A stretch of DNA of 64,000 bases from Acidobacteria bacterium 13_1_20CM_3_53_8 (GTDB lineage: Bacteria > Acidobacteriota > Blastocatellia > Pyrinomonadales > Pyrinomonadaceae). This document shows, in pieces, positions 1-64,000 of the stretch. The position numbers were made by a program, and so were the translations under genes. The notes beneath the pieces were generated by a model, which saw nothing but the letters and a program-made list of their open reading frames with translations, was not told where the DNA came from and did no database searches. The stretch spans positions 61,966-125,965 of the forward strand of contig MNJR01000027.1 in the NCBI GenBank assembly GCA_001920415.1, given 5' to 3'. Within the stretch, counting starts at the first letter, position 1. Each line of letters begins with the position of its first letter.

Positions 1-1108
1 GCTTATCAAGAGCGTCATGCGATTGCGCAGCGTCAACCCAGGGTTCGACCCTCACAACGTCGTCACTATGAACGTCTGGCTCCCCTCTATCAAATACCCT
101 AAGCCACAGATGCGCCTGAACTTTTTCAATCAAGCGGTCGAGCGCATAGAAGCGATTCCGGGTGTTCAGGCTGCCGGCTTCACGACGGTGTTGCCCGCAG
201 GCGCAGGGTTCGACCAGAACAGTTTCGAGATTCAGGATAGACCTAAGCCGCCGGGCGAAGAGCTTGATTTTGACACTTATGCGGTCTCTACAGATTACCT
301 GCGCGCGATGTCAATTGCGCTACAGCATGGCAGGCAGTTTACAGAGCAGGACAGAGAGGGCGCTGAGCAGGTCGCGCTCGTCAGCGAAACTCTAGCGCGG
401 CGAATCTGGCCGGGCGAGGAGGCCGTTGGCAAACATCTTCGGTACGTCAACCGCGAGGAAGAGAAGCCCTGGATTACTGTCGTAGGCGTTGTAGGCGATG
501 TGAAGCAGTATGGCCTGGATAGGGAAGCGCCTATGGCTATCTATCTCCCTATGGCGCAATTCCCCAACTCCGCCATGACGCTCGTCGTACGAACAAGCGG
601 CGACTCGCAGGCTATGGTCGCGCCCATACGCCAACAGATTCGTGCCATTGATAACGACCAGGCGGTTTTTCAGATAGCAACTATGGAGCAGCTTCTCTCC
701 GACTCTATAGCGCTGCGTCGTTTCAGCATGTTCCTGCTGGGGCTTTTCGCGGCGCTTGCTCTGCTGCTCGCGGCCATAGGCATCTATGGCGTTATCTCTT
801 ACACGGTTGCGCTGCGCACACACGAGATAGGCGTGCGCATGGCTCTGGGGGCTGAAAGCAGACACATACTGAAGATGGTGCTGGGACGCGCAATGTTTAT
901 GGCCGCAGCAGGCGTTGGCCTGGGGTTGGCGGGCGCGCTTCTTTTGACGCGACTTATTTCGGGCTTGCTCTTCAATGTTAGCGCTACAGACCCCGTGACA
1001 TTCGCAGGGGTTTCGCTGCTACTTGCTTCGGTCGCCTTCATAGCCTGCATAGTCCCGGCGCGCCGCGCAACTCGCGTTGATCCTATGACCGCGCTGCGTT
1101 ACGAGTGA
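1..1108 (+). CDS. ADOP-type FtsX/MacB-like permease, 3' part only
   Basis: Coding is already open at the first bases, so the 5' half lies outside the window. The remaining roughly 368 residues hold the second periplasmic MacB-PCD-like domain, including the GIYGVISYTVALRT stretch that opens the last FtsX domain, and three C-terminal membrane segments ending in the family signature [15 protein letters not shown]. ADOPs are large inner-membrane proteins with two FtsX units and no ATPase encoded beside them; the transported substrate is unknown. Its visible start, with [11 protein letters not shown], is closest to the fourth permease (6159-8597), which suggests recent duplication. It ends 30 nt before the next permease and is probably cotranscribed with it. 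Confidence 0.9.
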   Translation, partial: LIKSVMRLRSVNPGFDPHNVVTMNVWLPSIKYPKPQMRLNFFNQAVERIEAIPGVQAAGFTTVLPAGAGFDQNSFEIQDRPKPPGEELDFDTYAVSTDYLRAMSIALQHGRQFTEQDREGAEQVALVSETLARRIWPGEEAVGKHLRYVNREEEKPWITVVGVVGDVKQYGLDREAPMAIYLPMAQFPNSAMTLVVRTSGDSQAMVAPIRQQIRAIDNDQAVFQIATMEQLLSDSIALRRFSMFLLGLFAALALLLAAIGIYGVISYTVALRTHEIGVRMALGAESRHILKMVLGRAMFMAAAGVGLGLAGALLLTRLISGLLFNVSATDPVTFAGVSLLLASVAFIACIVPARRATRVDPMTALRYE

Positions 1109-1138
1109 ATCTTTGGAAAGAACTGACGAGGTATAACG

Positions 1139-3580
1139 ATGAGCAATCTATGGCAAGACGTGCGTTATGGTTTCCGCAGACTTCGTAAAAGTCCATCGTT
1201 TACCGTCATCGCAATCATTTCGCTCGCGCTCGGCATAGGCGCGAACGCAGCCATCTTCAGTCTTGTTAGCACTGTGCTGCTCAGACCCCTTCCGGTCGAG
1301 CGTCCCGAACAACTCGTGGAAGTTTACGGCACGCTGCATAACGGCGCGGATTACACCATTCAGTCTTACCAGAACTACAGAGATTATCGTGACCGAAGCG
1401 GTGATGTTCTATCAGGACTGATTGCTTACAGGTTTGCGCCTATGAGTCTGAGCAATCAGGGGAACAACCAGCGCGTCTGGGGCTTCATCGTGTCTGGAAA
1501 TTACTTCGACGTGCTTGGCATCAAGCCTGCACTGGGACGTTGGTTTCTGCCTGAAGAAGATCAGACGGAAGGCTCGCACGCGGTCGCAGTGATGAGCTAT
1601 GGCTGCTGGCAGCGGCGCTACGGAGGAGATTCTTCGATCATCAACAAGATGATCACTCTCAATGGTCGCTCCTTCACTGTGGTTGGCATCGCGCCCAAAG
1701 GTTTCAACGGGACTGAGATTGCATACGGGTCGGAACTGTTTGTGCCTACGATGATGGCGAAAGCGATTGAGCCGGGCAGCGACTGGCTGGACAGTCGCAA
1801 CGACGACAATCTCTTCGTGCTCGGAAGATTAAGACCGGGTGTGACACGCGCGCAGGCAGAAAGCGCACTCGAAGCCATAACGCTTCAACTGGCTAAAGAG
1901 CATCCGAACGAGAACGAAGGTCGTGGAGTTCGCCTGATGACGCCGGGGCTTTTCATCCCAGAGATACGAAACGCTGTCATAGGCTTTGCTGGCGTGCTGA
2001 TGGTCGTGGTCACGCTTGTACTCCTTCTGGCCTGCGTTAACATGGCGAATCTTCTGATGACGCGCGCAACCGAAAGGCGCAAAGAGATTGCGATTCGTCT
2101 CGCTCTGGGCGCGAGCCGCATGCGGCTGGTGCGCCAGCTTGTGACCGAAGGCGTACTGCTCTCTCTTGCAGGAGGCGTGTGCGGGTTGTTGCTGGCCGCG
2201 TGGATTAACGATCTGGTTGCGGCTATAAAACTTCCAACTGACATCGCGCTCGTCATGGACTTGCGGATTGACTGGCGCGTAGTGGCCTTCACGCTTGCGG
2301 TTTCCCTACTCTCCGGCATCGTGTTCAGCCTGCTTCCGGCGCTTCAAGCATCCCGTCCCGAACTCGTGCCCGCGTTGAAAGACGAGGCTTCAATGGGCGG
2401 ATTCCGTCGCTCGCGCCTCAGAAATGCTCTGGTCGTCGTGCAGGTTTCGCTCTCTCTTGTGCTCTTGATTTGCGCTGGCCTTATTGTAAGGGGCTTGCAG
2501 GCCGCACAATCAATGCGCCCGGGCTTCAATCCCGACAACGCTGTTGCGCTATCGTTTGACGTTGGTCTTCAAGGCTACGACGAAACACGTGGGCGCGAGT
2601 TTCAGAAGCAAGTCCTGGAGCACGCGCAAACTGTTCCGGGCGTCGCTTCGGTTGCTTTAACTACGACAGTGCCTCTCTCGCTCGATTACAGCTTTACAAC
2701 AATCTACATCGAGGGGCAGCCGTTCACGAGCGGTAGCAATTTACCGCAGGCCGTTCCGAACGATGTCACCCCAGATTATTTCCGCACGATGGAAATCAAT
2801 TTGCGCGGGCGCGACTTCACAGAGCAGGAGAACCGACGGGAATCGCGCGTTGCTATCATCAACGAAACGTTCGCGCGAAAATTCTGGCCCGGTCAGGACG
2901 CCATAGGTCGTCGCTTCAACTTCGGTGGGCCAACCGATCCGTTCTGGGAAGTGATAGGCGTGGCCGCCGACGGCAAGTACAACTCTTTGGGCGAAGACCC
3001 CAAGCCAGCCTTTTATCGCCCGCTGCTGCGCGACTACAGCAACAATGTGACTCTGGTTGCGCGCACTAATGGTGATCCGCGCTCGGCTATCACGGGCTTG
3101 CGCCGCGAGATAGAGAGCCTTGACCCGAATCTGCCGCTCTACAATATAGAGACGTTGACAGAGCACATGAACCTGCCGCTATTTCCGGCTCGCATAGCCG
3201 CTACGGTCTTGGGCAGTTTCGGCCTACTTGCCCTAACACTTGCGACCATAGGCATCTACGGCGTGATGAGTTACGTCGTGGCGGGGCGAACGCGCGAGAT
3301 AGGCGTTCGCATGGCTCTGGGCGCGCAGAGGCGAGATGTGCTCAAACTTATTTTGAGTCAGGGAATGGTGCTGGCCTTGATAGGCATAGGCATAGGACTC
3401 TTAGCAGCCGCAGCCGTCTCGCGCATCATGAGCAGCCTGCTCTACGGAGTGAGTCCGACAGACCTTATAACCTTCGCGCTCATCGCACTGCTTTTATCTC
3501 TGGTCGCACTGCTGGCCTGTCTTATACCTGCGCGCAGGGCTACGCGCGTTGATCCTATGGTCGCGCTTCGTTACGAGTAA
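1139..3580 (+). CDS. ADOP-type FtsX/MacB-like permease 2
   Basis: Full-length permease of 813 residues. The first membrane segment is at about 20-45, followed by a periplasmic MacB-PCD-like domain. Three membrane helices follow around 280-400 (ACVNMANLL, then the EIAIRLALGASR coupling-helix motif). A single helix near 435 (SLSLVLLICAGL), a second periplasmic domain and a last three-helix FtsX block complete it; the coupling motif recurs as EIGVRMALGAQ. The start has GACGAGG about seven nt upstream. The duplicated half-and-half layout and missing ATPase define an ADOP. With the permeases at 12391 and 19362 it shares a slightly different N-terminal domain (SYQNYRDYRDRS type) from the 3716 and 6159 copies. 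Confidence 0.93.
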   Translation: MSNLWQDVRYGFRRLRKSPSFTVIAIISLALGIGANAAIFSLVSTVLLRPLPVERPEQLVEVYGTLHNGADYTIQSYQNYRDYRDRSGDVLSGLIAYRFAPMSLSNQGNNQRVWGFIVSGNYFDVLGIKPALGRWFLPEEDQTEGSHAVAVMSYGCWQRRYGGDSSIINKMITLNGRSFTVVGIAPKGFNGTEIAYGSELFVPTMMAKAIEPGSDWLDSRNDDNLFVLGRLRPGVTRAQAESALEAITLQLAKEHPNENEGRGVRLMTPGLFIPEIRNAVIGFAGVLMVVVTLVLLLACVNMANLLMTRATERRKEIAIRLALGASRMRLVRQLVTEGVLLSLAGGVCGLLLAAWINDLVAAIKLPTDIALVMDLRIDWRVVAFTLAVSLLSGIVFSLLPALQASRPELVPALKDEASMGGFRRSRLRNALVVVQVSLSLVLLICAGLIVRGLQAAQSMRPGFNPDNAVALSFDVGLQGYDETRGREFQKQVLEHAQTVPGVASVALTTTVPLSLDYSFTTIYIEGQPFTSGSNLPQAVPNDVTPDYFRTMEINLRGRDFTEQENRRESRVAIINETFARKFWPGQDAIGRRFNFGGPTDPFWEVIGVAADGKYNSLGEDPKPAFYRPLLRDYSNNVTLVARTNGDPRSAITGLRREIESLDPNLPLYNIETLTEHMNLPLFPARIAATVLGSFGLLALTLATIGIYGVMSYVVAGRTREIGVRMALGAQRRDVLKLILSQGMVLALIGIGIGLLAAAAVSRIMSSLLYGVSPTDLITFALIALLLSLVALLACLIPARRATRVDPMVALRYE

Positions 3581-3587
3581 CACAATT

Positions 3588-3701
3588 GCGGAATGCGGAT
3601 TTCGGATTGCGGATTAGCAGAATAAGGGATTGATAGATTGATTCATTTGTTCATTGATTCAATGAGCCAATGATTAAATGAATCAATCCTTAATATTCCG
3701 C
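3588..3701. repeat. heptad-arm hairpin, GCGGATT/GATTCAT type
   Basis: The 130-nt gap holds an imperfect hairpin. The left arm begins with tandem 7-mers of the form GCGGAAT, GCGGATT, TCGGATT, GCGGATT. The inner arm GGATTGATTCATTT is answered by AAATGAATCAATCC, and the right end finishes in ATTCCGC, complementary to the first unit. It separates permeases 2 and 3. Confidence 0.75.
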
Positions 3702-3715
3702 AAGTAGGAGAGATG

Positions 3716-6148
3716 ATGGAAACATTGCTGCAAGATGTGCGCTACGGGCTGCGCATGATCTGGAAGAATCCGGGTTTCACTTTCGTCGCAGTCATGGCTC
3801 TGGCGCTCGGCATAGGCGCGAACACCGCTATCTTCTCTGTGGTCAACGCGGTCGTACTGCGCCCTCTGCCTTACAGAGACTCAAACAATCTGGTAGTCAT
3901 CTGGGGAAACCTCAACCGTCCCGGCCTTGAAGAGATAGTGCAATCAGCGCCGGAGTACGTTGATCTCAGAGCAAGAAACAGAGCCTTCGACGAGGTCGCA
4001 GCTTACGACACGCAGGGCTTCAACCTTACGGGTCTTGACGAGCCTGAAAGAGTTCAGGGCGCGGTTGTGACTTCCAGCCTCTTTCCGTTGCTTGGCATAG
4101 AGCCGGAGCGAGGTCGCGCGTTTTCGGCGGAAGAGGATCAGCCGGGACACGAGCAGGTGGTTATCTTGAGTCACGGCCTGTGGCAGCGACGTTTCGGCTC
4201 CGATACGAATCTGGTCGGAAAGACGATCACGCTCGATGGCAAGAGCGTGAATGTCGTCGGCATCATGCCCGCAGGATTCAATTTCCCGGACAACACAATC
4301 GAAGTGTGGAAGCCCGTAGCCTTTGACGCAGACCTTTTGAGCGAAAACAATCGCGGCTCACATTTCCTAACCGTCATTGGGCGCTTGAAGCCGGGCGTAA
4401 CGCTTGAGCAGGCGCAAGCGGACGTAAGCAGCGTAGCGCGCGGCATCACGCAAGAGCATAGTGGGAATTATCCGAACGGGTTTGGCGCAACCGTTAAAAC
4501 GCTGCATGAGCAGACCGTAGGAGATGTGAGAACAGCGCTCTTCGTGCTGCTCGTTGCGGTCGGCTTCGTTCTGCTAATCGCCTGCGCGAACGTCGCAAAT
4601 CTTCTGCTCGCGCGTGCAACTGCGCGACAGAAGGAGGTCGCCATACGCACTGCTTTAGGCGCGAGCCGGTTGCGCGTCATTCGCCAGTTGCTAACAGAAA
4701 GCGTCTTGCTCTCCTTGATGGGTGGCGCGCTGGGGCTGCTGTTTGCTATGTGGGGCGTTGACGTTCTGGTAGCGCTCGGCCCGGCCAGTATCCCGCGACT
4801 TGACGAGATAGGATTGGACGCGCGCGTCTTTGCTTTCACGGCAATCGTTTCTGTGCTCACGGGCTTACTCTTCGGCCTAGCTCCAGCTTTGCAAGCCTCG
4901 CGCACGGACTTGAACGAGTCGCTCAAAGAAGGCGGGCGCTCGACGGGCGAAGGTCGCGCGCGTGTGCGCGGCGTTCTGGTCGTATCCGAATTTGCTCTGG
5001 CGCTGCTGTTATTGACGGGCGCGGGGCTGATGATTCGCAGCTTCGCGCGGTTGCGTGAAGTCAATCCGGGCTTTCGTCCTGAAAATCTTCTGACGATGCG
5101 AATCGTTCTCCCGCAATCGAAGTACACAACCTTTCAGAAGGGGCAGACCTTTTTTCAAGAACTGTTCGAGAGGCTCAAGAATCAACGCGGAGTCAAATCG
5201 GTTGGCGCAATCAACCAGATTCCGTTCGGTGGCGGAGGCGGCGACCGCAGCTTCTTCATAGAAGGCCGCCCCGTCCCCGAAAATCAGAGCGCGCCCGATG
5301 AGCAGTTGCGATTTGTGAGCGCAGACTATTTCGGCACTATGGGCATCTCTGTGATAAAGGGGCGCGAGTTCAGCGACCGCGATGTGCCGGATGCTACGCG
5401 CGTAGCCATTGTCAACGATGCGCTGGCTCGAAAATATTGGCCCAACGAATCGCCTGTAGGTAAGCGCATAGCGTTCGGGCGCGACGCTAAGAACTGGTGG
5501 GAAATCGTGGGCGTCGTCGCGAACGTCAGGTACAAAGGGCTGGACGCGCAAGAGAAACCACAACTCTACGTGCCGTTCCTACAGCCTCTCTTTGAAGACT
5601 CAAAGGTTGGCTCAATGTATCTGGTCGTTCGTACTGACTCTGACCCGGCGGGCATGACCGCAACTGTTCGACACGAGGTCGCAGCGATAGATAGGGATCA
5701 ACCAATCTCTGACATAAAGAGTATGGACGAGCGCATAGGTGCGTCGCTCTCCGAGCGGCGCTTCGACATGCTATTGCTCGGTCTCTTCGCTTTTGTAGCT
5801 CTGGTTCTGGCTGGAGTGGGCATCTACGGCATCATGGCCTACTCGGTTACGCAGCGCACGCACGAGATAGGAATACGCATGGCTCTGGGCGCGCAGCCAC
5901 GCGACGTGCTCAAACTGATTCTTGGTCGAGGAATGATACTGGCTCTGGTAGGAGTCTGTCTCGGTCTAGTGTCGGCTCTTGCTTTAACTCGACTGATGGC
6001 AAGTCTGCTCTTCAATGTTAGCGCGACCGACCCGCTGACGTTCGCCGGAGTCTCTATGATGTTAACAACAGTAGCCCTGCTGGCATGTCTGCTTCCGGCA
6101 CGACGTGCAATGCGTGTTGATCCTATGGTCGCGCTTCGGTACGAGTAA
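3716..6148 (+). CDS. ADOP-type FtsX/MacB-like permease 3
   Basis: Permease of 810 residues from the second of two adjacent ATGs (3713 and 3716); GGAG at 3707-3710 fits 3716 better. Order: N-terminal helix ([20 protein letters not shown]), periplasmic domain, first FtsX helices ([17 protein letters not shown]), repeat of helix plus periplasmic domain, final FtsX block ending [11 protein letters not shown]. The stop is ten nt before the next permease start, so the two are almost certainly one transcript. No ATPase or membrane-fusion protein lies nearby, so whether it uses a distant ATPase or has no transport function cannot be told from here. Confidence 0.93.
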
Positions 6149-6158
6149 GAGAGGTTTA

Positions 6159-8597
6159 ATGGATACGTTATTGAAAGACGTACGCTATAGCTTTAGGACG
6201 TTGATGAAGAGTCCGGGTTTTACGCTGGTCGCGGTCTTCGTACTAGCCTTGGGCATAGGAGCGAATACTGCAATCTTCTCCGTAGTCAACGCGGTCATTC
6301 TGCGCCCTCTCCCCTTTAGCGAGCCTGACAGGATTGTTACGGCGCACGGTCGTGGGGAAGACGCGAACAGGGCTATAGTCGTCTCTTACCCTGACTTCAT
6401 TGACTGGCGAGATTCGACTCAAGCCTTCGAGGCGCTCGCAGTCTACAACACTTCGGGCGCGCTTTTGATGAACGACACGGACGAGCCGGAACAGATGAGC
6501 GGCGTCGTAGTTAGCGCAGACTTTCCGCAGGTGCTGGGCATCAAGCTAGCCTTGGGGCGCTTCTTCACGCGCGATGAAGAGCGCCCCGAAAGCGCTCCCG
6601 TCATCATACTCGGCTACGACCTGTGGCGTCGTCGCTTCAACTCAGACCCGAACATAGTGGGCAAGCAGATAAGGGTGTCCAACAAGGCTACGACCGTTCT
6701 GGGCGTGACGCCGCAGGGTTTCAAGTTTCCGGTTGACGAAGCGAGGACGGATTTTGTGCAGCCCGTGGCACCGTCCATAGGCGACAACGTGACAAGACGA
6801 GGTTCGCACTCCCTCCATGTTGTAGGGCGATTAAAACCGGGCGTGACTTTAGAGCAGGCGAGCGCCGAGATGGGAGCCATAGCCGAACGCATCGAACAGG
6901 AGCACCCGGACGATACGAACGCGCTCGGCTCTGTAATCGTTCCGCTACACGAAGATTTGGTGGGCAACCTGCGCCGCTCGCTTCTGGTTCTGCTAGCGGC
7001 TGTGGGCTTCGTACTATTAATTGCCTGTGCAAACGTGGCGAATCTTCTGCTCGCTCGCGCCGCAGCGCGTCAGAGGGAGATAGCCATACGCATAGCTTTA
7101 GGCGCGAGCCGACTGCGCATCCTCAGACAACTGCTGACGGAGAGTTTGCTGTTGTCATTGACAGGGGGCGGCTTGGGGCTGCTCGTGGCGATGTGGGGAG
7201 TTGACCTGCTTGTAGCCGTAAGCCCTCTGGACATACCGCGATTGAAAGAGGTTGGACTGGACGCGCGTGTGCTCGCGTTCACCGTTGTGGTCGCCGTGTT
7301 GACAGGGCTGGTCTTCGGCCTCGTGCCCGCGCTGCAAGCTTTAAAGGTTGACTTCAACGAATCGCTCAAAGAGGGAGGCAGAGGTTCGACCGAAGGCGGC
7401 GCTCGTGCTCGCCTGCGCGCTCTTCTGGTTGTAGCGGAGATGGCGCTATCGCTCGTCCTTCTTATAGGCGCCGGGTTGATGATTAAAAGCTTCTTGCTCT
7501 TGCGCGCAGTCAATCCCGGATTTGATCCGCACAACGTAGTGACAGGCCGTCTCTCTTTAACGCGCGCTAAATACCCACAGCCCGAACAGCAGACGCTCTA
7601 CTTTCACGAAGTGCAGGAGCGCGTCGCGGCTTTGCCAGAAGTAGAGTCAGTCGCTTTTGTTAATCCGCTGCCTTTGAGCGGCAACTCCTCCTCTGTCACT
7701 TTCACCATAGTCGGCGCGCCATTCGTCCAGCCGGGACACGAGCCTGAGTCGAATTACCGTCGCGTCACGCCCGACTACTTTCGCGTGATGCGCATCCCGC
7801 TCTCCAAAGGGCGCGTCTTCACAGAGCACGACACTGAGAACGCGCCCAAGGTCGTCATCATCAACGAATCTTTCGTCCGAAAATTTTTCCCCGGCGAAGA
7901 GCCTGTGGGACACGTTCTAATAATCGGTGCCGATGCGCAGAATCCTAACCCGCCGCCGCGTGAGATCGTTGGTGTCGTAGGCGACGTGCATCACGGGGGA
8001 CTGGACGAAGAGGCTGGGCCTGAATATTACATCCCCTTTGACCAGTCGCCGCAAAGATACATGTCAATGGTCGTGCGCTCGAAGACAGAAGGCGCTGTGG
8101 GGCTGGCGGCAAACGTGCGCAACGTAATCAAAGAGATTGACCGCGAACAGTTCGTCCCGGAACTCAAGCTCATGGAGGAACTGCTCTCCGATTCCATTGC
8201 TACGCGCCGCTTCAATATGCTGCTCTTGGGCCTATTCGCAGGGGTCGCGCTTCTGCTCGCGGCCATAGGCATCTACGGCGTGATGGCTTACTCGGTAGCG
8301 CAACGCACGCACGAGATAGGAATACGCATGGCTTTGGGCGCTCAAACGAGCGATGTGCTCAGGATGATTCTCAGTCAGGGCATGACGATGGCTCTCGTGG
8401 GCGTCGGTCTTGGCCTCGTTGCAGCAATCGCAGCGACACGCATCATGCGAAGCTTGCTATACGGAATAAGCCCGACCGACACCATGACTTTCGCTGGCGT
8501 GTCCCTGCTTCTGGTTGGGGTGGCGCTTGCGGCCTGTCTTATACCTGCGCGGCGCGCTATGCGTGTTGATCCTATGGTCGCGCTTCGTTACGAATAG
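6159..8597 (+). CDS. ADOP-type FtsX/MacB-like permease 4
   Basis: The start at 6159 ([10 protein letters not shown]) is chosen because it aligns with the other copies and has GAGAGG just upstream; a longer frame would run into the previous gene. It encodes 812 residues with the two FtsX units and two periplasmic domains of the family. Bases 8266-8398 are identical, including third codon positions, to 17136-17268 in the permease at 15005, while flanking sequence differs by many silent changes. This points to gene conversion or a recent segmental copy. A second shorter identical block follows around 8439-8482. Confidence 0.93.
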
Positions 8598-8646
8598 TCG
8601 AGTGAGGCAGTCGAAAAAAAATTTTAAGTTTCAGGAGATTTCATTC

Positions 8647-9861
8647 ATGTTTACTAAAGCTTTAAAGTTAACTCTTCTCATTCTCGCTCTGCTCGCAAGC
8701 AGCGTGATGCCGCGCGCGCAAGGTGTAGGCCAATATGATCTCACGTTCGCGCAACACGGCACTCAAAACTCCGTGCAGGAGGAATTGAACAATGGCGATT
8801 CAACCTGGACATGGAAACGCACGGACACCGCAAGCGGCGAACGCATTGAGGTGCGCGTGGTCGAAACGGTCGAGTTCACGGAAGACTACGCGGACATAAA
8901 ATCAATCGGGCAGGGCGGCTCGATTCGTATTGAGGAGACTCGCGGCGGCGAAACCCGCAGGTTCGAGGCGTGGCGAGACTCCGCAGGTCAGGTGCAACGC
9001 GAGTACCGCGTCAATCATGAGACGCGCTCAATGGACGCGGACGGGCGCGCGTGGCTTGCGAAGCTTCTTCTACAGGCTGTGAGGCGCGGCGGGTTGGATG
9101 CAAGCGCGAGAGCAGGGCGGATGTTAAGGCGCGGCGGCGCGAGCGCAGTGCTCGCTGAAATTTCGCAACTCGAAGGCGATTACGTCAAGCGAATCTATTT
9201 CGGAGAGTTGATTAAAAACGGTCAGCTAACGTCCGGCGTTCTGCAAACTGTACTCAGGCAGGCCGCACACGAATTAAAGAGCGATTACGAGTTGGCGCAA
9301 CTGTTGATTGAAGCGGGCACGCCGCTCGCGGGCAGTGACCAAGCGCTCGTCGCTCTCTTTGAGGCGAGCCAGTCAATCAAGTCCGACTACGAACGGCGGC
9401 GCGTGCTCACGGCGATGGCTAAGAAGAGTCTGAGCCGCGCGGCGGGAGCGCAACTCTTAAAATCGCTCGCTACCATCTCGTCCGATTACGAGAAAGCCAC
9501 TTTTCTCTCTGAATACTCTACGCAGTTTTTGACGGATGCAGAGCTTCGCGCAGCCTATTTTCAGATTGTCTCAACTATCAAGTCCGACTACGAGCATCAC
9601 CGCGTTCTCTCTTCGCTTCTGAAAAATAGAGGGCTGAGCGAGGCGACTTTGAGAGAGATGCTTCGGTCTGCTTCGGCCATACAGTCGGATTACGAGAAGG
9701 CATCGTTTCTAATCGAATCGTCGTCGCTTTTTGTCGAAAGCGAGAGTCTGCGCCCGCTCTTCTTCAACGTGGTTAAGACCATACAGTCCGATTACGAGAG
9801 GACGCGCGTCATCTCGAATCTTTCGAGAAAGCACCAGATTGCTTTCACATCGTACAGGTAG
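8647..9861 (+). CDS. secreted SDYE-repeat protein
   Basis: Predicted 404 residues from ATG 8647 (AGGAG 12 nt upstream), with a signal peptide (hydrophobic core LTLLILALLASSV, then a probable cut near MPRAQ). Residues about 26-150 form a beta-rich region with many charged residues. From about 173 to the end there are seven tandem units of roughly 34 residues, each opening with a variant of I-K/Q-S-D-Y-E followed by a hydrophobic helix-like stretch, suggesting an alpha-solenoid. The last unit stops early. No enzyme motif is visible. It sits between two permeases in the same orientation and may be an exported partner of one of them, but that is inference from position only. Confidence 0.88.
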   Translation: MFTKALKLTLLILALLASSVMPRAQGVGQYDLTFAQHGTQNSVQEELNNGDSTWTWKRTDTASGERIEVRVVETVEFTEDYADIKSIGQGGSIRIEETRGGETRRFEAWRDSAGQVQREYRVNHETRSMDADGRAWLAKLLLQAVRRGGLDASARAGRMLRRGGASAVLAEISQLEGDYVKRIYFGELIKNGQLTSGVLQTVLRQAAHELKSDYELAQLLIEAGTPLAGSDQALVALFEASQSIKSDYERRRVLTAMAKKSLSRAAGAQLLKSLATISSDYEKATFLSEYSTQFLTDAELRAAYFQIVSTIKSDYEHHRVLSSLLKNRGLSEATLREMLRSASAIQSDYEKASFLIESSSLFVESESLRPLFFNVVKTIQSDYERTRVISNLSRKHQIAFTSYR

Positions 9862-9973
9862 ATTCCGTTCGGGATTAAATAAGGAAAGGAGAAGCGCGAA
9901 AGAGACGACCGCCTGGGTTTCAGTCAATTCACTGCAACGCAATGCGCGCCTTCTTGACCGCAAGGCTTTAGAG

Positions 9974-12251
9974 ATGGATACACTCTTGAACGACATTCGT
10001 TACGGCTATCGCATGTTGGTGAAAAGTCCGGGCTTCACGGCCATAGCAGTTCTGACTCTGGCTCTTGGCATAGGAGCGAACACTGCGCTCTTTTCTGTGG
10101 TCAACGCTCTACTGTTTCACCCTTTCCGCTTTAAGGAGATGGATCGCCTTGTGGCCGTTTGGGAGACGATTCCGAGCCAGAGCGTGATGCACAACGAGGC
10201 TTCTGTGCCGAACTATCTAGACTGGCGCGCGCAGAACTCCGGGTTTGAAACCTTGGGCGGCTATTACTGGTGGAGCGTGAATGTGTCTAACGTCGAGCCG
10301 CCCGAAAGGGTTCAGGGCTTTCAGGTGAGCGGAAACTTTTTTCAGATATTCGGCGCGACTCCCGTCTTGGGTCGCACCTTCATGGCTGAAGACGAGCAGG
10401 CGGGCAGAGACAAGATTGTTATCCTAAGCTACGGATTCTGGCAGCACCATTTCGGCGGTGACCCGAACATCATTAATAAGACGCTCGTTCTCAATAACGT
10501 AAGTCGAACGGTCGTCGGCGTTATGTCGCCGGATTTCGATTACCCTACGGGCGGCGAGATGTGGGCGCCTTACCCTTTGGATCAGAGCAGCCAGCCGGAC
10601 GACCGACGCTCGCATTTCTGGCTGGTGGTGGGACGCTTGAAGCCGGGCGTCAGTCGTGAGCAGGCTGAATCAGAGTTGAATGCGATTGCCGCGCATCTCG
10701 AAGAGCAGTATCCGAACACGAACACAGGACGCCGCGTCACCGTCATCCCGCGTCGCCAACCTTCTTCTTGCAAGAGCCGCAGCGAGACAAAAAGAGATGG
10801 CTATTCGCGCGGCGTTGGGCGCGGGGCGATTGCGCATTGTCAGACAGTTGATAACGGAGAGCACGCTGCTCTCGCTTCTGGGCGGATTCTTCGGCGTACT
10901 CTTCGCGCTCTGGGGCATTGACGTTCTGGTATCGCTCTTTCCCAGTGAGTTCATCAAATACATTCCGGGCTGGAATCAGATAGGTATAAGCCGTGAAGTG
11001 CTGCTCTTTACGCTCAGCGTCTCAATCCTGACGGGAATCCTCTTCGGACTCTTTCCCGCGCTACAGGCTTCGCGCCCTGACTTGAACGAGACTTTGAAAG
11101 AAGGAGGCGGGAAAGGAACGAACATTGGAGGGCGCAGCCGTCTTCGTAATCTTCTGGTCGTGGCCGAGTTCGCGCTCTCGCTTCTGCTTCTAATCGGCGC
11201 AGGGCTGATGGCGCGCTCGTTCGTTCGATTGATGGATGTGCGTCCAGGTTTCAACCCAGACCACGTGCTGACGATGAGCATGGTGTTGCCGCGCGCCAAG
11301 TACAAGGAGAACGAGCAGGCCGTCGCTTTCTATAAACAACTCGTAGAGCGTGTTCAAGCTCTGCCGGGCGTGCTAGAAGGAAGACCGGAACCGCCACACA
11401 GCCAGGAGCCTGAAGCTAACTTCCGCTCCATCAGCCCCGGTTATTTTCAGACTATGGAAATCCCTCTCATCAAGGGGCGAGCGTTTACGGGACAGGACAC
11501 GGCGGATGCAAATCGTGTGGTAATTATCAATGAAACAATGGCCCGAAAATTCTGGCCTAACGAAGACCCTCTGGGAAAGAGAATCAGGAGCGTTGGCCCA
11601 ATCGAGCAAAACCCTTGGGCGACGATTGTGGGCGTTGCGGCGGACATCAAGCGCAGACTGGAGGGAAAGCCCGAGAACGAGATTTACATGCCCCACGCGC
11701 AGGTCGCATCGCGTTCTATGGTGCTGGTTGCGCGCACGGAAAATGAGCCGCTCAATTACGTGCAGTCGGTTCGCAATGAGGTGCAGGCGCTAGACCCCAA
11801 CCAACCGGTCTTTGACATAGCAACGCTTGCTCAAGTGCGCTCGCGCTCAGTCTTCCTTCAACGCATGGCCGTAACCTTGCTCACAGTTCTCGCCGGTGTG
11901 GCTTTGATACTCGCGGCTGTAGGCATCTACGGCGTGATGGCATATTCAGTGGCGCAACGAACTCATGAAATAGGAATACGCATGGCTCTGGGCGCGCAAC
12001 GCCGAGACGTTCTAAAACTCGTCGTCGGCCAGGGGATGATGCTCGCATTAATCGGAGCAGTCATAGGATTAATCGCAGCGTTCGCCGTGACTCGTTTGAT
12101 GACGAGCTTGCTCTTTGGCGTTAGCGCGACAGACCCTGCGACTTTTGCGGGAATAACATTGATTCTATCTTCGGTCGCACTTCTAGCCTGCTACATACCA
12201 GCGCGACGCGCGACGCGTGTTGACCCTATGGTGGCGCTCAGATACGAATAA
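9974..12251 (+). pseudogene. ADOP-type permease 6, broken by internal deletions
   Basis: The reading frame from ATG 9974 (MDTLLNDIRY) follows the family to GRRVTVIP at about 10750 and then jumps frame to [15 protein letters not shown]. Compared with the 15005 copy about 30 codons are missing at that point (the rest of the periplasmic domain end and the second membrane helix) and the loss is not a multiple of three. A second, in-frame gap of about 20 codons follows ALPGV near 11375. The last part is intact to [11 protein letters not shown] (12251). As it stands it cannot make a full permease; two separate fragments could be translated. Real decay and an assembly error are both possible, since paralogues are similar. 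Confidence 0.8.
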
Positions 12252-12256
12252 AGATG

Positions 12257-12374
12257 GTGATAAGTGATAAGAGCAGTTTTAAGTTTTAAGTTTTCAGTTT
12301 TCAGAAAGAAACGAAACGCTTTTTACTTAAAACTGAAAACTGAAAACTGAAAACTGTTTCTTATCACTTATCAC
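12257..12374. repeat. nested heptad hairpin (GTGATAA outside, AAAACTG inside)
   Basis: The outer arms are tandem GTGATAA units on the left and TTATCAC units on the right; the inner arms are TTTTCAG-type units on the left and four AAAACTG units on the right. The total stem is about 46 nt. The loop begins CAGAAAGAAACGAAACGC, closely similar to the loops at 53043-53155 and 54139-54228. The element fills most of the gap before permease 7. Confidence 0.85.
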
Positions 12375-12390
12375 TCTAAAGGGGATTCTA

Positions 12391-14841
12391 ATGAACACGT
12401 TTATTCAAGACGTTCGCTATGGGTTGCGAGGTCTCTTGAAGAATCCGGGCTTCACAGTAGTCGCCTTGCTCTCTCTGGCTATAGGCATAGGAGCCAACAC
12501 AACAATCTTCAGTCTGATTAATGCGGTGCTCTTGAGACCTTTGCCCGTCGCAGCGCCCGAACGGCTCGTCAACGTACATGCGACTAGCGCTGACGGCAGC
12601 AGTTTTCACTCCTTCTCATATCCAGACTACATAGACTATAGAGATCAATCGGAAGTGTTCGATGGTCTCACCGCATACACAATCAACACCTATAGCCTGA
12701 ACATGGGCGCGCAAAGCGAGCGCATCTTCGGCATGGTGGCGAGCGAAAACTTCTTCACAGTGATGGGCGTGCGCCCCACCTTTGGCCGGTTTTTCACAGC
12801 GCAGGAAGACCGTTCAGAGACGGGTGAGCCTGTGGCCGTGCTCAGTTATGGTTACTGGACTAGGCGCTTTGGCTCGGACACTTCTATTGTTGGAAAAACC
12901 TTGACGCTCAACGGTCACGGCTACACCGTCATAGGCATCGCGCCGCGAAAATTCACAGGCCCGCGTGTCGCTTTCGCGCCGGACATATATGTGCCCATGT
13001 GGACGCAGCCGCTTGCAGTTCCAAGGGGTGCGGACTGGCTCAAAAATCGTAATGGCGGAAGCCTTGAGATCATAGGCCGTTTGAAGCCGGGCGCAACCGT
13101 TCAAGGGGCGCAGGCCAACTTGAGCGTCATCGCCAGACGCATAGCAGAACAATATCCCGATTCGCATACAGGCAAGGGCGTGGATGTGAAGCCTACCAAC
13201 ACAGGACTCGGATTTATGGAAGGTCCGGCCATAGGATTCATGAGCGTGTTGATGGCAATCGTTGGGCTTGTCTTGCTCATAGCATGTGCCAACGTCGCGG
13301 GGATGGCGCTTGCGCGCGCGGCCTCGCGGCGCAGGGAGATTGCGATCCGCACTGCAATGGGCGCTAGCCGCAGCCGCATCATCCAGCAGCTTTTGACCGA
13401 AAGCGTGTTGCTGTTTGTGATAGGTGGAATTGCCGGGCTGCTGCTAGCCTTCTGGTTGACAGACTTGCTGCTTGCCTTTAAGCCGCCCGTGCCTTTCACC
13501 ATCGAACTCGATCTGGGAATTGACTGGCGCGTGCTCGGCTTTACGCTGATAGTTTCGCTTTTAACGGGAATCGTTTTCGGTTTAGCTCCTGCGCTACAGG
13601 CTTCAAGGCCGGACGTGCTTCCAGCCTTAAAAGACGAGACAGGAAGCGTGCGCTTCAGCCGCTCGCGCCTGCGTAGCCTCTTCGTCATAGGGCAGGTCGC
13701 CGTTTCTCTAGTCCTTCTGGTCAGCACAGGACTCTTCCTACGTTCGCTTGAGCGAGCGCGCGTGCTCGACCCGGGCTTTAATTCTGAGAACGTAATGAAC
13801 GTAGGCTTCGATCTTTCGATTCAAGGATATGACGAAGCAAGAGGCGAGCAGTTCTATAAACAGTTGATTGAGCGCGTCAATTCTATGCCCGGCGTCGAGA
13901 GCGCTGCCTTCGCGCGCAACGTTCCTCTAAACGGCAGCAACATGGAACTGGGCATCAACATAGAAGGGGTTGAGCCACCCGGAGGTCGCCCCTCATTCCA
14001 TACAGATTTTAATGTTGTCAGTCCGAAATATTTCTCCACGCTCGGCATTAATCTTTTGCGTGGCCGCGACTTTAACGACACGGACAGGCAAGAGCCTACG
14101 CGCGTTGCTGTAGTCAACGAAACGATGGCGCGTCGCTTCTGGCACGGAGAGGATGCTATAGGCAAACGCTTCTTCCTGGGTCAGATTGCGGACGGCACTC
14201 CTGTGGAAATCGTGGGCGTAGTTCGTGACGGCAAATACCGCACGATTGGCGAAGACCCGCGACCCTACTTTTACATGTCGTCCGTACAGGATTACCAGCC
14301 TCAGATGACGCTTCACGTGCGCACTGCGCAGGGCGGCGCGGCCAGCGTGCTGGCTGGCATACGACAGGAAGTTGCTGCTATGGACAAGAGCGTTCCGCTA
14401 TTGGACGTGATGCCGCTTGAGCAGGCCACAGGCGTCTCGCTAATCCCGCTCAAGGCTGCGGCCACCATCGCAGGAATTTTTGGTCTGGTCGGACTTCTGC
14501 TCGCGGCTGTAGGAATCTTCGGAGTAGTCAGTTTCTCTGTCGCGCAACGCACGCGCGAGATAGGAATTCGCATGGCTCTGGGCGCGCAAGTCTCGGACGT
14601 GCTCAAGCTAATCATTAATGAGGGAATGCGCCTGGCTCTTGCCGGAGTCTTTATAGGCTTGCTGGCTTCCGTTGCGGTCACGCGCCTGCTGGCAAGTTTG
14701 CTCTATGGCATCAGTGCGACCGATACGGCGACCTTTATCGGCGTAGCTTTATTGCTCAGCATCATCGCGTTTATAGCCAGCTACATTCCCGCGCGACGCG
14801 CGACGAGAGTAGATCCAATGGTCGCGCTTAGATACGAATAA
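12391..14841 (+). CDS. ADOP-type FtsX/MacB-like permease 7
   Basis: Full-length permease of 816 residues starting MNTFIQDVRYG, with AAAGGGG nine to ten nt upstream. The N-terminal helix, first periplasmic domain, central FtsX helices ([15 protein letters not shown]), second unit and closing FtsX block are all present. The first central helix is followed by [13 protein letters not shown] and the last block by [12 protein letters not shown], the paired coupling motifs. The ribosome-binding region and first codons are nearly the same as in the next permease (15005), so the two probably arose by duplication that included the leader. Sequence between the domains is closer to the 1139 copy. Confidence 0.93.
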   Translation: MNTFIQDVRYGLRGLLKNPGFTVVALLSLAIGIGANTTIFSLINAVLLRPLPVAAPERLVNVHATSADGSSFHSFSYPDYIDYRDQSEVFDGLTAYTINTYSLNMGAQSERIFGMVASENFFTVMGVRPTFGRFFTAQEDRSETGEPVAVLSYGYWTRRFGSDTSIVGKTLTLNGHGYTVIGIAPRKFTGPRVAFAPDIYVPMWTQPLAVPRGADWLKNRNGGSLEIIGRLKPGATVQGAQANLSVIARRIAEQYPDSHTGKGVDVKPTNTGLGFMEGPAIGFMSVLMAIVGLVLLIACANVAGMALARAASRRREIAIRTAMGASRSRIIQQLLTESVLLFVIGGIAGLLLAFWLTDLLLAFKPPVPFTIELDLGIDWRVLGFTLIVSLLTGIVFGLAPALQASRPDVLPALKDETGSVRFSRSRLRSLFVIGQVAVSLVLLVSTGLFLRSLERARVLDPGFNSENVMNVGFDLSIQGYDEARGEQFYKQLIERVNSMPGVESAAFARNVPLNGSNMELGINIEGVEPPGGRPSFHTDFNVVSPKYFSTLGINLLRGRDFNDTDRQEPTRVAVVNETMARRFWHGEDAIGKRFFLGQIADGTPVEIVGVVRDGKYRTIGEDPRPYFYMSSVQDYQPQMTLHVRTAQGGAASVLAGIRQEVAAMDKSVPLLDVMPLEQATGVSLIPLKAAATIAGIFGLVGLLLAAVGIFGVVSFSVAQRTREIGIRMALGAQVSDVLKLIINEGMRLALAGVFIGLLASVAVTRLLASLLYGISATDTATFIGVALLLSIIAFIASYIPARRATRVDPMVALRYE

Positions 14842-14845
14842 GGCA

Positions 14846-14987
14846 GTGATAAGTGATGAGTGATAAGTGATAAGAAAAGCTGTGAATGGTAAATGGTCAA
14901 TGGTGAATGGAAGAAGCGGCTCTTATCCATTTACCATTTACCATTCACCATTTACCTTCTTATCACTTATCACTCATCACTTATCAC
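14846..14987. repeat. nested heptad hairpin (GTGATAA outside, ATGGTAA inside)
   Basis: The outer arms are perfectly complementary over about 31 nt (GTGATAA/GTGATGA units against TTATCAC/TCATCAC). The inner arms are ATGGTAA, ATGGTCA, ATGGTGA units against ACCATTT and ACCATTC units. The same outer heptad encloses a different inner family at 12257-12374, so arms and cores combine independently. Confidence 0.87.
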
Positions 14988-15004
14988 GCTAAAGGGGAAT
15001 TATA

Positions 15005-17467
15005 ATGAACACGTTCATTCAAGATTTGCGCTATGGCTTGCGTGTGTTGTGGAAAGACCCGGGCTTCACGCTGGTGGCAGTTCTTGCGCTGGCTTTGGGG
15101 ATAGGCGCGAACACAGCCATTTTCTCGGTCGTCAACTCCGTGCTGCTGCGTGCGCTTCCTTACGAAGACTCGGAACGGCTTGTGATGATCTATGCTGGCA
15201 GCAATCCGACACAGCCGGAGGTGAACGGGCCGCTCTCTTACCCGGACTTGCTTGATTACCGTAACCAATCGAAGACGCTCGAATACGTCGCGGGCTATCA
15301 GGGTGTTGGGACGGTGATTCAGAGCGAAGGGGACGAGCCGGAGCGCGTGCGTGGCACCGAAGTGATGGCGGACATCTTCCCCATGCTTGGCGCGAAGCCC
15401 GCGCTTGGGCGAGTCTTCACCAGAGAAGAAGATGTGGCGGGCGCGCCGCCCGTCATCGTCATCAGCGATGGACTGTGGCGTCGCCGCTTCGGCGCAGACC
15501 GCAACATTGTAGGGCGCGAAATCAAGATAGGTCTCTCCGGTCGAAGCGTAACGATTCTGGGAGTTATGCAACCCGGATTTAAGTTTCCTGCGGAAGCGAC
15601 CGAGGCGATTGACTACTACATCCCTTTCGTCTCGGAGGTCATGCGCTCCGATTCGGAGTCAATGAACAATCGCGACGCCGTCTTCATCTCTACTGTGGGG
15701 AAGATAAAAAAGGGCGTGACGATTTCAGAGGCCGCAGCCGAAATTCAGACCATTGCGAGCCGTCTACAGGCGCAGTACCCTGAGACGAACGCCAGACGGC
15801 GTGCGCGCGTCATCTCGCTGCACGAAGACCTTGTAGGCAACTTTCGCACGGCGCTCTTCGTCCTTCTTGGCGCGGTCGGCTTCGTGCTTCTTATAGCGTG
15901 CGCCAACGTTGCCAACCTTCTGCTCGCTCGCGCAGCGTCGCGCAGCAAAGAGATTGCAATTCGCACTGCAATGGGCGCAACTCGTGGCCGTGTCATGCGA
16001 CAGCTTCTCACCGAAAGTCTTCTGCTCTCTTTGATGGGTGGCGCATTGGGGCTGCTGCTGGCGATGTGGAGCGTTGACCTGCTCGTCAAGCTCAGTCCTG
16101 CAAACGTCCCGCTACTCAGCGAGACTTCGCTGGACGCGCGCGTGCTCCTCTTCACTCTGATTGTTTCGACCGTCACGGGCATCATCTTCGGTCTTGCGCC
16201 CGCGCTGCAAACATCTAAGCTGGATTTGGCGGAGTCGCTCAAAGAGGGCGGGCGCAGCGGCAGCGAGGGTGCGCGACGCAACCGCATACGAAGCTTCCTG
16301 GTCGTTTCAGAGATTGCGCTATCGCTTGTTCTTCTCATAGGCGCTGGCCTCCTGATGAAAAGTTTCTACAGGCTCTTGAAAACTGATCCCGGTTACTCGC
16401 CCGAGCGCGTGCTTGCGCTCACAATCGCACTTAACCAGAAGAAGTTCACGGATGACGACAGCCGCGCGGCCTTCTTTACAGAAGCCGTCTCGCGCATACG
16501 TGCGTTGCCCGGCGTAGAGTCGGCGAGCGTGACAAGGCTGCTTCCGCTTGGTGAGTCTGACATTATTAACAGCTTCAACATAGTAGGTCGAGCGCCATTC
16601 ACGCCCAGCGAATACCATACCGCGCGCAGCTACACCATAGGCTCCGACTACTTCCGCGTCCTTAGTATTCCTCTGCGACGTGGGCGTGTCTTCACTGATA
16701 CGGACACGAAATCTTCGCCACCTGTGATTATCATCAACGAAGCTTTCGCCCGAAGATTCTTTCCCGATCAAGACGCGGTCGGACAGCGCCTCACGCTGGA
16801 CGACGATAGCGGTCATCCTCTGCCGCCACGAGAAATCGTAGGCATAGTGGGTGATGTACGCTTCGAGAAGCTTAATGATGATGTGCTGCCGGAGTATTAC
16901 ATTCCTTACACGCAAGCCCCTGCGTCTGTGATGCAGATTGTCGCTCGCTCTTCAGCGCCGGACGCTGCGGCGCTCGCGCCGTCTGTACGCTCGGCCATTA
17001 AGAGCGTTGATTCCAACATGCTGATATGGGAAACAAGGACTATGGACGAACTCGTTGGACGTTCGGTCGCGCCGCAACGCTTCAACATGCTGCTATTAGG
17101 GCTTTTCGCTCTAGTCGCTTTGGCGCTCGCAAGCGTAGGCATCTACGGCGTGATGGCTTACTCGGTAGCGCAACGCACGCACGAGATAGGAATACGCATG
17201 GCTTTGGGCGCTCAAACGAGCGATGTGCTCAGGATGATTCTCAGTCAGGGCATGACGATGGCTCTCGTAGGAGTTGGCCTCGGTCTGGTAGCGGCGATTG
17301 CTGCAACGCGCATCATGCGAAGCTTGCTATACGGAATAAGCCCGACCGACACAATGACTTTCGCTGGCGTGACAGTGCTTTTATCTCTGGTCGCGCTGCT
17401 GGCCTGTCTTATACCTGCGCGCCGTGCAACGCGCGTTGATCCAATAGTTGCGCTTCGCTACGAGTAG
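15005..17467 (+). CDS. ADOP-type FtsX/MacB-like permease 8
   Basis: Full-length permease of 820 residues ([11 protein letters not shown]), preceded by AAAGGGG. It has all eight expected membrane segments and both periplasmic domains, with intact [15 protein letters not shown] and the C-terminal [11 protein letters not shown]. Bases 17136-17268 are identical to a block in the 6159 gene. The stop is 12 nt before the SpoIIE-type phosphatase, so the phosphatase is probably cotranscribed with it. Among the copies it is the best intact template for judging what the 9974 gene has lost. Confidence 0.93.
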
Positions 17468-17479
17468 TTTGGATTTCAA

Positions 17480-19201
17480 ATGAGAATCGTTCCTCGCTTT
17501 CGCTTTCCGGGACGCCGTCGCTTTAACCGTAACTTGAGATGGTGGCGGCGTCACCTGACGGTTGCGCGCTCGCTCTTTATTCTTGAGCTATTAATCTTAT
17601 GCGGCCTACTGTTGTTTATATTCGTAGGCAGCCGCGCTAGCCCCCTTGAAAAGCTTCGCGAGCACGCGAGCATCTTAACGCTCATTGCGATGCTTGCTCT
17701 TTTTGCCCTTCTACATCTGGTCGTAACCAGACGCATCGTTCGCCTTATTGAGCGGCGGCGTTCGCCTGCTGATTATGACGAGCGCCGCATACTCTTTGAC
17801 CTTGGGCAGGAAGCTCGCTCGGCTACCAACATCGCAGAGCTTTACAACTCAATCGCCGGGCGAATCAGAGAGGCGCTTGAAGCGGAGAACGTTTTAATCT
17901 TTGTTCGCGCGCACTCTACGGGCGATTATGTGTGCCGCGTCTCTGCGCCGCAGGCTGAATTTGATTCGACTCCAGATAGTGAGACGATGAAAGAATCCAG
18001 ATTGATTCTTTCGCGCGACGCTTTTGTAATTAAACGCCTGCGCCATCTCACCGCTCCGCTAGTCATAGAGCCAGAGGAATTAGAGACGTGGGCGCGCGCT
18101 TTTGACTCTGCCCCGCGTGACGCGCGCGAAACCAGAGAGCGCGAGCTTGAAATCCTGACTCGTATAAAATCGAATCTCTTTTTGCCAATCAAGATTAAAG
18201 AGCAGTTGGTAGGCGTAGCTTCACTTGGGCCACGACGCGCGCAACATAAGTATTCGTCAAGGGACAAAGTGTTGTTGATGTCCGTGGCTAGCCAATTGGC
18301 CTTCGTCATAGAAAATTCGGGATTGGTCGAACGTATGGTGGCGCAGGAAAAGCTGCGGCGTGAACTGATGCTGGCCGCAGAAGTTCAGCAGGGGCTTCTG
18401 CCATCTGGCCCACCCGAATCCGCACGCCTTGATCTGGCCGGATTCTGTCAGCCCGCGCGCGGCGTTGGCGGCGATTACTACGACTTCATTCTCCTTGATA
18501 ACAATCAGGTGGGAATAGCTGTGGCAGATGTTGCGGGCAAAGGAATTTCAGCGGCTCTTGTAATGTCCAATGTGCAGGCCGCGTTGCGCAGTCAAACGAT
18601 GGCGCGCACGGGAAGCGCACAGGCGACCCTTTCGCTGGCCGAGCTTGTATCCAATATAAATAAGCTGGTATGTCGTTCGACGGGAACGGCCACCTACGTG
18701 ACATTCTTCTATGCGCAGTTCAACGAGCAGACAGGCCAACTCGCTTACGTTAACGCTGGGCACAACCCGCCTCTTCTTATACGCGCGCATGATGCGAAGT
18801 CTAATCATGTGACGGAGCTACACCCGTCGTTTACAGATGCTCAAAGCTGGCCGAAGACTAATTTCGCCGCTGCGTCAAAAAGTAAAAATGGCAAGACCGA
18901 TTACATGAAGCTGGATACAGGCGGGCCTGTCATAGGCTTTTTCGACCATTGCTCTTATGAACAGGGCATCATTCAACTCGAACCGGGCGATCTTTTATTG
19001 GCCTATACGGACGGCGTCACTGAAGCCCTCAACACATTGGACGAAGAGTTTGGCGAGGAGAGATTGAAGGAGACGGTCGCAGCCGTCTCTGATTTACCGG
19101 CAGACAAGGTGCGCGACCATATTGTGCATTCGCTCGAACTCTGGTGCACAGGCGCACCGCAGCATGATGATCTGACGCTCATCGTATTGAAAGTGAGATG
19201 A
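17480..19201 (+). CDS. membrane-anchored GAF-SpoIIE (PP2C-type) phosphatase
   Basis: Predicted 573 residues. The basic N-terminus is followed by two membrane helices at about 30-52 and 65-85. A GAF-like sensor domain spans about 105-280, then a short coiled linker (EKLRRELMLAAEVQQGLLP), then a SpoIIE/RsbU-type phosphatase domain to the end. Metal-binding motifs are visible: VGGDYYDF, VADVAGKG, LAYTDGVTEA and QHDDLTL. Such enzymes remove phosphate from anti-anti-sigma (STAS) proteins in partner-switching pathways. No STAS or RsbW-like gene is present in this window, so its partner lies elsewhere. It is the only regulator inside the permease array. Confidence 0.9.
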   Translation: MRIVPRFRFPGRRRFNRNLRWWRRHLTVARSLFILELLILCGLLLFIFVGSRASPLEKLREHASILTLIAMLALFALLHLVVTRRIVRLIERRRSPADYDERRILFDLGQEARSATNIAELYNSIAGRIREALEAENVLIFVRAHSTGDYVCRVSAPQAEFDSTPDSETMKESRLILSRDAFVIKRLRHLTAPLVIEPEELETWARAFDSAPRDARETRERELEILTRIKSNLFLPIKIKEQLVGVASLGPRRAQHKYSSRDKVLLMSVASQLAFVIENSGLVERMVAQEKLRRELMLAAEVQQGLLPSGPPESARLDLAGFCQPARGVGGDYYDFILLDNNQVGIAVADVAGKGISAALVMSNVQAALRSQTMARTGSAQATLSLAELVSNINKLVCRSTGTATYVTFFYAQFNEQTGQLAYVNAGHNPPLLIRAHDAKSNHVTELHPSFTDAQSWPKTNFAAASKSKNGKTDYMKLDTGGPVIGFFDHCSYEQGIIQLEPGDLLLAYTDGVTEALNTLDEEFGEERLKETVAAVSDLPADKVRDHIVHSLELWCTGAPQHDDLTLIVLKVR

Positions 19202-19202
19202 A

Positions 19203-19350
19203 TCGAAGAAAGGCAAAAGCAAAGGGAAGGCAAAAGGTAAAAGTGAAAAGGAAAAAGTGTGGACACGCCTTGCAGGCGTGAATTAAAAATTTAAAAATGG
19301 CTTCAGCCTTCCTTTTGACTTTTTACTTTTACCTTTTGACTTTCTTTCGA
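19203..19350. repeat. heptad hairpin, AAAAGTA/GGCAAAAG type
   Basis: The left arm is made of GGCAAAAG, AAAAGTG and similar units and the right arm of CTTTTTACTTTTACC. The core contains a small perfect hairpin, CACGCC-TTGCA-GGCGTG, followed by AT-rich sequence. The core is homologous, in the opposite orientation, to the element at 36229-36341. Confidence 0.83.
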
Positions 19351-19361
19351 GGTTCGACCTT

Positions 19362-21788
19362 ATGCAAACACTCTGGCAAGACTTACGGTACGGCTTCCGA
19401 ACGTTGTTGCAGCGGCCAGGTTTTACGGCTGTTGCCGCGCTCACGCTGGCTTTAGGGATAGGCGCGAACACTGCCATCTTCAGTGTGATTAACGGCGTGC
19501 TCTTGCGCTCGCTTCCTTTTCAAGACCCGAATCGCATAGTCACGTTGTGGGAGGCAAACAAGAGCAGCCGCCAGATTCACGTCTCGAATCCGAACCTGAT
19601 GGACTGGCGCGAGCAGAACCATTCGTTTGAATCCTTCTCTGCTTATAGCGGGCGCTGGGGCGGCAAGATGACAATCCTCGGCGGCAATGAACCTGAACGC
19701 GCCTATGCCGTAGCAGTCTATCAAGATTTCTTCAAAGTCCTGGGCGTGCAGCCCCTGATGGGTCGCACCTTCTCGCCTGACGAGCACAAGCCGGGCGCGC
19801 TTCCTGTGGCTGTAGTCAGCTATGGCTTCTGGCAGCGTCGTCTGGGCGGCGACGCCGATCTCTCTAACAAAAAACTTAGCCTTGAAGGTATTAGCTTCAA
19901 CGTCATAGGTGTCATGCCTCAGTGGTTTGATTTCCCTTCCGATACAGACCTATGGCTCGCCAAAGAGCAGTTTGGCCCCGACACAAGCGCGCGCTCGGCT
20001 CATAATTTTATTGGCATAGCGCGACTAAAACCGGGCATCACTCTTGAGCAGGCGCAGGCAGACATGAACGCTGTTGCGCTCAATCTGGAACAGCAATATC
20101 CAGAAGATAACCGTGGACAGGGCGTTGCCGTAATCTCGCTTCAAGACAGCATGGTTGGCTCAATCCGCCCGGCGCTGCTTATTCTCTTTGCGGCAGTCAG
20201 TTTAGTTCTTCTCATCGCGTGCGCCAATGTTTCAAATCTCTTGCTCGCGCGCTCTATCAGTCGGCAAAAAGAGATTGCCATTCGCACTGCGCTCGGAGCC
20301 AGCCACTGGCGCATTGTGCGTCAATTGTTGACGGAGAGCGCGCTGCTTTCTCTAATAGGCGGCGCGCTCGGATTGCTTCTGGCAGACTGGCTCGTAGGCG
20401 TGCTCGTGGCACTCAGCCCCGGAACGATTCCGCGCGTGAGTGAAATCCGCATTGATAACCGCACGTTCCTTTTCACACTCGGTATCTCGCTCGTGACGAG
20501 CCTGATATTCGGACTCGTGCCGGCGCTGCGCTTCTCCAAACCCGATCTTCAGGATACGCTCAAACAGGGCGGGCAAACGCCTATGAGCAGTTCCGGTTTT
20601 TTACGCAGCGCGCTGGTCATCTCGGAAGTTGCGTTGACGCTTGTGCTCTTGATAGGCGCGGGGCTTCTGACAAAAAGTTTCTGGCGAGTGCTGGAAGTCA
20701 ATCCGGGCTTCAACCCTGAGCATGTTTTGACCATGCAGATTGCGCTTCCCGAATCGGAATTCCACGAAGATAGTGAAAGAGTCGCTTTCTACAGACAACT
20801 CTTCACGCGGATTGAAAACTTATCTGGAGTTGAGTCTGCGGGAATGATTAATAACTTGCCTATGGGCGGCGTTAATATTAACGGACAATTTCAGATCGAA
20901 GGTGATGCGGAGTGGCGCGGCTCGGCTGGCTTTCGCATAGTAAGTCCGAACTACTTCCGCGCTATGGGCATCACTCTATTGCGTGGCCGCGCCTTCACAG
21001 ACGAGGACACTGAAAACTCGCCTGCCGTTGCCGTAATCTCCGAGCGCGTTGCAAACAGTTACTGGCCGGGTGAAGACCCCATAGGGCGACGCATAAGGTC
21101 CGGGATGGATGCTACTTCGAGGAACGACACGCTGATTAATAGATGGATGACTGTCGTAGGAGTAGTAGGCGATGTACGCCATTCAGGGTTGGAACAGAAT
21201 GCTTCCGCAGAGCTTTATGTTCCTTACACACAGCGGCCACGCCGCGCAAGCGATATGTCTGTGGTGATGCGCACGAACGACGTTGACCCGTCGGGCATCG
21301 TTGCAGCCGCGCGCAATGAGGTGAGGGCTATAAATAAGAACCTGCCTGTTGAATTCGAGCCTATGCAGCAAGTCTTCTCAAGGTCGGTTGCCAACCGCCG
21401 CTACAACATGATTCTTCTTGGCGCGTTCGCCTCGCTTGCTCTCATACTGTCAGTTATGGGCTTGTACGGCGTGATGAGCTATACGGTCACGCAGAGCACG
21501 CGAGAGATAGGCATACGCATGGCATTGGGCGCGCAAGCAAGCGACATCTTGAAGATCGTAGTGGGACACGGGCTGGCGCTGACTTTAATCGGAGTGGGTT
21601 TGGGCATCACTGGCGCTTTCGCTCTGACACGCTTGATGACAGGCTTGCTTTATCAGGTTCAGGCCACAGACCCTGTGACTTTTGTTTTCGTATCCGTCAT
21701 GCTGGTCGTTGTGGCTATGCTAGCCTGTTATATACCGGCGCGTCGTGCGACAAAAGTAGACCCTATGGTCGCGCTCCGTTACGAGTGA
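19362..21788 (+). CDS. ADOP-type FtsX/MacB-like permease 9 (last of array)
   Basis: Full-length permease of 808 residues ([11 protein letters not shown]) with GAGG about ten nt upstream. The full set of FtsX and periplasmic domains is present. It differs from its neighbours in the coupling segment ([16 protein letters not shown]) and in [10 protein letters not shown] near the C-terminus, so it is one of the more diverged copies. It ends in [12 protein letters not shown] hairpin element at 21810-21950 separates it from the NtrC-like regulator, so the permease array probably ends here as a transcription unit. Confidence 0.93.
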
Positions 21789-21809
21789 ACGTTTAAGTTC
21801 ATGATTAAG

Positions 21810-21950
21810 AGCGCAATTTGAAAACATCTTAGCGAGCTTAAGCATTTCCCTTTGCGCCTTTGCGAGAAATAGCAATTCTATTAACACTTAAGATTCATGT
21901 GAATTGCTGTTTCACGCAAAGGCGCAAAGATAAGAGATAAGCTCGCAAAG
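21810..21950. repeat. hairpin family R (GCGAGCTTA arms), copy 1
   Basis: Arms GCGAGCTTA and TAAGCTCGC enclose a second stem, TTTGCGCCTTTGCG against CGCAAAGGCGCAAA, and a loop containing ACACTTAAGATTCATGTGAA. The loop and flanks match copies at 27986-28129 and 58699-58851. It occupies most of the 245-nt gap before the NtrC-like gene. Confidence 0.85.
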
Positions 21951-22033
21951 CGGGTTGAGCTGCTTCTATTAGGTTTTGAAGCGGATTACTATAAAGTTCA
22001 GGATAGCATCATCATAAAAATCTCATTCAATCA

Positions 22034-23410
22034 ATGAAGAACCCTTCAAACAGACACAGAGTTTTAATCGCGGACGATCAACAGGACGTTTTGGAAGCGC
22101 TGCGCCTGTTGTTGAAGAACGAAAACTATCGAATAACGACTGCCGCCTCGCCTGCCGAAGTTCTGCCCGCAATTGAAGCGGACGATTTCGATCTGGTGCT
22201 GATGGACTTGAACTACGCGCGCGATACCACTTCAGGCCAAGAAGGTCTTGATCTGCTCTCGCGCATACGAGCGGCGGATAGCGCGCTTCCCGTCGTCGTG
22301 ATGACTGCTTGGGGGAGCGTGGAATTGGCCGTCGAAGCCATGCGGCGCGGCGCGCGCGACTTTATACAGAAGCCCTGGGACAACGCGCGCCTTCTAACCA
22401 TCTTGCGCACGCAGATTGAACTGGGACAGGCGATTCGCAAAGGGCAGATGCTTGAGGCGGAGAACCAGTTGCTGCGCGAAAACGGCGAGTCGCGCCCGAC
22501 TCTCATAGCCGAGTCGCGCGTCATGCAGCCCGTGCTCGAACTCATAGAGCATGTTGGCCCTTCGGACGCGAACGTGCTAGTGACGGGCGAGCACGGCACT
22601 GGCAAAGAGGTCGTGGCGAAAACTCTTCACGCTATCTCTGAGCGTGCGTCGAAATCGCTCGTAACGGTTGATGCCGGAAGTCTTTCGGAAGGTGTTTTCG
22701 AGAGCGAGCTTTTCGGCCACGTCAAGGGCGCGTTCACAGACGCACGCTCAGACCGCGTCGGACGATTTGAATTGGCGGATGGCGGCACGCTCTTTCTTGA
22801 CGAGATAGCGAACGTGCCCATGAACAAGCAGACCAAGTTGCTGCGCGTGTTGGAGACAAGCGAGTTTGAGCGCGTAGGCTCTTCGAAAACGCGCAACGTT
22901 GACGTGCGCGTAATCTCGGCCACGAACGCTGACATACGCGAAGAGGTCAAGGCCGGGCGCTTTCGTGAAGATTTGTTGTTCAGGCTGAACACCGTTGAGA
23001 TTCACCTGCCGCCTTTGCGCGAACGCACGGAAGACATTCCGCTCCTTGCACAACATTTTTTGAAGCAACACGCCGCGCGATACCGCAAACATCTTGAAGG
23101 TTTCGACGAAGCCGCGCACAAATCGCTTCTTGAATATTCATGGCCGGGCAACGTGCGCGAGCTTGAGCATGCAGTAGAGCGATCTGTGTTGATGGCGCAG
23201 TCGAGTTTAATCACTGCGCGCGACGTTGGGCTTCAGCGCTCTCAGCGCGATGCCTCACGCCGACTGGAAGATATGAGTTTAGAAGAGGTCGAATCCTTCC
23301 TCATACAGAAAGCGCTGGAACGCTATGGCGGCAACGTGGGTCAGACCGCGCAGGCTCTGGGCTTAAGCCGCAGCGCCCTTTACAGACGACTTCAGCGTTA
23401 CGGGATATGA
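22034..23410 (+). CDS. NtrC-family sigma-54-dependent response regulator
   Basis: Predicted 458 residues. A receiver domain (about 8-125) has the acidic pocket IADDQ and the phospho-acceptor in LVLMDLNY. An AAA+ domain (about 155-385) has Walker A GEHGTGKE, Walker [10 protein letters not shown] and the arginine-finger region [10 protein letters not shown]. The C-terminus is a Fis-type HTH ([20 protein letters not shown]). The sigma-54 contact loop reads GAFTDA rather than the usual GAFTGA. The NtrY-like kinase at 23728 is the probable partner. Targets are unknown; the adjacent permease array is a reasonable guess only. Confidence 0.93.
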
Positions 23411-23413
23411 TCT

Positions 23414-23644
23414 ATGGATAAGTATCATATCGTTATAGGTTTGGCGCTATTTATTGGCGGGTTGGTCGGAGCCATTTTTAATGCTCCGTTGGCTAGAATA
23501 AGCGGCGCAATCGGTAGAGGGACGGGCGGGGCGTTCTCAGGCGAGGAATACTACAATTTTCGTAGGATAATGAATATCGTCGGCGGTGTGCTGTGTGCCG
23601 TTGGTGGTTTACTCCTAATGCTTGGTGTAATTCATATCAAGTGA
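23414..23644 (+). CDS. small two-helix membrane protein
   Basis: A 76-residue protein starting four nt after the regulator stop. It has two hydrophobic segments, IVIGLALFIGGLVGAIF (about 7-23) and IVGGVLCAVGGLLLMLGVI (about 55-73), joined by a Gly/Arg-rich loop (GAIGRGTGGAFSGEEYY). I do not recognise a family. Its position between the regulator and the kinase gene in the same orientation suggests that it is part of this signalling operon. Confidence 0.7.
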   Translation: MDKYHIVIGLALFIGGLVGAIFNAPLARISGAIGRGTGGAFSGEEYYNFRRIMNIVGGVLCAVGGLLLMLGVIHIK

Positions 23645-23727
23645 CTATAGAAGCAGAGCATTCTTTGAACGCAAATCTAGTATTACATTTTCGATTTTTG
23701 GGTTTAAGATTGGGCGGGTGATTCTAG

Positions 23728-25083
23728 GTGAAGAGTTCTGCAAAAGCTGGCCCCAAATCCAAGCCCAAAGATCGAAAGTTGAATCACGAACAGCGCGTCC
23801 TTGTGATGGCGCTGCTCGCAGGATTGCCCGGCTTTCTGATCACGCTCGCGCTCCTCTTCTATAACGACTATTCAACGAAAGTTCGTCTCACCTTAATTCT
23901 CTTCATAGGTGTCGCCTGGTTGGGCTATGCTTTCGCACTGCGCGAGCGCGTCGTGCGTCCTCTGCAAACTCTCTCCAACTTGCTGTCGGCTCTGCGCGAG
24001 GGCGACTATTCCATTCGCGCGCGTGGCGCTCATCATGACGACGCGCTGGGCGATGTGATGGTTGAGGTGAATGCGCTAGGCGAAACTTTGCGCGAGCAGC
24101 GTTTGGGCGCGCTGGAAGCTACTGCGCTTTTGCGCACTGTGATGGCGAAGATTGATGTGGCCGTCTTCGCATTCGACACGGACGAGCGGCTCAGATTAAT
24201 CAACCGCGCGGGCGAAAGACTTTTGGCAGAGCCAGCCGAGCGGCTTCTTGGAAGAAACGCGTCAGAGCTTGGTCTTTCTGAAACTTTGCGGGGCGAACCT
24301 ATCCGTACGCTTCAGATAACTACGGACGAAGGGACGGAGCGATGGGGCGTTAGTCGCACGACTTTCCGCGAGCGTGGCTTGCCGCATCAACTGCTTGTGC
24401 TTTCAAATCTGAGTCGCGCGTTACGCGAAGAGGAGCGGCAGGCTTGGCGTCGCTTGGTGCGCGTGCTCGGTCACGAATTGAACAATTCGCTCGCGCCGAT
24501 TAAATCAATCGCGGGAAGCCTTGAGACTCTAATCGGGCGCGAGCCGCGTCCGGCGGATTGGGATGAAGACATGCGGCGCGGGCTTTCAATAATCGCGTCG
24601 CGCGCAGAATCGCTCACACGGTTCATGGAAGCATATTCGCGGCTGGCTAGACTGCCGCAACCTGCTTTCGAGTCTCTGAGCGTGGGCGACTGGGTTAAGC
24701 GCGTCGTTGATCTGGAGACAAGGCTGAAGGTTAAAGTGATGCACGGCTCTGATGTAATGATTCAAGCTGATAGCGCGCAACTGGATCAACTCCTCATAAA
24801 TCTGCTGCGCAACGCCGTTGACGCTTCACTTGAGACGGGCGGCGGCGTGCGAGTTTACTGGACTAGAAACGGCGCGTATCTGGATGTGATTGTGGAGGAC
24901 GAAGGGCCTGGATTGTCGAACACGGCCAATCTGTTCGTGCCCTTCTTTACGACAAAGCCTGCGGGCACGGGCATAGGTCTGGTCTTAAGTCGTCAGATAG
25001 CAGAGGCGCACGGCGGCTCGCTCTCTCTTGAAAATCGTTCGGCGGGCACAGGCTGCCAGGCTCGGCTGCGCCTTCCACTATAA
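23728..25083 (+). CDS. NtrY-like sensor histidine kinase
   Basis: Predicted 451 residues from a GTG start. Two membrane helices (about 25-46 and 52-70) are separated by only a few residues, so there is almost no periplasmic sensor. A HAMP-like segment (VVRPLQTLSNLLSALREGDY) follows, then a PAS-like domain (about 130-225). The His box is GHELNNSLAPIKS. The ATPase has N box NLLRNAVDAS, G1 VEDEGPGLS, F box FVPFFTTKP and G2 GTGIGL. The HELNNSLAP form is typical of the NtrB/NtrY group. It should phosphorylate the regulator at 22034. An 83-nt gap and a GTG start suggest weaker translation than its partner. Confidence 0.9.
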   Translation: MKSSAKAGPKSKPKDRKLNHEQRVLVMALLAGLPGFLITLALLFYNDYSTKVRLTLILFIGVAWLGYAFALRERVVRPLQTLSNLLSALREGDYSIRARGAHHDDALGDVMVEVNALGETLREQRLGALEATALLRTVMAKIDVAVFAFDTDERLRLINRAGERLLAEPAERLLGRNASELGLSETLRGEPIRTLQITTDEGTERWGVSRTTFRERGLPHQLLVLSNLSRALREEERQAWRRLVRVLGHELNNSLAPIKSIAGSLETLIGREPRPADWDEDMRRGLSIIASRAESLTRFMEAYSRLARLPQPAFESLSVGDWVKRVVDLETRLKVKVMHGSDVMIQADSAQLDQLLINLLRNAVDASLETGGGVRVYWTRNGAYLDVIVEDEGPGLSNTANLFVPFFTTKPAGTGIGLVLSRQIAEAHGGSLSLENRSAGTGCQARLRLPL

Positions 25084-25188
25084 AGGATTTTTGTTGCTCT
25101 TAATTTGACTAATCAATGATGGCTTATACTTACCCAATGACGACTCATTCTCTGCATCAACGGCAGGATTTCTCAGCTAAGAGAGAGT

Positions 25189-25266
25189 TGTCCACGCGCA
25201 TCACACGAAGCGACACGGAAGAAAGCTCAAGCAGTTTCGTGCTGCTTCGTGTGATGCGCGTGGACA
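25189..25266. repeat. TCCAC-GTGGA hairpin, copy 1
   Basis: Arms TGTCCACGCGCATCACACGA and its complement are perfectly paired over more than 20 nt around a loop of about 30 nt. Related hairpins lie inside larger elements near 57519-57594 and 62281-62344. It sits in the gap after the kinase gene and may act as a terminator-like structure. Confidence 0.8.
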
Positions 25267-25393
25267 GCTTTTCTGTCAAGAGTAGATTAACTCTGCGTAC
25301 CTGCACCGCGCGCTTTTACTAAAAGAGCCATGATTAGTAAGATTATCCTCCCCCACCCCGACATATCTCAAAACTTGAGTAGGAGGGTGGAAG

Positions 25394-25504
25394 ATGATCT
25401 GTCCAAATTGTCATTCCGTTTTGAAAGAAGGCGCAACCTTTTGTCCTAACTGCGGCGCGCCTGTTTCGCAAGCTTCAATGTCTAATGCCGGGTCGCAAAA
25501 TTAA
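25394..25504 (+). CDS. 36-residue zinc-ribbon mini-protein
   Basis: Begins MICPNCHSVLKEGATFCPNC with a strong ribosome site (AGGAGG, eight nt upstream). The two CPNC knuckles are 13 residues apart, the layout of a one-ribbon zinc finger. The tail is Ser/Ala-rich. Family members usually have this ribbon fused to a membrane or FHA domain; here the protein ends after 36 residues, so it is either a stand-alone mini-protein or the remnant of a longer gene. Confidence 0.65.
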   Translation: MICPNCHSVLKEGATFCPNCGAPVSQASMSNAGSQN

Positions 25505-25547
25505 GAGCGATTCACGCAAGCCGAAGGATTAGGAGTAGCAGGACGTT

Positions 25548-26213
25548 ATGATAAAAGCATTTGCCACCATACTTGTTATCTTACTTTATGCGGTCTTTCA
25601 ATCGGCTGTTCCTGTTGCGAGCGAGCCGCGTCATCACCTGAAATTCGAGAACCAGTACGTGCGCGTTTTCGATGTACTAGTCCCGCCGGGCGACGCCACG
25701 CTTTTTCACACACATTCTAACGATTACGTGTTCGTCACCATCAGCGGCGCTAATCTCAAAGCGCAGGTGATGGGCGCGCAGCCCGTTGATCTGAATCTGA
25801 CAAGCGGTGAAGTCAGATTCACAAAAGCCCCGCTAACGCACCGAGTCACTAATGTAGGCTCTACCCCTTTTCGCAACATCACGGTTGAGATACTTTCCAG
25901 CCCAAGTTCAACGTCGAGCGCAGCGTCGCTCGAAAATGTGCCGGGTCACACGCTGGTTCTTGATAACGAGCGCGTGCGTGTTCACCGTCTGGTGCTGGAA
26001 CCCGGACAGTCAACTGGTGTTCACACGCACGAATTGTCCGGCCTTGGCGTAGCAGTTTCCACAGGCGAGATAGAGATTGAATCCCCCGGGCAGCAGCGGC
26101 AGACCGTTAAGCTTCAGCCCGGCGATTTTCGCTGGCACACAGGCGCGACCACACATTCAATCAAAAACGTAGGCTCCACACGCTTCGAGGCAGTCAACAT
26201 CGAGTGGAAGTAG
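25548..26213 (+). CDS. exported double-cupin protein
   Basis: Predicted 221 residues with an N-terminal signal segment (IKAFATILVILLYAVFQSAV). Two cupin-like beta-barrel domains follow, each with a metal-type histidine pair: FHTHSND near residue 63 and VHTHELSG near 165. Cupin hallmarks PGD and PGQ precede the two histidine pairs. The catalytic role is unknown; periplasmic cupins of this kind often bind a metal and may be sugar or quercetinase-like oxygenases. AGGAG lies 14 nt upstream and the start is the only one that keeps the signal. Confidence 0.8.
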   Translation: MIKAFATILVILLYAVFQSAVPVASEPRHHLKFENQYVRVFDVLVPPGDATLFHTHSNDYVFVTISGANLKAQVMGAQPVDLNLTSGEVRFTKAPLTHRVTNVGSTPFRNITVEILSSPSSTSSAASLENVPGHTLVLDNERVRVHRLVLEPGQSTGVHTHELSGLGVAVSTGEIEIESPGQQRQTVKLQPGDFRWHTGATTHSIKNVGSTRFEAVNIEWK

Positions 26214-26258
26214 ATGAAGAGCAAGGATGAAGGCTGAAAGATGAAGGATTAAAGGCGA
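26212..26258. repeat. single heptad tract
   Basis: Directly after the cupin gene there is a run of degenerate 7-mers of the GATGAAG/GCTGAAA/GATTAAA type on one strand. Unlike the other heptad tracts I see no complementary arm nearby, so this may be half of an element. Confidence 0.55.
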
Positions 26259-26318
26259 GCTATTTAAGAAGAATAGCCAGTGTTATGCAGCAGTCGGTGT
26301 TGTGAGTGCTGCAACAGA

Positions 26319-26567
26319 AGTCTGCGACAGCAGACGGCGAGAGTGTAGCCCCTGACGAAGCGAAAGCTGAGTCTGGGGGTCAGCAATCGAATACACCAAC
26401 AAAGTCTGCGCAAGCAGACGGCAGAGAAGAGACCGACAAATATTTGTAGAGCTAGTAAATATCTGTCGTCTGCTTGCGCAGACTCCTATTATTTTCTCAT
26501 CCTGTACCCCAGACTACGCCTTCGGCTTCGTCAGGGGCTACACTCTCGCCGTCTGCTGTCGCAGACT
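26319..26567. repeat. 249-nt nested inverted repeat
   Basis: The outer arms begin AGTCTGCGACAGCAGACGGC and are complementary for about 55 nt, including AGTGTAGCCCCTGACGAAGC. Inside lies a second stem, GTCTGCGCAAGCAGACG with its complement. It fills the 369-nt gap between the convergent cupin and EEP genes, so it could work as a bidirectional terminator. Confidence 0.85.
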
Positions 26568-26582
26568 CTTTGGGTCTATTGC

Positions 26583-27362
26583 TTATATATCATTCTGCGT
26601 AGAATGAGTTACTTGTTCCAAATCCACCTGAGCCAGAAGAGGAAAGTGATCTGAGGCTGAGGCAGCCACGCTCAATCCTTTTACGACCTCGCATGATGAC
26701 AATGCACTGGCGAATCGTTGAGGAGTGAAGATGTAGTCAAGGCGTAAATGCGGGTCCCATGTTGGAAACGTGTAGCCCTTATCTTCCGTGTGAAGCATGC
26801 GGTAGCCGTCAACGTAATTTGCATTGAGCATCACTCGAATAGTATCTCGCTGAATGTCGCGCCCGCTCAGCCAGACCATCGCACGAATCCAGCGCGGCAT
26901 GCGTCTTACGTCCAGAAGCTCTCCCGGCGCAAGCGTGTTGAAATCTCCAACTAGAAGATGAAAGCCTTGCTGGTGCCGCTCAATCTCTTTGAGCAGCACG
27001 CTGATTTCAATCGCTCGCCGCCGCTCGCTCCACTTCGAGAAGCGCGCTTTCAGGTGAAGACCGAAGATGCGTGCGCCGCTCCCATCCAGCACTATCTCCA
27101 TGAATGGATGGCGGGCGTCTCCGGGATTGTGCCATTCGTGATGAGCGATGGGCACGCGGCTGATATATGCTATGGAGTGCGAGCGGCGTGCTGCCCACAG
27201 CGGCAAGCCTGTGGCTTTAGATAATCTCTCTATGACGAGCGGGTCTGTGGCCTCTTGGAAAACAACCATGTCAGGGTCAGCCGAGCGTATGACTTCGGCC
27301 AGAAGTGCTTCGCGCCCGCGCCCGCCGAACCGTATGTTGTAGCTTAACAGTCTCAGTATCAC
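26583..27362 (-). CDS. endonuclease/exonuclease/phosphatase (EEP) family protein
   Basis: Predicted 259 residues. EEP motifs run in order: LSYNIRFGG at the N-terminus, VVFQEATDP (metal-binding Glu), LVGDFNT near the middle (Asp and Asn of the active site) and ASDHFPLLAQV near the C-terminus (Asp-His pair). No signal peptide is visible, so it is probably cytosolic. Family members cut phosphodiester bonds in DNA, RNA, sphingolipids or nucleotides; the substrate here cannot be assigned. Its ATG overlaps the stop of the upstream nucleotidyltransferase-like gene as ATGA, implying translational coupling. Confidence 0.88.
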   Translation of the reverse strand: MILRLLSYNIRFGGRGREALLAEVIRSADPDMVVFQEATDPLVIERLSKATGLPLWAARRSHSIAYISRVPIAHHEWHNPGDARHPFMEIVLDGSGARIFGLHLKARFSKWSERRRAIEISVLLKEIERHQQGFHLLVGDFNTLAPGELLDVRRMPRWIRAMVWLSGRDIQRDTIRVMLNANYVDGYRMLHTEDKGYTFPTWDPHLRLDYIFTPQRFASALSSCEVVKGLSVAASASDHFPLLAQVDLEQVTHSTQNDI

Positions 27363-27844
27363 GCGCCTTCTTTCGCTTCTATGACCATGAAGTAGGGCTG
27401 GTCTAACAAGACATCGCGCACGAACAATATGAAGTTGGACGTGGCCTGAAAGCTGACCGGCCTTCCAACCATCTGCTGCAAGGACTGGCGCAAGCGTTCA
27501 ATGCCGGGCGCTATCTGGTTGTCTTCGTCCCACAGAGGTTTCGTGTGAAGCCCTGGAATGTAGAACGCATCTTCATTCCAGTGCTGCATCACCTTTCTGC
27601 CGACGAGCGTCACGTCTATGTCGCTCGTGCCAGGCCCGTCCGCGTCGAAAGGCGCGCCGTCCTCCCAACGCTCTGCCGTGAGAGCGCTACCGCGCACGGC
27701 GACTCCAGTCCCTTCCGGCAATTCGTCGCGCAAGCTAGCGCAGAACTGCTCGAAAAGCTTTTGATCTCCCCCGAACCCCAGACGAATTATCCGCGCTCGA
27801 ATCTCGTCCTGAGTCATCTCTTTCACATCTTTATCCATAAGCAT
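27359..27844 (-). CDS. nucleotidyltransferase-fold protein
   Basis: Predicted 161 residues (start 27844; an in-frame ATG two codons later is also possible). The polymerase-beta-like nucleotidyltransferase signature is present: RGSALTAE followed by GTSDIDVTLVG, giving the G-S and D-x-D pair. A third acidic residue is less clear. The protein is small and lacks a recognisable partner domain. The four-nt overlap with the EEP gene suggests that the two act on the same molecule, one adding and the other removing a nucleotide or phosphate; that pairing is inference. Minimal nucleotidyltransferases of toxin-antitoxin type are an alternative. Confidence 0.75.
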   Translation of the reverse strand: MLMDKDVKEMTQDEIRARIIRLGFGGDQKLFEQFCASLRDELPEGTGVAVRGSALTAERWEDGAPFDADGPGTSDIDVTLVGRKVMQHWNEDAFYIPGLHTKPLWDEDNQIAPGIERLRQSLQQMVGRPVSFQATSNFILFVRDVLLDQPYFMVIEAKEGA

Positions 27845-27985
27845 TACAAGTTCCGCACGCCGCTTCTCAAATCCCGACCCCGCGCAGTGAAAATGATATT
27901 CACCACGCGGGCGGAGTTCTTCACAAAATAGTTGCTTTAGAGTTCTCTATTAAGTGCTTGCTATCTATTTCAGAATGGGAAGTAA

Positions 27986-28129
27986 TTAAAACTCCTTTGC
28001 GAGCTTTGCTCTTTTCTTTGCGCCTTTGCGAGAAACAGCAATTCTCTTAACACTCAAGGCTCATGTGAATTGCAGTTTCACGCAAAGGCGCAAAGGGAAA
28101 TGCTTAAGCTCGCAAAGAGGTTTTGAATT
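27986..28129. repeat. hairpin family R, copy 2
   Basis: The stem TTTGCGCCTTTGCG/CGCAAAGGCGCAAA and a loop with ACACTCAAGGCTCATGTGAA are nearly the same as at 21810-21950. The outer arms (GCGAGCTTTGCTCTTTTC on the left) correspond to copy 3 instead. The rest of the gap 27845-28269 shows no gene. Confidence 0.85.
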
Positions 28130-28269
28130 ATGAGTTGGCTGTGAAAGGTGATGAAGCCCCAGCGTGCTCACTTTGATGCTGGCGAACGAGAGCTTGTCTC
28201 GGCTACAATCGCAGGCGCTAGCATCGCAATTAAATCTTCCGCAAGACTGCGCATTTGGATGAGGGAACT

Positions 28270-30192
28270 ATGAAGCATCTCGTCAAACCGTTTTCGTGTC
28301 TCGCGCTCGGCCTCTGTTTGATTCTCTCTTTGCACGCGCAACAGCGCGCTACTACGCGAAGAGAGAGGACGACAAGCGCCGCGCCCATAACAGTAGCCGT
28401 TGATGCGACCGCCGCGCCGCGCGGACTCTTTCACGCGCATCTGGTTATCCCCGTTACAAGAGGGGCGCTCACGCTCTATTATCCGAAATGGATTCCGGGC
28501 GAGCATGGGCCAACCGGTCCAATAATGCAGTTAGCGGGACTGAAGTTTTCAGTTTCGGGGCGAACGATTCCGTGGCAGCGCGACGCGGTTGATATGTACG
28601 CGCTCCATTGCATGATACCTGCGGGCGTGCGCTCGCTCGATGTCTCGCTAGATTATTTATCTCCGGTCACGGCGTTCGCAGGCAATGGCTACGGCTTCAC
28701 GCCTAACGCCACGCAGCATCTGGCCGCAGTGCTCTGGAATCAGCTTCTGCTCTATCCGCAGGGACACGGTTCAGACGCGCTTACTTATCAAGCAAGCGTG
28801 CGACTGCCGCGCGGGTGGATGTACGGAACTGCGTTGCCCGTTGCTAGAGAGAGTGCGGAAGAGATTGACTTCGAGCCTGTAAAGCTTACCACTCTGATTG
28901 ATTCGCCGCTCATTGCGGGCGAGAATTTTCGAGGCATTCTGCTCTACGGAGACCCGAACTCAACCGTGCATCTTGATATTGTCGCAGATAACGCAGCCGA
29001 TCTTGCGATAAGCGAAGAGCTTGTTGATCGTTACAAGAAGTTGGTTGTGGAAGCAAACGCGCTATTCGGCGCGCACCATTATCGTCATTACCATTTTCTC
29101 TTGAGCTTGAGCAACGCGATGGTTATCAACGGGCTTGAGCATCACGAATCAAGCGATAACCGCGCACCCGAAACTATGCTGACGAACAGCGCGGCGTTTC
29201 TAAGATTTTCCACGCTGCTGCCGCATGAGTTCACACACTCTTGGAACGGAAAATATCGCCGTCCCGCAGGATTAGCCACGCCGGATTACCAGCAACCTAT
29301 GAGAGGCGAGCTATTATGGGTTTATGAAGGTCTGACACAATATCTTGGCAATGCTCTATTGACTTCCCGCAGCCGCTTGCGCTCCTTTGAAGATTCGCTC
29401 GATTACATAGCTTACGTCGCGGCGAATCTTGACACTCATCGCGGGCGCGAGTGGCGTCCGCTCGCTGATACTGCAACGGGTGCGCAGATTCTCTATGGCG
29501 CTCCAGACGATTGGTCTTCGTGGCGACGCGGCGCAGAGTATTACGATGAAGGATTACTAATCTGGCTCGAAGCGGACACTATCATCAGACAACAGAGCAA
29601 TGGGAGTCGTTCGCTGGACGATTTCTGTAGAGCCTTTCACGGCGGACAGAGCGGCGCGCCAAAAGTTTTACCGTACACTTTTGATGATGTAGTCGCGGCG
29701 CTCAATCGTGCTGCGCCTTATGACTGGCGCGGATTCTTCACCAGCCGAATCAATAACGTCAACCCGCATCCTCCGCTCGGCGGAATTGAGCGAAGCGGAT
29801 GGAAGCTTGTCTATACGGATGTTCCGAACGCATATGTCCGAGTACGCGAGCTAACCACCAAGACTCTGAATCTGAGTTTCTCAATCGGCCTATGGCTGAA
29901 GGAGGACGGGACTGTGACGGACATCGTTCACGGTTCGATAGCAGATCAGATTGAAATGGCTCCCGGCGTGAAAGTGGTTTCTGTTAACGGACAAGCCTGG
30001 TCGCCTGAAGCTATGCGCAACGCTGTGCGAGCTACGAAAAATTCTTCCGCGCCGCTTCAGTTGGTTGTGGAGACTGGAGGGCAGCAGGTGGCTTTTCGTT
30101 TGAACTATCACGATGGCGAAAGATACCCACATCTAGTGCGCGACGAGACGCGCACAGACCTGCTCGCACAGATTTTGAAACCGCTGACGTAA
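28270..30192 (+). CDS. M61-family (glycyl aminopeptidase-like) metallopeptidase with PDZ domain
   Basis: Predicted 640 residues from ATG 28270, chosen because GAGGGA precedes it and a signal peptide follows (PFSCLALGLCLILSLHA). The N-terminal beta domain carries the family's PKWIPGEHGPTGP stretch. The zinc site is HEFTH at about 319-323, with the third ligand region LLWVYEGLTQYLG about 30 residues on. A PDZ-like domain occupies roughly 520-610 (GLWLKEDGTVTDIVHGSIA). M61 enzymes are periplasmic or exported aminopeptidases preferring small N-terminal residues. It is followed, after a large hairpin, by an S9 peptidase in the same direction. Confidence 0.92.
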   Translation: MKHLVKPFSCLALGLCLILSLHAQQRATTRRERTTSAAPITVAVDATAAPRGLFHAHLVIPVTRGALTLYYPKWIPGEHGPTGPIMQLAGLKFSVSGRTIPWQRDAVDMYALHCMIPAGVRSLDVSLDYLSPVTAFAGNGYGFTPNATQHLAAVLWNQLLLYPQGHGSDALTYQASVRLPRGWMYGTALPVARESAEEIDFEPVKLTTLIDSPLIAGENFRGILLYGDPNSTVHLDIVADNAADLAISEELVDRYKKLVVEANALFGAHHYRHYHFLLSLSNAMVINGLEHHESSDNRAPETMLTNSAAFLRFSTLLPHEFTHSWNGKYRRPAGLATPDYQQPMRGELLWVYEGLTQYLGNALLTSRSRLRSFEDSLDYIAYVAANLDTHRGREWRPLADTATGAQILYGAPDDWSSWRRGAEYYDEGLLIWLEADTIIRQQSNGSRSLDDFCRAFHGGQSGAPKVLPYTFDDVVAALNRAAPYDWRGFFTSRINNVNPHPPLGGIERSGWKLVYTDVPNAYVRVRELTTKTLNLSFSIGLWLKEDGTVTDIVHGSIADQIEMAPGVKVVSVNGQAWSPEAMRNAVRATKNSSAPLQLVVETGGQQVAFRLNYHDGERYPHLVRDETRTDLLAQILKPLT

Positions 30193-30207
30193 TACTGAAG
30201 TCTGCGT

Positions 30208-30344
30208 ATAACTAAGCCGCGCTAGTGGCTGGATGAATTTAGCCCGGCTTTTCAAAGCCGGGAATACTGATGATTGTGGCCGATTCTCACCCGGCTTTGA
30301 AAAGCCGGGCTAAATTCATCCAGCCACTAGCGCGGCTTAGTTAT
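30208..30344. repeat. perfect 55-bp inverted repeat
   Basis: The arms are exactly complementary over 55 nt with a 27-nt loop (30263-30289). Each arm contains AATTTAGCCCGGC and its own small hairpin CCCGGCTTTTCAAAGCCGGG. The same TTTAGCCCGGCTTTTCAAAG unit reappears at 38884-39108. It lies between the M61 and S9 peptidase genes. Confidence 0.93.
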
Positions 30345-30396
30345 GTACACGCTTCACGTAATATTTGGTGTGAACTTGCACAGAGGGTGAAAATTG

Positions 30397-32565
30397 ATGA
30401 AAAAGATTCTCAGTCCGTCTTTGATTCTGTTGCTTCTTCTGCTTCCGTTCGTTAAAGCTCAAACGCAAAGTGCGGAGCACAGGCGTGGCATCACGCCGGA
30501 GGATTACTACTCGTTTGAATTCTTGAATGATCCTCACATTTCGCCCGACGGCAAACTCATCGCTTACGTCGTCACGGCCATTGACCAGAGACAGAACCGC
30601 CGCCAGTCGAATATCTGGGTTGCAGCAACAGACGGAAGCCAGCCGCCGCGCGCATTCACCACGAGCGCGCAGTCTTCAAACTCTCCGCGTTGGAGTCCTG
30701 ACGGACAATATTTAGCGTTTCTTTCATCAAGACCCGCAGGGACTGAAACAAACGCAAACGCGCCGGGCGCTTCAACGATGCAGACTCCTTCCGCGACTCC
30801 CACGCCTGCCAGCAGTCCGACCGCGCCCGCTTCTCCGGGCATCACCAGCGCTCAGGCGACTGCGGCTGCTGAAACTCCACGATCTCAAATCTATCTTCTT
30901 CCTATGCAGGGAGGCGAGGCGCGTCGCGTGACCAATCTCAAGAACGGAGTGAACTCGTTTCAATGGTCGCCAGACGGCACGCGCTTCGTAGTAGTCAGCC
31001 GCATTGGGGCAAGCGACGCGCAGCAATCACGCAGCGACGTTCGCCACTACTTTCATCTTTCATACAAATTCAACGACACGGGCTGGTTCGATGATCATCG
31101 CGGCCATCTCTGGGTAGTTGATGCGCGCAACGGAGCGGCGAAGCAGATAACTTCCGGCGAAGAGTGGAATGACTCAGACCCGCAGTGGTCGCCCGACGGG
31201 ACAAAAATAGCTTTCGTATCGGATCGCACAGGGCACGCTTTCGACGAGAGCCGCAACACGGACGTTTGGGTTATAAGCGCCGAAGGCGGAAGGCTCACTA
31301 AAATTTCCGATCACGACGAATCGGACGAAAGCCCTCGATGGTCGCCCGATGGAAAGCAGATTGCTTTCACGGGTCAAATTCACGAACGAGACCATCCGAA
31401 AATCTGGCTCGCGCCGAGCACGGGCAACGCACATTCCGTATTGGCCGCTCAAGACCTTGATCTGATTCCATCAAATCTTACTTGGGCAGAACAGGGACGA
31501 GCACTCTATTTCGAGACGGGCGTCAGAGGCGAGTACCACATCTTTCGCGTTGACGTTGCTACAAAATCGCTCAAGCAGGTGACGCATGGGCCAAGAGCAG
31601 TGCGCAACTTTGACATCAACGACCGCACGGGGCGCATGGTCTACATGGTCAACGATTTTTCTCATCTGGATGATCTCTACGCGGCGAACATGGACGGCGC
31701 GGGCGAGCGAGCAATAACGCACCTCAATCAAAGACTCTGGAGACAGTTGGAGCTTCAAGACGTTGAGCGATTCACTTACAAGGGCGCGGACGGCTGGGAC
31801 GTTGACGGCTTTATCGCAAAGCCCTTGGGATGGAAGCCCGGCAAAAAGTATCCGACTATCTTGAGCATACATGGCGGCCCGGCGGGGCAATATGGCGTTG
31901 ACTGGTTTCATGAGTTTCAGGTTTATGCTGCGCGCGGCTGGGCTGTTCTATACACGAATCCGCGCGGCTCTACAGGCTACGGCCAGCGATTCGAGCGCGG
32001 CATAGAAAACGAATGGGGACACAACGATTACACTGACATCATGAACGGCGTCGAAGCCGCGCTCGCAAAATACCCCTGGATTGATCGCGACCGTCTGGGC
32101 GTGACGGGCGGCTCTTACGGTGGGTTTATGACGAACTGGATAGTAGGCCACACCAACATGTTCAAAGCCGCAGTCACCTTGCGCAGTCTCTCCAACTTCA
32201 TCAGCGACGAAGGCACGCGCGACGGCGCATACGGCCACCGTGCAGATTTCGGCGGCGACCTTTTTGAAAGATTCGACCTCTTCTGGGATCGCTCGCCACT
32301 GAAGTACGTCAAAAACGTGCGCACGCCTATCTTGATTCTTCACTCAGACAACGACTATCGCGTGCCGCTCGAACAGGCAGAGCAGTGGTTCCGAGCGCTA
32401 CAGCATTACGGCGTACAATCCGAGTTGGTCATCTTCCCGCGCGAGAACCACAATCTAACGCGCACGGGCGAGCCAAAGCATCTGGTCGAAAGTTTGAACT
32501 GGCAAATCTACTGGTTCGACCGTTTTCTGAACGGAAACTCTTCGGCTGTCCCGCCAGACCGTTGA
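30397..32565 (+). CDS. S9 (prolyl oligopeptidase-family) serine peptidase
   Basis: Predicted 722 residues from ATG 30397 with GAGGG upstream. The signal peptide is ILSPSLILLLLLLPFVKA. An N-terminal beta-propeller of WD40-like PD40 repeats follows (SPRWSPDGQYLAF, SPRWSPDGKQIAF and others), interrupted by a low-complexity Ala/Pro/Thr-rich insert around 125-165. The alpha/beta-hydrolase domain occupies the last 260 residues. The catalytic triad is Ser573 in GGSYGGFMT, Asp653 in HSDNDYRVP and His685 in RENHNL. This is the S9C acylaminoacyl/dipeptidyl peptidase layout. It probably digests short peptides outside the cytoplasm together with the preceding M61 enzyme. Confidence 0.93.
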   Translation: MKKILSPSLILLLLLLPFVKAQTQSAEHRRGITPEDYYSFEFLNDPHISPDGKLIAYVVTAIDQRQNRRQSNIWVAATDGSQPPRAFTTSAQSSNSPRWSPDGQYLAFLSSRPAGTETNANAPGASTMQTPSATPTPASSPTAPASPGITSAQATAAAETPRSQIYLLPMQGGEARRVTNLKNGVNSFQWSPDGTRFVVVSRIGASDAQQSRSDVRHYFHLSYKFNDTGWFDDHRGHLWVVDARNGAAKQITSGEEWNDSDPQWSPDGTKIAFVSDRTGHAFDESRNTDVWVISAEGGRLTKISDHDESDESPRWSPDGKQIAFTGQIHERDHPKIWLAPSTGNAHSVLAAQDLDLIPSNLTWAEQGRALYFETGVRGEYHIFRVDVATKSLKQVTHGPRAVRNFDINDRTGRMVYMVNDFSHLDDLYAANMDGAGERAITHLNQRLWRQLELQDVERFTYKGADGWDVDGFIAKPLGWKPGKKYPTILSIHGGPAGQYGVDWFHEFQVYAARGWAVLYTNPRGSTGYGQRFERGIENEWGHNDYTDIMNGVEAALAKYPWIDRDRLGVTGGSYGGFMTNWIVGHTNMFKAAVTLRSLSNFISDEGTRDGAYGHRADFGGDLFERFDLFWDRSPLKYVKNVRTPILILHSDNDYRVPLEQAEQWFRALQHYGVQSELVIFPRENHNLTRTGEPKHLVESLNWQIYWFDRFLNGNSSAVPPDR

Positions 32566-32602
32566 GATGTAGGTCACTCGAAGAAATTACTGACAGCAGC
32601 TT

Positions 32603-33301
32603 ATGAACCGAGAATCGAAGCGCAAACTGCTTATTGATTTGCTGAGACGTAAAGCCTCAGAGATGCAAGGGGAGTTGAGTGCTTTGAAGAAAGGCAGCAA
32701 AGATTTAAAGCGTCCAGATTTCATCTGGCATTTTCTCTTGCAGAGTTTTGCGACAATGGGCAACGCCAGAGGTTGGAAAGGCTTGATTGAAGACCAAAGA
32801 AATTACGTTCGCGTTTCTTTCGAGTCTCTATCAGAATTAAATTCTGAAAAGCGCGTCAAGGTGATTGAAAGCGTCTTACGTGATGCTAAGGTCAGAATGC
32901 CTCGACAAAAAGCTCAATGGTTAAGCCTAAACTGTGATCTGATAATTGAAATGGGTGGTTTAGAGCAGGCTAGGTATAAAGCGCTAGCCTGTGTTGGAAC
33001 TGAAGCCAAAATAGGTTTCATGAAGCACTTCTATGGGATTGGAGATAAGTACGCCAGAAATATTTGGATGGATGTCTATCATCCAGATTTTCGTAATTCG
33101 ATAGCAGTAGATGAGCGTATCAAAAAAATCACTATGGCATTGGGCTACACATTTACAAATTACATAGCTCATGAGCAATTTTATCTTGAGATAGCACGAG
33201 AAGCTAATCTTCAAGGTTGGGAGGTAGACCGCCTCCTATACAATTACAAGGACTGGTTTCTATCAAAGTTGAATCGAACCTGTGATAAATTGTCCACGTG
33301 A
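32603..33301 (+). CDS. HhH-GPD-like hypothetical protein
   Basis: Predicted 232 residues, largely helical. Residues about 142-175 contain FYGIGDKYARNIWMDVYHP followed by SIAVDERIKKI. This resembles the helix-hairpin-helix and following Asp segment of HhH-GPD DNA glycosylases (G-I-G-x-K then V-D-x-R). The N-terminal half matches nothing that I recognise. GC content is lower than in the neighbours. The TGA stop overlaps the GTG start of the HicA-like toxin gene, so this gene, the toxin and the antitoxin form one coupled unit. Whether it has glycosylase activity or is only a DNA-binding fold cannot be decided from sequence alone. Confidence 0.75.
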   Translation: MNRESKRKLLIDLLRRKASEMQGELSALKKGSKDLKRPDFIWHFLLQSFATMGNARGWKGLIEDQRNYVRVSFESLSELNSEKRVKVIESVLRDAKVRMPRQKAQWLSLNCDLIIEMGGLEQARYKALACVGTEAKIGFMKHFYGIGDKYARNIWMDVYHPDFRNSIAVDERIKKITMALGYTFTNYIAHEQFYLEIAREANLQGWEVDRLLYNYKDWFLSKLNRTCDKLST

Positions 33302-33552
33302 GCAAGCATGACAAGTTGCTGCTGCAAATCTTGCAAGGGCGGTCTGATACCAATATTCCCTTTGAGGATTTGCGCCGTTTGTTGCTCCACTTGGGTTTTG
33401 AGGAGCGCATCAGAGGTAGCCACCATATATTCAGAAAAAGCGGGATTGAGGAGAAGATCAATTTGCAGCGCGATGATGGGAAGGCCAAAGTTTATCAAGT
33501 CCGCCAAGTCAGAAATATTCTGCTAAAGTATAAGCTGGGAGGCGAGCAGTAA
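33298..33552 (+). CDS. hicA: HicA-type mRNA interferase toxin
   Basis: Predicted 84 residues from a GTG start overlapping the previous stop (GTGA). The HicA dsRNA-binding-like fold is recognisable: LRRLLLHLGFEERIRGSHHIFRK, with the conserved G-S-H-H-I-F catalytic region, followed by KVYQVRQVRNILLKY. It is slightly longer than minimal HicA toxins (about 60-80 residues). HicA cleaves mRNA and is neutralised by HicB. The antitoxin gene starts at the last base of its stop codon, the normal toxin-first order of this system. Confidence 0.85.
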   Translation: MSKHDKLLLQILQGRSDTNIPFEDLRRLLLHLGFEERIRGSHHIFRKSGIEEKINLQRDDGKAKVYQVRQVRNILLKYKLGGEQ

Positions 33553-33764
33553 TGCATAAGTACGAGATCATCATATATTGGAGTAGAGAGGATCAAGTGT
33601 TCGTCGCTGAAGTGCCTGAACTGCCCGGTTGTATGGCGCACGGAAACACACAGCAGGAAGCTTTGGCACATGCTAATGAAGCCATTCAACTCTGGATAGA
33701 TACGGCGCAAGAATTCGGTGATCCGATTCCAGAACCTAAGGGAGAACGCCTGATATTTGCGTAG
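33552..33764 (+). CDS. hicB: HicB-type antitoxin
   Basis: Predicted 70 residues with a full HicB partial-RNase-H fold: YEIIIYWSREDQVFVAEVPE, then LPGCMAHGNTQQEALAHANEAI. There is no C-terminal DNA-binding domain, so autoregulation through HicB is unlikely unless another factor helps; short HicB proteins of this kind are common. The ATG shares one base with the hicA stop (TAATG). Confidence 0.9.
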   Translation: MHKYEIIIYWSREDQVFVAEVPELPGCMAHGNTQQEALAHANEAIQLWIDTAQEFGDPIPEPKGERLIFA

Positions 33765-33984
33765 GTACTTCTAGCAGCGTCTAGCCAGTTCTCACAGCCG
33801 AACGCGCCCCTGCGGCTTCAGTATACGGGTGTTTTACTGTTGGGTGCGCGACTGCTCATCTCTCCTCATGTCAATGTAAACACCATCATATCTCCCATCT
33901 CTTCCGTGCAAAATCATTTGCAACTGGCGTCTTTCAAGTTTGAATCCAGGAATCCCGCACAAGTCTTTAGGAGGTTAAGAATCA

Positions 33985-34557
33985 ATGAAAAGCTGGAGTA
34001 AACGTATAGCGCTGGTTGCGCTGCTGCTTGCGACGAGCATCTCTGTTCTGGCGGATGTTCCCAACCCGAATGGACATAAATCTTCAAGAAGTTCTGGCAT
34101 CAAGACCTTTATGCACCTATCGCCGGACGTACATGCTACAGAAGCCAAGCTTATTATCCCGCGTAGCCTGCTCAGGCAAATGAGCGCGCAAACCGAAGGC
34201 AGTGACTCACAGAGCGCTGCTGCGATGCAACGCATCTTCAACATAAGTGGCGCGCAGACAATCATGGCCGGAATCTTTCTTTCGTTAGCGTTAGCGTTCG
34301 GAGGCATGTGGCTTGTACGCTCTCGCGCAGCGTCCGGCAAACCTGCTCGCGCGGCGTTGGGCATTGCGCTGCTGGTGCTCTGCGGAGCTTGCGCCGGTAT
34401 CGCCTATGCGAATGCAGGCCCGCCGCCCGTTGCTCGTTCGCTGACTTCAAAGATTCTGATTCAGGAGGCACAGCCGTATGGCGCAGGCGGCGAGGTAAAA
34501 GTTGAAGTGAGCGATGACACCAACACTATCACGCTGGTGCTGCCCATACAGCATTAG
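33985..34557 (+). CDS. exported/membrane hypothetical protein
   Basis: Predicted 190 residues with GGAGG about 12 nt upstream. A signal peptide (IALVALLLATSISVLA) is followed by a hydrophilic segment, then two membrane helices (GIFLSLALAFGGMWLV near 93-108 and AALGIALLVLCGACAGIAYA near 120-140) and a periplasmic-looking tail ending VEVSDDTNTITLVLPIQH. No family is recognised. It is followed by two further membrane-protein genes in the same direction, but a hairpin lies between. Confidence 0.78.
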   Translation: MKSWSKRIALVALLLATSISVLADVPNPNGHKSSRSSGIKTFMHLSPDVHATEAKLIIPRSLLRQMSAQTEGSDSQSAAAMQRIFNISGAQTIMAGIFLSLALAFGGMWLVRSRAASGKPARAALGIALLVLCGACAGIAYANAGPPPVARSLTSKILIQEAQPYGAGGEVKVEVSDDTNTITLVLPIQH

Positions 34558-34570
34558 TACGAAAGGAAGA

Positions 34571-34682
34571 GAGGTCGGAGGTCAGATGTTAGATGTCAGT
34601 GATTGACGATGAAATCTTAATCTGAAATCTCAAATTTGAGATTTGAAATGTTTTTACTGACCTCTAACCTCTGACCTCCGTC
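34571..34682. repeat. heptad hairpin, GAGGTCA type
   Basis: The left arm is GAGGTCG, GAGGTCA, GATGTTA, GATGTCA units; the right arm is TGACCTC-type units. The centre contains the palindrome AATCTCAAATTTGAGATT. The right arm ends two nt before the next ATG, so that gene has no separate ribosome-binding site; its initiation region is part of the stem. Confidence 0.85.
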
Positions 34683-34684
34683 AG

Positions 34685-35707
34685 ATGCAGAACATAGCAA
34701 GCAACATCACGCTCGCTCACGATAGACGCACAAAATGGTTCGCGCCGCGCTTTGCCGTCTCATTCTTAATCTTCTGCCTGATTGCCGCGCTGCTTATAGC
34801 TTGGAGGCCGATACAGCTTTCAATCGCCACAGTATTCCTCTTCGCAGGCCCGCACAACTGGATTGAGTTTCGATACTTTTTAGGAAAAATGCCCGCGCGG
34901 TGGGGAAGATCAAAGCTCTTCTACGCGGTGGGCTTGGGAGGCGTCAGTGTTTTGACTGCGGGTTACGTCGCGCTCTTTAGTTTGGGCCAATCCTGGTACT
35001 TGAATGAGACGGCTTGGACTGTGAGCATAGCGCTGTGGAACACTGTGATGCTGCTGTGGCTCGCGTCCTTAGTTCATCTGCGAGCAAAACAGATGAAGAG
35101 GCGCGATTGGTCATGGGCTTTCGCCGCAGGCTTCGCGCTGTGTGCTGTAGCATGGACAGCGCCTTTGCTGTTCAGTCTTGCGCTTGTCTATCTGCACCCG
35201 CTCGTTGCGCTATGGTTTCTAGAGCGCGAGATAAAGCGCAAGCGCCCCCGATGGCTAAGGACTTATCACCTATGCCTTGCTATGTTGCCGCTCCTGCTTC
35301 TGTTCATGTGGTCGCAGTTGGCCGGAGCGCAGAATTTATCTGGCGATGACGCTCTATCATGGCGCATCACGCAGCACGCGGGTGCAGGAATTCTGATGGG
35401 CGTCTCAAGCCGATTGCTCGTAGCAACTCACGTCTTTCTGGAAACGATTCATTACGGCGTGTGGCTCGTGCTGATTCCTATGATTGGCATGGGCGGCTCT
35501 CTCTGGCGAACAGAAAAGATTCCGCTTGCGACTCATCGAAACGGCTGGTCGCGCGCGGTGCGGGCTGCTCTATTCTTAAGCCTCTTCGTTGTGCTTGCTT
35601 TGTGGGTTGGCTTCATCAGGGATTACACCATAACGCGCGACATATATTTCACCTTCGCAATGGCGCATGTTCTGGCCGAAGCCCCGTTTCTTATTCGTCT
35701 TTTGTAG
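34685..35707 (+). CDS. polytopic membrane protein
   Basis: Predicted 340 residues with about nine to ten hydrophobic segments from residue 22 to the C-terminus. An N-terminal motif, AGPHNWIEFRYFLGKMPARW, follows the first two helices and looks family-specific, though I cannot name the family. No transporter signature is visible. The start lies directly after the heptad hairpin. It ends 11 nt before the next membrane-protein gene, so they are probably one operon. Confidence 0.8.
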   Translation: MQNIASNITLAHDRRTKWFAPRFAVSFLIFCLIAALLIAWRPIQLSIATVFLFAGPHNWIEFRYFLGKMPARWGRSKLFYAVGLGGVSVLTAGYVALFSLGQSWYLNETAWTVSIALWNTVMLLWLASLVHLRAKQMKRRDWSWAFAAGFALCAVAWTAPLLFSLALVYLHPLVALWFLEREIKRKRPRWLRTYHLCLAMLPLLLLFMWSQLAGAQNLSGDDALSWRITQHAGAGILMGVSSRLLVATHVFLETIHYGVWLVLIPMIGMGGSLWRTEKIPLATHRNGWSRAVRAALFLSLFVVLALWVGFIRDYTITRDIYFTFAMAHVLAEAPFLIRLL

Positions 35708-35718
35708 AGTTAGATGAA

Positions 35719-36192
35719 ATGTTGGCGGCGCTGGCTCTCTATCTTATCAGCTTCAACGCTTTGGGCTTTGATCTAGCGGCAGAGCCTACGCTTACGACAT
35801 CGCGTCCGAGCGATCTATGGCTCTTTCTTCCTCTGGGCTATCTTCTAAGCGTGGCGATTGAAACTCCAGTCCTTATCATTGGTCTATCGAAAACTTTTAG
35901 TTTCAAACAGCGCCTCTTCGCAGGTCTATGGCTCACGGCCTGCACCTACCCCGTTGTAGTGCTGGTCTTGCCAATACTTTTCGCCTACAGCATGCGCAGT
36001 ATCTATTTATTAGTTGCTGAAACGTTCGCGCCCGCAGCCGAGTGCGCTCTGTTCTGGCTGGCTTTTCACAAGAAGATGGAATCGAGTTTGAAAACTATTT
36101 TGCGCAACTTCGCTGTTATCACTCTTGCCAATCTGCTTTCGTTCGGCGCAGGCGAGATATTGAATGCCACTCGATGGTTCGGACTATTCTGA
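35719..36192 (+). CDS. small polytopic membrane protein
   Basis: Predicted 157 residues from ATG 35719 with at least four membrane helices (LAALALYLISFNALGF, WLFLPLGYLLSVAIETPVLI, LWLTACTYPVVVLVLPILFA, FAVITLANLLSFGAG). No family is recognised. It follows the 34685 gene by 11 nt with no ribosome site stronger than AGATGAA, consistent with translational coupling. The longer frame upstream is the out-of-frame reading of the preceding gene and is not used. Confidence 0.72.
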   Translation: MLAALALYLISFNALGFDLAAEPTLTTSRPSDLWLFLPLGYLLSVAIETPVLIIGLSKTFSFKQRLFAGLWLTACTYPVVVLVLPILFAYSMRSIYLLVAETFAPAAECALFWLAFHKKMESSLKTILRNFAVITLANLLSFGAGEILNATRWFGLF

Positions 36193-36228
36193 ATGAAAGT
36201 ATAGAATTAGTATCGCCCGCGACAAGCT

Positions 36229-36341
36229 AAGGCAAAAGTAAAAAGGTAAAAGTCAAAAGGAAGGCTGAAACCACTTTCAATTTATAATTCACGCCGCAGG
36301 CGTGCCTTCACTTTTACCTTTTGCCTTTTTACTTTTGCCTT
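36229..36341. repeat. heptad hairpin, AAAAGTA/GGCAAAAG type, inverted relative to 19203
   Basis: The arms are AAGGCAAAAGTAAAAAGG against its complement. The core (AAGGCTGAAACCAC, then AATTCACGCCGCAGGCGTG) is the reverse complement of the core at 19203-19350 with a few changes. The right arm ends 12 nt before the APC permease start. Confidence 0.83.
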
Positions 36342-36353
36342 CTTCTAGATGAG

Positions 36354-37778
36354 ATGACAGAGCATGTGGCTTCAAACGCACAGCCGAAATTAGCGCGCAG
36401 GCTCGGACTGTTCGACGCGACGATGATAGTGATGGGCGGGATAATTGGCTCAGGCATCTTCATCAATCCTTACGTCGTCGCGCGACAGGTTCACACGCCG
36501 TTTCTCATACTGGGCGCGTGGCTCATGGGCGGACTCATTGCGCTCGCGGGCGCGTTCATCTACGCCGAACTCGCAGACCGCTATCCAGACGTTGGCGGAC
36601 AATATGCTTACCTGCGCGAGGCTTATCATCCTTCGGTCGCTTTTCTTTACGGCTGGGCGCTGCTGCTGGTGACGCAGACGGGCGGGATGGCCGCCGTGGC
36701 CGTAACCTTCGCGCGCTATTTTCTGGAGATAACGCGCTCATCATTAGACGATAAAGTTGTTGCAGCGCTTGCGCTTCTATTGCTGACAATCATCAATTGC
36801 TTTGGAGTTCGCGCGGGAAGCAGCGTGCAGAACGGTCTGATGGTGCTGAAGATTCTGGCGATTGCCGCGCTCGTAGTTTGCGGACTCTTCTTTGTGAGCG
36901 CGCCGCATGGAACATTTGGGCCAACTCTTGATCGTCCCGTTTCGTTCGGCCTTCTGACGGCGATGGGCGCGGCTATGACGCCCGTTATGTTCGCATATGG
37001 CGGGTGGCAGACAGCAAGCTTTGTCGCGGGCGAGATGCGCGATCCTCGGCGCGATCTTGCGCGCGGTCTAATCATAGGCGTCATAGGCGTTGTGCTGATT
37101 TACATGGCTGTGAATTTCGTCTGCCTTTATGTTCTGGGCGAGGACGGGCTGGCACAGACCACAACGCCTGCGTCGGCTGTGATGCGTCTGGCTCTGGGCG
37201 AGCGCGGCGCGGCCTTGATAGCCGTAGGTATAACGATTTCAACTCTTGGATTTTTAAGCCAGGGAATGCTGACAGCGCCGCGAGTCTATTTCGCAATGGC
37301 CGAGGATGGTCTATTTTTCAAGAGCGTCGCATGGCTGAGCAAGCGTACGCGCGTGCCTGTTCTTGCGATTGCGATTCAAGGAGCGTTCGCCATAGTGATT
37401 GCGGTATGGGGCAAGTACGAACAGATACTCAATTACGTGGTCTCTGTGGATTTCATCTGGTTCGGATTGACCGCCGCCTCGCTCTTCGTCTTTCGTCGTA
37501 GAGCAGTTGAAGCGCGCAAAGTTGAAAGAGAGATGAACAGTCAAGCGAGCGTGTTGATGACAACGAAAGAATCAACCGTTGATTCAACTACGAATTCAAC
37601 CGTCGTACGCTTTCGCGTGCCCGGACATCCCTGGACGACTGCTCTGTTCACGGCAGCGTGCGCGTTGATTGTTCTCAGCACTGTCTATAAATATCCTGCC
37701 AACAGTAGCATTGGTCTATTAATTGTCATCGCAGGGATTCCCGTATACTTTTTCTGGCGATGGTGGAGGCGCAAATGA
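36354..37778 (+). CDS. APC-superfamily amino acid permease
   Basis: Predicted 474 residues from ATG 36354; upstream in-frame codons lie in the hairpin. Twelve or so membrane helices are visible. The first carries the APC substrate-site motif MIVMGGIIGSGIFINPYVVA. The broken helix 6 region reads MFAYGGWQTASFVAGEMRDP, also typical. The DATMIV start and GWALLLVTQTGGMAAVAVTF helix place it near LAT/Cat-type transporters. Its substrate is probably an amino acid or polyamine. Its stop overlaps the start of a PLP aminotransferase, suggesting that the imported compound is transaminated. Confidence 0.9.
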   Translation: MTEHVASNAQPKLARRLGLFDATMIVMGGIIGSGIFINPYVVARQVHTPFLILGAWLMGGLIALAGAFIYAELADRYPDVGGQYAYLREAYHPSVAFLYGWALLLVTQTGGMAAVAVTFARYFLEITRSSLDDKVVAALALLLLTIINCFGVRAGSSVQNGLMVLKILAIAALVVCGLFFVSAPHGTFGPTLDRPVSFGLLTAMGAAMTPVMFAYGGWQTASFVAGEMRDPRRDLARGLIIGVIGVVLIYMAVNFVCLYVLGEDGLAQTTTPASAVMRLALGERGAALIAVGITISTLGFLSQGMLTAPRVYFAMAEDGLFFKSVAWLSKRTRVPVLAIAIQGAFAIVIAVWGKYEQILNYVVSVDFIWFGLTAASLFVFRRRAVEARKVEREMNSQASVLMTTKESTVDSTTNSTVVRFRVPGHPWTTALFTAACALIVLSTVYKYPANSSIGLLIVIAGIPVYFFWRWWRRK

Positions 37779-38869
37779 TGGAAGCGGCGCGGCGCGTGAT
37801 GAGTTCGGAGTATATGCTGTGGGCCAGAACAGGCTCGCAGGCGCGATTCAATCTGGCGTCGAGCGGCCTTGAGAATTACGAGCTTGCCGAACTGCCCGTG
37901 AAGATTGAAGAGCTTGAATTAAGCAGGCCGAGTTTTTACAGTTACGAGCCACTACAGAAAGCGCTTGCAGCCAAATGTGGCGTGCAGCCCCGATGCGTCG
38001 TCGCGGCTACGGGCACGTCAATGGCTAATCATCTGGCTATGGCCGCATTGATAGAACCGGGCGACGAGGTGCTGATAGAGCATCCGACTTATGAACTGCT
38101 CATCAGTGTGGCGCAATACCTGGGCGCGAAGGTCAAGAGATTCGCAAGAAAATTTGAAGAGGGTTTTCGTCTTGATGCTGACGAGGTCGCGCGCTGTGTG
38201 AGCGAGCGAACACGGCTTATAGTTCTCACAAACCTTCACAATCCTACGAGCGCGTTTACGAGCGACGAAACGCTCTTGCGATTAAGAGAGATTGCGCGCG
38301 AGACGGGCGCGCGTCTCCTCGTTGACGAAGTCTATCTGGATGCGCTCTTTGAAAACCAGCCGCGCTCGGCTTTTCATCTTGGAGAAGAGTTCGTTACTAC
38401 TAGCAGTCTGACGAAAGTTTACGGGCTAGGTGGTCTGCGTTGCGGTTGGGTGTTGGCCGACCCGGAGCTTGCAGAAAGATTGTGGCGTCTGAACGATCTG
38501 TTCGGAGTGAACCCGGCGCACGCGGCTGAGCGTTTGAGTTTGATGGCGCTTGCGAATCTCAACAAAATAGCTGCGCGTGCGCGCGCGCTGCTTGAAAGGA
38601 ATAAGCTGATATTGAACTCTTTCTATAGCACGCGCGACGATCTTGATTATATTCCACAGAAATTCGGCACAGTCTCGTTCCCTCGTCTTAAACATGGAGG
38701 CGTGGACAAGTTATGCGCGCTGCTGGCCGAAAAGTATGAGACCTCTGTTGTGCCGGGAAGATTCTTCGAGATGCCGGAGCATTTCAGAATCGGAACAGGT
38801 TGTGATACCGAAACAATGAGAGAAGGGCTTGAGAGATTGGGCAGCGCACTGGATGAAGTGCGTCGGTGA
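37775..38869 (+). CDS. class I/II PLP-dependent aminotransferase
   Basis: Predicted 364 residues. The ATG at 37775 is chosen because it overlaps the permease stop as ATGA; an ATG at 37760 is an alternative. Fold-type I landmarks are present: ATGTSMANHLAM (phosphate loop), HPTYELL (stacking Tyr), NLHNPTSA, VDEVYLD, the PLP lysine Lys214 in SSLTKVYGLGGLRCGW, and HFRIGTG near the end (carboxylate Arg). The family includes aspartate and aromatic aminotransferases and capreomycidine-synthase-like enzymes. The amino donor is probably the substrate of the coupled permease. Confidence 0.9.
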   Translation: MMEAARRVMSSEYMLWARTGSQARFNLASSGLENYELAELPVKIEELELSRPSFYSYEPLQKALAAKCGVQPRCVVAATGTSMANHLAMAALIEPGDEVLIEHPTYELLISVAQYLGAKVKRFARKFEEGFRLDADEVARCVSERTRLIVLTNLHNPTSAFTSDETLLRLREIARETGARLLVDEVYLDALFENQPRSAFHLGEEFVTTSSLTKVYGLGGLRCGWVLADPELAERLWRLNDLFGVNPAHAAERLSLMALANLNKIAARARALLERNKLILNSFYSTRDDLDYIPQKFGTVSFPRLKHGGVDKLCALLAEKYETSVVPGRFFEMPEHFRIGTGCDTETMREGLERLGSALDEVRR

Positions 38870-38883
38870 ATAAATTGAAGCGT

Positions 38884-39108
38884 ATGAATAAATGAGCCGC
38901 GTTAGCGGCGCAAGTGAATTTAGCCCGGCTTTTCAAAGCCGGGAGGGAGTAGGAAATTCGGTTGGCGTCGCGTCAGCGACGATTGAATCATCCAAGTCTT
39001 CTCTCAATCGTCGCTGACGCGACGCAATACTCGTGTTGACGTTTTGTTCACGGCGTTGAAACGCCGGGCTAAACTCAAGCCGCCGCTAGCGCGGCTCATT
39101 CATTTATA
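38884..39108. repeat. 225-nt nested inverted repeat
   Basis: The outer arms start ATGAATAAATGAGCCGCG and contain TTTAGCCCGGC; the inner stem is GTCGCGTCAGCGACGATTGA with its complement. Related to 30208-30344 through the AGCCCGGCTTTTCAAAGCC unit. The following 39109-39306 shows no gene, only the leader of the DoxX gene. Confidence 0.85.
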
Positions 39109-39306
39109 TGCTGCTGGATTCAGGTTTTTCATCAGCACCTTCGATGAGTAATGTTGATGCTTCGCGCTACAGGCGTTAAGATGGCGGAAAGTCTTTAGAC
39201 GATTCGTTGGCGAGCGACCCCTTGCCTCTCGCGGCGTGCGTACGACGCTCAGGCTTGCAGTGAAAGAAATAACGGGCTTTCTGTTTCTAACTTGAGGAGA
39301 AACCAG

Positions 39307-39699
39307 ATGGACAATTCATTCCTGTTTAAGTGGTCGCCTAGACTGCTAAGCATATTGCGTATAGTTACGGCGCTGCTCTTTATGGAGCACGGCGCGCAGA
39401 AACTATTCGGATTCCCAGCGCCCATGCAGGGCGGCGCGCCCCCGCTCATGTCAATGTTCGGCGTAAGCGGCATACTGGAGTTTTTCGGCGGGCTGCTCAT
39501 CCTGCTGGGACTGTTCACGCGCCCCGTCGCGCTCATACTTGCGGGCGAGATGGCCGTAGCCTATTTCATGGTTCACGCGCCGGGAGGGTTATGGCCTCTA
39601 CTGAACAGGGGCGAGCTGGCCGTGCTCTACTGCTTCATCTTTCTTTACTTGGTGTTCGCTGGCGCAGGCGAGTGGAGCGTTGACAGATTGCGACGATGA
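39307..39699 (+). CDS. DoxX-family membrane protein
   Basis: Predicted 130 residues with four membrane helices. The family signature is near the N-terminus: RIVTALLFMEHGAQKLFGFP, then a Gly-rich loop and GILEFFGGLLILLGLFTRPVA. GAGGAG is 11 nt upstream. Known relatives are poorly characterised inner-membrane proteins linked to quinone, thiosulfate or oxidative-stress metabolism. No neighbour indicates a specific role. Confidence 0.9.
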   Translation: MDNSFLFKWSPRLLSILRIVTALLFMEHGAQKLFGFPAPMQGGAPPLMSMFGVSGILEFFGGLLILLGLFTRPVALILAGEMAVAYFMVHAPGGLWPLLNRGELAVLYCFIFLYLVFAGAGEWSVDRLRR

Positions 39700-39837
39700 A
39701 AGAAGAGACGCGCGGAAGAATGGACGCGGAGACCGAGGGGACGCGGCGACGCGGAGATAAAACCAGAGATTCTTGATTAAAGGTATTCTCTTTCCCCGTG
39801 TCTCCGCGTCCCCTCGGTCTCCGCGTCTCTTCTTTCA
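39697..39837. repeat. inverted repeat with GACGCGG units
   Basis: Begins on the DoxX stop codon. The left arm is TGAAAGAAGAGACGCG followed by GACGCGGAGACCGAGGGGAC and more GACGCGG units; the right arm is complementary over about 37 nt. It may terminate doxX transcription. Between 39838 and 40156 there is no gene, only a small hairpin (AAGCCAG/CTGGCTT, 40090-40118). Confidence 0.8.
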
Positions 39838-40156
39838 CTCTCTTCGGCTTTACTCTTTTTCGTTGCGTCGGTAAAATCCTGCGCGTTGAGAGTATGTTCT
39901 GCGCCTCCACACGGCGCAGCTTCGTATAAAGTGGTCGTGGATTCTCAATGAACGTTAGAGGCTTTTAGAGTTGTCTTGAAATAGTTTGAGCCGCGCAGTA
40001 GCCTAACCCGATAAGCTTCACCTCGCCGTGGCAGTTTCCGTAAAAATTCAGACTGAGTAGTGTGCAAAACTAAGGCGCTCTTTTGTAGGAAGCCAGGTCG
40101 CCACCATTTTTCTGGCTTGGCCTCTTATTTAAGTGCGCTCGCGGCGAGGTTACCTC

Positions 40157-40789
40157 ATGATAAAACTCCTCATAGCGGACGACCATCAGATCGTCCGCGA
40201 AGGCTTAAGGGGAATCCTCTCAAGAACCCCGGACATGGAAGTTTGCGCGGAAGCCTCTTCGGCGCAGGAGACCCTGGACCTTATAGAGAGCGTGGACTGC
40301 GATGTCGCGCTCATAGACATTCACTTCGATAGCGGTCGCAGTGGGCTGGACATCCTTCGTGAGATAAAGCGTATTAAGCCCAAACTTTCCGTCCTTATAC
40401 TCAGCATTTACCCGGAAGACCAATACGCTGTCCGTGCCATAAGAGCGGGCGCGGCAGGCTACCTGATGAAAGGCAGCGCGCTGAGCGAAGTGGTTTATGC
40501 GATTAGAAAGGTTTACGGTGGAGGCCACTACGTCAGCGAGCGAACGGCTGAGAACCTTGCGCTGAGTATATCGAAAGATTACGAGAAGCCGCTTCACCAG
40601 AAACTCTCAAACCGCGAATACGAAATCATGTTGATGATAGCCTCCGGCAAATCCGTCCGTGAGATAGCCGAAGAACTCTCTCGCTCAGAAAAGACAGTGC
40701 GCACGCATCGCGAGCGCATCATGGCGAAGATGGGCATGAAGAGAGACGCAGAGATAATTCATTACGCCATTCAGAACAATCTTCTGTAA
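40157..40789 (+). CDS. NarL/LuxR-family response regulator
   Basis: Predicted 210 residues from ATG 40157 (MIKLLIADDHQIVREG). The receiver domain has DD near residue 8, the phospho-acceptor Asp in CDVALIDIHFD and Lys in GYLMKGSAL. The C-terminal LuxR HTH reads LSNREYEIMLMIASGKSVRE followed by SEKTVRTHRERIMAKMGM. No kinase gene is adjacent, so it is an orphan regulator, the first of five receiver-domain genes in this stretch. Confidence 0.93.
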   Translation: MIKLLIADDHQIVREGLRGILSRTPDMEVCAEASSAQETLDLIESVDCDVALIDIHFDSGRSGLDILREIKRIKPKLSVLILSIYPEDQYAVRAIRAGAAGYLMKGSALSEVVYAIRKVYGGGHYVSERTAENLALSISKDYEKPLHQKLSNREYEIMLMIASGKSVREIAEELSRSEKTVRTHRERIMAKMGMKRDAEIIHYAIQNNLL

Positions 40790-40808
40790 TAAATTTCTCG
40801 CGTTATAT

Positions 40809-40945
40809 AGCCCGCGCAAGCGGGCGACAGAGTAAAGCGAGAGTGCGGCGAGCGCTCTCGTTAGAGTGCAAGAATGAATAGCGAGCTATCGAAGACGAGC
40901 GACAGCCTTATAATTGCTACACGATGTCGCCCGCTCTCGCGGGCT
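40809..40945. repeat. inverted repeat downstream of LuxR-type regulator
   Basis: The arms AGCCCGCGCAAGCGGGCGACA and their near-complement enclose about 95 nt with GCGAGAGTGCG and GCGCTCTCGT. The gap 40790-41438 has no gene. Confidence 0.75.
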
Positions 40946-41438
40946 TAGGTAATCTTTATTGTTATCTATTCCCGGCGCTCACGCACCGGGCTTTTAGACG
41001 GTCGCCGTCTAAAGACGGCTTAAAACCACTTCACTTCTCCTATTATCTCCTTCTTGTAGGAGAAAATCTTACAAAAGAATCAGGGTTTTCCTGATTTCAC
41101 AATCTATCGCAAAGTTATAACTTTGGGGTGGGAGCGCTGCGACGCCCGACCTCGCTGCCCTGCAATAGATGAAATCATTTTATAAAAGTTGTCGGCCAAA
41201 GGTGTGGTGGCCGAGGGGAGGGAGTAGCGCCAAGGCGAGAGGGCATTCCCTCCCTCTATAAAAACGATTTTCTCTTTCAAACAACTCCTGTCTGCAATTA
41301 TCGCTCGCTTTCGCAATCGCTGATTTCTGATCTGGTGGAACCGGCTCGCCCACGGTTCCTTTCTTCCATTCTAGAGGCGCGGCGAGCGGCCTGATCCAAA
41401 GGGTCAGAAATCAGCTTTGATAGAGAAGGATGTTGGTC
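40946..41438 (+). promoter_or_regulatory. hairpin-rich leader of the 41439 regulator gene
   Basis: Several stems are visible without a reading frame: TTTAGACGGTCGCCGTCTAAA; TCGGCCA with TGGCCGA (about 41192-41214); GAGGGAGGGA with TCCCTCCCTC; and, just before the gene, GCTGATTTCTGA (41319-41330) pairing with TCAGAAATCAGC (41404-41415) and enclosing a further GCTCGCC/GGCGAGC pair. The last structure ends 23 nt before the start codon and could affect expression. I find no known riboswitch. Confidence 0.5.
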
Positions 41439-42845
41439 ATGCATGCTTTAGTGATTGATGACGAAGCCCTTGTGAGAAGCTTCGTTGCTACTATCTTGAG
41501 AGATGACGGCTGGCAGGTAGGCGAGGCCGAGAGCGCCGAGAGCGCGTTCGAGAGGATGAACGACGAGCAGTGGTCTCTGGTCTGCTGCGACGTGATGCTG
41601 GGCGGCGCAGACGGCTTTCAAGTTCTGCGCCGGTTCAAAGAGGAGTTGCCGGACACGCAGGTCGTGTTGATGACGGGAAACGCTTCGGCGCTGGGCGCGC
41701 TCGACGCTACAAGCTTCGGAGCATACGACTACCTAATGAAGCCATTCGGCGTTGACGAGTTGCAATCGCTCTCAAGCGCACTGCGCGAACGATTGGTAAG
41801 TCGCTCGCGTCATCGCTTCGTACATAAGAACACCACGTCTCCAACTTTCTCGTCCGACCTTAATCTGGTAGGTCGAAGCGAAGCCTTCATAGAGGTGATG
41901 AAGCTGGTCGGGCGTGTCGCCGCAACTAACCTGCCAGTGCTCTTAACGGGCGAGTCCGGCACTGGCAAAGAGGTTGTGGCGTCTGCGCTTCATCGTCGTA
42001 GTCAACGCGAATCGAAACCTTTCATAGCTGTCAACTGCGGCGCAATCCCTTCGGAATTGATCGAGTCGGAACTGTTCGGCCACGCGCGCGGCTCATTCAC
42101 GGGCGCGGACAGGGACCGAGCAGGGCTTTTCGAGGAAGCAAACGGCGGCACAATCTTTCTTGATGAGATTACAGAGACTACACCTGCGTTTCAGGTAAAA
42201 CTCCTCCGGGCGCTTCAGAAGGGCGAGATTCGTCGTGTAGGCTCGAACCGCATGCAGAAAGTTGACGTTCGCGTGATAGCCGCCAGCAACCGCGACGTGG
42301 GGAAAGAGGTAGAGGAGGGGCGGTTTCGTCAAGACCTCTTCTACAGATTGAACGCAGTGACCGTTTACCTGCCGCCTTTGCGCGAGCGGCGCGAGGACAT
42401 CTTCCCGCTCGCAGACAGCTTCGCGCGTCGCGTCTGGTCTCTCAATAAACCCGTAGGCTTTACGCGCGAATCGCTGCGATTGCTGGAAAAATACGACTGG
42501 CCCGGCAACGTGCGCGAGCTTGAGAACGCTGTTGTGCGCGCCGTAGCTCTTTGCAGCGAAACGGTGCGCCCGGAAGATTTGCCCGAACACATACGCCGCC
42601 TGCGCGATGAATCGCAAGTCGAGGAGCAGAGCGCTGCGATTGAAGCGCTGCCTAAAGAGGAAGAGTGGCCGTCGCTAGACCTTATAGAGGGGCGGTACGT
42701 GGCGCGCGTGCTCATACACACAGGGGGCAATAAACAGGCCGCCTCGCGCGTTCTCTGCGTAGATCGCAAAACACTTGAACGAATGATAAAGCGCCACAAC
42801 ATCTCTAACGTTCGAGCACTGTCGCATTCACCCCGCGCAGCGTGA
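41439..42845 (+). CDS. NtrC-family sigma-54-dependent response regulator 2
   Basis: Predicted 468 residues; ATG 41439 is preferred over 41430 because GAAGGA is nine nt upstream. The receiver domain (IDDEALV; Asp in LVCCDVML) is followed by an AAA+ domain with Walker A GESGTGKE, Walker B GGTIFLDEI and a sigma-54 loop reading GSFTGA instead of GAFTGA. The C-terminal HTH is NKQAASRVLCVDRKTLERMI. No sensor kinase is adjacent; the next genes are other receivers. It ends in a hairpin. Confidence 0.92.
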   Translation: MHALVIDDEALVRSFVATILRDDGWQVGEAESAESAFERMNDEQWSLVCCDVMLGGADGFQVLRRFKEELPDTQVVLMTGNASALGALDATSFGAYDYLMKPFGVDELQSLSSALRERLVSRSRHRFVHKNTTSPTFSSDLNLVGRSEAFIEVMKLVGRVAATNLPVLLTGESGTGKEVVASALHRRSQRESKPFIAVNCGAIPSELIESELFGHARGSFTGADRDRAGLFEEANGGTIFLDEITETTPAFQVKLLRALQKGEIRRVGSNRMQKVDVRVIAASNRDVGKEVEEGRFRQDLFYRLNAVTVYLPPLRERREDIFPLADSFARRVWSLNKPVGFTRESLRLLEKYDWPGNVRELENAVVRAVALCSETVRPEDLPEHIRRLRDESQVEEQSAAIEALPKEEEWPSLDLIEGRYVARVLIHTGGNKQAASRVLCVDRKTLERMIKRHNISNVRALSHSPRAA

Positions 42846-42942
42846 AAAGCAAGGCGGAGGGATGAAGGATGAAAGAATAATTACTGATCTTTAATAATTG
42901 CTCTTTCATCATTACTGCCTTCATCCTTCCGCCTTGCTTTTC
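42844..42942. repeat. heptad hairpin at the regulator stop, GATGAAG type
   Basis: The left arm GAAAAGCAAGGCGGAGGGAT plus GAAGGATGAAAG is complementary to the right arm ending CTTGCTTTTC. It begins on the stop codon and is followed by the short palindrome CATGGCAAGTGCCATG (about 42949-42964). Confidence 0.83.
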
Positions 42943-43060
42943 TGCGGCATGGCAAGTGCCATGGACTCTTATGAAGGGCGCTCAAACTGGTAAATCTTGA
43001 GCGCACTGTGGCGAAAGACCAGGGAACGCTTCCCGCCTCTGCTCCATTCTGCCGCATCTG

Positions 43061-43204
43061 AAAAAGTAAAAAGGTAAAAGTAAAAAGGCAAAAGGGATAA
43101 GGCGAAAAGCATTTTAATTAAATCTGGTTTTCTGGCTTCCGCCTAACTTTTGCCTTTTTACTTTTACCTTTTGCCTTCCCCTTTGCCTTTTTACTTTTGC
43201 CTTT
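43061..43204. repeat. heptad hairpin, AAAAGTA/AAAAGGT type
   Basis: Arms of AAAAGTA, AAAAGGT, AAAAGTA, AAAAGGC units face TTTTTAC- and CTTTTGCC-type units. The core (GGATAAGGCGAAAAGCATTT, then TTCCGCCTAACTTTTGCC) is the reverse complement of the core at 61349-61497. It lies directly before the HD-GYP gene. Confidence 0.85.
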
Positions 43205-43218
43205 AGAAAAGAGGAATG

Positions 43219-44391
43219 ATGAATAGATTAGACGAAAGGGCGCAGATTCTAATCATTGACGATGATGCGGAGATCAGAGGACTGCTTTGCGAAATTCTGA
43301 ATCCTGAGCACGACTGCGCGCAGGCCGCTTCAGCCGAAGCCGCGATTGAGATTTTGCGCGTGAAAAAGTTTGACCTTATCTTGAGCGACATCTTCATGTC
43401 AGGTATGAACGGGCTTGATCTGATACCGCGCGTCGTTGAGCTTTCGCCCGACACAGTTATTATCACCATCAGCGGCGAGCAGACGATTGACAACGCCATA
43501 CAGGCCATGCGCGTAGGCGCATTCGACTTCATCACCAAGCCTTTCGACGTAACCCATATTGAGGCGAGCGTGCGCCGCGCTCTGAATCATCACGACCTGC
43601 GAGTCGCAAAGCGATTGTACGAGCAGCGACTGGAAGAGCTTGTAGCTCAGCGTACTGCCGAACTAGACCGCGCGCTCATCTCGCTAGAAGAATCCTACAG
43701 AGGCACGCTGAAAGCTCTGGTCGCCGCGCTCGGAACCAGAGATTCCGAGACCCACGGCCATTCGGATCGCGTCGTCAGGTTCAGTCTCAGATTGGGACGT
43801 GAACTTGGACTTGCGCCCGAAGAGATGCGCTCGTTGGAATTCGGTGCGCTGCTGCACGACGTGGGGAAGATAGGAGTGCCCGACGCAATACTTCGCAAGC
43901 CGAGCGGTCTGACGGACGAAGAGTGGAAGCTGATGCGCCAGCACCCGCGATACGGCGAAGAGATACTGCGAGGCATTGACTTTCTAAAAGGCGCGGCGCA
44001 CGTAGTGGGCCAACATCACGAGCGCTGGGACGGAACGGGCTACCCGCGACGATTGAGCGGCGAGGGCATTGACATCAAGGCGCGCATCTTCTCGGTCGCG
44101 GACGCTTTCGACGCCATGATAAGCGACCGCGTCTATCGCATGGGGACGGCTTACGAAAACGTGCGCACAGAGCTTGAGCGATGCGCGGGTCAACAGTTCG
44201 ACCATAAGGTTGTAGAAGCCTTCTGCCGCGTCGCGCCGGAAGAGTGGGAGCACTTGCGCGAGCGCTCTAACAAAGAGGAGCGCGCATACCTTTGCGCCAA
44301 CGCCTCTGACCCGGACGTGAACTCTTGCACGTCAATCGCTCCAATGCTCAGCGAATCAAGAGAACTTCAAGTGCAACTGAACGCATCCTGA
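43219..44391 (+). CDS. response regulator with HD-GYP phosphodiesterase domain
   Basis: Predicted 390 residues; of the two adjacent ATGs the second is better spaced from AGAGGA. The receiver domain (IIDDDAEI, Asp in LILSDIFMSG) is followed by a coiled linker and an HD-GYP domain from about 170. Metal ligands and signature are complete: HGHSDRV, LLHDVGKIG, QHHERWDGTGYP, and DAFDAMISDR. HD-GYP enzymes hydrolyse c-di-GMP. No HTH is present, so the output is the nucleotide. It is the first gene of a unit with the kinase hybrid at 44519 and the second HD-GYP protein. Confidence 0.93.
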   Translation: MNRLDERAQILIIDDDAEIRGLLCEILNPEHDCAQAASAEAAIEILRVKKFDLILSDIFMSGMNGLDLIPRVVELSPDTVIITISGEQTIDNAIQAMRVGAFDFITKPFDVTHIEASVRRALNHHDLRVAKRLYEQRLEELVAQRTAELDRALISLEESYRGTLKALVAALGTRDSETHGHSDRVVRFSLRLGRELGLAPEEMRSLEFGALLHDVGKIGVPDAILRKPSGLTDEEWKLMRQHPRYGEEILRGIDFLKGAAHVVGQHHERWDGTGYPRRLSGEGIDIKARIFSVADAFDAMISDRVYRMGTAYENVRTELERCAGQQFDHKVVEAFCRVAPEEWEHLRERSNKEERAYLCANASDPDVNSCTSIAPMLSESRELQVQLNAS

Positions 44392-44410
44392 AAAAGTCTA
44401 GAGTCAGACT

Positions 44411-44496
44411 GATTTTCGATTTTAGATTTTGGATTTTAGATTTAAAGAGCTTTTGCGCTTCTTCCAATCGAAAATCCAAAATCTAAAATCGAAAAT
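44411..44496. repeat. heptad hairpin, TTTTAGA/TTTTGGA type
   Basis: Arms of GATTTTCGATTTTAGATTTT units and their complement. The loop AAGAGCTTTTGCGCTTCTTC is the reverse complement, with few changes, of the loop at 59340-59428. Outer flanks GTCAGACT and AGTCTGG-like are also shared. Confidence 0.87.
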
Positions 44497-44518
44497 AACC
44501 AGACTGAGTGAAACTGAA

Positions 44519-45871
44519 ATGAGCAATGTTCTGGAAGATAGACCATCGGCCAACGCGACGCTCGCCGTTGCGAATTGCGAAGACGGCGACGGGCGAATAC
44601 TGCTCGTTGACGATGAAGAGTCTGTGCGTTCTCTGCTCTTCGATTTTCTGAGCGAGAGCTATTCGTGCGAGACAGCCTCTTCTACCAGAGAAGCGCTAGA
44701 CAAACTCGCCGTAGAACAGTTTGCGCTCGTCATCTCGGACATGATTATGCCGGGGTTGAGCGGCGTGGAATTACTGCGCGAAGTCTCTGCGCAATACCCT
44801 GAGACAGCCGTCATAATGCTTTCGGGCGTCAATCGTGCGCAGCGCGTTATGGACGCTGTGCGGCTGGGAGCGTTCGACTATCTGGTGAAACCCTGTGACC
44901 TGGACGTACTTGAGCGATGCGTCGAGCGTGCGATTGAACGCCGCACACTTAGACGAGAGGCGCGGCGATACAAAGAGGATTTGGAGAGGCGCAACGAAGA
45001 GTTGGCCGCCCAGAAACTGGAACTCGAACGTCTTCAGGCGCAGCTAGTTCACAGCGAGAAGATGGCTTCTCTTGGACAACTTGCCGCAGGCGTCGCTCAT
45101 GAATTGAATAACCCTGCGGGCTTTATCATCGGCAACATGGAGATTCTCAAAGAGTGCGCAGAGGATATAAAGCGCCTGCTCCTCTTCTACGATGCGCTGC
45201 AATTTGCGCCGGAGATAGCCGCGCAAATTGCAGCGCTTCAAGACGAAATAGGTTACAAACACACGTTGGGGGATTTACGTTCGATCATAGAAGATTGCCG
45301 CGAAGGAGCCGAGCGCATACGCAACATAGTTCAGAACCTTCGCACCTTCTCGCGCCTAGATGAAGCCGAACTCAAACGAGTTGACCTGCACGAAGGCATT
45401 AATTCGACCATACGATTGCTCTCACGCTACTACAGCGCGCCCGACATCACCTTGCGGCGCAACTACTCAGACTTGCCTGCGGTCGAGTGCTACGCCGGAC
45501 AATTGAATCAGGTCTGGATGAACTTGCTGGTCAACGCAGCGCAGGCCGTCTCAAGCAAAGGCGTGTGCGTGACCGTTTCTACGCGACTTGAAGAAGAGAT
45601 GGCCGTTGTAAGCGTGAGCGATACGGGCTGCGGCATCCCTGCGGAAAATCTGGGGAAGATTTTCGATCCATTTTTTACGACAAAGCCTGTGGGCGAAGGC
45701 ACAGGGCTTGGCCTCTCAATAGCCTACGGCATTATCACGCGGCACGGCGGGCGCATCACGGTCGAAAGCTGCGCGGGTCGCGGCACGACTTTCACAGTTT
45801 ATATTCCTGTCAATGCTCGCTTGTTCGAGATCATGGACGATGACGCGGAAGCAATAGGCTACACAACTTGA
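44519..45871 (+). CDS. receiver-histidine kinase hybrid
   Basis: Predicted 450 residues from ATG 44519; the longer frame upstream translates the heptad hairpin and is rejected. The N-terminal receiver ([11 protein letters not shown], Asp in [10 protein letters not shown]) is followed by a coiled coil (about 150-190), the His box [17 protein letters not shown] and an ATPase with VNAAQAV, DTGCGIP and GEGTGLGLS. It has no membrane segment, so it is a soluble kinase controlled through its own receiver. The HELNNP form belongs to the NtrB-like HisKA group. Its stop is 38 nt before the next receiver gene. Confidence 0.92.
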
Positions 45872-45909
45872 GCCGCGCCGGACATAGTTTCCTTACGGAG
45901 CTACTTACG

Positions 45910-47667
45910 ATGACTTACAAGATACTGCTGGTGGATGACGAGCCTGCTAACCTTAGATTGCTCGCGCGCCTCTTCCGTCACGACTACAATGTGCTGATGG
46001 CCGCGTCGGGCGATGAAGCGCTGCGCCTTCTACAGCAGCACGACGTTGCGCTTATCATTACAGATCAACGCATGCCGGGCATGACAGGTCTTGAACTGCT
46101 CAAATCAACCACATCGTTTCGGCCACACATGGTTCGCATACTGCTCACGGGCTACACGGACGTGAACACCCTGGTTGACGCGCTCAACTGGGGCGAGGTT
46201 TACAAGTACGTCAATAAGCCCTGGAACAACGACGAACTGCGCGCGACCGTCAGCCGCGCCATAGAGCATTACGAAGCCAGACGAGCGCACCATGAACTTC
46301 TGCTCATCAACCAGCGACTCAACGCACGATTGAAACAGATGACGGAAGGCTTCGTTTGCGCCATCGTTGACGCGCTCGAAGCAAAAGACGGTTACGTTTA
46401 CGGCCACGCGCGTCGTGTGCGCGGTTACGCAATGGCTACTGGCAAGCATTTGAATCTGGACGAGAAGCATCTGGAACAACTTTCGCTCGCCGCAGTGCTT
46501 CACGACATTGGCCGTATAGGTACGCCCGATCATCTACTGATGAAAGCGGGCGCACTAGACGAAAAAGAGATGGCTGTGATGAGGCTGCACTGCGAGCGCG
46601 GCGCGCGTATGCTAGCGGGGATTCCAGATATGCAGGACGTAGCAGAGGCCGTTCGTCATCATCACGAGCATTACGACGGCACGGGCTACCCGGAAGGATT
46701 AAAGGGCGAACAGATTCCTTTGCTCGCGCGAATAATTTTCGTCGCAGACGTTTACGACGCGATCACCAGCCCCAGACCTTTTCGCGAAGCGTTCGACCAT
46801 GACTACGCCGTTCAAATATTGAAGCGAGGTGCGGGCACGAAGTTTGACGCGGAAGTCGTGCGCGCCTTCCTCAAACTCGACGCGCTCTCGAAGATACGCA
46901 ACAGTCTCTCAGGGGATTTAGGTCGCGTGCTTCGATCCATTGCTCCGCGCATGATTGAAGCAGTGAACATGAGCGGCGATGATCTGGCGCGCACGGTTGA
47001 GACTAACCTTGCGCTCGCCGCGTGCGTTCTGATGGAAGCAAACAGGAACACGATTGAGCCTACGGCGAAGATTCGTGAAGCTTGCGAGCGGTTGGGCGAA
47101 GAAGCTTTGCGCGAGGTCATCTTACGCAACTACGACTCAAGCGAGGAAGAGCGTGCGCTAGATTACGAAAAGCTACGGGAGCATTCGCTCAGGTGCGCGA
47201 CATCTGCAATACTTCTGGCCGAACGCACGCAGGTAATCGGAACTGACGAGGCGTACACGCTCGGTCTTCTGCACAACATTGGCGAACTCATCTTGCGCGC
47301 ACTCTTCCCGGAAGAGATGGAAATGATGACAGAGCTTTCCGACGAAGAGCGAGATGATGAAGAGGTTGCGGCGTTCGGAGTTGACCATGCGCAAGTCGGT
47401 CAGTGGGTGCTTGAACTGTGCGGGCTGCCGCGCAAGCTCTCCATAGCCGTGCAGGCGCAGCACGGCTTGATGCGTATTAACGATCCAGTGGCGCTGCTGC
47501 TTCACGTAGCGAACGCGATTGCGAATGCAGACGCGCCGTACAAGGTCGCCTCGCTGGATAATCTGGGTTCTGACAGGGTGGCGCTGCTAGGTCTCGAGCG
47601 CGCCGAGCTTGCAGACGTTCACGCGAGCATGAGCGCCACTATGGAAGGGCAATTCGCAGCCGCATAA
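45910..47667 (+). CDS. response regulator with HD-GYP and HDOD-like domains
   Basis: Predicted 585 residues from ATG 45910 with TTACGGAG upstream. Receiver at 1-120 (LLVDDEPANLRLL, Asp in LIITDQRMPG). The HD-GYP domain at about 155-330 has YGHARRV, VLHDIGRIG, HHHEHYDGTGYP and DVYDAITS. The last 220 residues form a second helical HD-like domain with LGLLHNIGELILRALFPEE, matching the HDOD family. Two HD-type domains in one receiver protein are unusual. The second lacks a full metal-ligand set, so it may be a sensor or scaffold. Confidence 0.9.
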   Translation: MTYKILLVDDEPANLRLLARLFRHDYNVLMAASGDEALRLLQQHDVALIITDQRMPGMTGLELLKSTTSFRPHMVRILLTGYTDVNTLVDALNWGEVYKYVNKPWNNDELRATVSRAIEHYEARRAHHELLLINQRLNARLKQMTEGFVCAIVDALEAKDGYVYGHARRVRGYAMATGKHLNLDEKHLEQLSLAAVLHDIGRIGTPDHLLMKAGALDEKEMAVMRLHCERGARMLAGIPDMQDVAEAVRHHHEHYDGTGYPEGLKGEQIPLLARIIFVADVYDAITSPRPFREAFDHDYAVQILKRGAGTKFDAEVVRAFLKLDALSKIRNSLSGDLGRVLRSIAPRMIEAVNMSGDDLARTVETNLALAACVLMEANRNTIEPTAKIREACERLGEEALREVILRNYDSSEEERALDYEKLREHSLRCATSAILLAERTQVIGTDEAYTLGLLHNIGELILRALFPEEMEMMTELSDEERDDEEVAAFGVDHAQVGQWVLELCGLPRKLSIAVQAQHGLMRINDPVALLLHVANAIANADAPYKVASLDNLGSDRVALLGLERAELADVHASMSATMEGQFAAA

Positions 47668-47784
47668 TTGATCCTGAAAATGGTGTTGATTATAGGTGCG
47701 ACAAGCAGTAGAATGCGCGGCGCTTGGAGCAGGTGCTGAATGTATCTGCTGATTCTTTAGCCATATGACTCCTTAGTGGGGTTG

Positions 47785-47827
47785 AAAAAAAGTGGCGGAC
47801 TGAATGAAGCAGTCCGCCGCTTTTCTA
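47785..47827 (+). terminator. rho-independent terminator
   Basis: A GCGGACT stem, loop, AGTCCGC, then CGCTTTTCT, preceded by an A-run. It lies 118 nt after the HD-GYP-HDOD stop and probably ends the signalling operon. Confidence 0.8.
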
Positions 47828-47857
47828 ATTACCCATTTTACGAAGTGACTCAGAATG

Positions 47858-47958
47858 CCCCACTGCTTGCGGTGGGGATGAATGAGTCCGAGTCAGAAAA
47901 CAAATTCAAAGAAGTCGCGCAGCGATTCCGCTTAAATGCCTCGCTGCTTGCGGCGAGG
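47858..47958. repeat. pair of short hairpins with identical loops
   Basis: CCCCAC-TGCTTGCG-GTGGGG (47858-47877) and CCTCGC-TGCTTGCG-GCGAGG (47939-47958) share the loop and flanks in direct orientation, but their stems differ by compensating changes. This resembles a REP-type pair. Confidence 0.65.
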
Positions 47959-48142
47959 ATTTTTACTTTTACCCTTTGCCTTCTTCCTTCTTATGCCGAG
48001 AAGAATCTTGTTGACTCAGCCTACGGTGAAGGCATATTCTTTCGCCCTCACTACAGGGGCTGGCCTTATTGAGGCCGCGAATGTCCACGCTTCTCTAGTC
48101 CGGCCTCAACGACCAATTCTCAACGCAGTGACGGAGGAAATA

Positions 48143-48352
48143 ATGAAATATCTTCGACGAATATGCGCCGGTTTCTTACTGATACTCGCGCTCTCCATTC
48201 CTGCTCTCGCAGGTGATATAGCGTCTCCGGGGTTTACCGACGGACCACAAGAGAGTCCCGGTGCGACAGACCCGGGGGAAACACAGGGTCCCGGTTATCT
48301 AGGGGATATAAGTTCACCGGGTATTGCCATAATCCTCGCGCTCCTTCCTTAG
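48143..48352 (+). CDS. small exported peptide with GDIxSPG repeats
   Basis: Predicted 69 residues with GGAGG ten nt upstream. The signal peptide LRRICAGFLLILALSIPALA is followed by a short Pro/Gly/Asp-rich mature part that contains GDIASPG and GDISSPG at its two ends, and it finishes with the hydrophobic IAIILALLP. No family is recognised. A mature length of about 45 residues without cysteines suggests a secreted or envelope-associated peptide. Confidence 0.7.
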   Translation: MKYLRRICAGFLLILALSIPALAGDIASPGFTDGPQESPGATDPGETQGPGYLGDISSPGIAIILALLP

Positions 48353-48645
48353 CTTAAGGAACGCACGAATAGAGGAGCTATAGAGTTCGGAAAATCCTGA
48401 CACTCATGTAGAGCGGAAAACTATTTTGCCAGTGCTTCAGGGTCATCATATTCGCTGGCTAGCGCTCTGCCTCACACATCTTCAATTCACTAATACTGCG
48501 CGCCGCGCGCCGCTTTTCTAACACTTGGCGGCATAGCTCCTGCGAGTCCGCTTTTTCCATATAGTATTATGCTTCCACAGTGATATGGATTCTGTTATTC
48601 TGCATCTCACTCAGAAAATTTTGGATTTTAGGGAAGGTGCGACAA

Positions 48646-48918
48646 ATGACAGGTCTCCTCTTAAACAAAAGACTAATAGCCGTAATCCTGAGCATAGCGC
48701 TATTGCTTGCGGCTTTCGTAAGCACTAGTTCCGCTCAGCGACGCAGAAGACATCATCACAGTAGAACCAAGGGCGCTCTCATAGGCGGCGCTGCCGGGGC
48801 CGTGGGAGGCGCGGTGATTGGTGGCCGTAGAGGCGCAGTGATAGGAGCAGGCGCTGGCGCGGGGACTGGCTATCTCATACAGCGACACAGAAACAGAAGA
48901 CATCGCCGCCGCTACTAG
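48646..48918 (+). CDS. glycine-zipper exported protein
   Basis: Predicted 90 residues from ATG 48646. A signal segment (LIAVILSIALLLAAFVSTSSA) is followed by a basic stretch (QRRRRHHHSR), a glycine-zipper helix (GALIGGAAGAVGGAVIGGRR and repeats) and a second basic tail (HRNRRHRRRY). This is the layout of YMGG-like small envelope proteins. Its function is unknown; the basic ends may bind membrane or nucleic acid. The gap 48353-48645 shows no gene. Confidence 0.8.
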   Translation: MTGLLLNKRLIAVILSIALLLAAFVSTSSAQRRRRHHHSRTKGALIGGAAGAVGGAVIGGRRGAVIGAGAGAGTGYLIQRHRNRRHRRRY

Positions 48919-48947
48919 CTCCAACTCGCTCGCTCGTCTGCGAGCCT

Positions 48948-49142
48948 TCATACGCTCGCCGATTCAGCACAGGTGCGCCTCAGGCGGGCGCTGATACGCA
49001 CGCGTCTTAACTTAGACATTAAAGTAGGCTCAGAAGACGACGGTCTGGATTGAGTAAACCTACGGACGATTTGATACAACTCGGCCAAGCGCTCCTCCGG
49101 CACTTTTTCAATCTCAGATTTAATCTCTTCTTTCGTAGCCAT
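48948..49142 (-). pseudogene. antitoxin-like small protein, possibly frameshifted
   Basis: The frame encodes 64 residues starting MATKEEIKSEIEKVPEERLA. This start, and TLMSKLRRVRIS near residue 45, resemble small antitoxins common in cyanobacteria and acidobacteria. The usual Pro-Glu-Asp segment after MSKL..I is not in frame; a PEAHLC segment is found in the +1 frame at that point. A frameshift is therefore likely. No toxin gene is adjacent. Confidence 0.5.
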
Positions 49143-49591
49143 GTTATTACTCTGGCCGATTAATCATTCAATTAAAAGCCTGACGCCTGCGCCGAGCGAA
49201 AGCATTCTACCTGATTTGAAAAGACAATGATGAAAGAGATGCTCTGTTCACATTTCGGAACACTCAAACGTTTAGCCGCTGACCAGTTATCCAAAACTCT
49301 CAAGAATTTTTTGGGCCAATATCCAAATTCGACAACGCGCCGCGCGCACCTGCCGACCACGACTTCATCACCGCACCTATAAATCGCAAGCCCTGTTCAT
49401 CGCCAGCCATCACGGGCACACACGTTGCCACTCAAAAGCGTGAAATGAAGCCCTCTCGTTCTTGTTGTTCCGAAATTGGAACAGCTTCAAGGGATGGACT
49501 GGAAAGTGCGAGTCGCGGCGCGTGTGAAGCATGAATGGCGGCTTTAGCAAAATCAATCCAATCAACTCTCGCCCGACGCCACTTAATACCT
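49143..49591. other. non-coding gap upstream of TonB receptor
   Basis: Open frames here are short and of atypical composition. I see no supported gene, promoter box or large repeat up to the hairpin at 49592. Confidence 0.5.
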
Positions 49592-49631
49592 GCTGAAGTG
49601 AGAGACGCGTTTTTGTTTCTCTCACTTCAGC
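49592..49631 (+). promoter_or_regulatory. 14-bp hairpin before the TonB receptor
   Basis: GCTGAAGTGAGAGA pairs perfectly with TCTCTCACTTCAGC around a 12-nt loop rich in T. It ends five nt before the AAGGGAG ribosome site, so it could attenuate or stabilise the receptor message. Confidence 0.65.
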
Positions 49632-49648
49632 TTTCAAGGGAGATGTTT

Positions 49649-52600
49649 ATGTCAAAACTTAAATTTACATTTGTGACGGCGGCGGCACTCTTGCTGTTCG
49701 CCGTTGCGCCCATTGCGTTGGCACAGACGGAGACGGGACAGATCGTGGGCAAGGTTATAGACCCGAACGGTGCTGCCGTTGCGGGCGCAGCGGTCAGTAT
49801 CAAGTCTGTCGAAACCGGGCGCGAGGTCACTGCGACCTCAAACGATGAAGGCGTTTACACGGTCACAAATCTTCAACCCGGAATCTATGACGTGACGGTG
49901 CAGAGCGGAAGCTTTAAGCCCAGCACGCAACGCGTGAAGGTCACGGTGGGCGCGAAGCTCTCGGTTGATACGCAACTTGCGCTGACGGAAATAGCTGCGG
50001 GTACGATTAACGTCACTGCGGGCGAGGGCGTGGAAATCAACACGCAGAATCAGGAAGTGTCGGACGTTGTGTCGGGCACGCAGATTCGTCAACTGCCTAC
50101 GCTGACGCGCGACCCATACAATCTTGTTGGGCTTTCCGGCAACGTTGCGAGCGACGATCCCGGCCCGGCTGTTCCGGGCGTAGGCGTTTCTGGTCGCGGC
50201 GCGGGCTTTAACATCAACGGCCAGCGCGCTGCGAGCACGAACATTCTGCTGGACGGCGCTGATAACAACAACGCTTACTACGCTGCTGTTGGTCAACGCA
50301 TTCCACTCGATTCTGTAGGAGAGTTTCGCGTTGTCACAAGCAACTTTTCCGCAGAGTACGGGCGAGCTTCGGGCGGCATCATCAACGTGGTGACTCGCGC
50401 AGGCTCGAACGATTTTCACGGCACGCTTTACGAGTTCAATCGCATCTCGCGGCTGGCATCGAACGGTTTTAATAACAACGCGAATGGTGTTGCGCGCGGC
50501 GTGTTCACGCGCAATCAGTTCGGTTACGCTGTTGGTGGGCCAATCAAGAAGAACAAGCTCTTCTTCTTCAGCAGCACCGAATGGACTCGCGTTAGAAGCG
50601 CGGGCGAGGTGTTGACGGTTGTGCCTACTAGCCAACTGATAGCGGCATCGAATGCTGCGACGCGCGCATATTTTAGCAACTACAGCCTGACAGCGACGCC
50701 TACGGGCAGAGTTTTTACAGTAGGCGATCTCTCAGGCAACGGGGCAAACGGATTCAATCTTCCGGCGGGGAATGCTTTCGCCGCTCTGCCGTCGAACCTT
50801 ACTGCTTTTCAGGTGGTGCGCTTCACGGAGCCTATTGATCTTGGCGGCGGTGTTCCGCAGAACTCTTACTCTACAGTGACGCGCGTGGATTACAACTTTA
50901 GCAACAGAACGCAGATCTACGGACGTTACGCGCTTGAGGTTCAGAAGTTCTTCGAGGGCACGACCGCTTTCAGTCCTTATGCTGGATTCGACACAGGCTC
51001 TACGAATTTTAATCAGAACGCGCTGGTGTCCATAACGCACACGTTCTCGTCGCGCTTCGTGTCGCAGACCAAATTTGCTTTCAATCGTCTGACCAACCAG
51101 GCTCCTTACGGCGCTAACCCTATAGGCCCAGGCCTCTTCCTCTTCCCGAATTCGGGAACGACAATCGGCGGCGTGGCGCTCGGGTTTCCGGGCTACTGGC
51201 CTTACAACCCTGCGTCTAGTCCTGCTGGATTCGGTGGGCCGCAGAACATGGGGCAGGCTTACGAAGACATGAACTACACGAAGGGCAATCACCAGTTCCG
51301 CTTCGGCGGCCAGTACGTTTACATTCAGGACAACCGTTTCTTCGGCGCTTACCAGAACGCGGAAGAGATTCTAGGCGCGCAGGGCAACTACGCTCAGGCG
51401 CTTGCGAATTTCGTAACGGGCAACCTCTCTCTTTTTCAGGCAGCAATCTTTCCGCAAGGAAAGTTTCCCGGCCAGCAGGTTACGCTGCCCGTTGGCCCAC
51501 CGGATTTCACGCGCAGCAATCGCTACAACGAGTGGGCTGTCTACTTTAACGACGCATGGCGATTCACTCAGCGCCTGACGTTGAATTTTGGTTTGCGCTA
51601 CGAGTATTACGGAGTGCAGCACAGCAAGAACCCGGACATTGAATCCAACTTCTACTTCGGGACGGGCGCTACATTGCCGGAGCGATACGTCACGGGCAGC
51701 GTTCAGATAGCAAAGAATAGCCCTGTAGGCGGATTGTGGAAGCCTGATAGAAATAATTTCGCTCCGCGTCTTGGATTCGCCTGGGACGTTCTAGGCGATG
51801 GCCGCACATCGGTTCGCGGTGGCTACGGCCTGGCCTACGAGCGCAACTTCGGCAACGTAACATTCAACGTGATACAGAACCCGCCAGCCTACGCAGTGCT
51901 TGCGTTACAAGCAGGTGTGGATGTGCCCACGCTGAATATTACTAACAATAACTTCGGGCCGCTCTCAGGTACGGGCGTGAGTAAGACTCTGCCGCGCACA
52001 AGCCTGCGCCACGTGCGCGAGGACATCGTTAACGCTTTCGCGCATTTCTGGAGTCTGTCATTTGAGCACCAGTTGGGACAGAGCAGTGTCATGTCGGCAG
52101 AGTATTCAGGCTCTGCTGGCAGGAAGCTCTACTCGATTGACAGAGCAAACATCCCCGGCTCGGCAGCGTTCTATCTTGGCAGCGCGAGCCAGACGGCACG
52201 CCTCAACTCGCAGTACAGCACAATCAACACGCGCGGCAACAGTGGGTTCTCGAACTACAACGGACTGACACTTGGTTTCGAGAGCAACAACTTCCGCAAC
52301 CTTGGATTGCAGTTCACAGCGCGCTACACATTGGCGTACGCGCGGGACAACTTAAGTTCGACCTTCAGCGAAGGCTCTTTCAACTTCAACGTTGGCCTGA
52401 CCGATCCGCTCAACCCGAAGCTGGACTACGGCTACGCTGATTTCGACGTGCGCCACCGTTTTGTCAGCAGCATTAATTGGGACATGCCGTTTGCGCGCAA
52501 TGCGCAAGGGTTGACCCGTCAACTGCTGGGCGGGTGGACTATTTCGGGGATATTCAACGCAAGGACGGGAACGCCGTTTACTATCTACGACGGCACGAAT

Positions 52601-53029
52601 GCAAGCGTCATCGCACCTCGTCTTGTTCCGAACGGGACGATAAGCGTTAACGTGACGGACACTGGCGGCGCGAATGTATTCAGTTACATTGACCTGCACA
52701 ACCAGCCCGTCGGCGCGTTCGGCAACCCAGTCTGCGGCGGCTGCTCAGACTTTGGGCCATATCCTTTCAACATGACAAGGCGCAACCAGTTCCGAGGCCC
52801 AGGCTTCTGGAATCTGGACGCAGCCATTTACAAGAGCATACGCTTGAGCGAAACCAAGAGCATTCAGCTCAGAGGTGAAGCTTTCAACGTATTCAACCAC
52901 GCGAACCTCTACATAGTTGGATTCACCAACGACGTGAGCAACGGGTTCATCCCCGCCGCGCGCGGCGTTACAGTGAACGGCAACACAGAGCGACGCAACG
53001 TGCAACTCGCCGTAAAATTCATCTTCTAG
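49649..53029 (+). CDS. Oar-like TonB-dependent outer-membrane receptor
   Basis: Predicted 1126 residues from ATG 49649 (AAGGGA eight nt upstream; ATG 49643 is an alternative). The signal peptide FTFVTAAALLLFAVAPIALA is followed by a carboxypeptidase-regulatory-like beta domain (GQIVGKVIDPNGAAVAGAAV, about 25-110). A TonB plug then follows (FNINGQRAASTNILLDGADN; EFRVVTSNFSAEYGRASGG), and a 22-strand-like barrel to the C-terminus, ending VQLAVKFIF, an outer-membrane insertion signal. Such receptors in acidobacteria take up oligosaccharides or peptides. No SusD partner is visible. Confidence 0.93.
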   Translation: MSKLKFTFVTAAALLLFAVAPIALAQTETGQIVGKVIDPNGAAVAGAAVSIKSVETGREVTATSNDEGVYTVTNLQPGIYDVTVQSGSFKPSTQRVKVTVGAKLSVDTQLALTEIAAGTINVTAGEGVEINTQNQEVSDVVSGTQIRQLPTLTRDPYNLVGLSGNVASDDPGPAVPGVGVSGRGAGFNINGQRAASTNILLDGADNNNAYYAAVGQRIPLDSVGEFRVVTSNFSAEYGRASGGIINVVTRAGSNDFHGTLYEFNRISRLASNGFNNNANGVARGVFTRNQFGYAVGGPIKKNKLFFFSSTEWTRVRSAGEVLTVVPTSQLIAASNAATRAYFSNYSLTATPTGRVFTVGDLSGNGANGFNLPAGNAFAALPSNLTAFQVVRFTEPIDLGGGVPQNSYSTVTRVDYNFSNRTQIYGRYALEVQKFFEGTTAFSPYAGFDTGSTNFNQNALVSITHTFSSRFVSQTKFAFNRLTNQAPYGANPIGPGLFLFPNSGTTIGGVALGFPGYWPYNPASSPAGFGGPQNMGQAYEDMNYTKGNHQFRFGGQYVYIQDNRFFGAYQNAEEILGAQGNYAQALANFVTGNLSLFQAAIFPQGKFPGQQVTLPVGPPDFTRSNRYNEWAVYFNDAWRFTQRLTLNFGLRYEYYGVQHSKNPDIESNFYFGTGATLPERYVTGSVQIAKNSPVGGLWKPDRNNFAPRLGFAWDVLGDGRTSVRGGYGLAYERNFGNVTFNVIQNPPAYAVLALQAGVDVPTLNITNNNFGPLSGTGVSKTLPRTSLRHVREDIVNAFAHFWSLSFEHQLGQSSVMSAEYSGSAGRKLYSIDRANIPGSAAFYLGSASQTARLNSQYSTINTRGNSGFSNYNGLTLGFESNNFRNLGLQFTARYTLAYARDNLSSTFSEGSFNFNVGLTDPLNPKLDYGYADFDVRHRFVSSINWDMPFARNAQGLTRQLLGGWTISGIFNARTGTPFTIYDGTNASVIAPRLVPNGTISVNVTDTGGANVFSYIDLHNQPVGAFGNPVCGGCSDFGPYPFNMTRRNQFRGPGFWNLDAAIYKSIRLSETKSIQLRGEAFNVFNHANLYIVGFTNDVSNGFIPAARGVTVNGNTERRNVQLAVKFIF

Positions 53030-53042
53030 CAGAAGAAAAGCG

Positions 53043-53155
53043 GTGACAGGTGACAAGAAACGGTTTTAAGTCTTTAGTTTTCAGTTTTCAGAAAGAAGAG
53101 CAGGAAGCTTTTAACTAAAAACTGAAAACTAAAAACTCTTCTTGTCACCTGTCAC
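53043..53155. repeat. nested heptad hairpin (GTGACAG outside, AAAACTG inside)
   Basis: Outer arms GTGACAGGTGACAAG and complement; inner arms TTAGTTTTCAGTTTTCAG against AAAACTGAAAACT units. The loop AGAAAGAAGAGCAGGAAGCT matches the elements at 12257 and 54139. It lies after the TonB receptor gene. Confidence 0.87.
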
Positions 53156-53233
53156 TGTCTTTATGGCTCTCCTCTCTTTTGAATTTCAACGATAGGCTTT
53201 GGCATTCGAGCTTCCGATGTATAGCTTTTCAAT

Positions 53234-53335
53234 GTGAAGCAGAAGGTTTACATCGAGACATCTATTCCCAGCTTCTACCATGAAGTGCGGACATCGCCTG
53301 ATATGGTTACTCCGCTTGAGCTACTTGGAGGTTGA
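53234..53335 (+). pseudogene. VapC/PIN-domain toxin, N-terminal remnant
   Basis: A GTG-started frame of 33 residues reads KQKVYIETSIPSFYHEVRTS, then PDMVTPLELLGG and stop. The first part matches the start of PIN-domain (VapC-type) toxins, whose first catalytic acid is the Glu of YIET. The rest of the toxin is absent; the frame stops six nt before the small gene at 53342, which resembles the cognate antitoxin. Confidence 0.6.
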
Positions 53336-53341
53336 AGAATC

Positions 53342-53524
53342 ATGCAGGAAGATCAGGTTATTTCTCGTATACGCGAAGCGCGGCGACAGATTTCCGAAGA
53401 GTGTGAGCACGATCCGCACAAGCTGGTCGCTTACTACAAGGAGTTACAGAAGAAACATAAGGAAAGAATCGTGCGCTCAGAAGAAGATAAAGAGAACATC
53501 CCCGATGAGATGGTCAAAGCTTAA
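53342..53524 (+). CDS. small antitoxin-like protein
   Basis: Predicted 60 residues (MQEDQVISRIREARRQISEE), highly charged and helical, with GGAGG nine nt upstream. Short proteins of this type are often encoded beside PIN-domain toxins and are thought to act as antitoxins; the toxin remnant lies directly upstream. With the toxin gone it may be an orphan antitoxin. Confidence 0.7.
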   Translation: MQEDQVISRIREARRQISEECEHDPHKLVAYYKELQKKHKERIVRSEEDKENIPDEMVKA

Positions 53525-53576
53525 AAGCTATTGCAGCCAACCTGTCTTCTCTTTTACAAAAGCAGAGAGAGATAAA

Positions 53577-53960
53577 TCAGCCCGCTTGCCCACCAGAGCT
53601 ATCAGCCATGACATTCAAACGTATATCGTAATGCTTGATCTTTGAGTTCAGAGTCGTCACCTTCAGATTGAGAAGCCTGGCCGCGCGACGCTGATGACCG
53701 CCCGTGTGCGCTAGCGCGCTTTCTATCAGGTCAATCTCGAAGCGACGCACTTCGTTGTAAAAATCTATGCCTTCGCTTACATCCATGTTTCGGACTTCAC
53801 CGAGCGAGTGAAGCTCGTGCAAGAGTCGCACTGTCATCTGCCGCAGGCTATGAACTTTGTCTGCGCCGCCGAGACTTTCTTCCTTATCTTTCGCCTCTTC
53901 AGTTTTCGCCACCTCTTTCAGATGATGAACACGCTGTTCGAGATTTGCTCTGGCTTCCAT
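53577..53960 (-). CDS. Fis-type HTH protein 1
   Basis: Predicted 127 residues, with AGGAGG upstream. The N-terminal half is charged and probably coiled; the C-terminus is a Fis-type HTH, VRRFEIDLIESALAHTGGHQ followed by RRAARLLNLKVTTLNSKIK. There is no receiver or AAA+ domain. It is paralogous to the protein at 56863-57315. Stand-alone Fis-type domains bind DNA and usually act as accessory regulators. A LytTR-type direct repeat (54091-54119) lies about 130 nt upstream. Confidence 0.85.
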   Translation of the reverse strand: MEARANLEQRVHHLKEVAKTEEAKDKEESLGGADKVHSLRQMTVRLLHELHSLGEVRNMDVSEGIDFYNEVRRFEIDLIESALAHTGGHQRRAARLLNLKVTTLNSKIKHYDIRLNVMADSSGGQAG

Positions 53961-54090
53961 CTTACAACTCCTCCTAGATTGAATCCTCGTTTCTGCCTGG
54001 AGCTTCTGAAACTTCGCTCAGAAGAAATAGGTTTGGAACCTAATCCTTCGACTATTTATACGCAGATAGTTTTGCCTACAGAGAGGTTTT

Positions 54091-54119
54091 GTGACGGATG
54101 GGCGCGCGGTTGTGACGGA
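54091..54119 (-). promoter_or_regulatory. putative LytTR site upstream of Fis-type gene 1
   Basis: On the minus strand two TCCGTCACA boxes are spaced 21 nt start to start. Similar pairs precede the LytS-like and second Fis-type genes. LytTR regulators bind two 9-nt half-sites separated by about 12 nt, which matches. Confidence 0.6.
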
Positions 54120-54138
54120 GCGGATTGAAGAGGGGATA

Positions 54139-54228
54139 AGAGCAGTTTTTAGTTTTCAGTTTTTAGTTTTCAGAAAGAAGCGAGCAGGCTTTTCACTGAA
54201 AACTTAAAACTAAAAACTGTAAACTGTT
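54139..54228. repeat. heptad hairpin, TTTTTAG/TTTTCAG type
   Basis: Arms GCAGTTTTTAGTTTTCAG and complement. The loop AGAAAGAAGCGAGCAGGCTT matches those at 12257 and 53043. It ends two nt before the stop of the LytTR regulator and may terminate both convergent or downstream transcripts. Confidence 0.85.
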
Positions 54229-54230
54229 CT

Positions 54231-55013
54231 TCAGAAGACTTTCCCCAGCGCTTCCTGTAGACGCTCGCGGTAGTTGCGCGAGAGAGTTAGCTGCGTGCCG
54301 TCTTGCAGCAGTATGTGGTACTCGCCATGAAACCAGGGCTGTAGTTCCTGAATGCGATTGAGGTTGATGATGGAAGAGCGGTGTATGCGCAGGAATTTCT
54401 TCGGATCGAGCTTGCTTTCAAGATTGCTGATGGTCTCGCGTATGAGGTGCGACTTTTTTCCAGTGTGAACGGAGACATAGTTGCCCTCGGCTTCAATCCA
54501 GTCAATCTCGTCCGTTTCAAGAAAGAAGATTCGCCCGCCGGATTTTATAACGAGTCGTTCGAGGTAGTTCGATTCGGCCTTGAGTTCTTCCAGAAGAGAG
54601 AGTATGCGCTCGTTCATCTGACCGTTGCGCTCGCGCAGGATTTGCGCTTTGGCTCGCTGCCATGATGTCTCGAATCGCTCGCGGTCGAAAGGCTTTAGGA
54701 GATAATCGAGCGCGTGCACCTCGAACGCGCGCACGGCATATTGGTCGTAGGCCGTGACAAAGATAATGTGCGGCATCGTCCCAACCGTCTTCAACGCTTC
54801 CAGAACCTCGAAGCCTCCGACTTCCGGCATCTGCACGTCCAGGAAGATAAGGTCGGGCGCGCTCGTCTGAATTGCTTCGACGGCCTCGTGACCGTTCACA
54901 CACTCGCCCACAATCTCAACTTCCGAGTCGCGCGCCAGCATCTCTCGCAAGATGACGCGCGCCAGCGGCTCGTCGTCAACGATCAGGGTGCGAATCTGCG
55001 TAGCTTCCCCCAT
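54231..55013 (-). CDS. LytTR-family response regulator
   Basis: Predicted 260 residues. The receiver domain (about 6-120) has LIVDDEPLARV, Asp in LIFLDVQMPEVGGFEV and Lys in LLKPFDRERF. A helical linker leads to a LytTR DNA-binding domain (about 150-258): RIFFLETDEIDWIEAEGNYV, then FLRIHRSSIINLNRIQEL and LTLSRNYRERLQEAL. Partner of the kinase at 55151. The direct-repeat boxes found upstream of nearby genes fit this domain. Confidence 0.93.
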   Translation of the reverse strand: MGEATQIRTLIVDDEPLARVILREMLARDSEVEIVGECVNGHEAVEAIQTSAPDLIFLDVQMPEVGGFEVLEALKTVGTMPHIIFVTAYDQYAVRAFEVHALDYLLKPFDRERFETSWQRAKAQILRERNGQMNERILSLLEELKAESNYLERLVIKSGGRIFFLETDEIDWIEAEGNYVSVHTGKKSHLIRETISNLESKLDPKKFLRIHRSSIINLNRIQELQPWFHGEYHILLQDGTQLTLSRNYRERLQEALGKVF

Positions 55014-55150
55014 CAGTGCATTACCTGTTTTTTTAATGGTCTAAAGATTCGAGCCGCGCGCGGCCACAGCTATCCCTTAAAAAAGGAACACCGCAAAGCT
55101 TATGGTTGTGGCAAATAACTTGTACGCTCTTGAGATTCGAGAGTTTAGGC

Positions 55151-56290
55151 TTAGCGTTGTCCGTTCCCGGCAGGAATCTCAATCGTCACTATCATCCCGC
55201 CATCAGGCGCGTTCTCGATTACGAAGCTGTGATCTGCGCCGTAGAGACGGTCTAGACGCTTCTGCGTATTGGCCAGACCGAGTCCTTTACTGAAAAGGCT
55301 CTCGACCGTACGGCTTGCCGAAAGCCCCGGGCCATTGTCTCTTACGCGAATACGAAGATGACCGTCACACTGTTTCGCCTGAATGTTCAGATGACCTGTA
55401 GAGGAGCGCGGGGCTATGCCGTGGCGTATGGCGTTTTCTACGATGGGTTGGAGTAGCAGGTTGGGGACTTTGGTTTCGAGGGCTAGAGGGTCTATGTCAA
55501 TCGTGGTCGTGAGACGATCCTGAAAGCGTATACGCTCGATTTCAAGATAGCATCTCAAAAACTCCATCTCCTGTTGAAGCGTCACCTCCTGCGTGCCGGA
55601 GTTTTCCAGAGTGAGACGCAGGAAATCGCCCAAGCGAGTAATCATGCTGCGTGCGGCTTCCGCGTCACTGTTCAAAAGCGCAGAGATGGAGTGTAGCGTG
55701 TTGAAGAGAAAATGTGGGTGAAGCTGCATCTTCAGAGCTTGCAGTTGAGCCTGCGAGAGTTGTGTTTCCAGTTGCGAGGCGCGCAGTTCGCCCTGACGAT
55801 AGCGTATGTAATAGCCGAAAGCGTAACCGGCCAGCGCTATGAGAAGATATATACCCATTCCTTCGCTGAAATTTTCTACGACGAAGCGCAACAGATGCTC
55901 AAATAGAAACGGCCTGCCCTCGCGCAAGCCGTAGTTTAAGTAAAGAAGTATGTTTCCCAGCGCTGTTACTACCACGCTCAGGGCTATGCTTATTGGAAGA
56001 TGAACGAGCGCTACGCGCAGCCAGTTCTGCCGCTCTATGGGGAAACGGCGGACGAGCCATAGCACCAGAGGCGTTGCCGGAATCCACACGTAAGCCCAGA
56101 CCATCTGCACGTAGAGCGCTACGGAGAGCATAACTGGGTTTTGAGAACGAAAGGCAGTGAAGTAGAACTGCGCTGTGAAGACCAGACCGATGAAAGTCCA
56201 TATGGCCCAGATGAGCGCAAGCTGTCCCCAGCGACGCTCCCACCATCGCCTGACTTTCACACCCTCACTGGCGAAATCTCTATCTTCCAT
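55151..56290 (-). CDS. LytS-like sensor histidine kinase
   Basis: Predicted 379 residues. Four membrane helices occupy about 18-155, without a large periplasmic loop. A coiled segment is followed by the His_kinase motif MQLHPHFLFNTLHSISALL and an ATPase domain with LQPIVENAIRHG, VRDNGPGLS and GLGLANTQKRL. This is the LytS/YehU family that pairs with LytTR regulators; the regulator gene follows after 137 nt. A triple copy of the direct-repeat box lies 130-190 nt upstream, suggesting autoregulation. Confidence 0.93.
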   Translation of the reverse strand: MEDRDFASEGVKVRRWWERRWGQLALIWAIWTFIGLVFTAQFYFTAFRSQNPVMLSVALYVQMVWAYVWIPATPLVLWLVRRFPIERQNWLRVALVHLPISIALSVVVTALGNILLYLNYGLREGRPFLFEHLLRFVVENFSEGMGIYLLIALAGYAFGYYIRYRQGELRASQLETQLSQAQLQALKMQLHPHFLFNTLHSISALLNSDAEAARSMITRLGDFLRLTLENSGTQEVTLQQEMEFLRCYLEIERIRFQDRLTTTIDIDPLALETKVPNLLLQPIVENAIRHGIAPRSSTGHLNIQAKQCDGHLRIRVRDNGPGLSASRTVESLFSKGLGLANTQKRLDRLYGADHSFVIENAPDGGMIVTIEIPAGNGQR

Positions 56291-56421
56291 ACTTTAAATT
56301 CACGAGGACAATTTTATGGGCAGAAACCCCCGAAAGCTCTCTATGAAGCGACTTAAACATTAAAGGCCGGACGAGCGCAACTCGCGATTAAGCTTCCAGT
56401 GATGCTCGGATACAACTGTTA

Positions 56422-56476
56422 CGTGACAGGAAGGAAAGAGAGATGACGAAACGGCCTCGTGCTGTGACGAAACGGT
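56422..56476 (-). promoter_or_regulatory. putative LytTR sites upstream of LytS-like kinase
   Basis: Three TGAC-containing boxes at 56424, 56444 and 56465 are spaced 20 and 21 nt. On the minus strand the two best read CCGTTTCGTCACA and CCGTTTCGTCATC. They lie upstream of the kinase start at 56290. Confidence 0.6.
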
Positions 56477-56499
56477 TTGAGTGAGATATAGAATTTGGA

Positions 56500-56606
56500 T
56501 TCACCGCAGAGGCGCAGAGAGATTTACGCAGAGAGCGCAGAGGGTTGAATGCTGCACTGGCCTCTGCGTTCCTTCGGCGAAATACTCTGCGCCTCTGTGG
56601 TGAACT
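56500..56606. repeat. inverted repeat with CGCAGAG units
   Basis: TTCACCGCAGAGGCGCAGAG and its near-complement CTCTGCGCCTCTGTGGTGAA flank about 65 nt containing further GCAGAG units. No gene is supported in 56291-56862 apart from these elements. Confidence 0.75.
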
Positions 56607-56667
56607 TTTTAATCGCGCCCAACCTGTATAGAGCAAGTAAGAGAACGAATCCGCTCGAACTCTAATA

Positions 56668-56836
56668 CCAGATTGCAAAACAAAATAAGGAAGAGCGGGG
56701 GCAAGCCCGCCTTCCCAACCTATGAGGTTATGGAAGTTGAGCGCTTTAAATTCCAAAGCTCAAGATTATTAATCTCACTGGTATGGAAGGCGGGCTTGCC
56801 CCCGCTCTTCCTTCCTTATTTTATTGTGCAATTCGG
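56668..56836. mobile_element. MITE-like element 1, TA target duplication
   Basis: Terminal inverted repeats CCAGATTGCAAAACAAAATA and its near-complement (ending TTGTGCAATTCGG) are flanked by TA on both sides. Inside, GAGCGGGGGCAAGCCCGCCT is a strong stem repeated at both ends. No coding capacity. The TA duplication suggests mobilisation by an IS630/Tc1-type transposase, not encoded here. Confidence 0.75.
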
Positions 56837-56862
56837 TATAATTTCGGCGAAAACGCTCCAAC

Positions 56863-57315
56863 TCACTTCGCCTTCATGCGCAGTTCGGTCGAGCCGCGTG
56901 CTATCTCATCAGCATCAATTCTGTATCGTTTTATCTTAGCGTGCAGCGTTGTCACTTTCATCCCCAGAAGCCGCGCAGCCTGTCGCTGCCTGCCGCCCGT
57001 GCGTATCAGCGCCGAAAGTATTAGGTCGGATTCAAAGCGGCGCACTTCGTCGGAAAGGTTGACCTTGTTCTCCACCGTCTGCGCAGACTGTTGGCTTAAC
57101 GCTTCGACCTCTCTGAATAGCGCCAAGGTCAATATTTTCAGGGCTTGAAGCCTCTGGCTCTGCGCTATCTCGTATATGGAAGCCCGCGCACGCCTCCCTC
57201 TAACCAGTCGCAAGGCAGTGCGCATCTCTGTGTCGCGCGCGTGGCCTTCGTTTCGCTCCGCTCCAGAATCGGAGCGTGCCTGACCTTCTAAATTTTTGTC
57301 TTGATGTTCGGCCAT
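56863..57315 (-). CDS. Fis-type HTH protein 2
   Basis: Predicted 150 residues from ATG 57315 (MAEHQDKNLEGQARSD) with GAGG upstream; the longer frame runs into a MITE and is not used. The middle section is charged, and the C-terminal Fis-type HTH reads VRRFESDLILSALIRTGGRQ, then RQAARLLGMKVTTLHAKIK. Paralogue of 53577-53960. MITE-like elements flank it on both sides. Putative LytTR boxes lie about 90 nt upstream. Confidence 0.85.
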   Translation of the reverse strand: MAEHQDKNLEGQARSDSGAERNEGHARDTEMRTALRLVRGRRARASIYEIAQSQRLQALKILTLALFREVEALSQQSAQTVENKVNLSDEVRRFESDLILSALIRTGGRQRQAARLLGMKVTTLHAKIKRYRIDADEIARGSTELRMKAK

Positions 57316-57401
57316 ATCTAGCGCCTCAAAAACTTTTTCGCTCGCTGATTTTGCGCGCAGGCGAAAGTTTAGATGCGATGGATGCAGGCGCGTTGAGATT
57401 T

Positions 57402-57431
57402 TGTGACGGAAAGGCTCAGGCTTGTGATGAA
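57402..57431 (-). promoter_or_regulatory. putative LytTR site upstream of Fis-type gene 2
   Basis: On the minus strand, CCGTCACA and CATCACA boxes are 21 nt apart, the same spacing as at 54091 and 56444. Confidence 0.55.
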
Positions 57432-57484
57432 CTGGTACGCGCGCGAGCAGAGAGAGTTGCGCGAACGGAAAGCACTTGCTTATA

Positions 57485-57627
57485 CCGGATTGCAGAATAA
57501 AATAAGGTTCAGCAAAAGCTGTCCACGAAGCCACACGCGCACGACACTAAACATAGCGCCTGACTTCGTGTCGTGCGCGTGTGATTTAGTGGATAATCTG
57601 TTGACCTTATTTTATTGTACAATTCGG
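57485..57627. mobile_element. MITE-like element 2, TA target duplication
   Basis: Terminal repeats CCGGATTGCAGAATAAAATA and its complement-like right end (TATTTTATTGTACAATTCGG) match those of element 1; TA flanks both ends. The interior is a TCCAC-GTGGA hairpin (about 57519-57594) like those at 25189 and 62281, so one repeat family is nested in another. Confidence 0.78.
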
Positions 57628-57649
57628 TATTAGAATCTAGCACGGGCGT

Positions 57650-58609
57650 ATGAAGAGCACTGAACGAATAATCTCCAGATCAGATTGCGTAGCCATAATA
57701 GGCTGCGGGCACGTGGGCGCGCAGAGCGCTTACTCTCTTATACAGCGCGGGGTCGCACGTGAAGTCGTAATGGTTGACCTGGACGAGCGGCGCGCAGAGG
57801 GCGAGGCTATGGACTTGCGCCACGCAGTTCCGCTCTCGCGCCCCGTGCGCGTGTGGGGCGGCAACTATGAGGAGGCCGCTCGCGCCGCAATCGTAGTCAT
57901 CACGGCGGGCGTGGGCGGTCGTCCGGGCGAGTCGCGTCTTGATCTATTGGGTCGCAACGTGGTGGTTGTGCGCGCCATACTGAAGCGTTTGATTGAAGCC
58001 GGGTTCGACGGAATAGTTCTGATGACGACCAATCCTGTGGATGTGCTGGCGCAGGTCGCGCAGGAAGAGTCCGGGCTGCCAACGGCGCGCGTTATAGGTT
58101 CGGGCACGGTGCTGGACACTGCGCGGTTGCGTGCAATGCTAGGCGACGCGCTGGGAGTAGAAGCGCGTTCGATTCACGCGCACATCATAGGCGAGCACGG
58201 TGATTCGGAAATAGCTGTGTGGAGCGCCGCGCGTGTCGCAGGCGTTCCCATCAAAGATTTCTGCGGCGATTCGGATTGCCCGGACTTCGATGATCTGCTT
58301 CGTCGCGTTCGACGCGCCGCGCCGGACATAATAGAACGCAAGGGCTACACCTCGTTCGCAATAGCATCGTGCGTAGCGCGAATCTGTGAAGCCATCCTGC
58401 GCGACGAGCGTACGGTTCTTCCAGTCTCAACCATGATGCGCGGACAATACGGCATTGATGGAATCTATCTGAGTTCGCCGTGCGTTGTGGGACGCAATGG
58501 CGTAGAGCGAGTCATAGAGTTGCCGCTTGATGCAATGGAGCATGCTGGACTGCATGCGTCGGCTAAAGTGCTTCGTCAAACTCTCACAGGCTTACGAAGC
58601 GCGGCTTAA
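57650..58609 (+). CDS. L-lactate/malate dehydrogenase-family enzyme
   Basis: Predicted 319 residues. The Rossmann motif is IIGCGHVG; the NAD-specificity Asp is in VMVDLDERRAEG. Catalytic residues are present: Arg in GESRLDL, the NPVD loop, Arg in DTARLRAM and His in IIGEHGDSE. These fit L-lactate dehydrogenase better than malate dehydrogenase. At the position of the substrate-selecting Gln102 of LDH (Arg in MDH), however, there is a Gly (AGVGGRPGE). The true 2-hydroxyacid substrate is therefore uncertain. Confidence 0.9.
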   Translation: MKSTERIISRSDCVAIIGCGHVGAQSAYSLIQRGVAREVVMVDLDERRAEGEAMDLRHAVPLSRPVRVWGGNYEEAARAAIVVITAGVGGRPGESRLDLLGRNVVVVRAILKRLIEAGFDGIVLMTTNPVDVLAQVAQEESGLPTARVIGSGTVLDTARLRAMLGDALGVEARSIHAHIIGEHGDSEIAVWSAARVAGVPIKDFCGDSDCPDFDDLLRRVRRAAPDIIERKGYTSFAIASCVARICEAILRDERTVLPVSTMMRGQYGIDGIYLSSPCVVGRNGVERVIELPLDAMEHAGLHASAKVLRQTLTGLRSAA

Positions 58610-58698
58610 CGCGTGCGCAGGATGTAGAATAGAATATGAGTTAGTGATAGACGAGAGTTTATGACGCCGTGCACGGCACGGACATTGAAAGGCTATTT

Positions 58699-58851
58699 TC
58701 AAAATTTTTTTGCGAGCTTTGCTCTTTTCTTTGCTTCTACAGCGTGAAACTGCAACTTACATGAATCTTAAGTGATAAGTGAATTGATGGTTCACGCTGT
58801 AGAAGCAAAGTTAAAAACTTAAGCTCGCTAAGAAGATTTTGAATCGCGCTC
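58699..58851. repeat. hairpin family R, copy 3
   Basis: The loop core and outer flanks match 21810-21950 in reverse orientation (CACTTAAGATTCATGTAAG on the opposite strand). The inner stem, TTTGCTTCTACAGCG with CGCTGTAGAAGCAAA, differs from the other copies but is still fully paired. Confidence 0.85.
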
Positions 58852-58887
58852 TAAAATTCAGATTCATTCTATTTGTGGAGATGAGTG

Positions 58888-59322
58888 ATGCTCAAAGTTG
58901 AAGAGATGTCGAAGGGTGAGATACAGGCGCTCTTGCTGCGCGCTAACTTCGGCCATCTGGGATGCTCGCGCGACGGCCACACTTACGTCGTGCCAATGAA
59001 TTACGCTTACGATGGTGAAGACGTCTATTTTCTGACTACCGAAGGGACGAAGACGGAATTCATCTCTGCAAACTCGGAAATCTGTTTTCAGGTAGAAGAG
59101 GTGACAGACCCTGCGCGCTGGCGTAGTGTGATGGTCTTAGGCCATGCCAGAAGAATCACGCAGCAGGAAGAGGTGGAGAGCGCCATGCAACTCATTACTG
59201 AGAGCAACCCCACGCTCACGCCCGCGCTCAACAGAACAGAGATAGGCGCGTGGCATCGCGCCAACAAGATAGTGCTCTACCGCGTTCACCCCAACGCCGT
59301 CTACGGTCGCAAGACGGCATAA
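58888..59322 (+). CDS. pyridoxamine 5'-phosphate oxidase-family (FMN-binding) protein
   Basis: Predicted 144 residues from ATG 58888 with GGAG upstream. The split-barrel flavin fold is recognisable: FGHLGCSRDGHTYVVPMNYA, DVYFLTTEGTKTEFI, ICFQVEEV and SVMVLGHARRI. It is the small version of the family, often F420- or FMN-dependent or involved in stress tolerance. Substrate unknown. It stands alone between two hairpins. Confidence 0.88.
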   Translation: MLKVEEMSKGEIQALLLRANFGHLGCSRDGHTYVVPMNYAYDGEDVYFLTTEGTKTEFISANSEICFQVEEVTDPARWRSVMVLGHARRITQQEEVESAMQLITESNPTLTPALNRTEIGAWHRANKIVLYRVHPNAVYGRKTA

Positions 59323-59339
59323 AAAGTCTGGAGCCAAAT

Positions 59340-59428
59340 GGATTTTAGATTTTGGATTTTAGATTTTGGATTGGAAGAAGCGTAAAGTCTTTCAAATCTA
59401 AAATCCAAAATCTAAAATCCAAAATCAA
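59340..59428. repeat. heptad hairpin, TTTTAGA/TTTTGGA type, inverted relative to 44411
   Basis: Arms GATTTTAGATTTTGGATTTT and complement. The loop GGAAGAAGCGTAAAGTCTTT is the reverse complement of the loop at 44411-44496. The outer flanks GTCTGGAG and CTCCAGAC are paired too. Confidence 0.87.
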
Positions 59429-59444
59429 TCTGACTCCAGACTTT

Positions 59445-60716
59445 TCACCTGTTTCCAGCTTTCACGACCCGCCCGCCTTTCATCACGAACAGGACGTGCT
59501 CAAGTGCGCCTATGTCGCGCAAGGGATCGCCTTCGACTGCTATGATGTCTGCAAACTTTCCGGCTTTGACCTCTCCAATTTCGCCTTCCATGCCTAACAG
59601 TTTCGCAGCGTCCACAGTTGCTGCCCGAAGAGCTTCCGCAGATGTTAATCCTGCCTTCACCAACCATTCAATCTCACGAAAATTATGACCGTGAACGCCA
59701 GCCACTGCGTCCGAGCCTGAAACAATCCACACACCTGCGCGTTTCGCGCGCATCAAATTTTCCATGTTGTGCGCTCGCATACGCTCAAAGAGCGTCCAGG
59801 CAGATGCAGGGAAATCGAATATGTTTCTGTGTTCAAGATAATGAGTCGGAAGATAGAGCGTGGGCACTAGCGCAGTGTGATGCTCTACCATCAAGCGTAT
59901 TGCTTCCGAATCAAGGAATGAGCCGTGCTCAATCGAAGTGCAGCCGCCGCGCACAGCAGCTTTAATCGCCGCAGCCTCGTGCGCGTGAACCGCAACGCGC
60001 CTGTTCGAACGCGCAGCCTCTTCAATGACAGCGCGAATCTCGTCTGCGCTGAACACAGGCGAGCCATCATCGTACACGCCCTCAAACACTTTGATTACGT
60101 CCGCGCCCTCGCGTATTCGCGCGCGCGCGAACTCGCGCACGAAGGTGAGACGGACACTTTTGCTGGCGTTCGGCGGCAGAAAATTTGCGAGGAGCGGAAG
60201 GCCAGATGCCAGCACTCTTGGGCCAACCGTAGCGCCCAGGTTTATCTCGTCTCGAAGGCGCAAGTCAACCAACTCGATTGCGCCCATGTTTCTAATGGTC
60301 GTAAAGCCGGCATTCAAAGTCGCACGCGCGTTCTCTTCCGAGTAACGCAATGTGACTTCAGGTGAAGAATCGTTTGATGAACCAAAGTGTCCGGCTTCGT
60401 CAAAGTGGTAAGTGATGTGCGTGTGCGCGTCAATCAAACCGGGAAGCAATGTAGCATTGCCCAGATCAATCACGCGCGCACCCGATGGTATCGTTAAGTT
60501 CTGGCCGACCGCAGTTACCTTTTCGCCGTCAACTAAGACGACAGGGTTATTGATTATCTGGCCGCCGCTTAGGTCAACAAGGCTGCCCGCGCGAATCGCT
60601 ATCAGTTTTGCAGTCGCGCCGGATTCGATGCGCTGCGCACGCGTGCAGGTCAGCACGCAGAAGATTAAAGCAAGCGTGAATAGAGCAAAGACAACGCGCA
60701 CAGGTCTTCTCTTCAT
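59445..60716 (-). CDS. exported amidohydrolase
   Basis: Predicted 423 residues from ATG 60716, which overlaps the Nudix stop as ATGA. The signal peptide VVFALFTLALIFCVLTCTRA is followed by a composite beta/TIM-barrel fold: LPGLIDAHTHITYH (HxH metal ligands), VAVHAHEAAA, CTSIEHGSFLD and SGSDAVAG, and it ends in the usual VKAGKFADIIAVEGDPL. The layout is that of imidazolonepropionase/prolidase-like amidohydrolases. The substrate is probably a periplasmic cyclic amide or dipeptide. Confidence 0.9.
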   Translation of the reverse strand: MKRRPVRVVFALFTLALIFCVLTCTRAQRIESGATAKLIAIRAGSLVDLSGGQIINNPVVLVDGEKVTAVGQNLTIPSGARVIDLGNATLLPGLIDAHTHITYHFDEAGHFGSSNDSSPEVTLRYSEENARATLNAGFTTIRNMGAIELVDLRLRDEINLGATVGPRVLASGLPLLANFLPPNASKSVRLTFVREFARARIREGADVIKVFEGVYDDGSPVFSADEIRAVIEEAARSNRRVAVHAHEAAAIKAAVRGGCTSIEHGSFLDSEAIRLMVEHHTALVPTLYLPTHYLEHRNIFDFPASAWTLFERMRAHNMENLMRAKRAGVWIVSGSDAVAGVHGHNFREIEWLVKAGLTSAEALRAATVDAAKLLGMEGEIGEVKAGKFADIIAVEGDPLRDIGALEHVLFVMKGGRVVKAGNR

Positions 60717-61339
60717 GAACTTTCCCCCTGCTCGATCAATTCTAAAAAGCTCGTCAATATTCTTTCTGTGATTCCCCATATCAGCCCCTGCTCGGTTCCG
60801 TATGCAGGCCATGTGCGCTCCGTTCCTTCAACTATCATGCGAAAGATTTCGGAGCGCCCGCGCTCTTTCAACCACGCGATGGGAACCCAGAATGCTTTAG
60901 AAACCTCTTCGTTCAATCTCAAAGGTTTTGTCTCGTCGCTCGAATTCAAAATGTGATATTCGCCGGGCGCGATTGCTACGAATGGCGTCACAAGAATCTT
61001 GGGCGCGAACGGACTTTCCGGCCTGATAGTATTAAGAGCGCCCAGCACTTCGCCGCCGCTAGAGAGATCAATACCTACCTCCTCGCTGGTTTCACGAACT
61101 GCGGTCTCTTGCAGGTCAGCGTCCCTTTCATCTTTGCGCCCGCCGGGCAGAGCCAGATGCCCTGACCAGTGATCGCGCTCAGCGAGCGCTCGCTGGATGA
61201 CTAGCAACTCCGCAACCTCGAAGTGTTGGCGCAGGACTAATGCTACCGCAGCCTGACGCAGCGACTCATTGGACTGTGCTGGCAGCCTCTTATTCAAACT
61301 CGACCTGAGTCGCTGGCAGATGTATGAAAAACTGCTCAT
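60713..61339 (-). CDS. Nudix hydrolase, probably CoA pyrophosphatase type
   Basis: Predicted 208 residues. The Nudix box GGRKDERDADLQETAVRETS followed by EEVGIDL is complete. The preceding LLVIQRALAERDHWSGHLALP matches CoA-pyrophosphatase-type (NudL-like) enzymes. It overlaps the amidohydrolase start by four nt, so they are one transcription unit, though a biochemical link is not obvious. Confidence 0.88.
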   Translation of the reverse strand: MSSFSYICQRLRSSLNKRLPAQSNESLRQAAVALVLRQHFEVAELLVIQRALAERDHWSGHLALPGGRKDERDADLQETAVRETSEEVGIDLSSGGEVLGALNTIRPESPFAPKILVTPFVAIAPGEYHILNSSDETKPLRLNEEVSKAFWVPIAWLKERGRSEIFRMIVEGTERTWPAYGTEQGLIWGITERILTSFLELIEQGESS

Positions 61340-61348
61340 GAGATTAAC

Positions 61349-61497
61349 GATAAAGAGAAGGCAAAAGTAAAAAGGTAAAAGGCAAAAGTTAGGCGGAAAC
61401 CATTTCTAATTTCTAATTAAATGCCTTAGTCCTTATCCCTTTTGCCTTTTACCTTTTTACTTTTGCCTTTTTACTTTTACCTTTTGCCTTTCTTTCA
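61349..61497. repeat. heptad hairpin, AAAAGTA type, inverted relative to 43061
   Basis: Arms AAGGCAAAAGTAAAAAGG plus further GGTAAAAGGC units and complement. The core starting GTTAGGCGGAAACC and ending GCCTTAGTCCTTATCCC is the reverse complement of the core at 43061-43204. A TATAAT hexamer follows at 61501-61506 and may serve the lipoprotein gene. Confidence 0.85.
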
Positions 61498-61657
61498 ATG
61501 TATAATCGCGCGCCGACTTAAGCTATATGAACAGGTAATAACTCAAGCGAGCAGGCTTCGTCCTTAAAGACCTTTGGCTTTAGGCAAAAGCTGAAGGCTT
61601 CAGGCGTCCAGCCCGTTTAGTCTTACCTGAAATCCCCCTCGTTAACGAGGAGAAAAA

Positions 61658-62098
61658 ATGAGGAGAAATTTAATGACCCGAAAAATCCTTTCGCTAGCCC
61701 TGGGACTGGCCTTCGCCTTCGCCCTTCAAGGTTGTTCGTCTTCAAGCGACAACACAGGCAACACTGCGACAGGCAGCAATGCTACAAAGACCACTACGAC
61801 CAACAGCGCCACGACAACGAGCAGCCCCACGACAGCCTCTACGCAGACCGCAAGCACTACGGGCGGCTCTATAGGCGTGCCGGAGTGCGACGAGTACATT
61901 ACCAAGTACGAGGCTTGCATAAATCAGCATGTGCCGGAGGCTCAGCGCGCTCAGATGCGTGCGGCATTCGAGCAGGCACGCAATGGCTGGAAACAGGCGG
62001 CAGCGACCCCGCAGGGCAAAGCAGCATTGGCCCAGAGTTGCAAGCAGATGATGGACACTGCGAAGCAGAGCACTGCCGCATACGGTTGCCAGTGGTAA
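61658..62098 (+). CDS. small lipoprotein
   Basis: Predicted 146 residues (ATG 61673 is also possible; both have AGGAG). The signal ends in lipobox LQGC, followed by a long Thr/Ser/Asn-rich linker (about 30-70). A compact C-terminal domain then has cysteines in VPECDEYITKYEACINQHVP, in QSCKQMMDTA and in YGCQW. Four cysteines suggest two disulfides or a small metal site. No family is recognised. It is probably anchored in the outer membrane and exposed to the periplasm. Confidence 0.83.
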   Translation: MRRNLMTRKILSLALGLAFAFALQGCSSSSDNTGNTATGSNATKTTTTNSATTTSSPTTASTQTASTTGGSIGVPECDEYITKYEACINQHVPEAQRAQMRAAFEQARNGWKQAAATPQGKAALAQSCKQMMDTAKQSTAAYGCQW

Positions 62099-62160
62099 CA
62101 GTTCACTTCCGAGCAGGTCAAGCCGTTCGTGTGACATGATATTGCGTCGCAGTTTTTTCG

Positions 62161-62472
62161 GCGACCGAAGTAAAGCGAGAGTGCGTTAGCACTCTCGTTA
62201 AGAGGTTAGTTAAGATTGTAGAAGCCCGCTAATGGTCTTAGACAATTCGATCTGGTAATAAGCGAAGAGAGCGAAACCGATCCACGCGCATCACACGAAA
62301 CCACACGAAAACTTATTTCGTGCTGATTCGTGTGATTCAGTGGAGAATCTTTCTCTCCTTTTTATTACCTGATTGTATTGTCAAAGACCATTAGCGGGCT
62401 TGATTATCTTTTCTACAACTTAACGAGAGCGCCGTCGCCTTCGGCTTCACGCTCTCGCTTTACTTCGGTCGC
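62161..62472. repeat. 312-nt triply nested inverted repeat
   Basis: Outer arms GCGACCGAAGTAAAGCGAGA and complement; a middle pair AAGCCCGCTAATGGTCTT and complement (62222-62401), enclosing GACAAT...GGTAATAA ends; and a central TCCAC-GTGGA hairpin at 62281-62344. It fills the gap between the lipoprotein gene and the convergent GH13 gene. Confidence 0.88.
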
Positions 62473-62487
62473 CCCTTTCAGGGGCTA

Positions 62488-64000
62488 TTAACTCCTGCTT
62501 CGTCCCTTCAGCAAAAAGAAGTAGAAGCCGAAAGACGCAAACGCCAGTTGGTATTGCTTGCGATTGGTTATCTTCGGAAACTCTGTCTCGCCCAGCATCT
62601 CAACGGGCACAGATCCTTCGTACTCGCGCAGGTCAAAATGTACGGGCTGGGCAGATTGCGAAAGGTTGAAGATGCAGAGCACGGTCTCGCCTTCATACTC
62701 TCTACTGAACGCGAAAATCTTTCGGTTCTCAGGTTTTATGAATTTCATAGAGCCTCTACCGAAGACCGTGTGCTGCTTTCTCAGATGAATCATGTGGCGC
62801 ATCCAGTGAAGCAAGGACGAGCCGTAACGGCGCTGCGCTTCCACGTTCACAGACTGGTAGCCGAAGACTGGATTGCTGATGACAGGCATGTAGAGTTGCT
62901 CTGAGTCTGCGCGCGAGAACCCTGCGTTGCGATCCGCAGTCCACTGCATTGGCGTGCGTACTCCGTCGCGGTCGCCCAGGTATATGTTATCGCCCATTCC
63001 GATTTCGTCGCCGTAGTAAAGAAACGGACTGCCGGGCAAACTCAAGAGCAGCGCGTGCAGAAGCTCTATTCGTCGTCGGCTGTTATCAAGTAGCGGCGCA
63101 AGCCTGCGGCGTATCCCTAGGTTCAGACGCATGCGGCGATCCCTAGCGTACTCGTTATAAAGATAGTCGCGCTCTTCGTCCGTCACCATCTCCAGAGTCA
63201 ACTCGTCGTGGTTTCTCAAAAACATTCCCCACTGGCAACTTTTGGGGATGTCCGGCGTGCGCTCTAAGATTTCAACAATCGGATGGCGATCTTCCTGTCT
63301 GAGCGCCATAAACAGTCTGGGCATGATGGGGAAGTGGTAACACATCTGAAATTCGTCGCCTGCGCCGAAGTAGGCCACAACATCTTCAGGCCACTGGTTC
63401 GCTTCCGCAAGAAGCAATCGTCCCGGATAATGCTCTTCAACAAACGCGCGCAGCTTCTTACAAAAATTATGAGTCTCAGGCAGATTCTCGCAGTTCGTTC
63501 CTTCGCGCTCGTAAAGATATGGAATGGCGTCAACTCGAAAACCGTCCAGCCCCATGCCTAGCCAGAACGCAACCACGTCCAGCATAGCCTGATGGATTTC
63601 CGGGTTGTCATAATTCAAATCGGGCTGGTGACGAAAAAATCTGTGCCAGTAAAAGCCACGCGCTTCCTCGTCCCAAGTCCAGTTCGAGTGCTCAGTGTCT
63701 GTGAAGATGATTCGCGCTTCCTGATATTTATCAGGCGTATCGCTCCAAACATACCAGTCTCTCTTCGCAGAATCGGGCGATTGGCGCGCCTCCTGAAACC
63801 AGGGGTGCTGATCCGAAGTGTGGTTAATGACCAGGTCTGCTATGACTCTTATCCCACGCGCGTGCGCCGCGTCGAGAAAGTTTTTGAAATCATCTAGCGT
63901 GCCGAATTCCGGCAGTATCGAATAGTAATCAGAGATGTCGTAGCCACCGTCGCGCAACGGCGATGTGTACATAGGAAGAAGCCAGATGCAATCAATGCCA
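62488..64000 (-). CDS. treS: trehalose-synthase-type GH13 enzyme, 5' end outside window
   Basis: The visible 504 residues run from [15 protein letters not shown] to the stop; the frame is open at the window edge. GH13 regions: [14 protein letters not shown], catalytic nucleophile in [20 protein letters not shown], acid/base in [12 protein letters not shown] and transition-state Asp in FLRNHDEL. The [14 protein letters not shown] insertion and [18 protein letters not shown] are typical of maltose alpha-D-glucosyltransferase (trehalose synthase). It converts maltose to trehalose. No fused maltokinase domain follows. Confidence 0.9.

Follow-up and report, generated by a model that had tools for sequence, protein, structure and literature searches.

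A putative local LytTR-box circuit formed by a LytS-type kinase, a LytTR regulator and two small HTH_8 proteins in an acidobacterial genome

The locus described here lies in a window of 64 kb (the whole stretch of DNA analysed) on contig C9 of a 6.1-Mb draft genome, G000, and comprises, in order of transcription on the minus strand, the genes for a small Fis-type protein (Fis-type 1), a LytS-like kinase, a receiver-LytTR response regulator and a second small Fis-type protein (Fis-type 2). Fis-type 1 (56863..57315, 150 aa) carries a C-terminal HTH_8 domain (E 9e-12), as does Fis-type 2 (53577..53960, 127 aa; E 9e-10), which also has a conserved N-terminal helix (32-54). Between them are encoded a LytS/YpdA-like membrane sensor histidine kinase (55151..56290, 379 aa) with His_kinase (PF06580, E 2e-27) and HATPase_c domains and, beside it, the regulator (54231..55013, 260 aa), whose Response_reg (E 9e-27) and LytTR (E 3e-30) domains score above cut-off. 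The FhRhHRS DNA-binding motif defined for LytTR domains (PMC4227749) is present in this protein as FLRIHRS. Its closest LytTR relatives come from metagenome-assembled genomes of Pyrinomonadaceae and other Blastocatellia (Acidobacteriota), and the pairing of kinase and LytTR regulator is retained in most of them. Against the NCBIfam equivalogs for BtsR and LytR the regulator scores 192.8 bits (cut-off 246) and 184.4 bits (cut-off 375), respectively, and its 30% identity to Escherichia coli YpdB falls short of a close match; it works like BtsR, LytR and YpdB yet belongs to none of them.

Three of the four genes are preceded, on the minus strand, by 13-nt boxes with the consensus CCnYTYCGTCACA. 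The Fis-type 1 promoter carries CCAGTTCATCACA (57435-57423) and CCTTTCCGTCACA (57414-57402) with a period of 21 nt, the kinase promoter CCGTTTCGTCACA (56475-56463), CCGTTTCGTCATC (56454-56442) and CCTTCCTGTCACG (56434-56422) with periods of 21 and 20 nt, and the Fis-type 2 promoter CCGCTCCGTCACA (54123-54111) and CCCATCCGTCACA (54102-54090), again with a period of 21 nt. A first-pass annotation of this DNA had named two small Fis-type proteins, a LytS-like kinase and a LytTR gene, all now matched by domain, and had noted CGTCACA-like repeats at 20-21 nt in three upstream regions; the repeats are indeed there, with the refinement that the kinase promoter has three boxes and not two, the third not having been separated before. 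With scores of 33.1, 32.8 and 31.7, the three promoters are the best tandem sites of the whole 64-kb window, the highest-scoring one outside the locus reaching 18.3. A LytTR target site comprises two repeats in direct orientation, each of 9-11 nt, with a spacer of 11-13 nt (PMC4847170), and the conserved 21-nt period of the boxes conforms to this geometry. The regulator gene has no box of its own upstream and is presumably cotranscribed with the kinase gene.

Other repeated elements occupy the intergenic regions of the window. Two of them, of about 180 and 155 bp (56661-56841 and 57479-57634), have common inverted ends of 26-30 nt (TAATACCxGATTG..AAAATAAGG) enclosing different inner palindromes; four copies of these ends occur in the window versus none expected by chance, and the elements are MITE-like or terminator-like. 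Iterated TTTTGGATTTTAGA or CAGTTTTTAGTTTT units also build up long inverted repeats, rich in A/T, between genes at 59322-59445, 54138-54231 and 53036-53162.

We searched the 6.1-Mb genome for the pattern TYCGTCAC-N13-TYCGTCAC. Allowing at most one mismatch, five sites were found, three of which are the window promoters; under random placement of five matches, the chance that three fall within 3.35 kb is approximately 2e-9. With at most two mismatches the genome contains 42 matches versus 23 for the control and, below the top matches, this list is mostly made of GTCAC-rich repeats or of scattered sites near the control level. Because the two-mismatch matches approach the control count and many of them are repeats, the regulon of this genome appears to be local: the scan for paired boxes, suggested when the repeats were noted, revealed an enrichment at the locus, but a dispersed CGTCACA regulon is rejected, pairs outside the locus being near the control number. 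The paralogous LytTR loci of the same genome have weak pairs only, scoring 16.8 (L197) and 15.4 (L198). The former (L197 2691-6527, contig C44) is a LytS-LytTR paralogue pair that follows a gene for a metallo-beta-lactamase-fold protein, and it is this gene that has the weak box pair upstream; the group is possibly a second autoregulated operon.

The boxes are conserved in relatives. A weight matrix (PWM) built solely on the seven window boxes was run on 21 Acidobacteriota loci selected by LytTR protein similarity, retaining pairs with a score above 20. It detected, on the gene strand, 20 pairs at a spacing of 21 and 0-3 at every other spacing between 10 and 44, with a mean of 0.04 pairs in shuffled sequence. 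The pairs in relatives sit before the kinase gene and just downstream of the LytTR gene, and three-box kinase promoters also occur in several of them. Among 162 genomes of the class, our own included, a strict pattern yielded 40 matches versus 3 for the reversed control. LytS/LytTR loci account for 24 of the 40 and, outside our own genome, for 21 of 37 (two in G081 counted through sequence identity to G080).

The targets that follow the boxes are variable and include small HTH_8 proteins, the kinase operon, an amino acid permease and a secreted protein with a HELGH motif; a few dispersed box-pair targets exist in relatives. The HELGH protein belongs to a metallopeptidase-like family of about 250 aa that has no Pfam match and is encoded next to LytTR with boxes upstream (L005 7237-7992, L006 5514-6281, L010 3583-4305, L203 5253-5936, and also L011 and L066); a search of our own genome, run without a positive control, gave no match. 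In four genomes of a single genus, a 21-nt box pair precedes a sigma-70-family (ECF-like) gene (L275 4359-4988 and L276 1871-2554, and also in G091 and G111; Pfam checked in two), with no LytTR gene within the 4-10 kb fetched.

The boxes also keep a fixed distance to the predicted promoters. On the minus strand, the predicted -10 hexamers are TAAACT for Fis-type 1 (57366..57371, 30 nt after the proximal box), CTTAAT for the kinase (56387..56392, 29 nt after the third box) and TATAAA for Fis-type 2 (54055..54060, 29 nt after the proximal box). Across the 40 aligned sites, in the choice of which the -10 hexamer played no part, a TATAAT-like hexamer peaks exactly 29 nt past the proximal box, with a mean of 3.4 out of 6 matches as compared with 0.9-2.3 elsewhere, and TAxxxT is found at this offset in 14 sites and in at most 4 at any other. 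Assuming a 17-nt spacer to this -10, about 6 nt separate the end of the proximal box from the expected -35 downstream of it, where sequences are degenerate.

The boxes are probably bound by the LytTR regulator and not by the Fis proteins, because they precede a permease gene where the LytTR gene has no Fis gene beside it and because their presence drops as LytTR diverges. In L019 and L021 the permease gene lies beside LytTR, and the DNA fetched around it contains no small Fis gene. Boxes accompany 19 of the 25 regulators with at least 62% identity and about 10 of the 85 with 50-61%, in a hand tally for which phylum is a confounder. Close LytTR relatives in L008, L015, L016 and L184 are without good box pairs. 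An HRS-to-NRS change in the LytTR motif might explain weak boxes, as the three NRS regulators have weak pairs, but some HRS regulators also lack good ones. Alternatively, the small Fis-type proteins might bind the boxes and autoregulate the cluster while the LytTR regulator acts elsewhere, as could be imagined from the two out of three window sites that precede Fis-type genes and from G024, a 91% complete genome where no LytTR domain was found and a lone small Fis gene has several boxes, an exception that reflects either an assembly gap or a binder other than LytTR. We regard this as very improbable, since the boxes precede not only the permease gene but also kinase genes, since they form direct repeats and not the dyads to which HTH_8 dimers bind, and since the TCCRA-N4-TYGGA dyad, the candidate site for the parent activator, is unrelated to them in sequence. 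Even less credit can be given to the idea that the repeats arose by chance or belong to low-complexity DNA, such as dispersed copies of intergenic repeats. Simple repeats are indeed frequent between the genes of this genome, with GTCAC-rich ones in the two-mismatch list, but the spacing peak and the conservation in other genera already refute this explanation, and the fixed -10 distance and the enrichment at the locus also speak against it.

If LytTR is the binder, promoter geometry suggests the direction of its effect: with a hexamer at 29 nt, the poorly conserved -35 would follow shortly after the proximal box, so that a protein bound there would sit where activators contact RNA polymerase, from which we infer that LytTR activates rather than represses. 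It could instead bind the same boxes and repress from near the -35, as does CoxC from three direct repeats that are two helical turns apart and overlap this element (PMC11347149), and the kinase promoter does carry three boxes. We consider repression unlikely given that the proximal box would stop short of the -35 by those 6 nt or so, that a degenerate -35 would suit an activator, and that YpdB activates (PMC4847170) and AgrA binds upstream of its promoters (PMC4227749).

Comparable systems are known from other bacteria. The yhjX promoter, under the control of E. coli YpdA/YpdB (PyrS/PyrR), is alike in the LytS/LytTR pair and in the direct repeat of 21-nt period, the YpdB site being GGCATTTCAT-N11-GGCATTTCAT (PMC4847170), and its repeat core TTTCAT is found also in many acidobacterial boxes (CCRYTTCATCACA). 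However, the gene under YpdB control encodes a transporter, whereas in the acidobacterial system two HTH_8 proteins and the kinase's own operon, in some cases with three boxes, are the nearest outputs. Staphylococcus aureus AgrA, acting at P2/P3, is similar in its FhRhHRS-type LytTR domain, in the direct repeats immediately before weak promoters and in the autoregulated locus (PMC4227749), but differs in box sequence, sensor and outputs, and its peptide signal genes are absent at the acidobacterial locus. The operators of CoxC and RcoM1, in which three direct repeats are set two helical turns apart (PMC11347149), resemble the kinase promoter. Nevertheless, both proteins are one-component sensors and CoxC is a repressor with repeats overlapping the -35, in contrast with the two-component system of the window. 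Our search of the open-access literature for LytTR in Acidobacteria or with small Fis proteins found no study of such a circuit and no characterised LytTR regulon for the phylum.

The small proteins share an HTH_8 fold with E. coli Fis and with the C-terminal domain of NtrC-type activators. They reach 29.9 and 19.3 bits against the NCBIfam Fis equivalog (cut-off 99 bits) and thus share with it the HTH_8 domain only. The structural model of Fis-type 2 shows Fis-like helices at 67-111 with high confidence, together with the conserved helix 32-54, and its nearest solved folds, at weak E-values, are Fis and the DNA-binding domains of NtrC4/NtrC1. Within our own genome, which has 31 HTH_8 matches, the domains of Fis-type 1 and 2 score 149-177 against that of one NtrC-type activator, whereas none of their scores against the rest exceeds 89. 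This activator (receiver-AAA-HTH_8, G000:C9:40.4 kb), the C-terminal HTH_8 of which is the best match to both small proteins, has its HTH_8 domain present in 40 out of 40 relatives searched. In a tree of 83 HTH_8 domains, all small proteins form one clade (91/93) nested in the activator family (100/96), a result to which we give moderate weight because alignment columns are few. A single-clade origin nonetheless emerges from this tree, and the small proteins appear to be paralogous to the DNA-binding domain of a single conserved Blastocatellia NtrC-type activator, and they look like detached copies of that domain. They differ from E. coli Fis in constituting a separate clade in the acidobacterial activator family and in having their own N-terminal helix. 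Fis itself was reportedly held by Morett and Bork in 1998 to derive from NtrC.

The kinase gene that precedes the NtrC-type activator has upstream a TGGAAC-N5-TTGC element, of -24/-12 form, common to four genomes, with tandem TCCRA-N4-TYGGA dyads roughly 150-190 nt further upstream in the same four. In our own genome the dyads and the sigma-54-type promoter TGGAACATTGCTTGCT (L202 about 2920-3140; G000:C9:32921-32952, promoter near 33.1 kb) lie before a PAS/GAF sensor kinase gene and are kept in several relatives. At one mismatch or fewer, the tandem dyad occurs once in this genome and in a few relatives, several times beside the operon of the activator; in the window, TCCRA-N4-TYGGA matches in the vicinity of the small Fis genes are at chance level. 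The conserved tandem dyads suggest an enhancer of the NtrC-type activator and, hypothetically, a target of the small proteins, the nesting of which in the activator clade points to the circuit as a possible modulator of this sigma-54 system. From domain similarity and a dyad seen in a handful of genomes, it is conceivable, although rather doubtful, that the LytTR system controls the sigma-54 pathway via stand-alone DNA-binding domains that would occupy the dyads before the kinase operon of the activator, damping or reshaping its output.

Overall, we estimate at about 80% the probability that this locus is a local LytTR-box circuit in which the LytTR regulator activates the kinase-regulator operon and the two flanking small HTH_8 genes. 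The LytS-type kinase would phosphorylate the regulator encoded next to it, two or three molecules of which would bind the CCnYTYCGTCACA direct repeats, with their 21-nt period, just upstream of a weak -35, switching on three sigma-70-type promoters. The kinase-regulator operon would be among the targets of its own regulator, resulting in positive autoregulation, and the genes for both small HTH_8 proteins would be activated on either side. In a last and much less certain step, these proteins would occupy the enhancer dyads of the NtrC-type activator and thereby connect a sigma-54 operon with the LytTR signal. The first-pass annotation had already read the boxes as LytTR sites, a reading now strengthened by site geometry, conservation of spacing 21 in LytTR loci, the fixed -10 distance and permease targets without a Fis gene; the circuit it proposed, of a sensor, LytTR and two Fis-type proteins with autoregulation, is well supported by the sequence evidence if taken as a local module and not as a dispersed one.

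The LytTR box, its spacing and its promoter geometry thus become concrete for the Acidobacteriota, which makes LytTR targets predictable in many uncultured acidobacterial genomes. The output is unusual, as it consists of proteins resembling free-standing DNA-binding domains of an NtrC-type activator that is itself widely conserved, and these proteins would be made under another signalling system. If true, this would represent a simple and testable case of cross-talk between the sigma-70 and sigma-54 modes of regulation.
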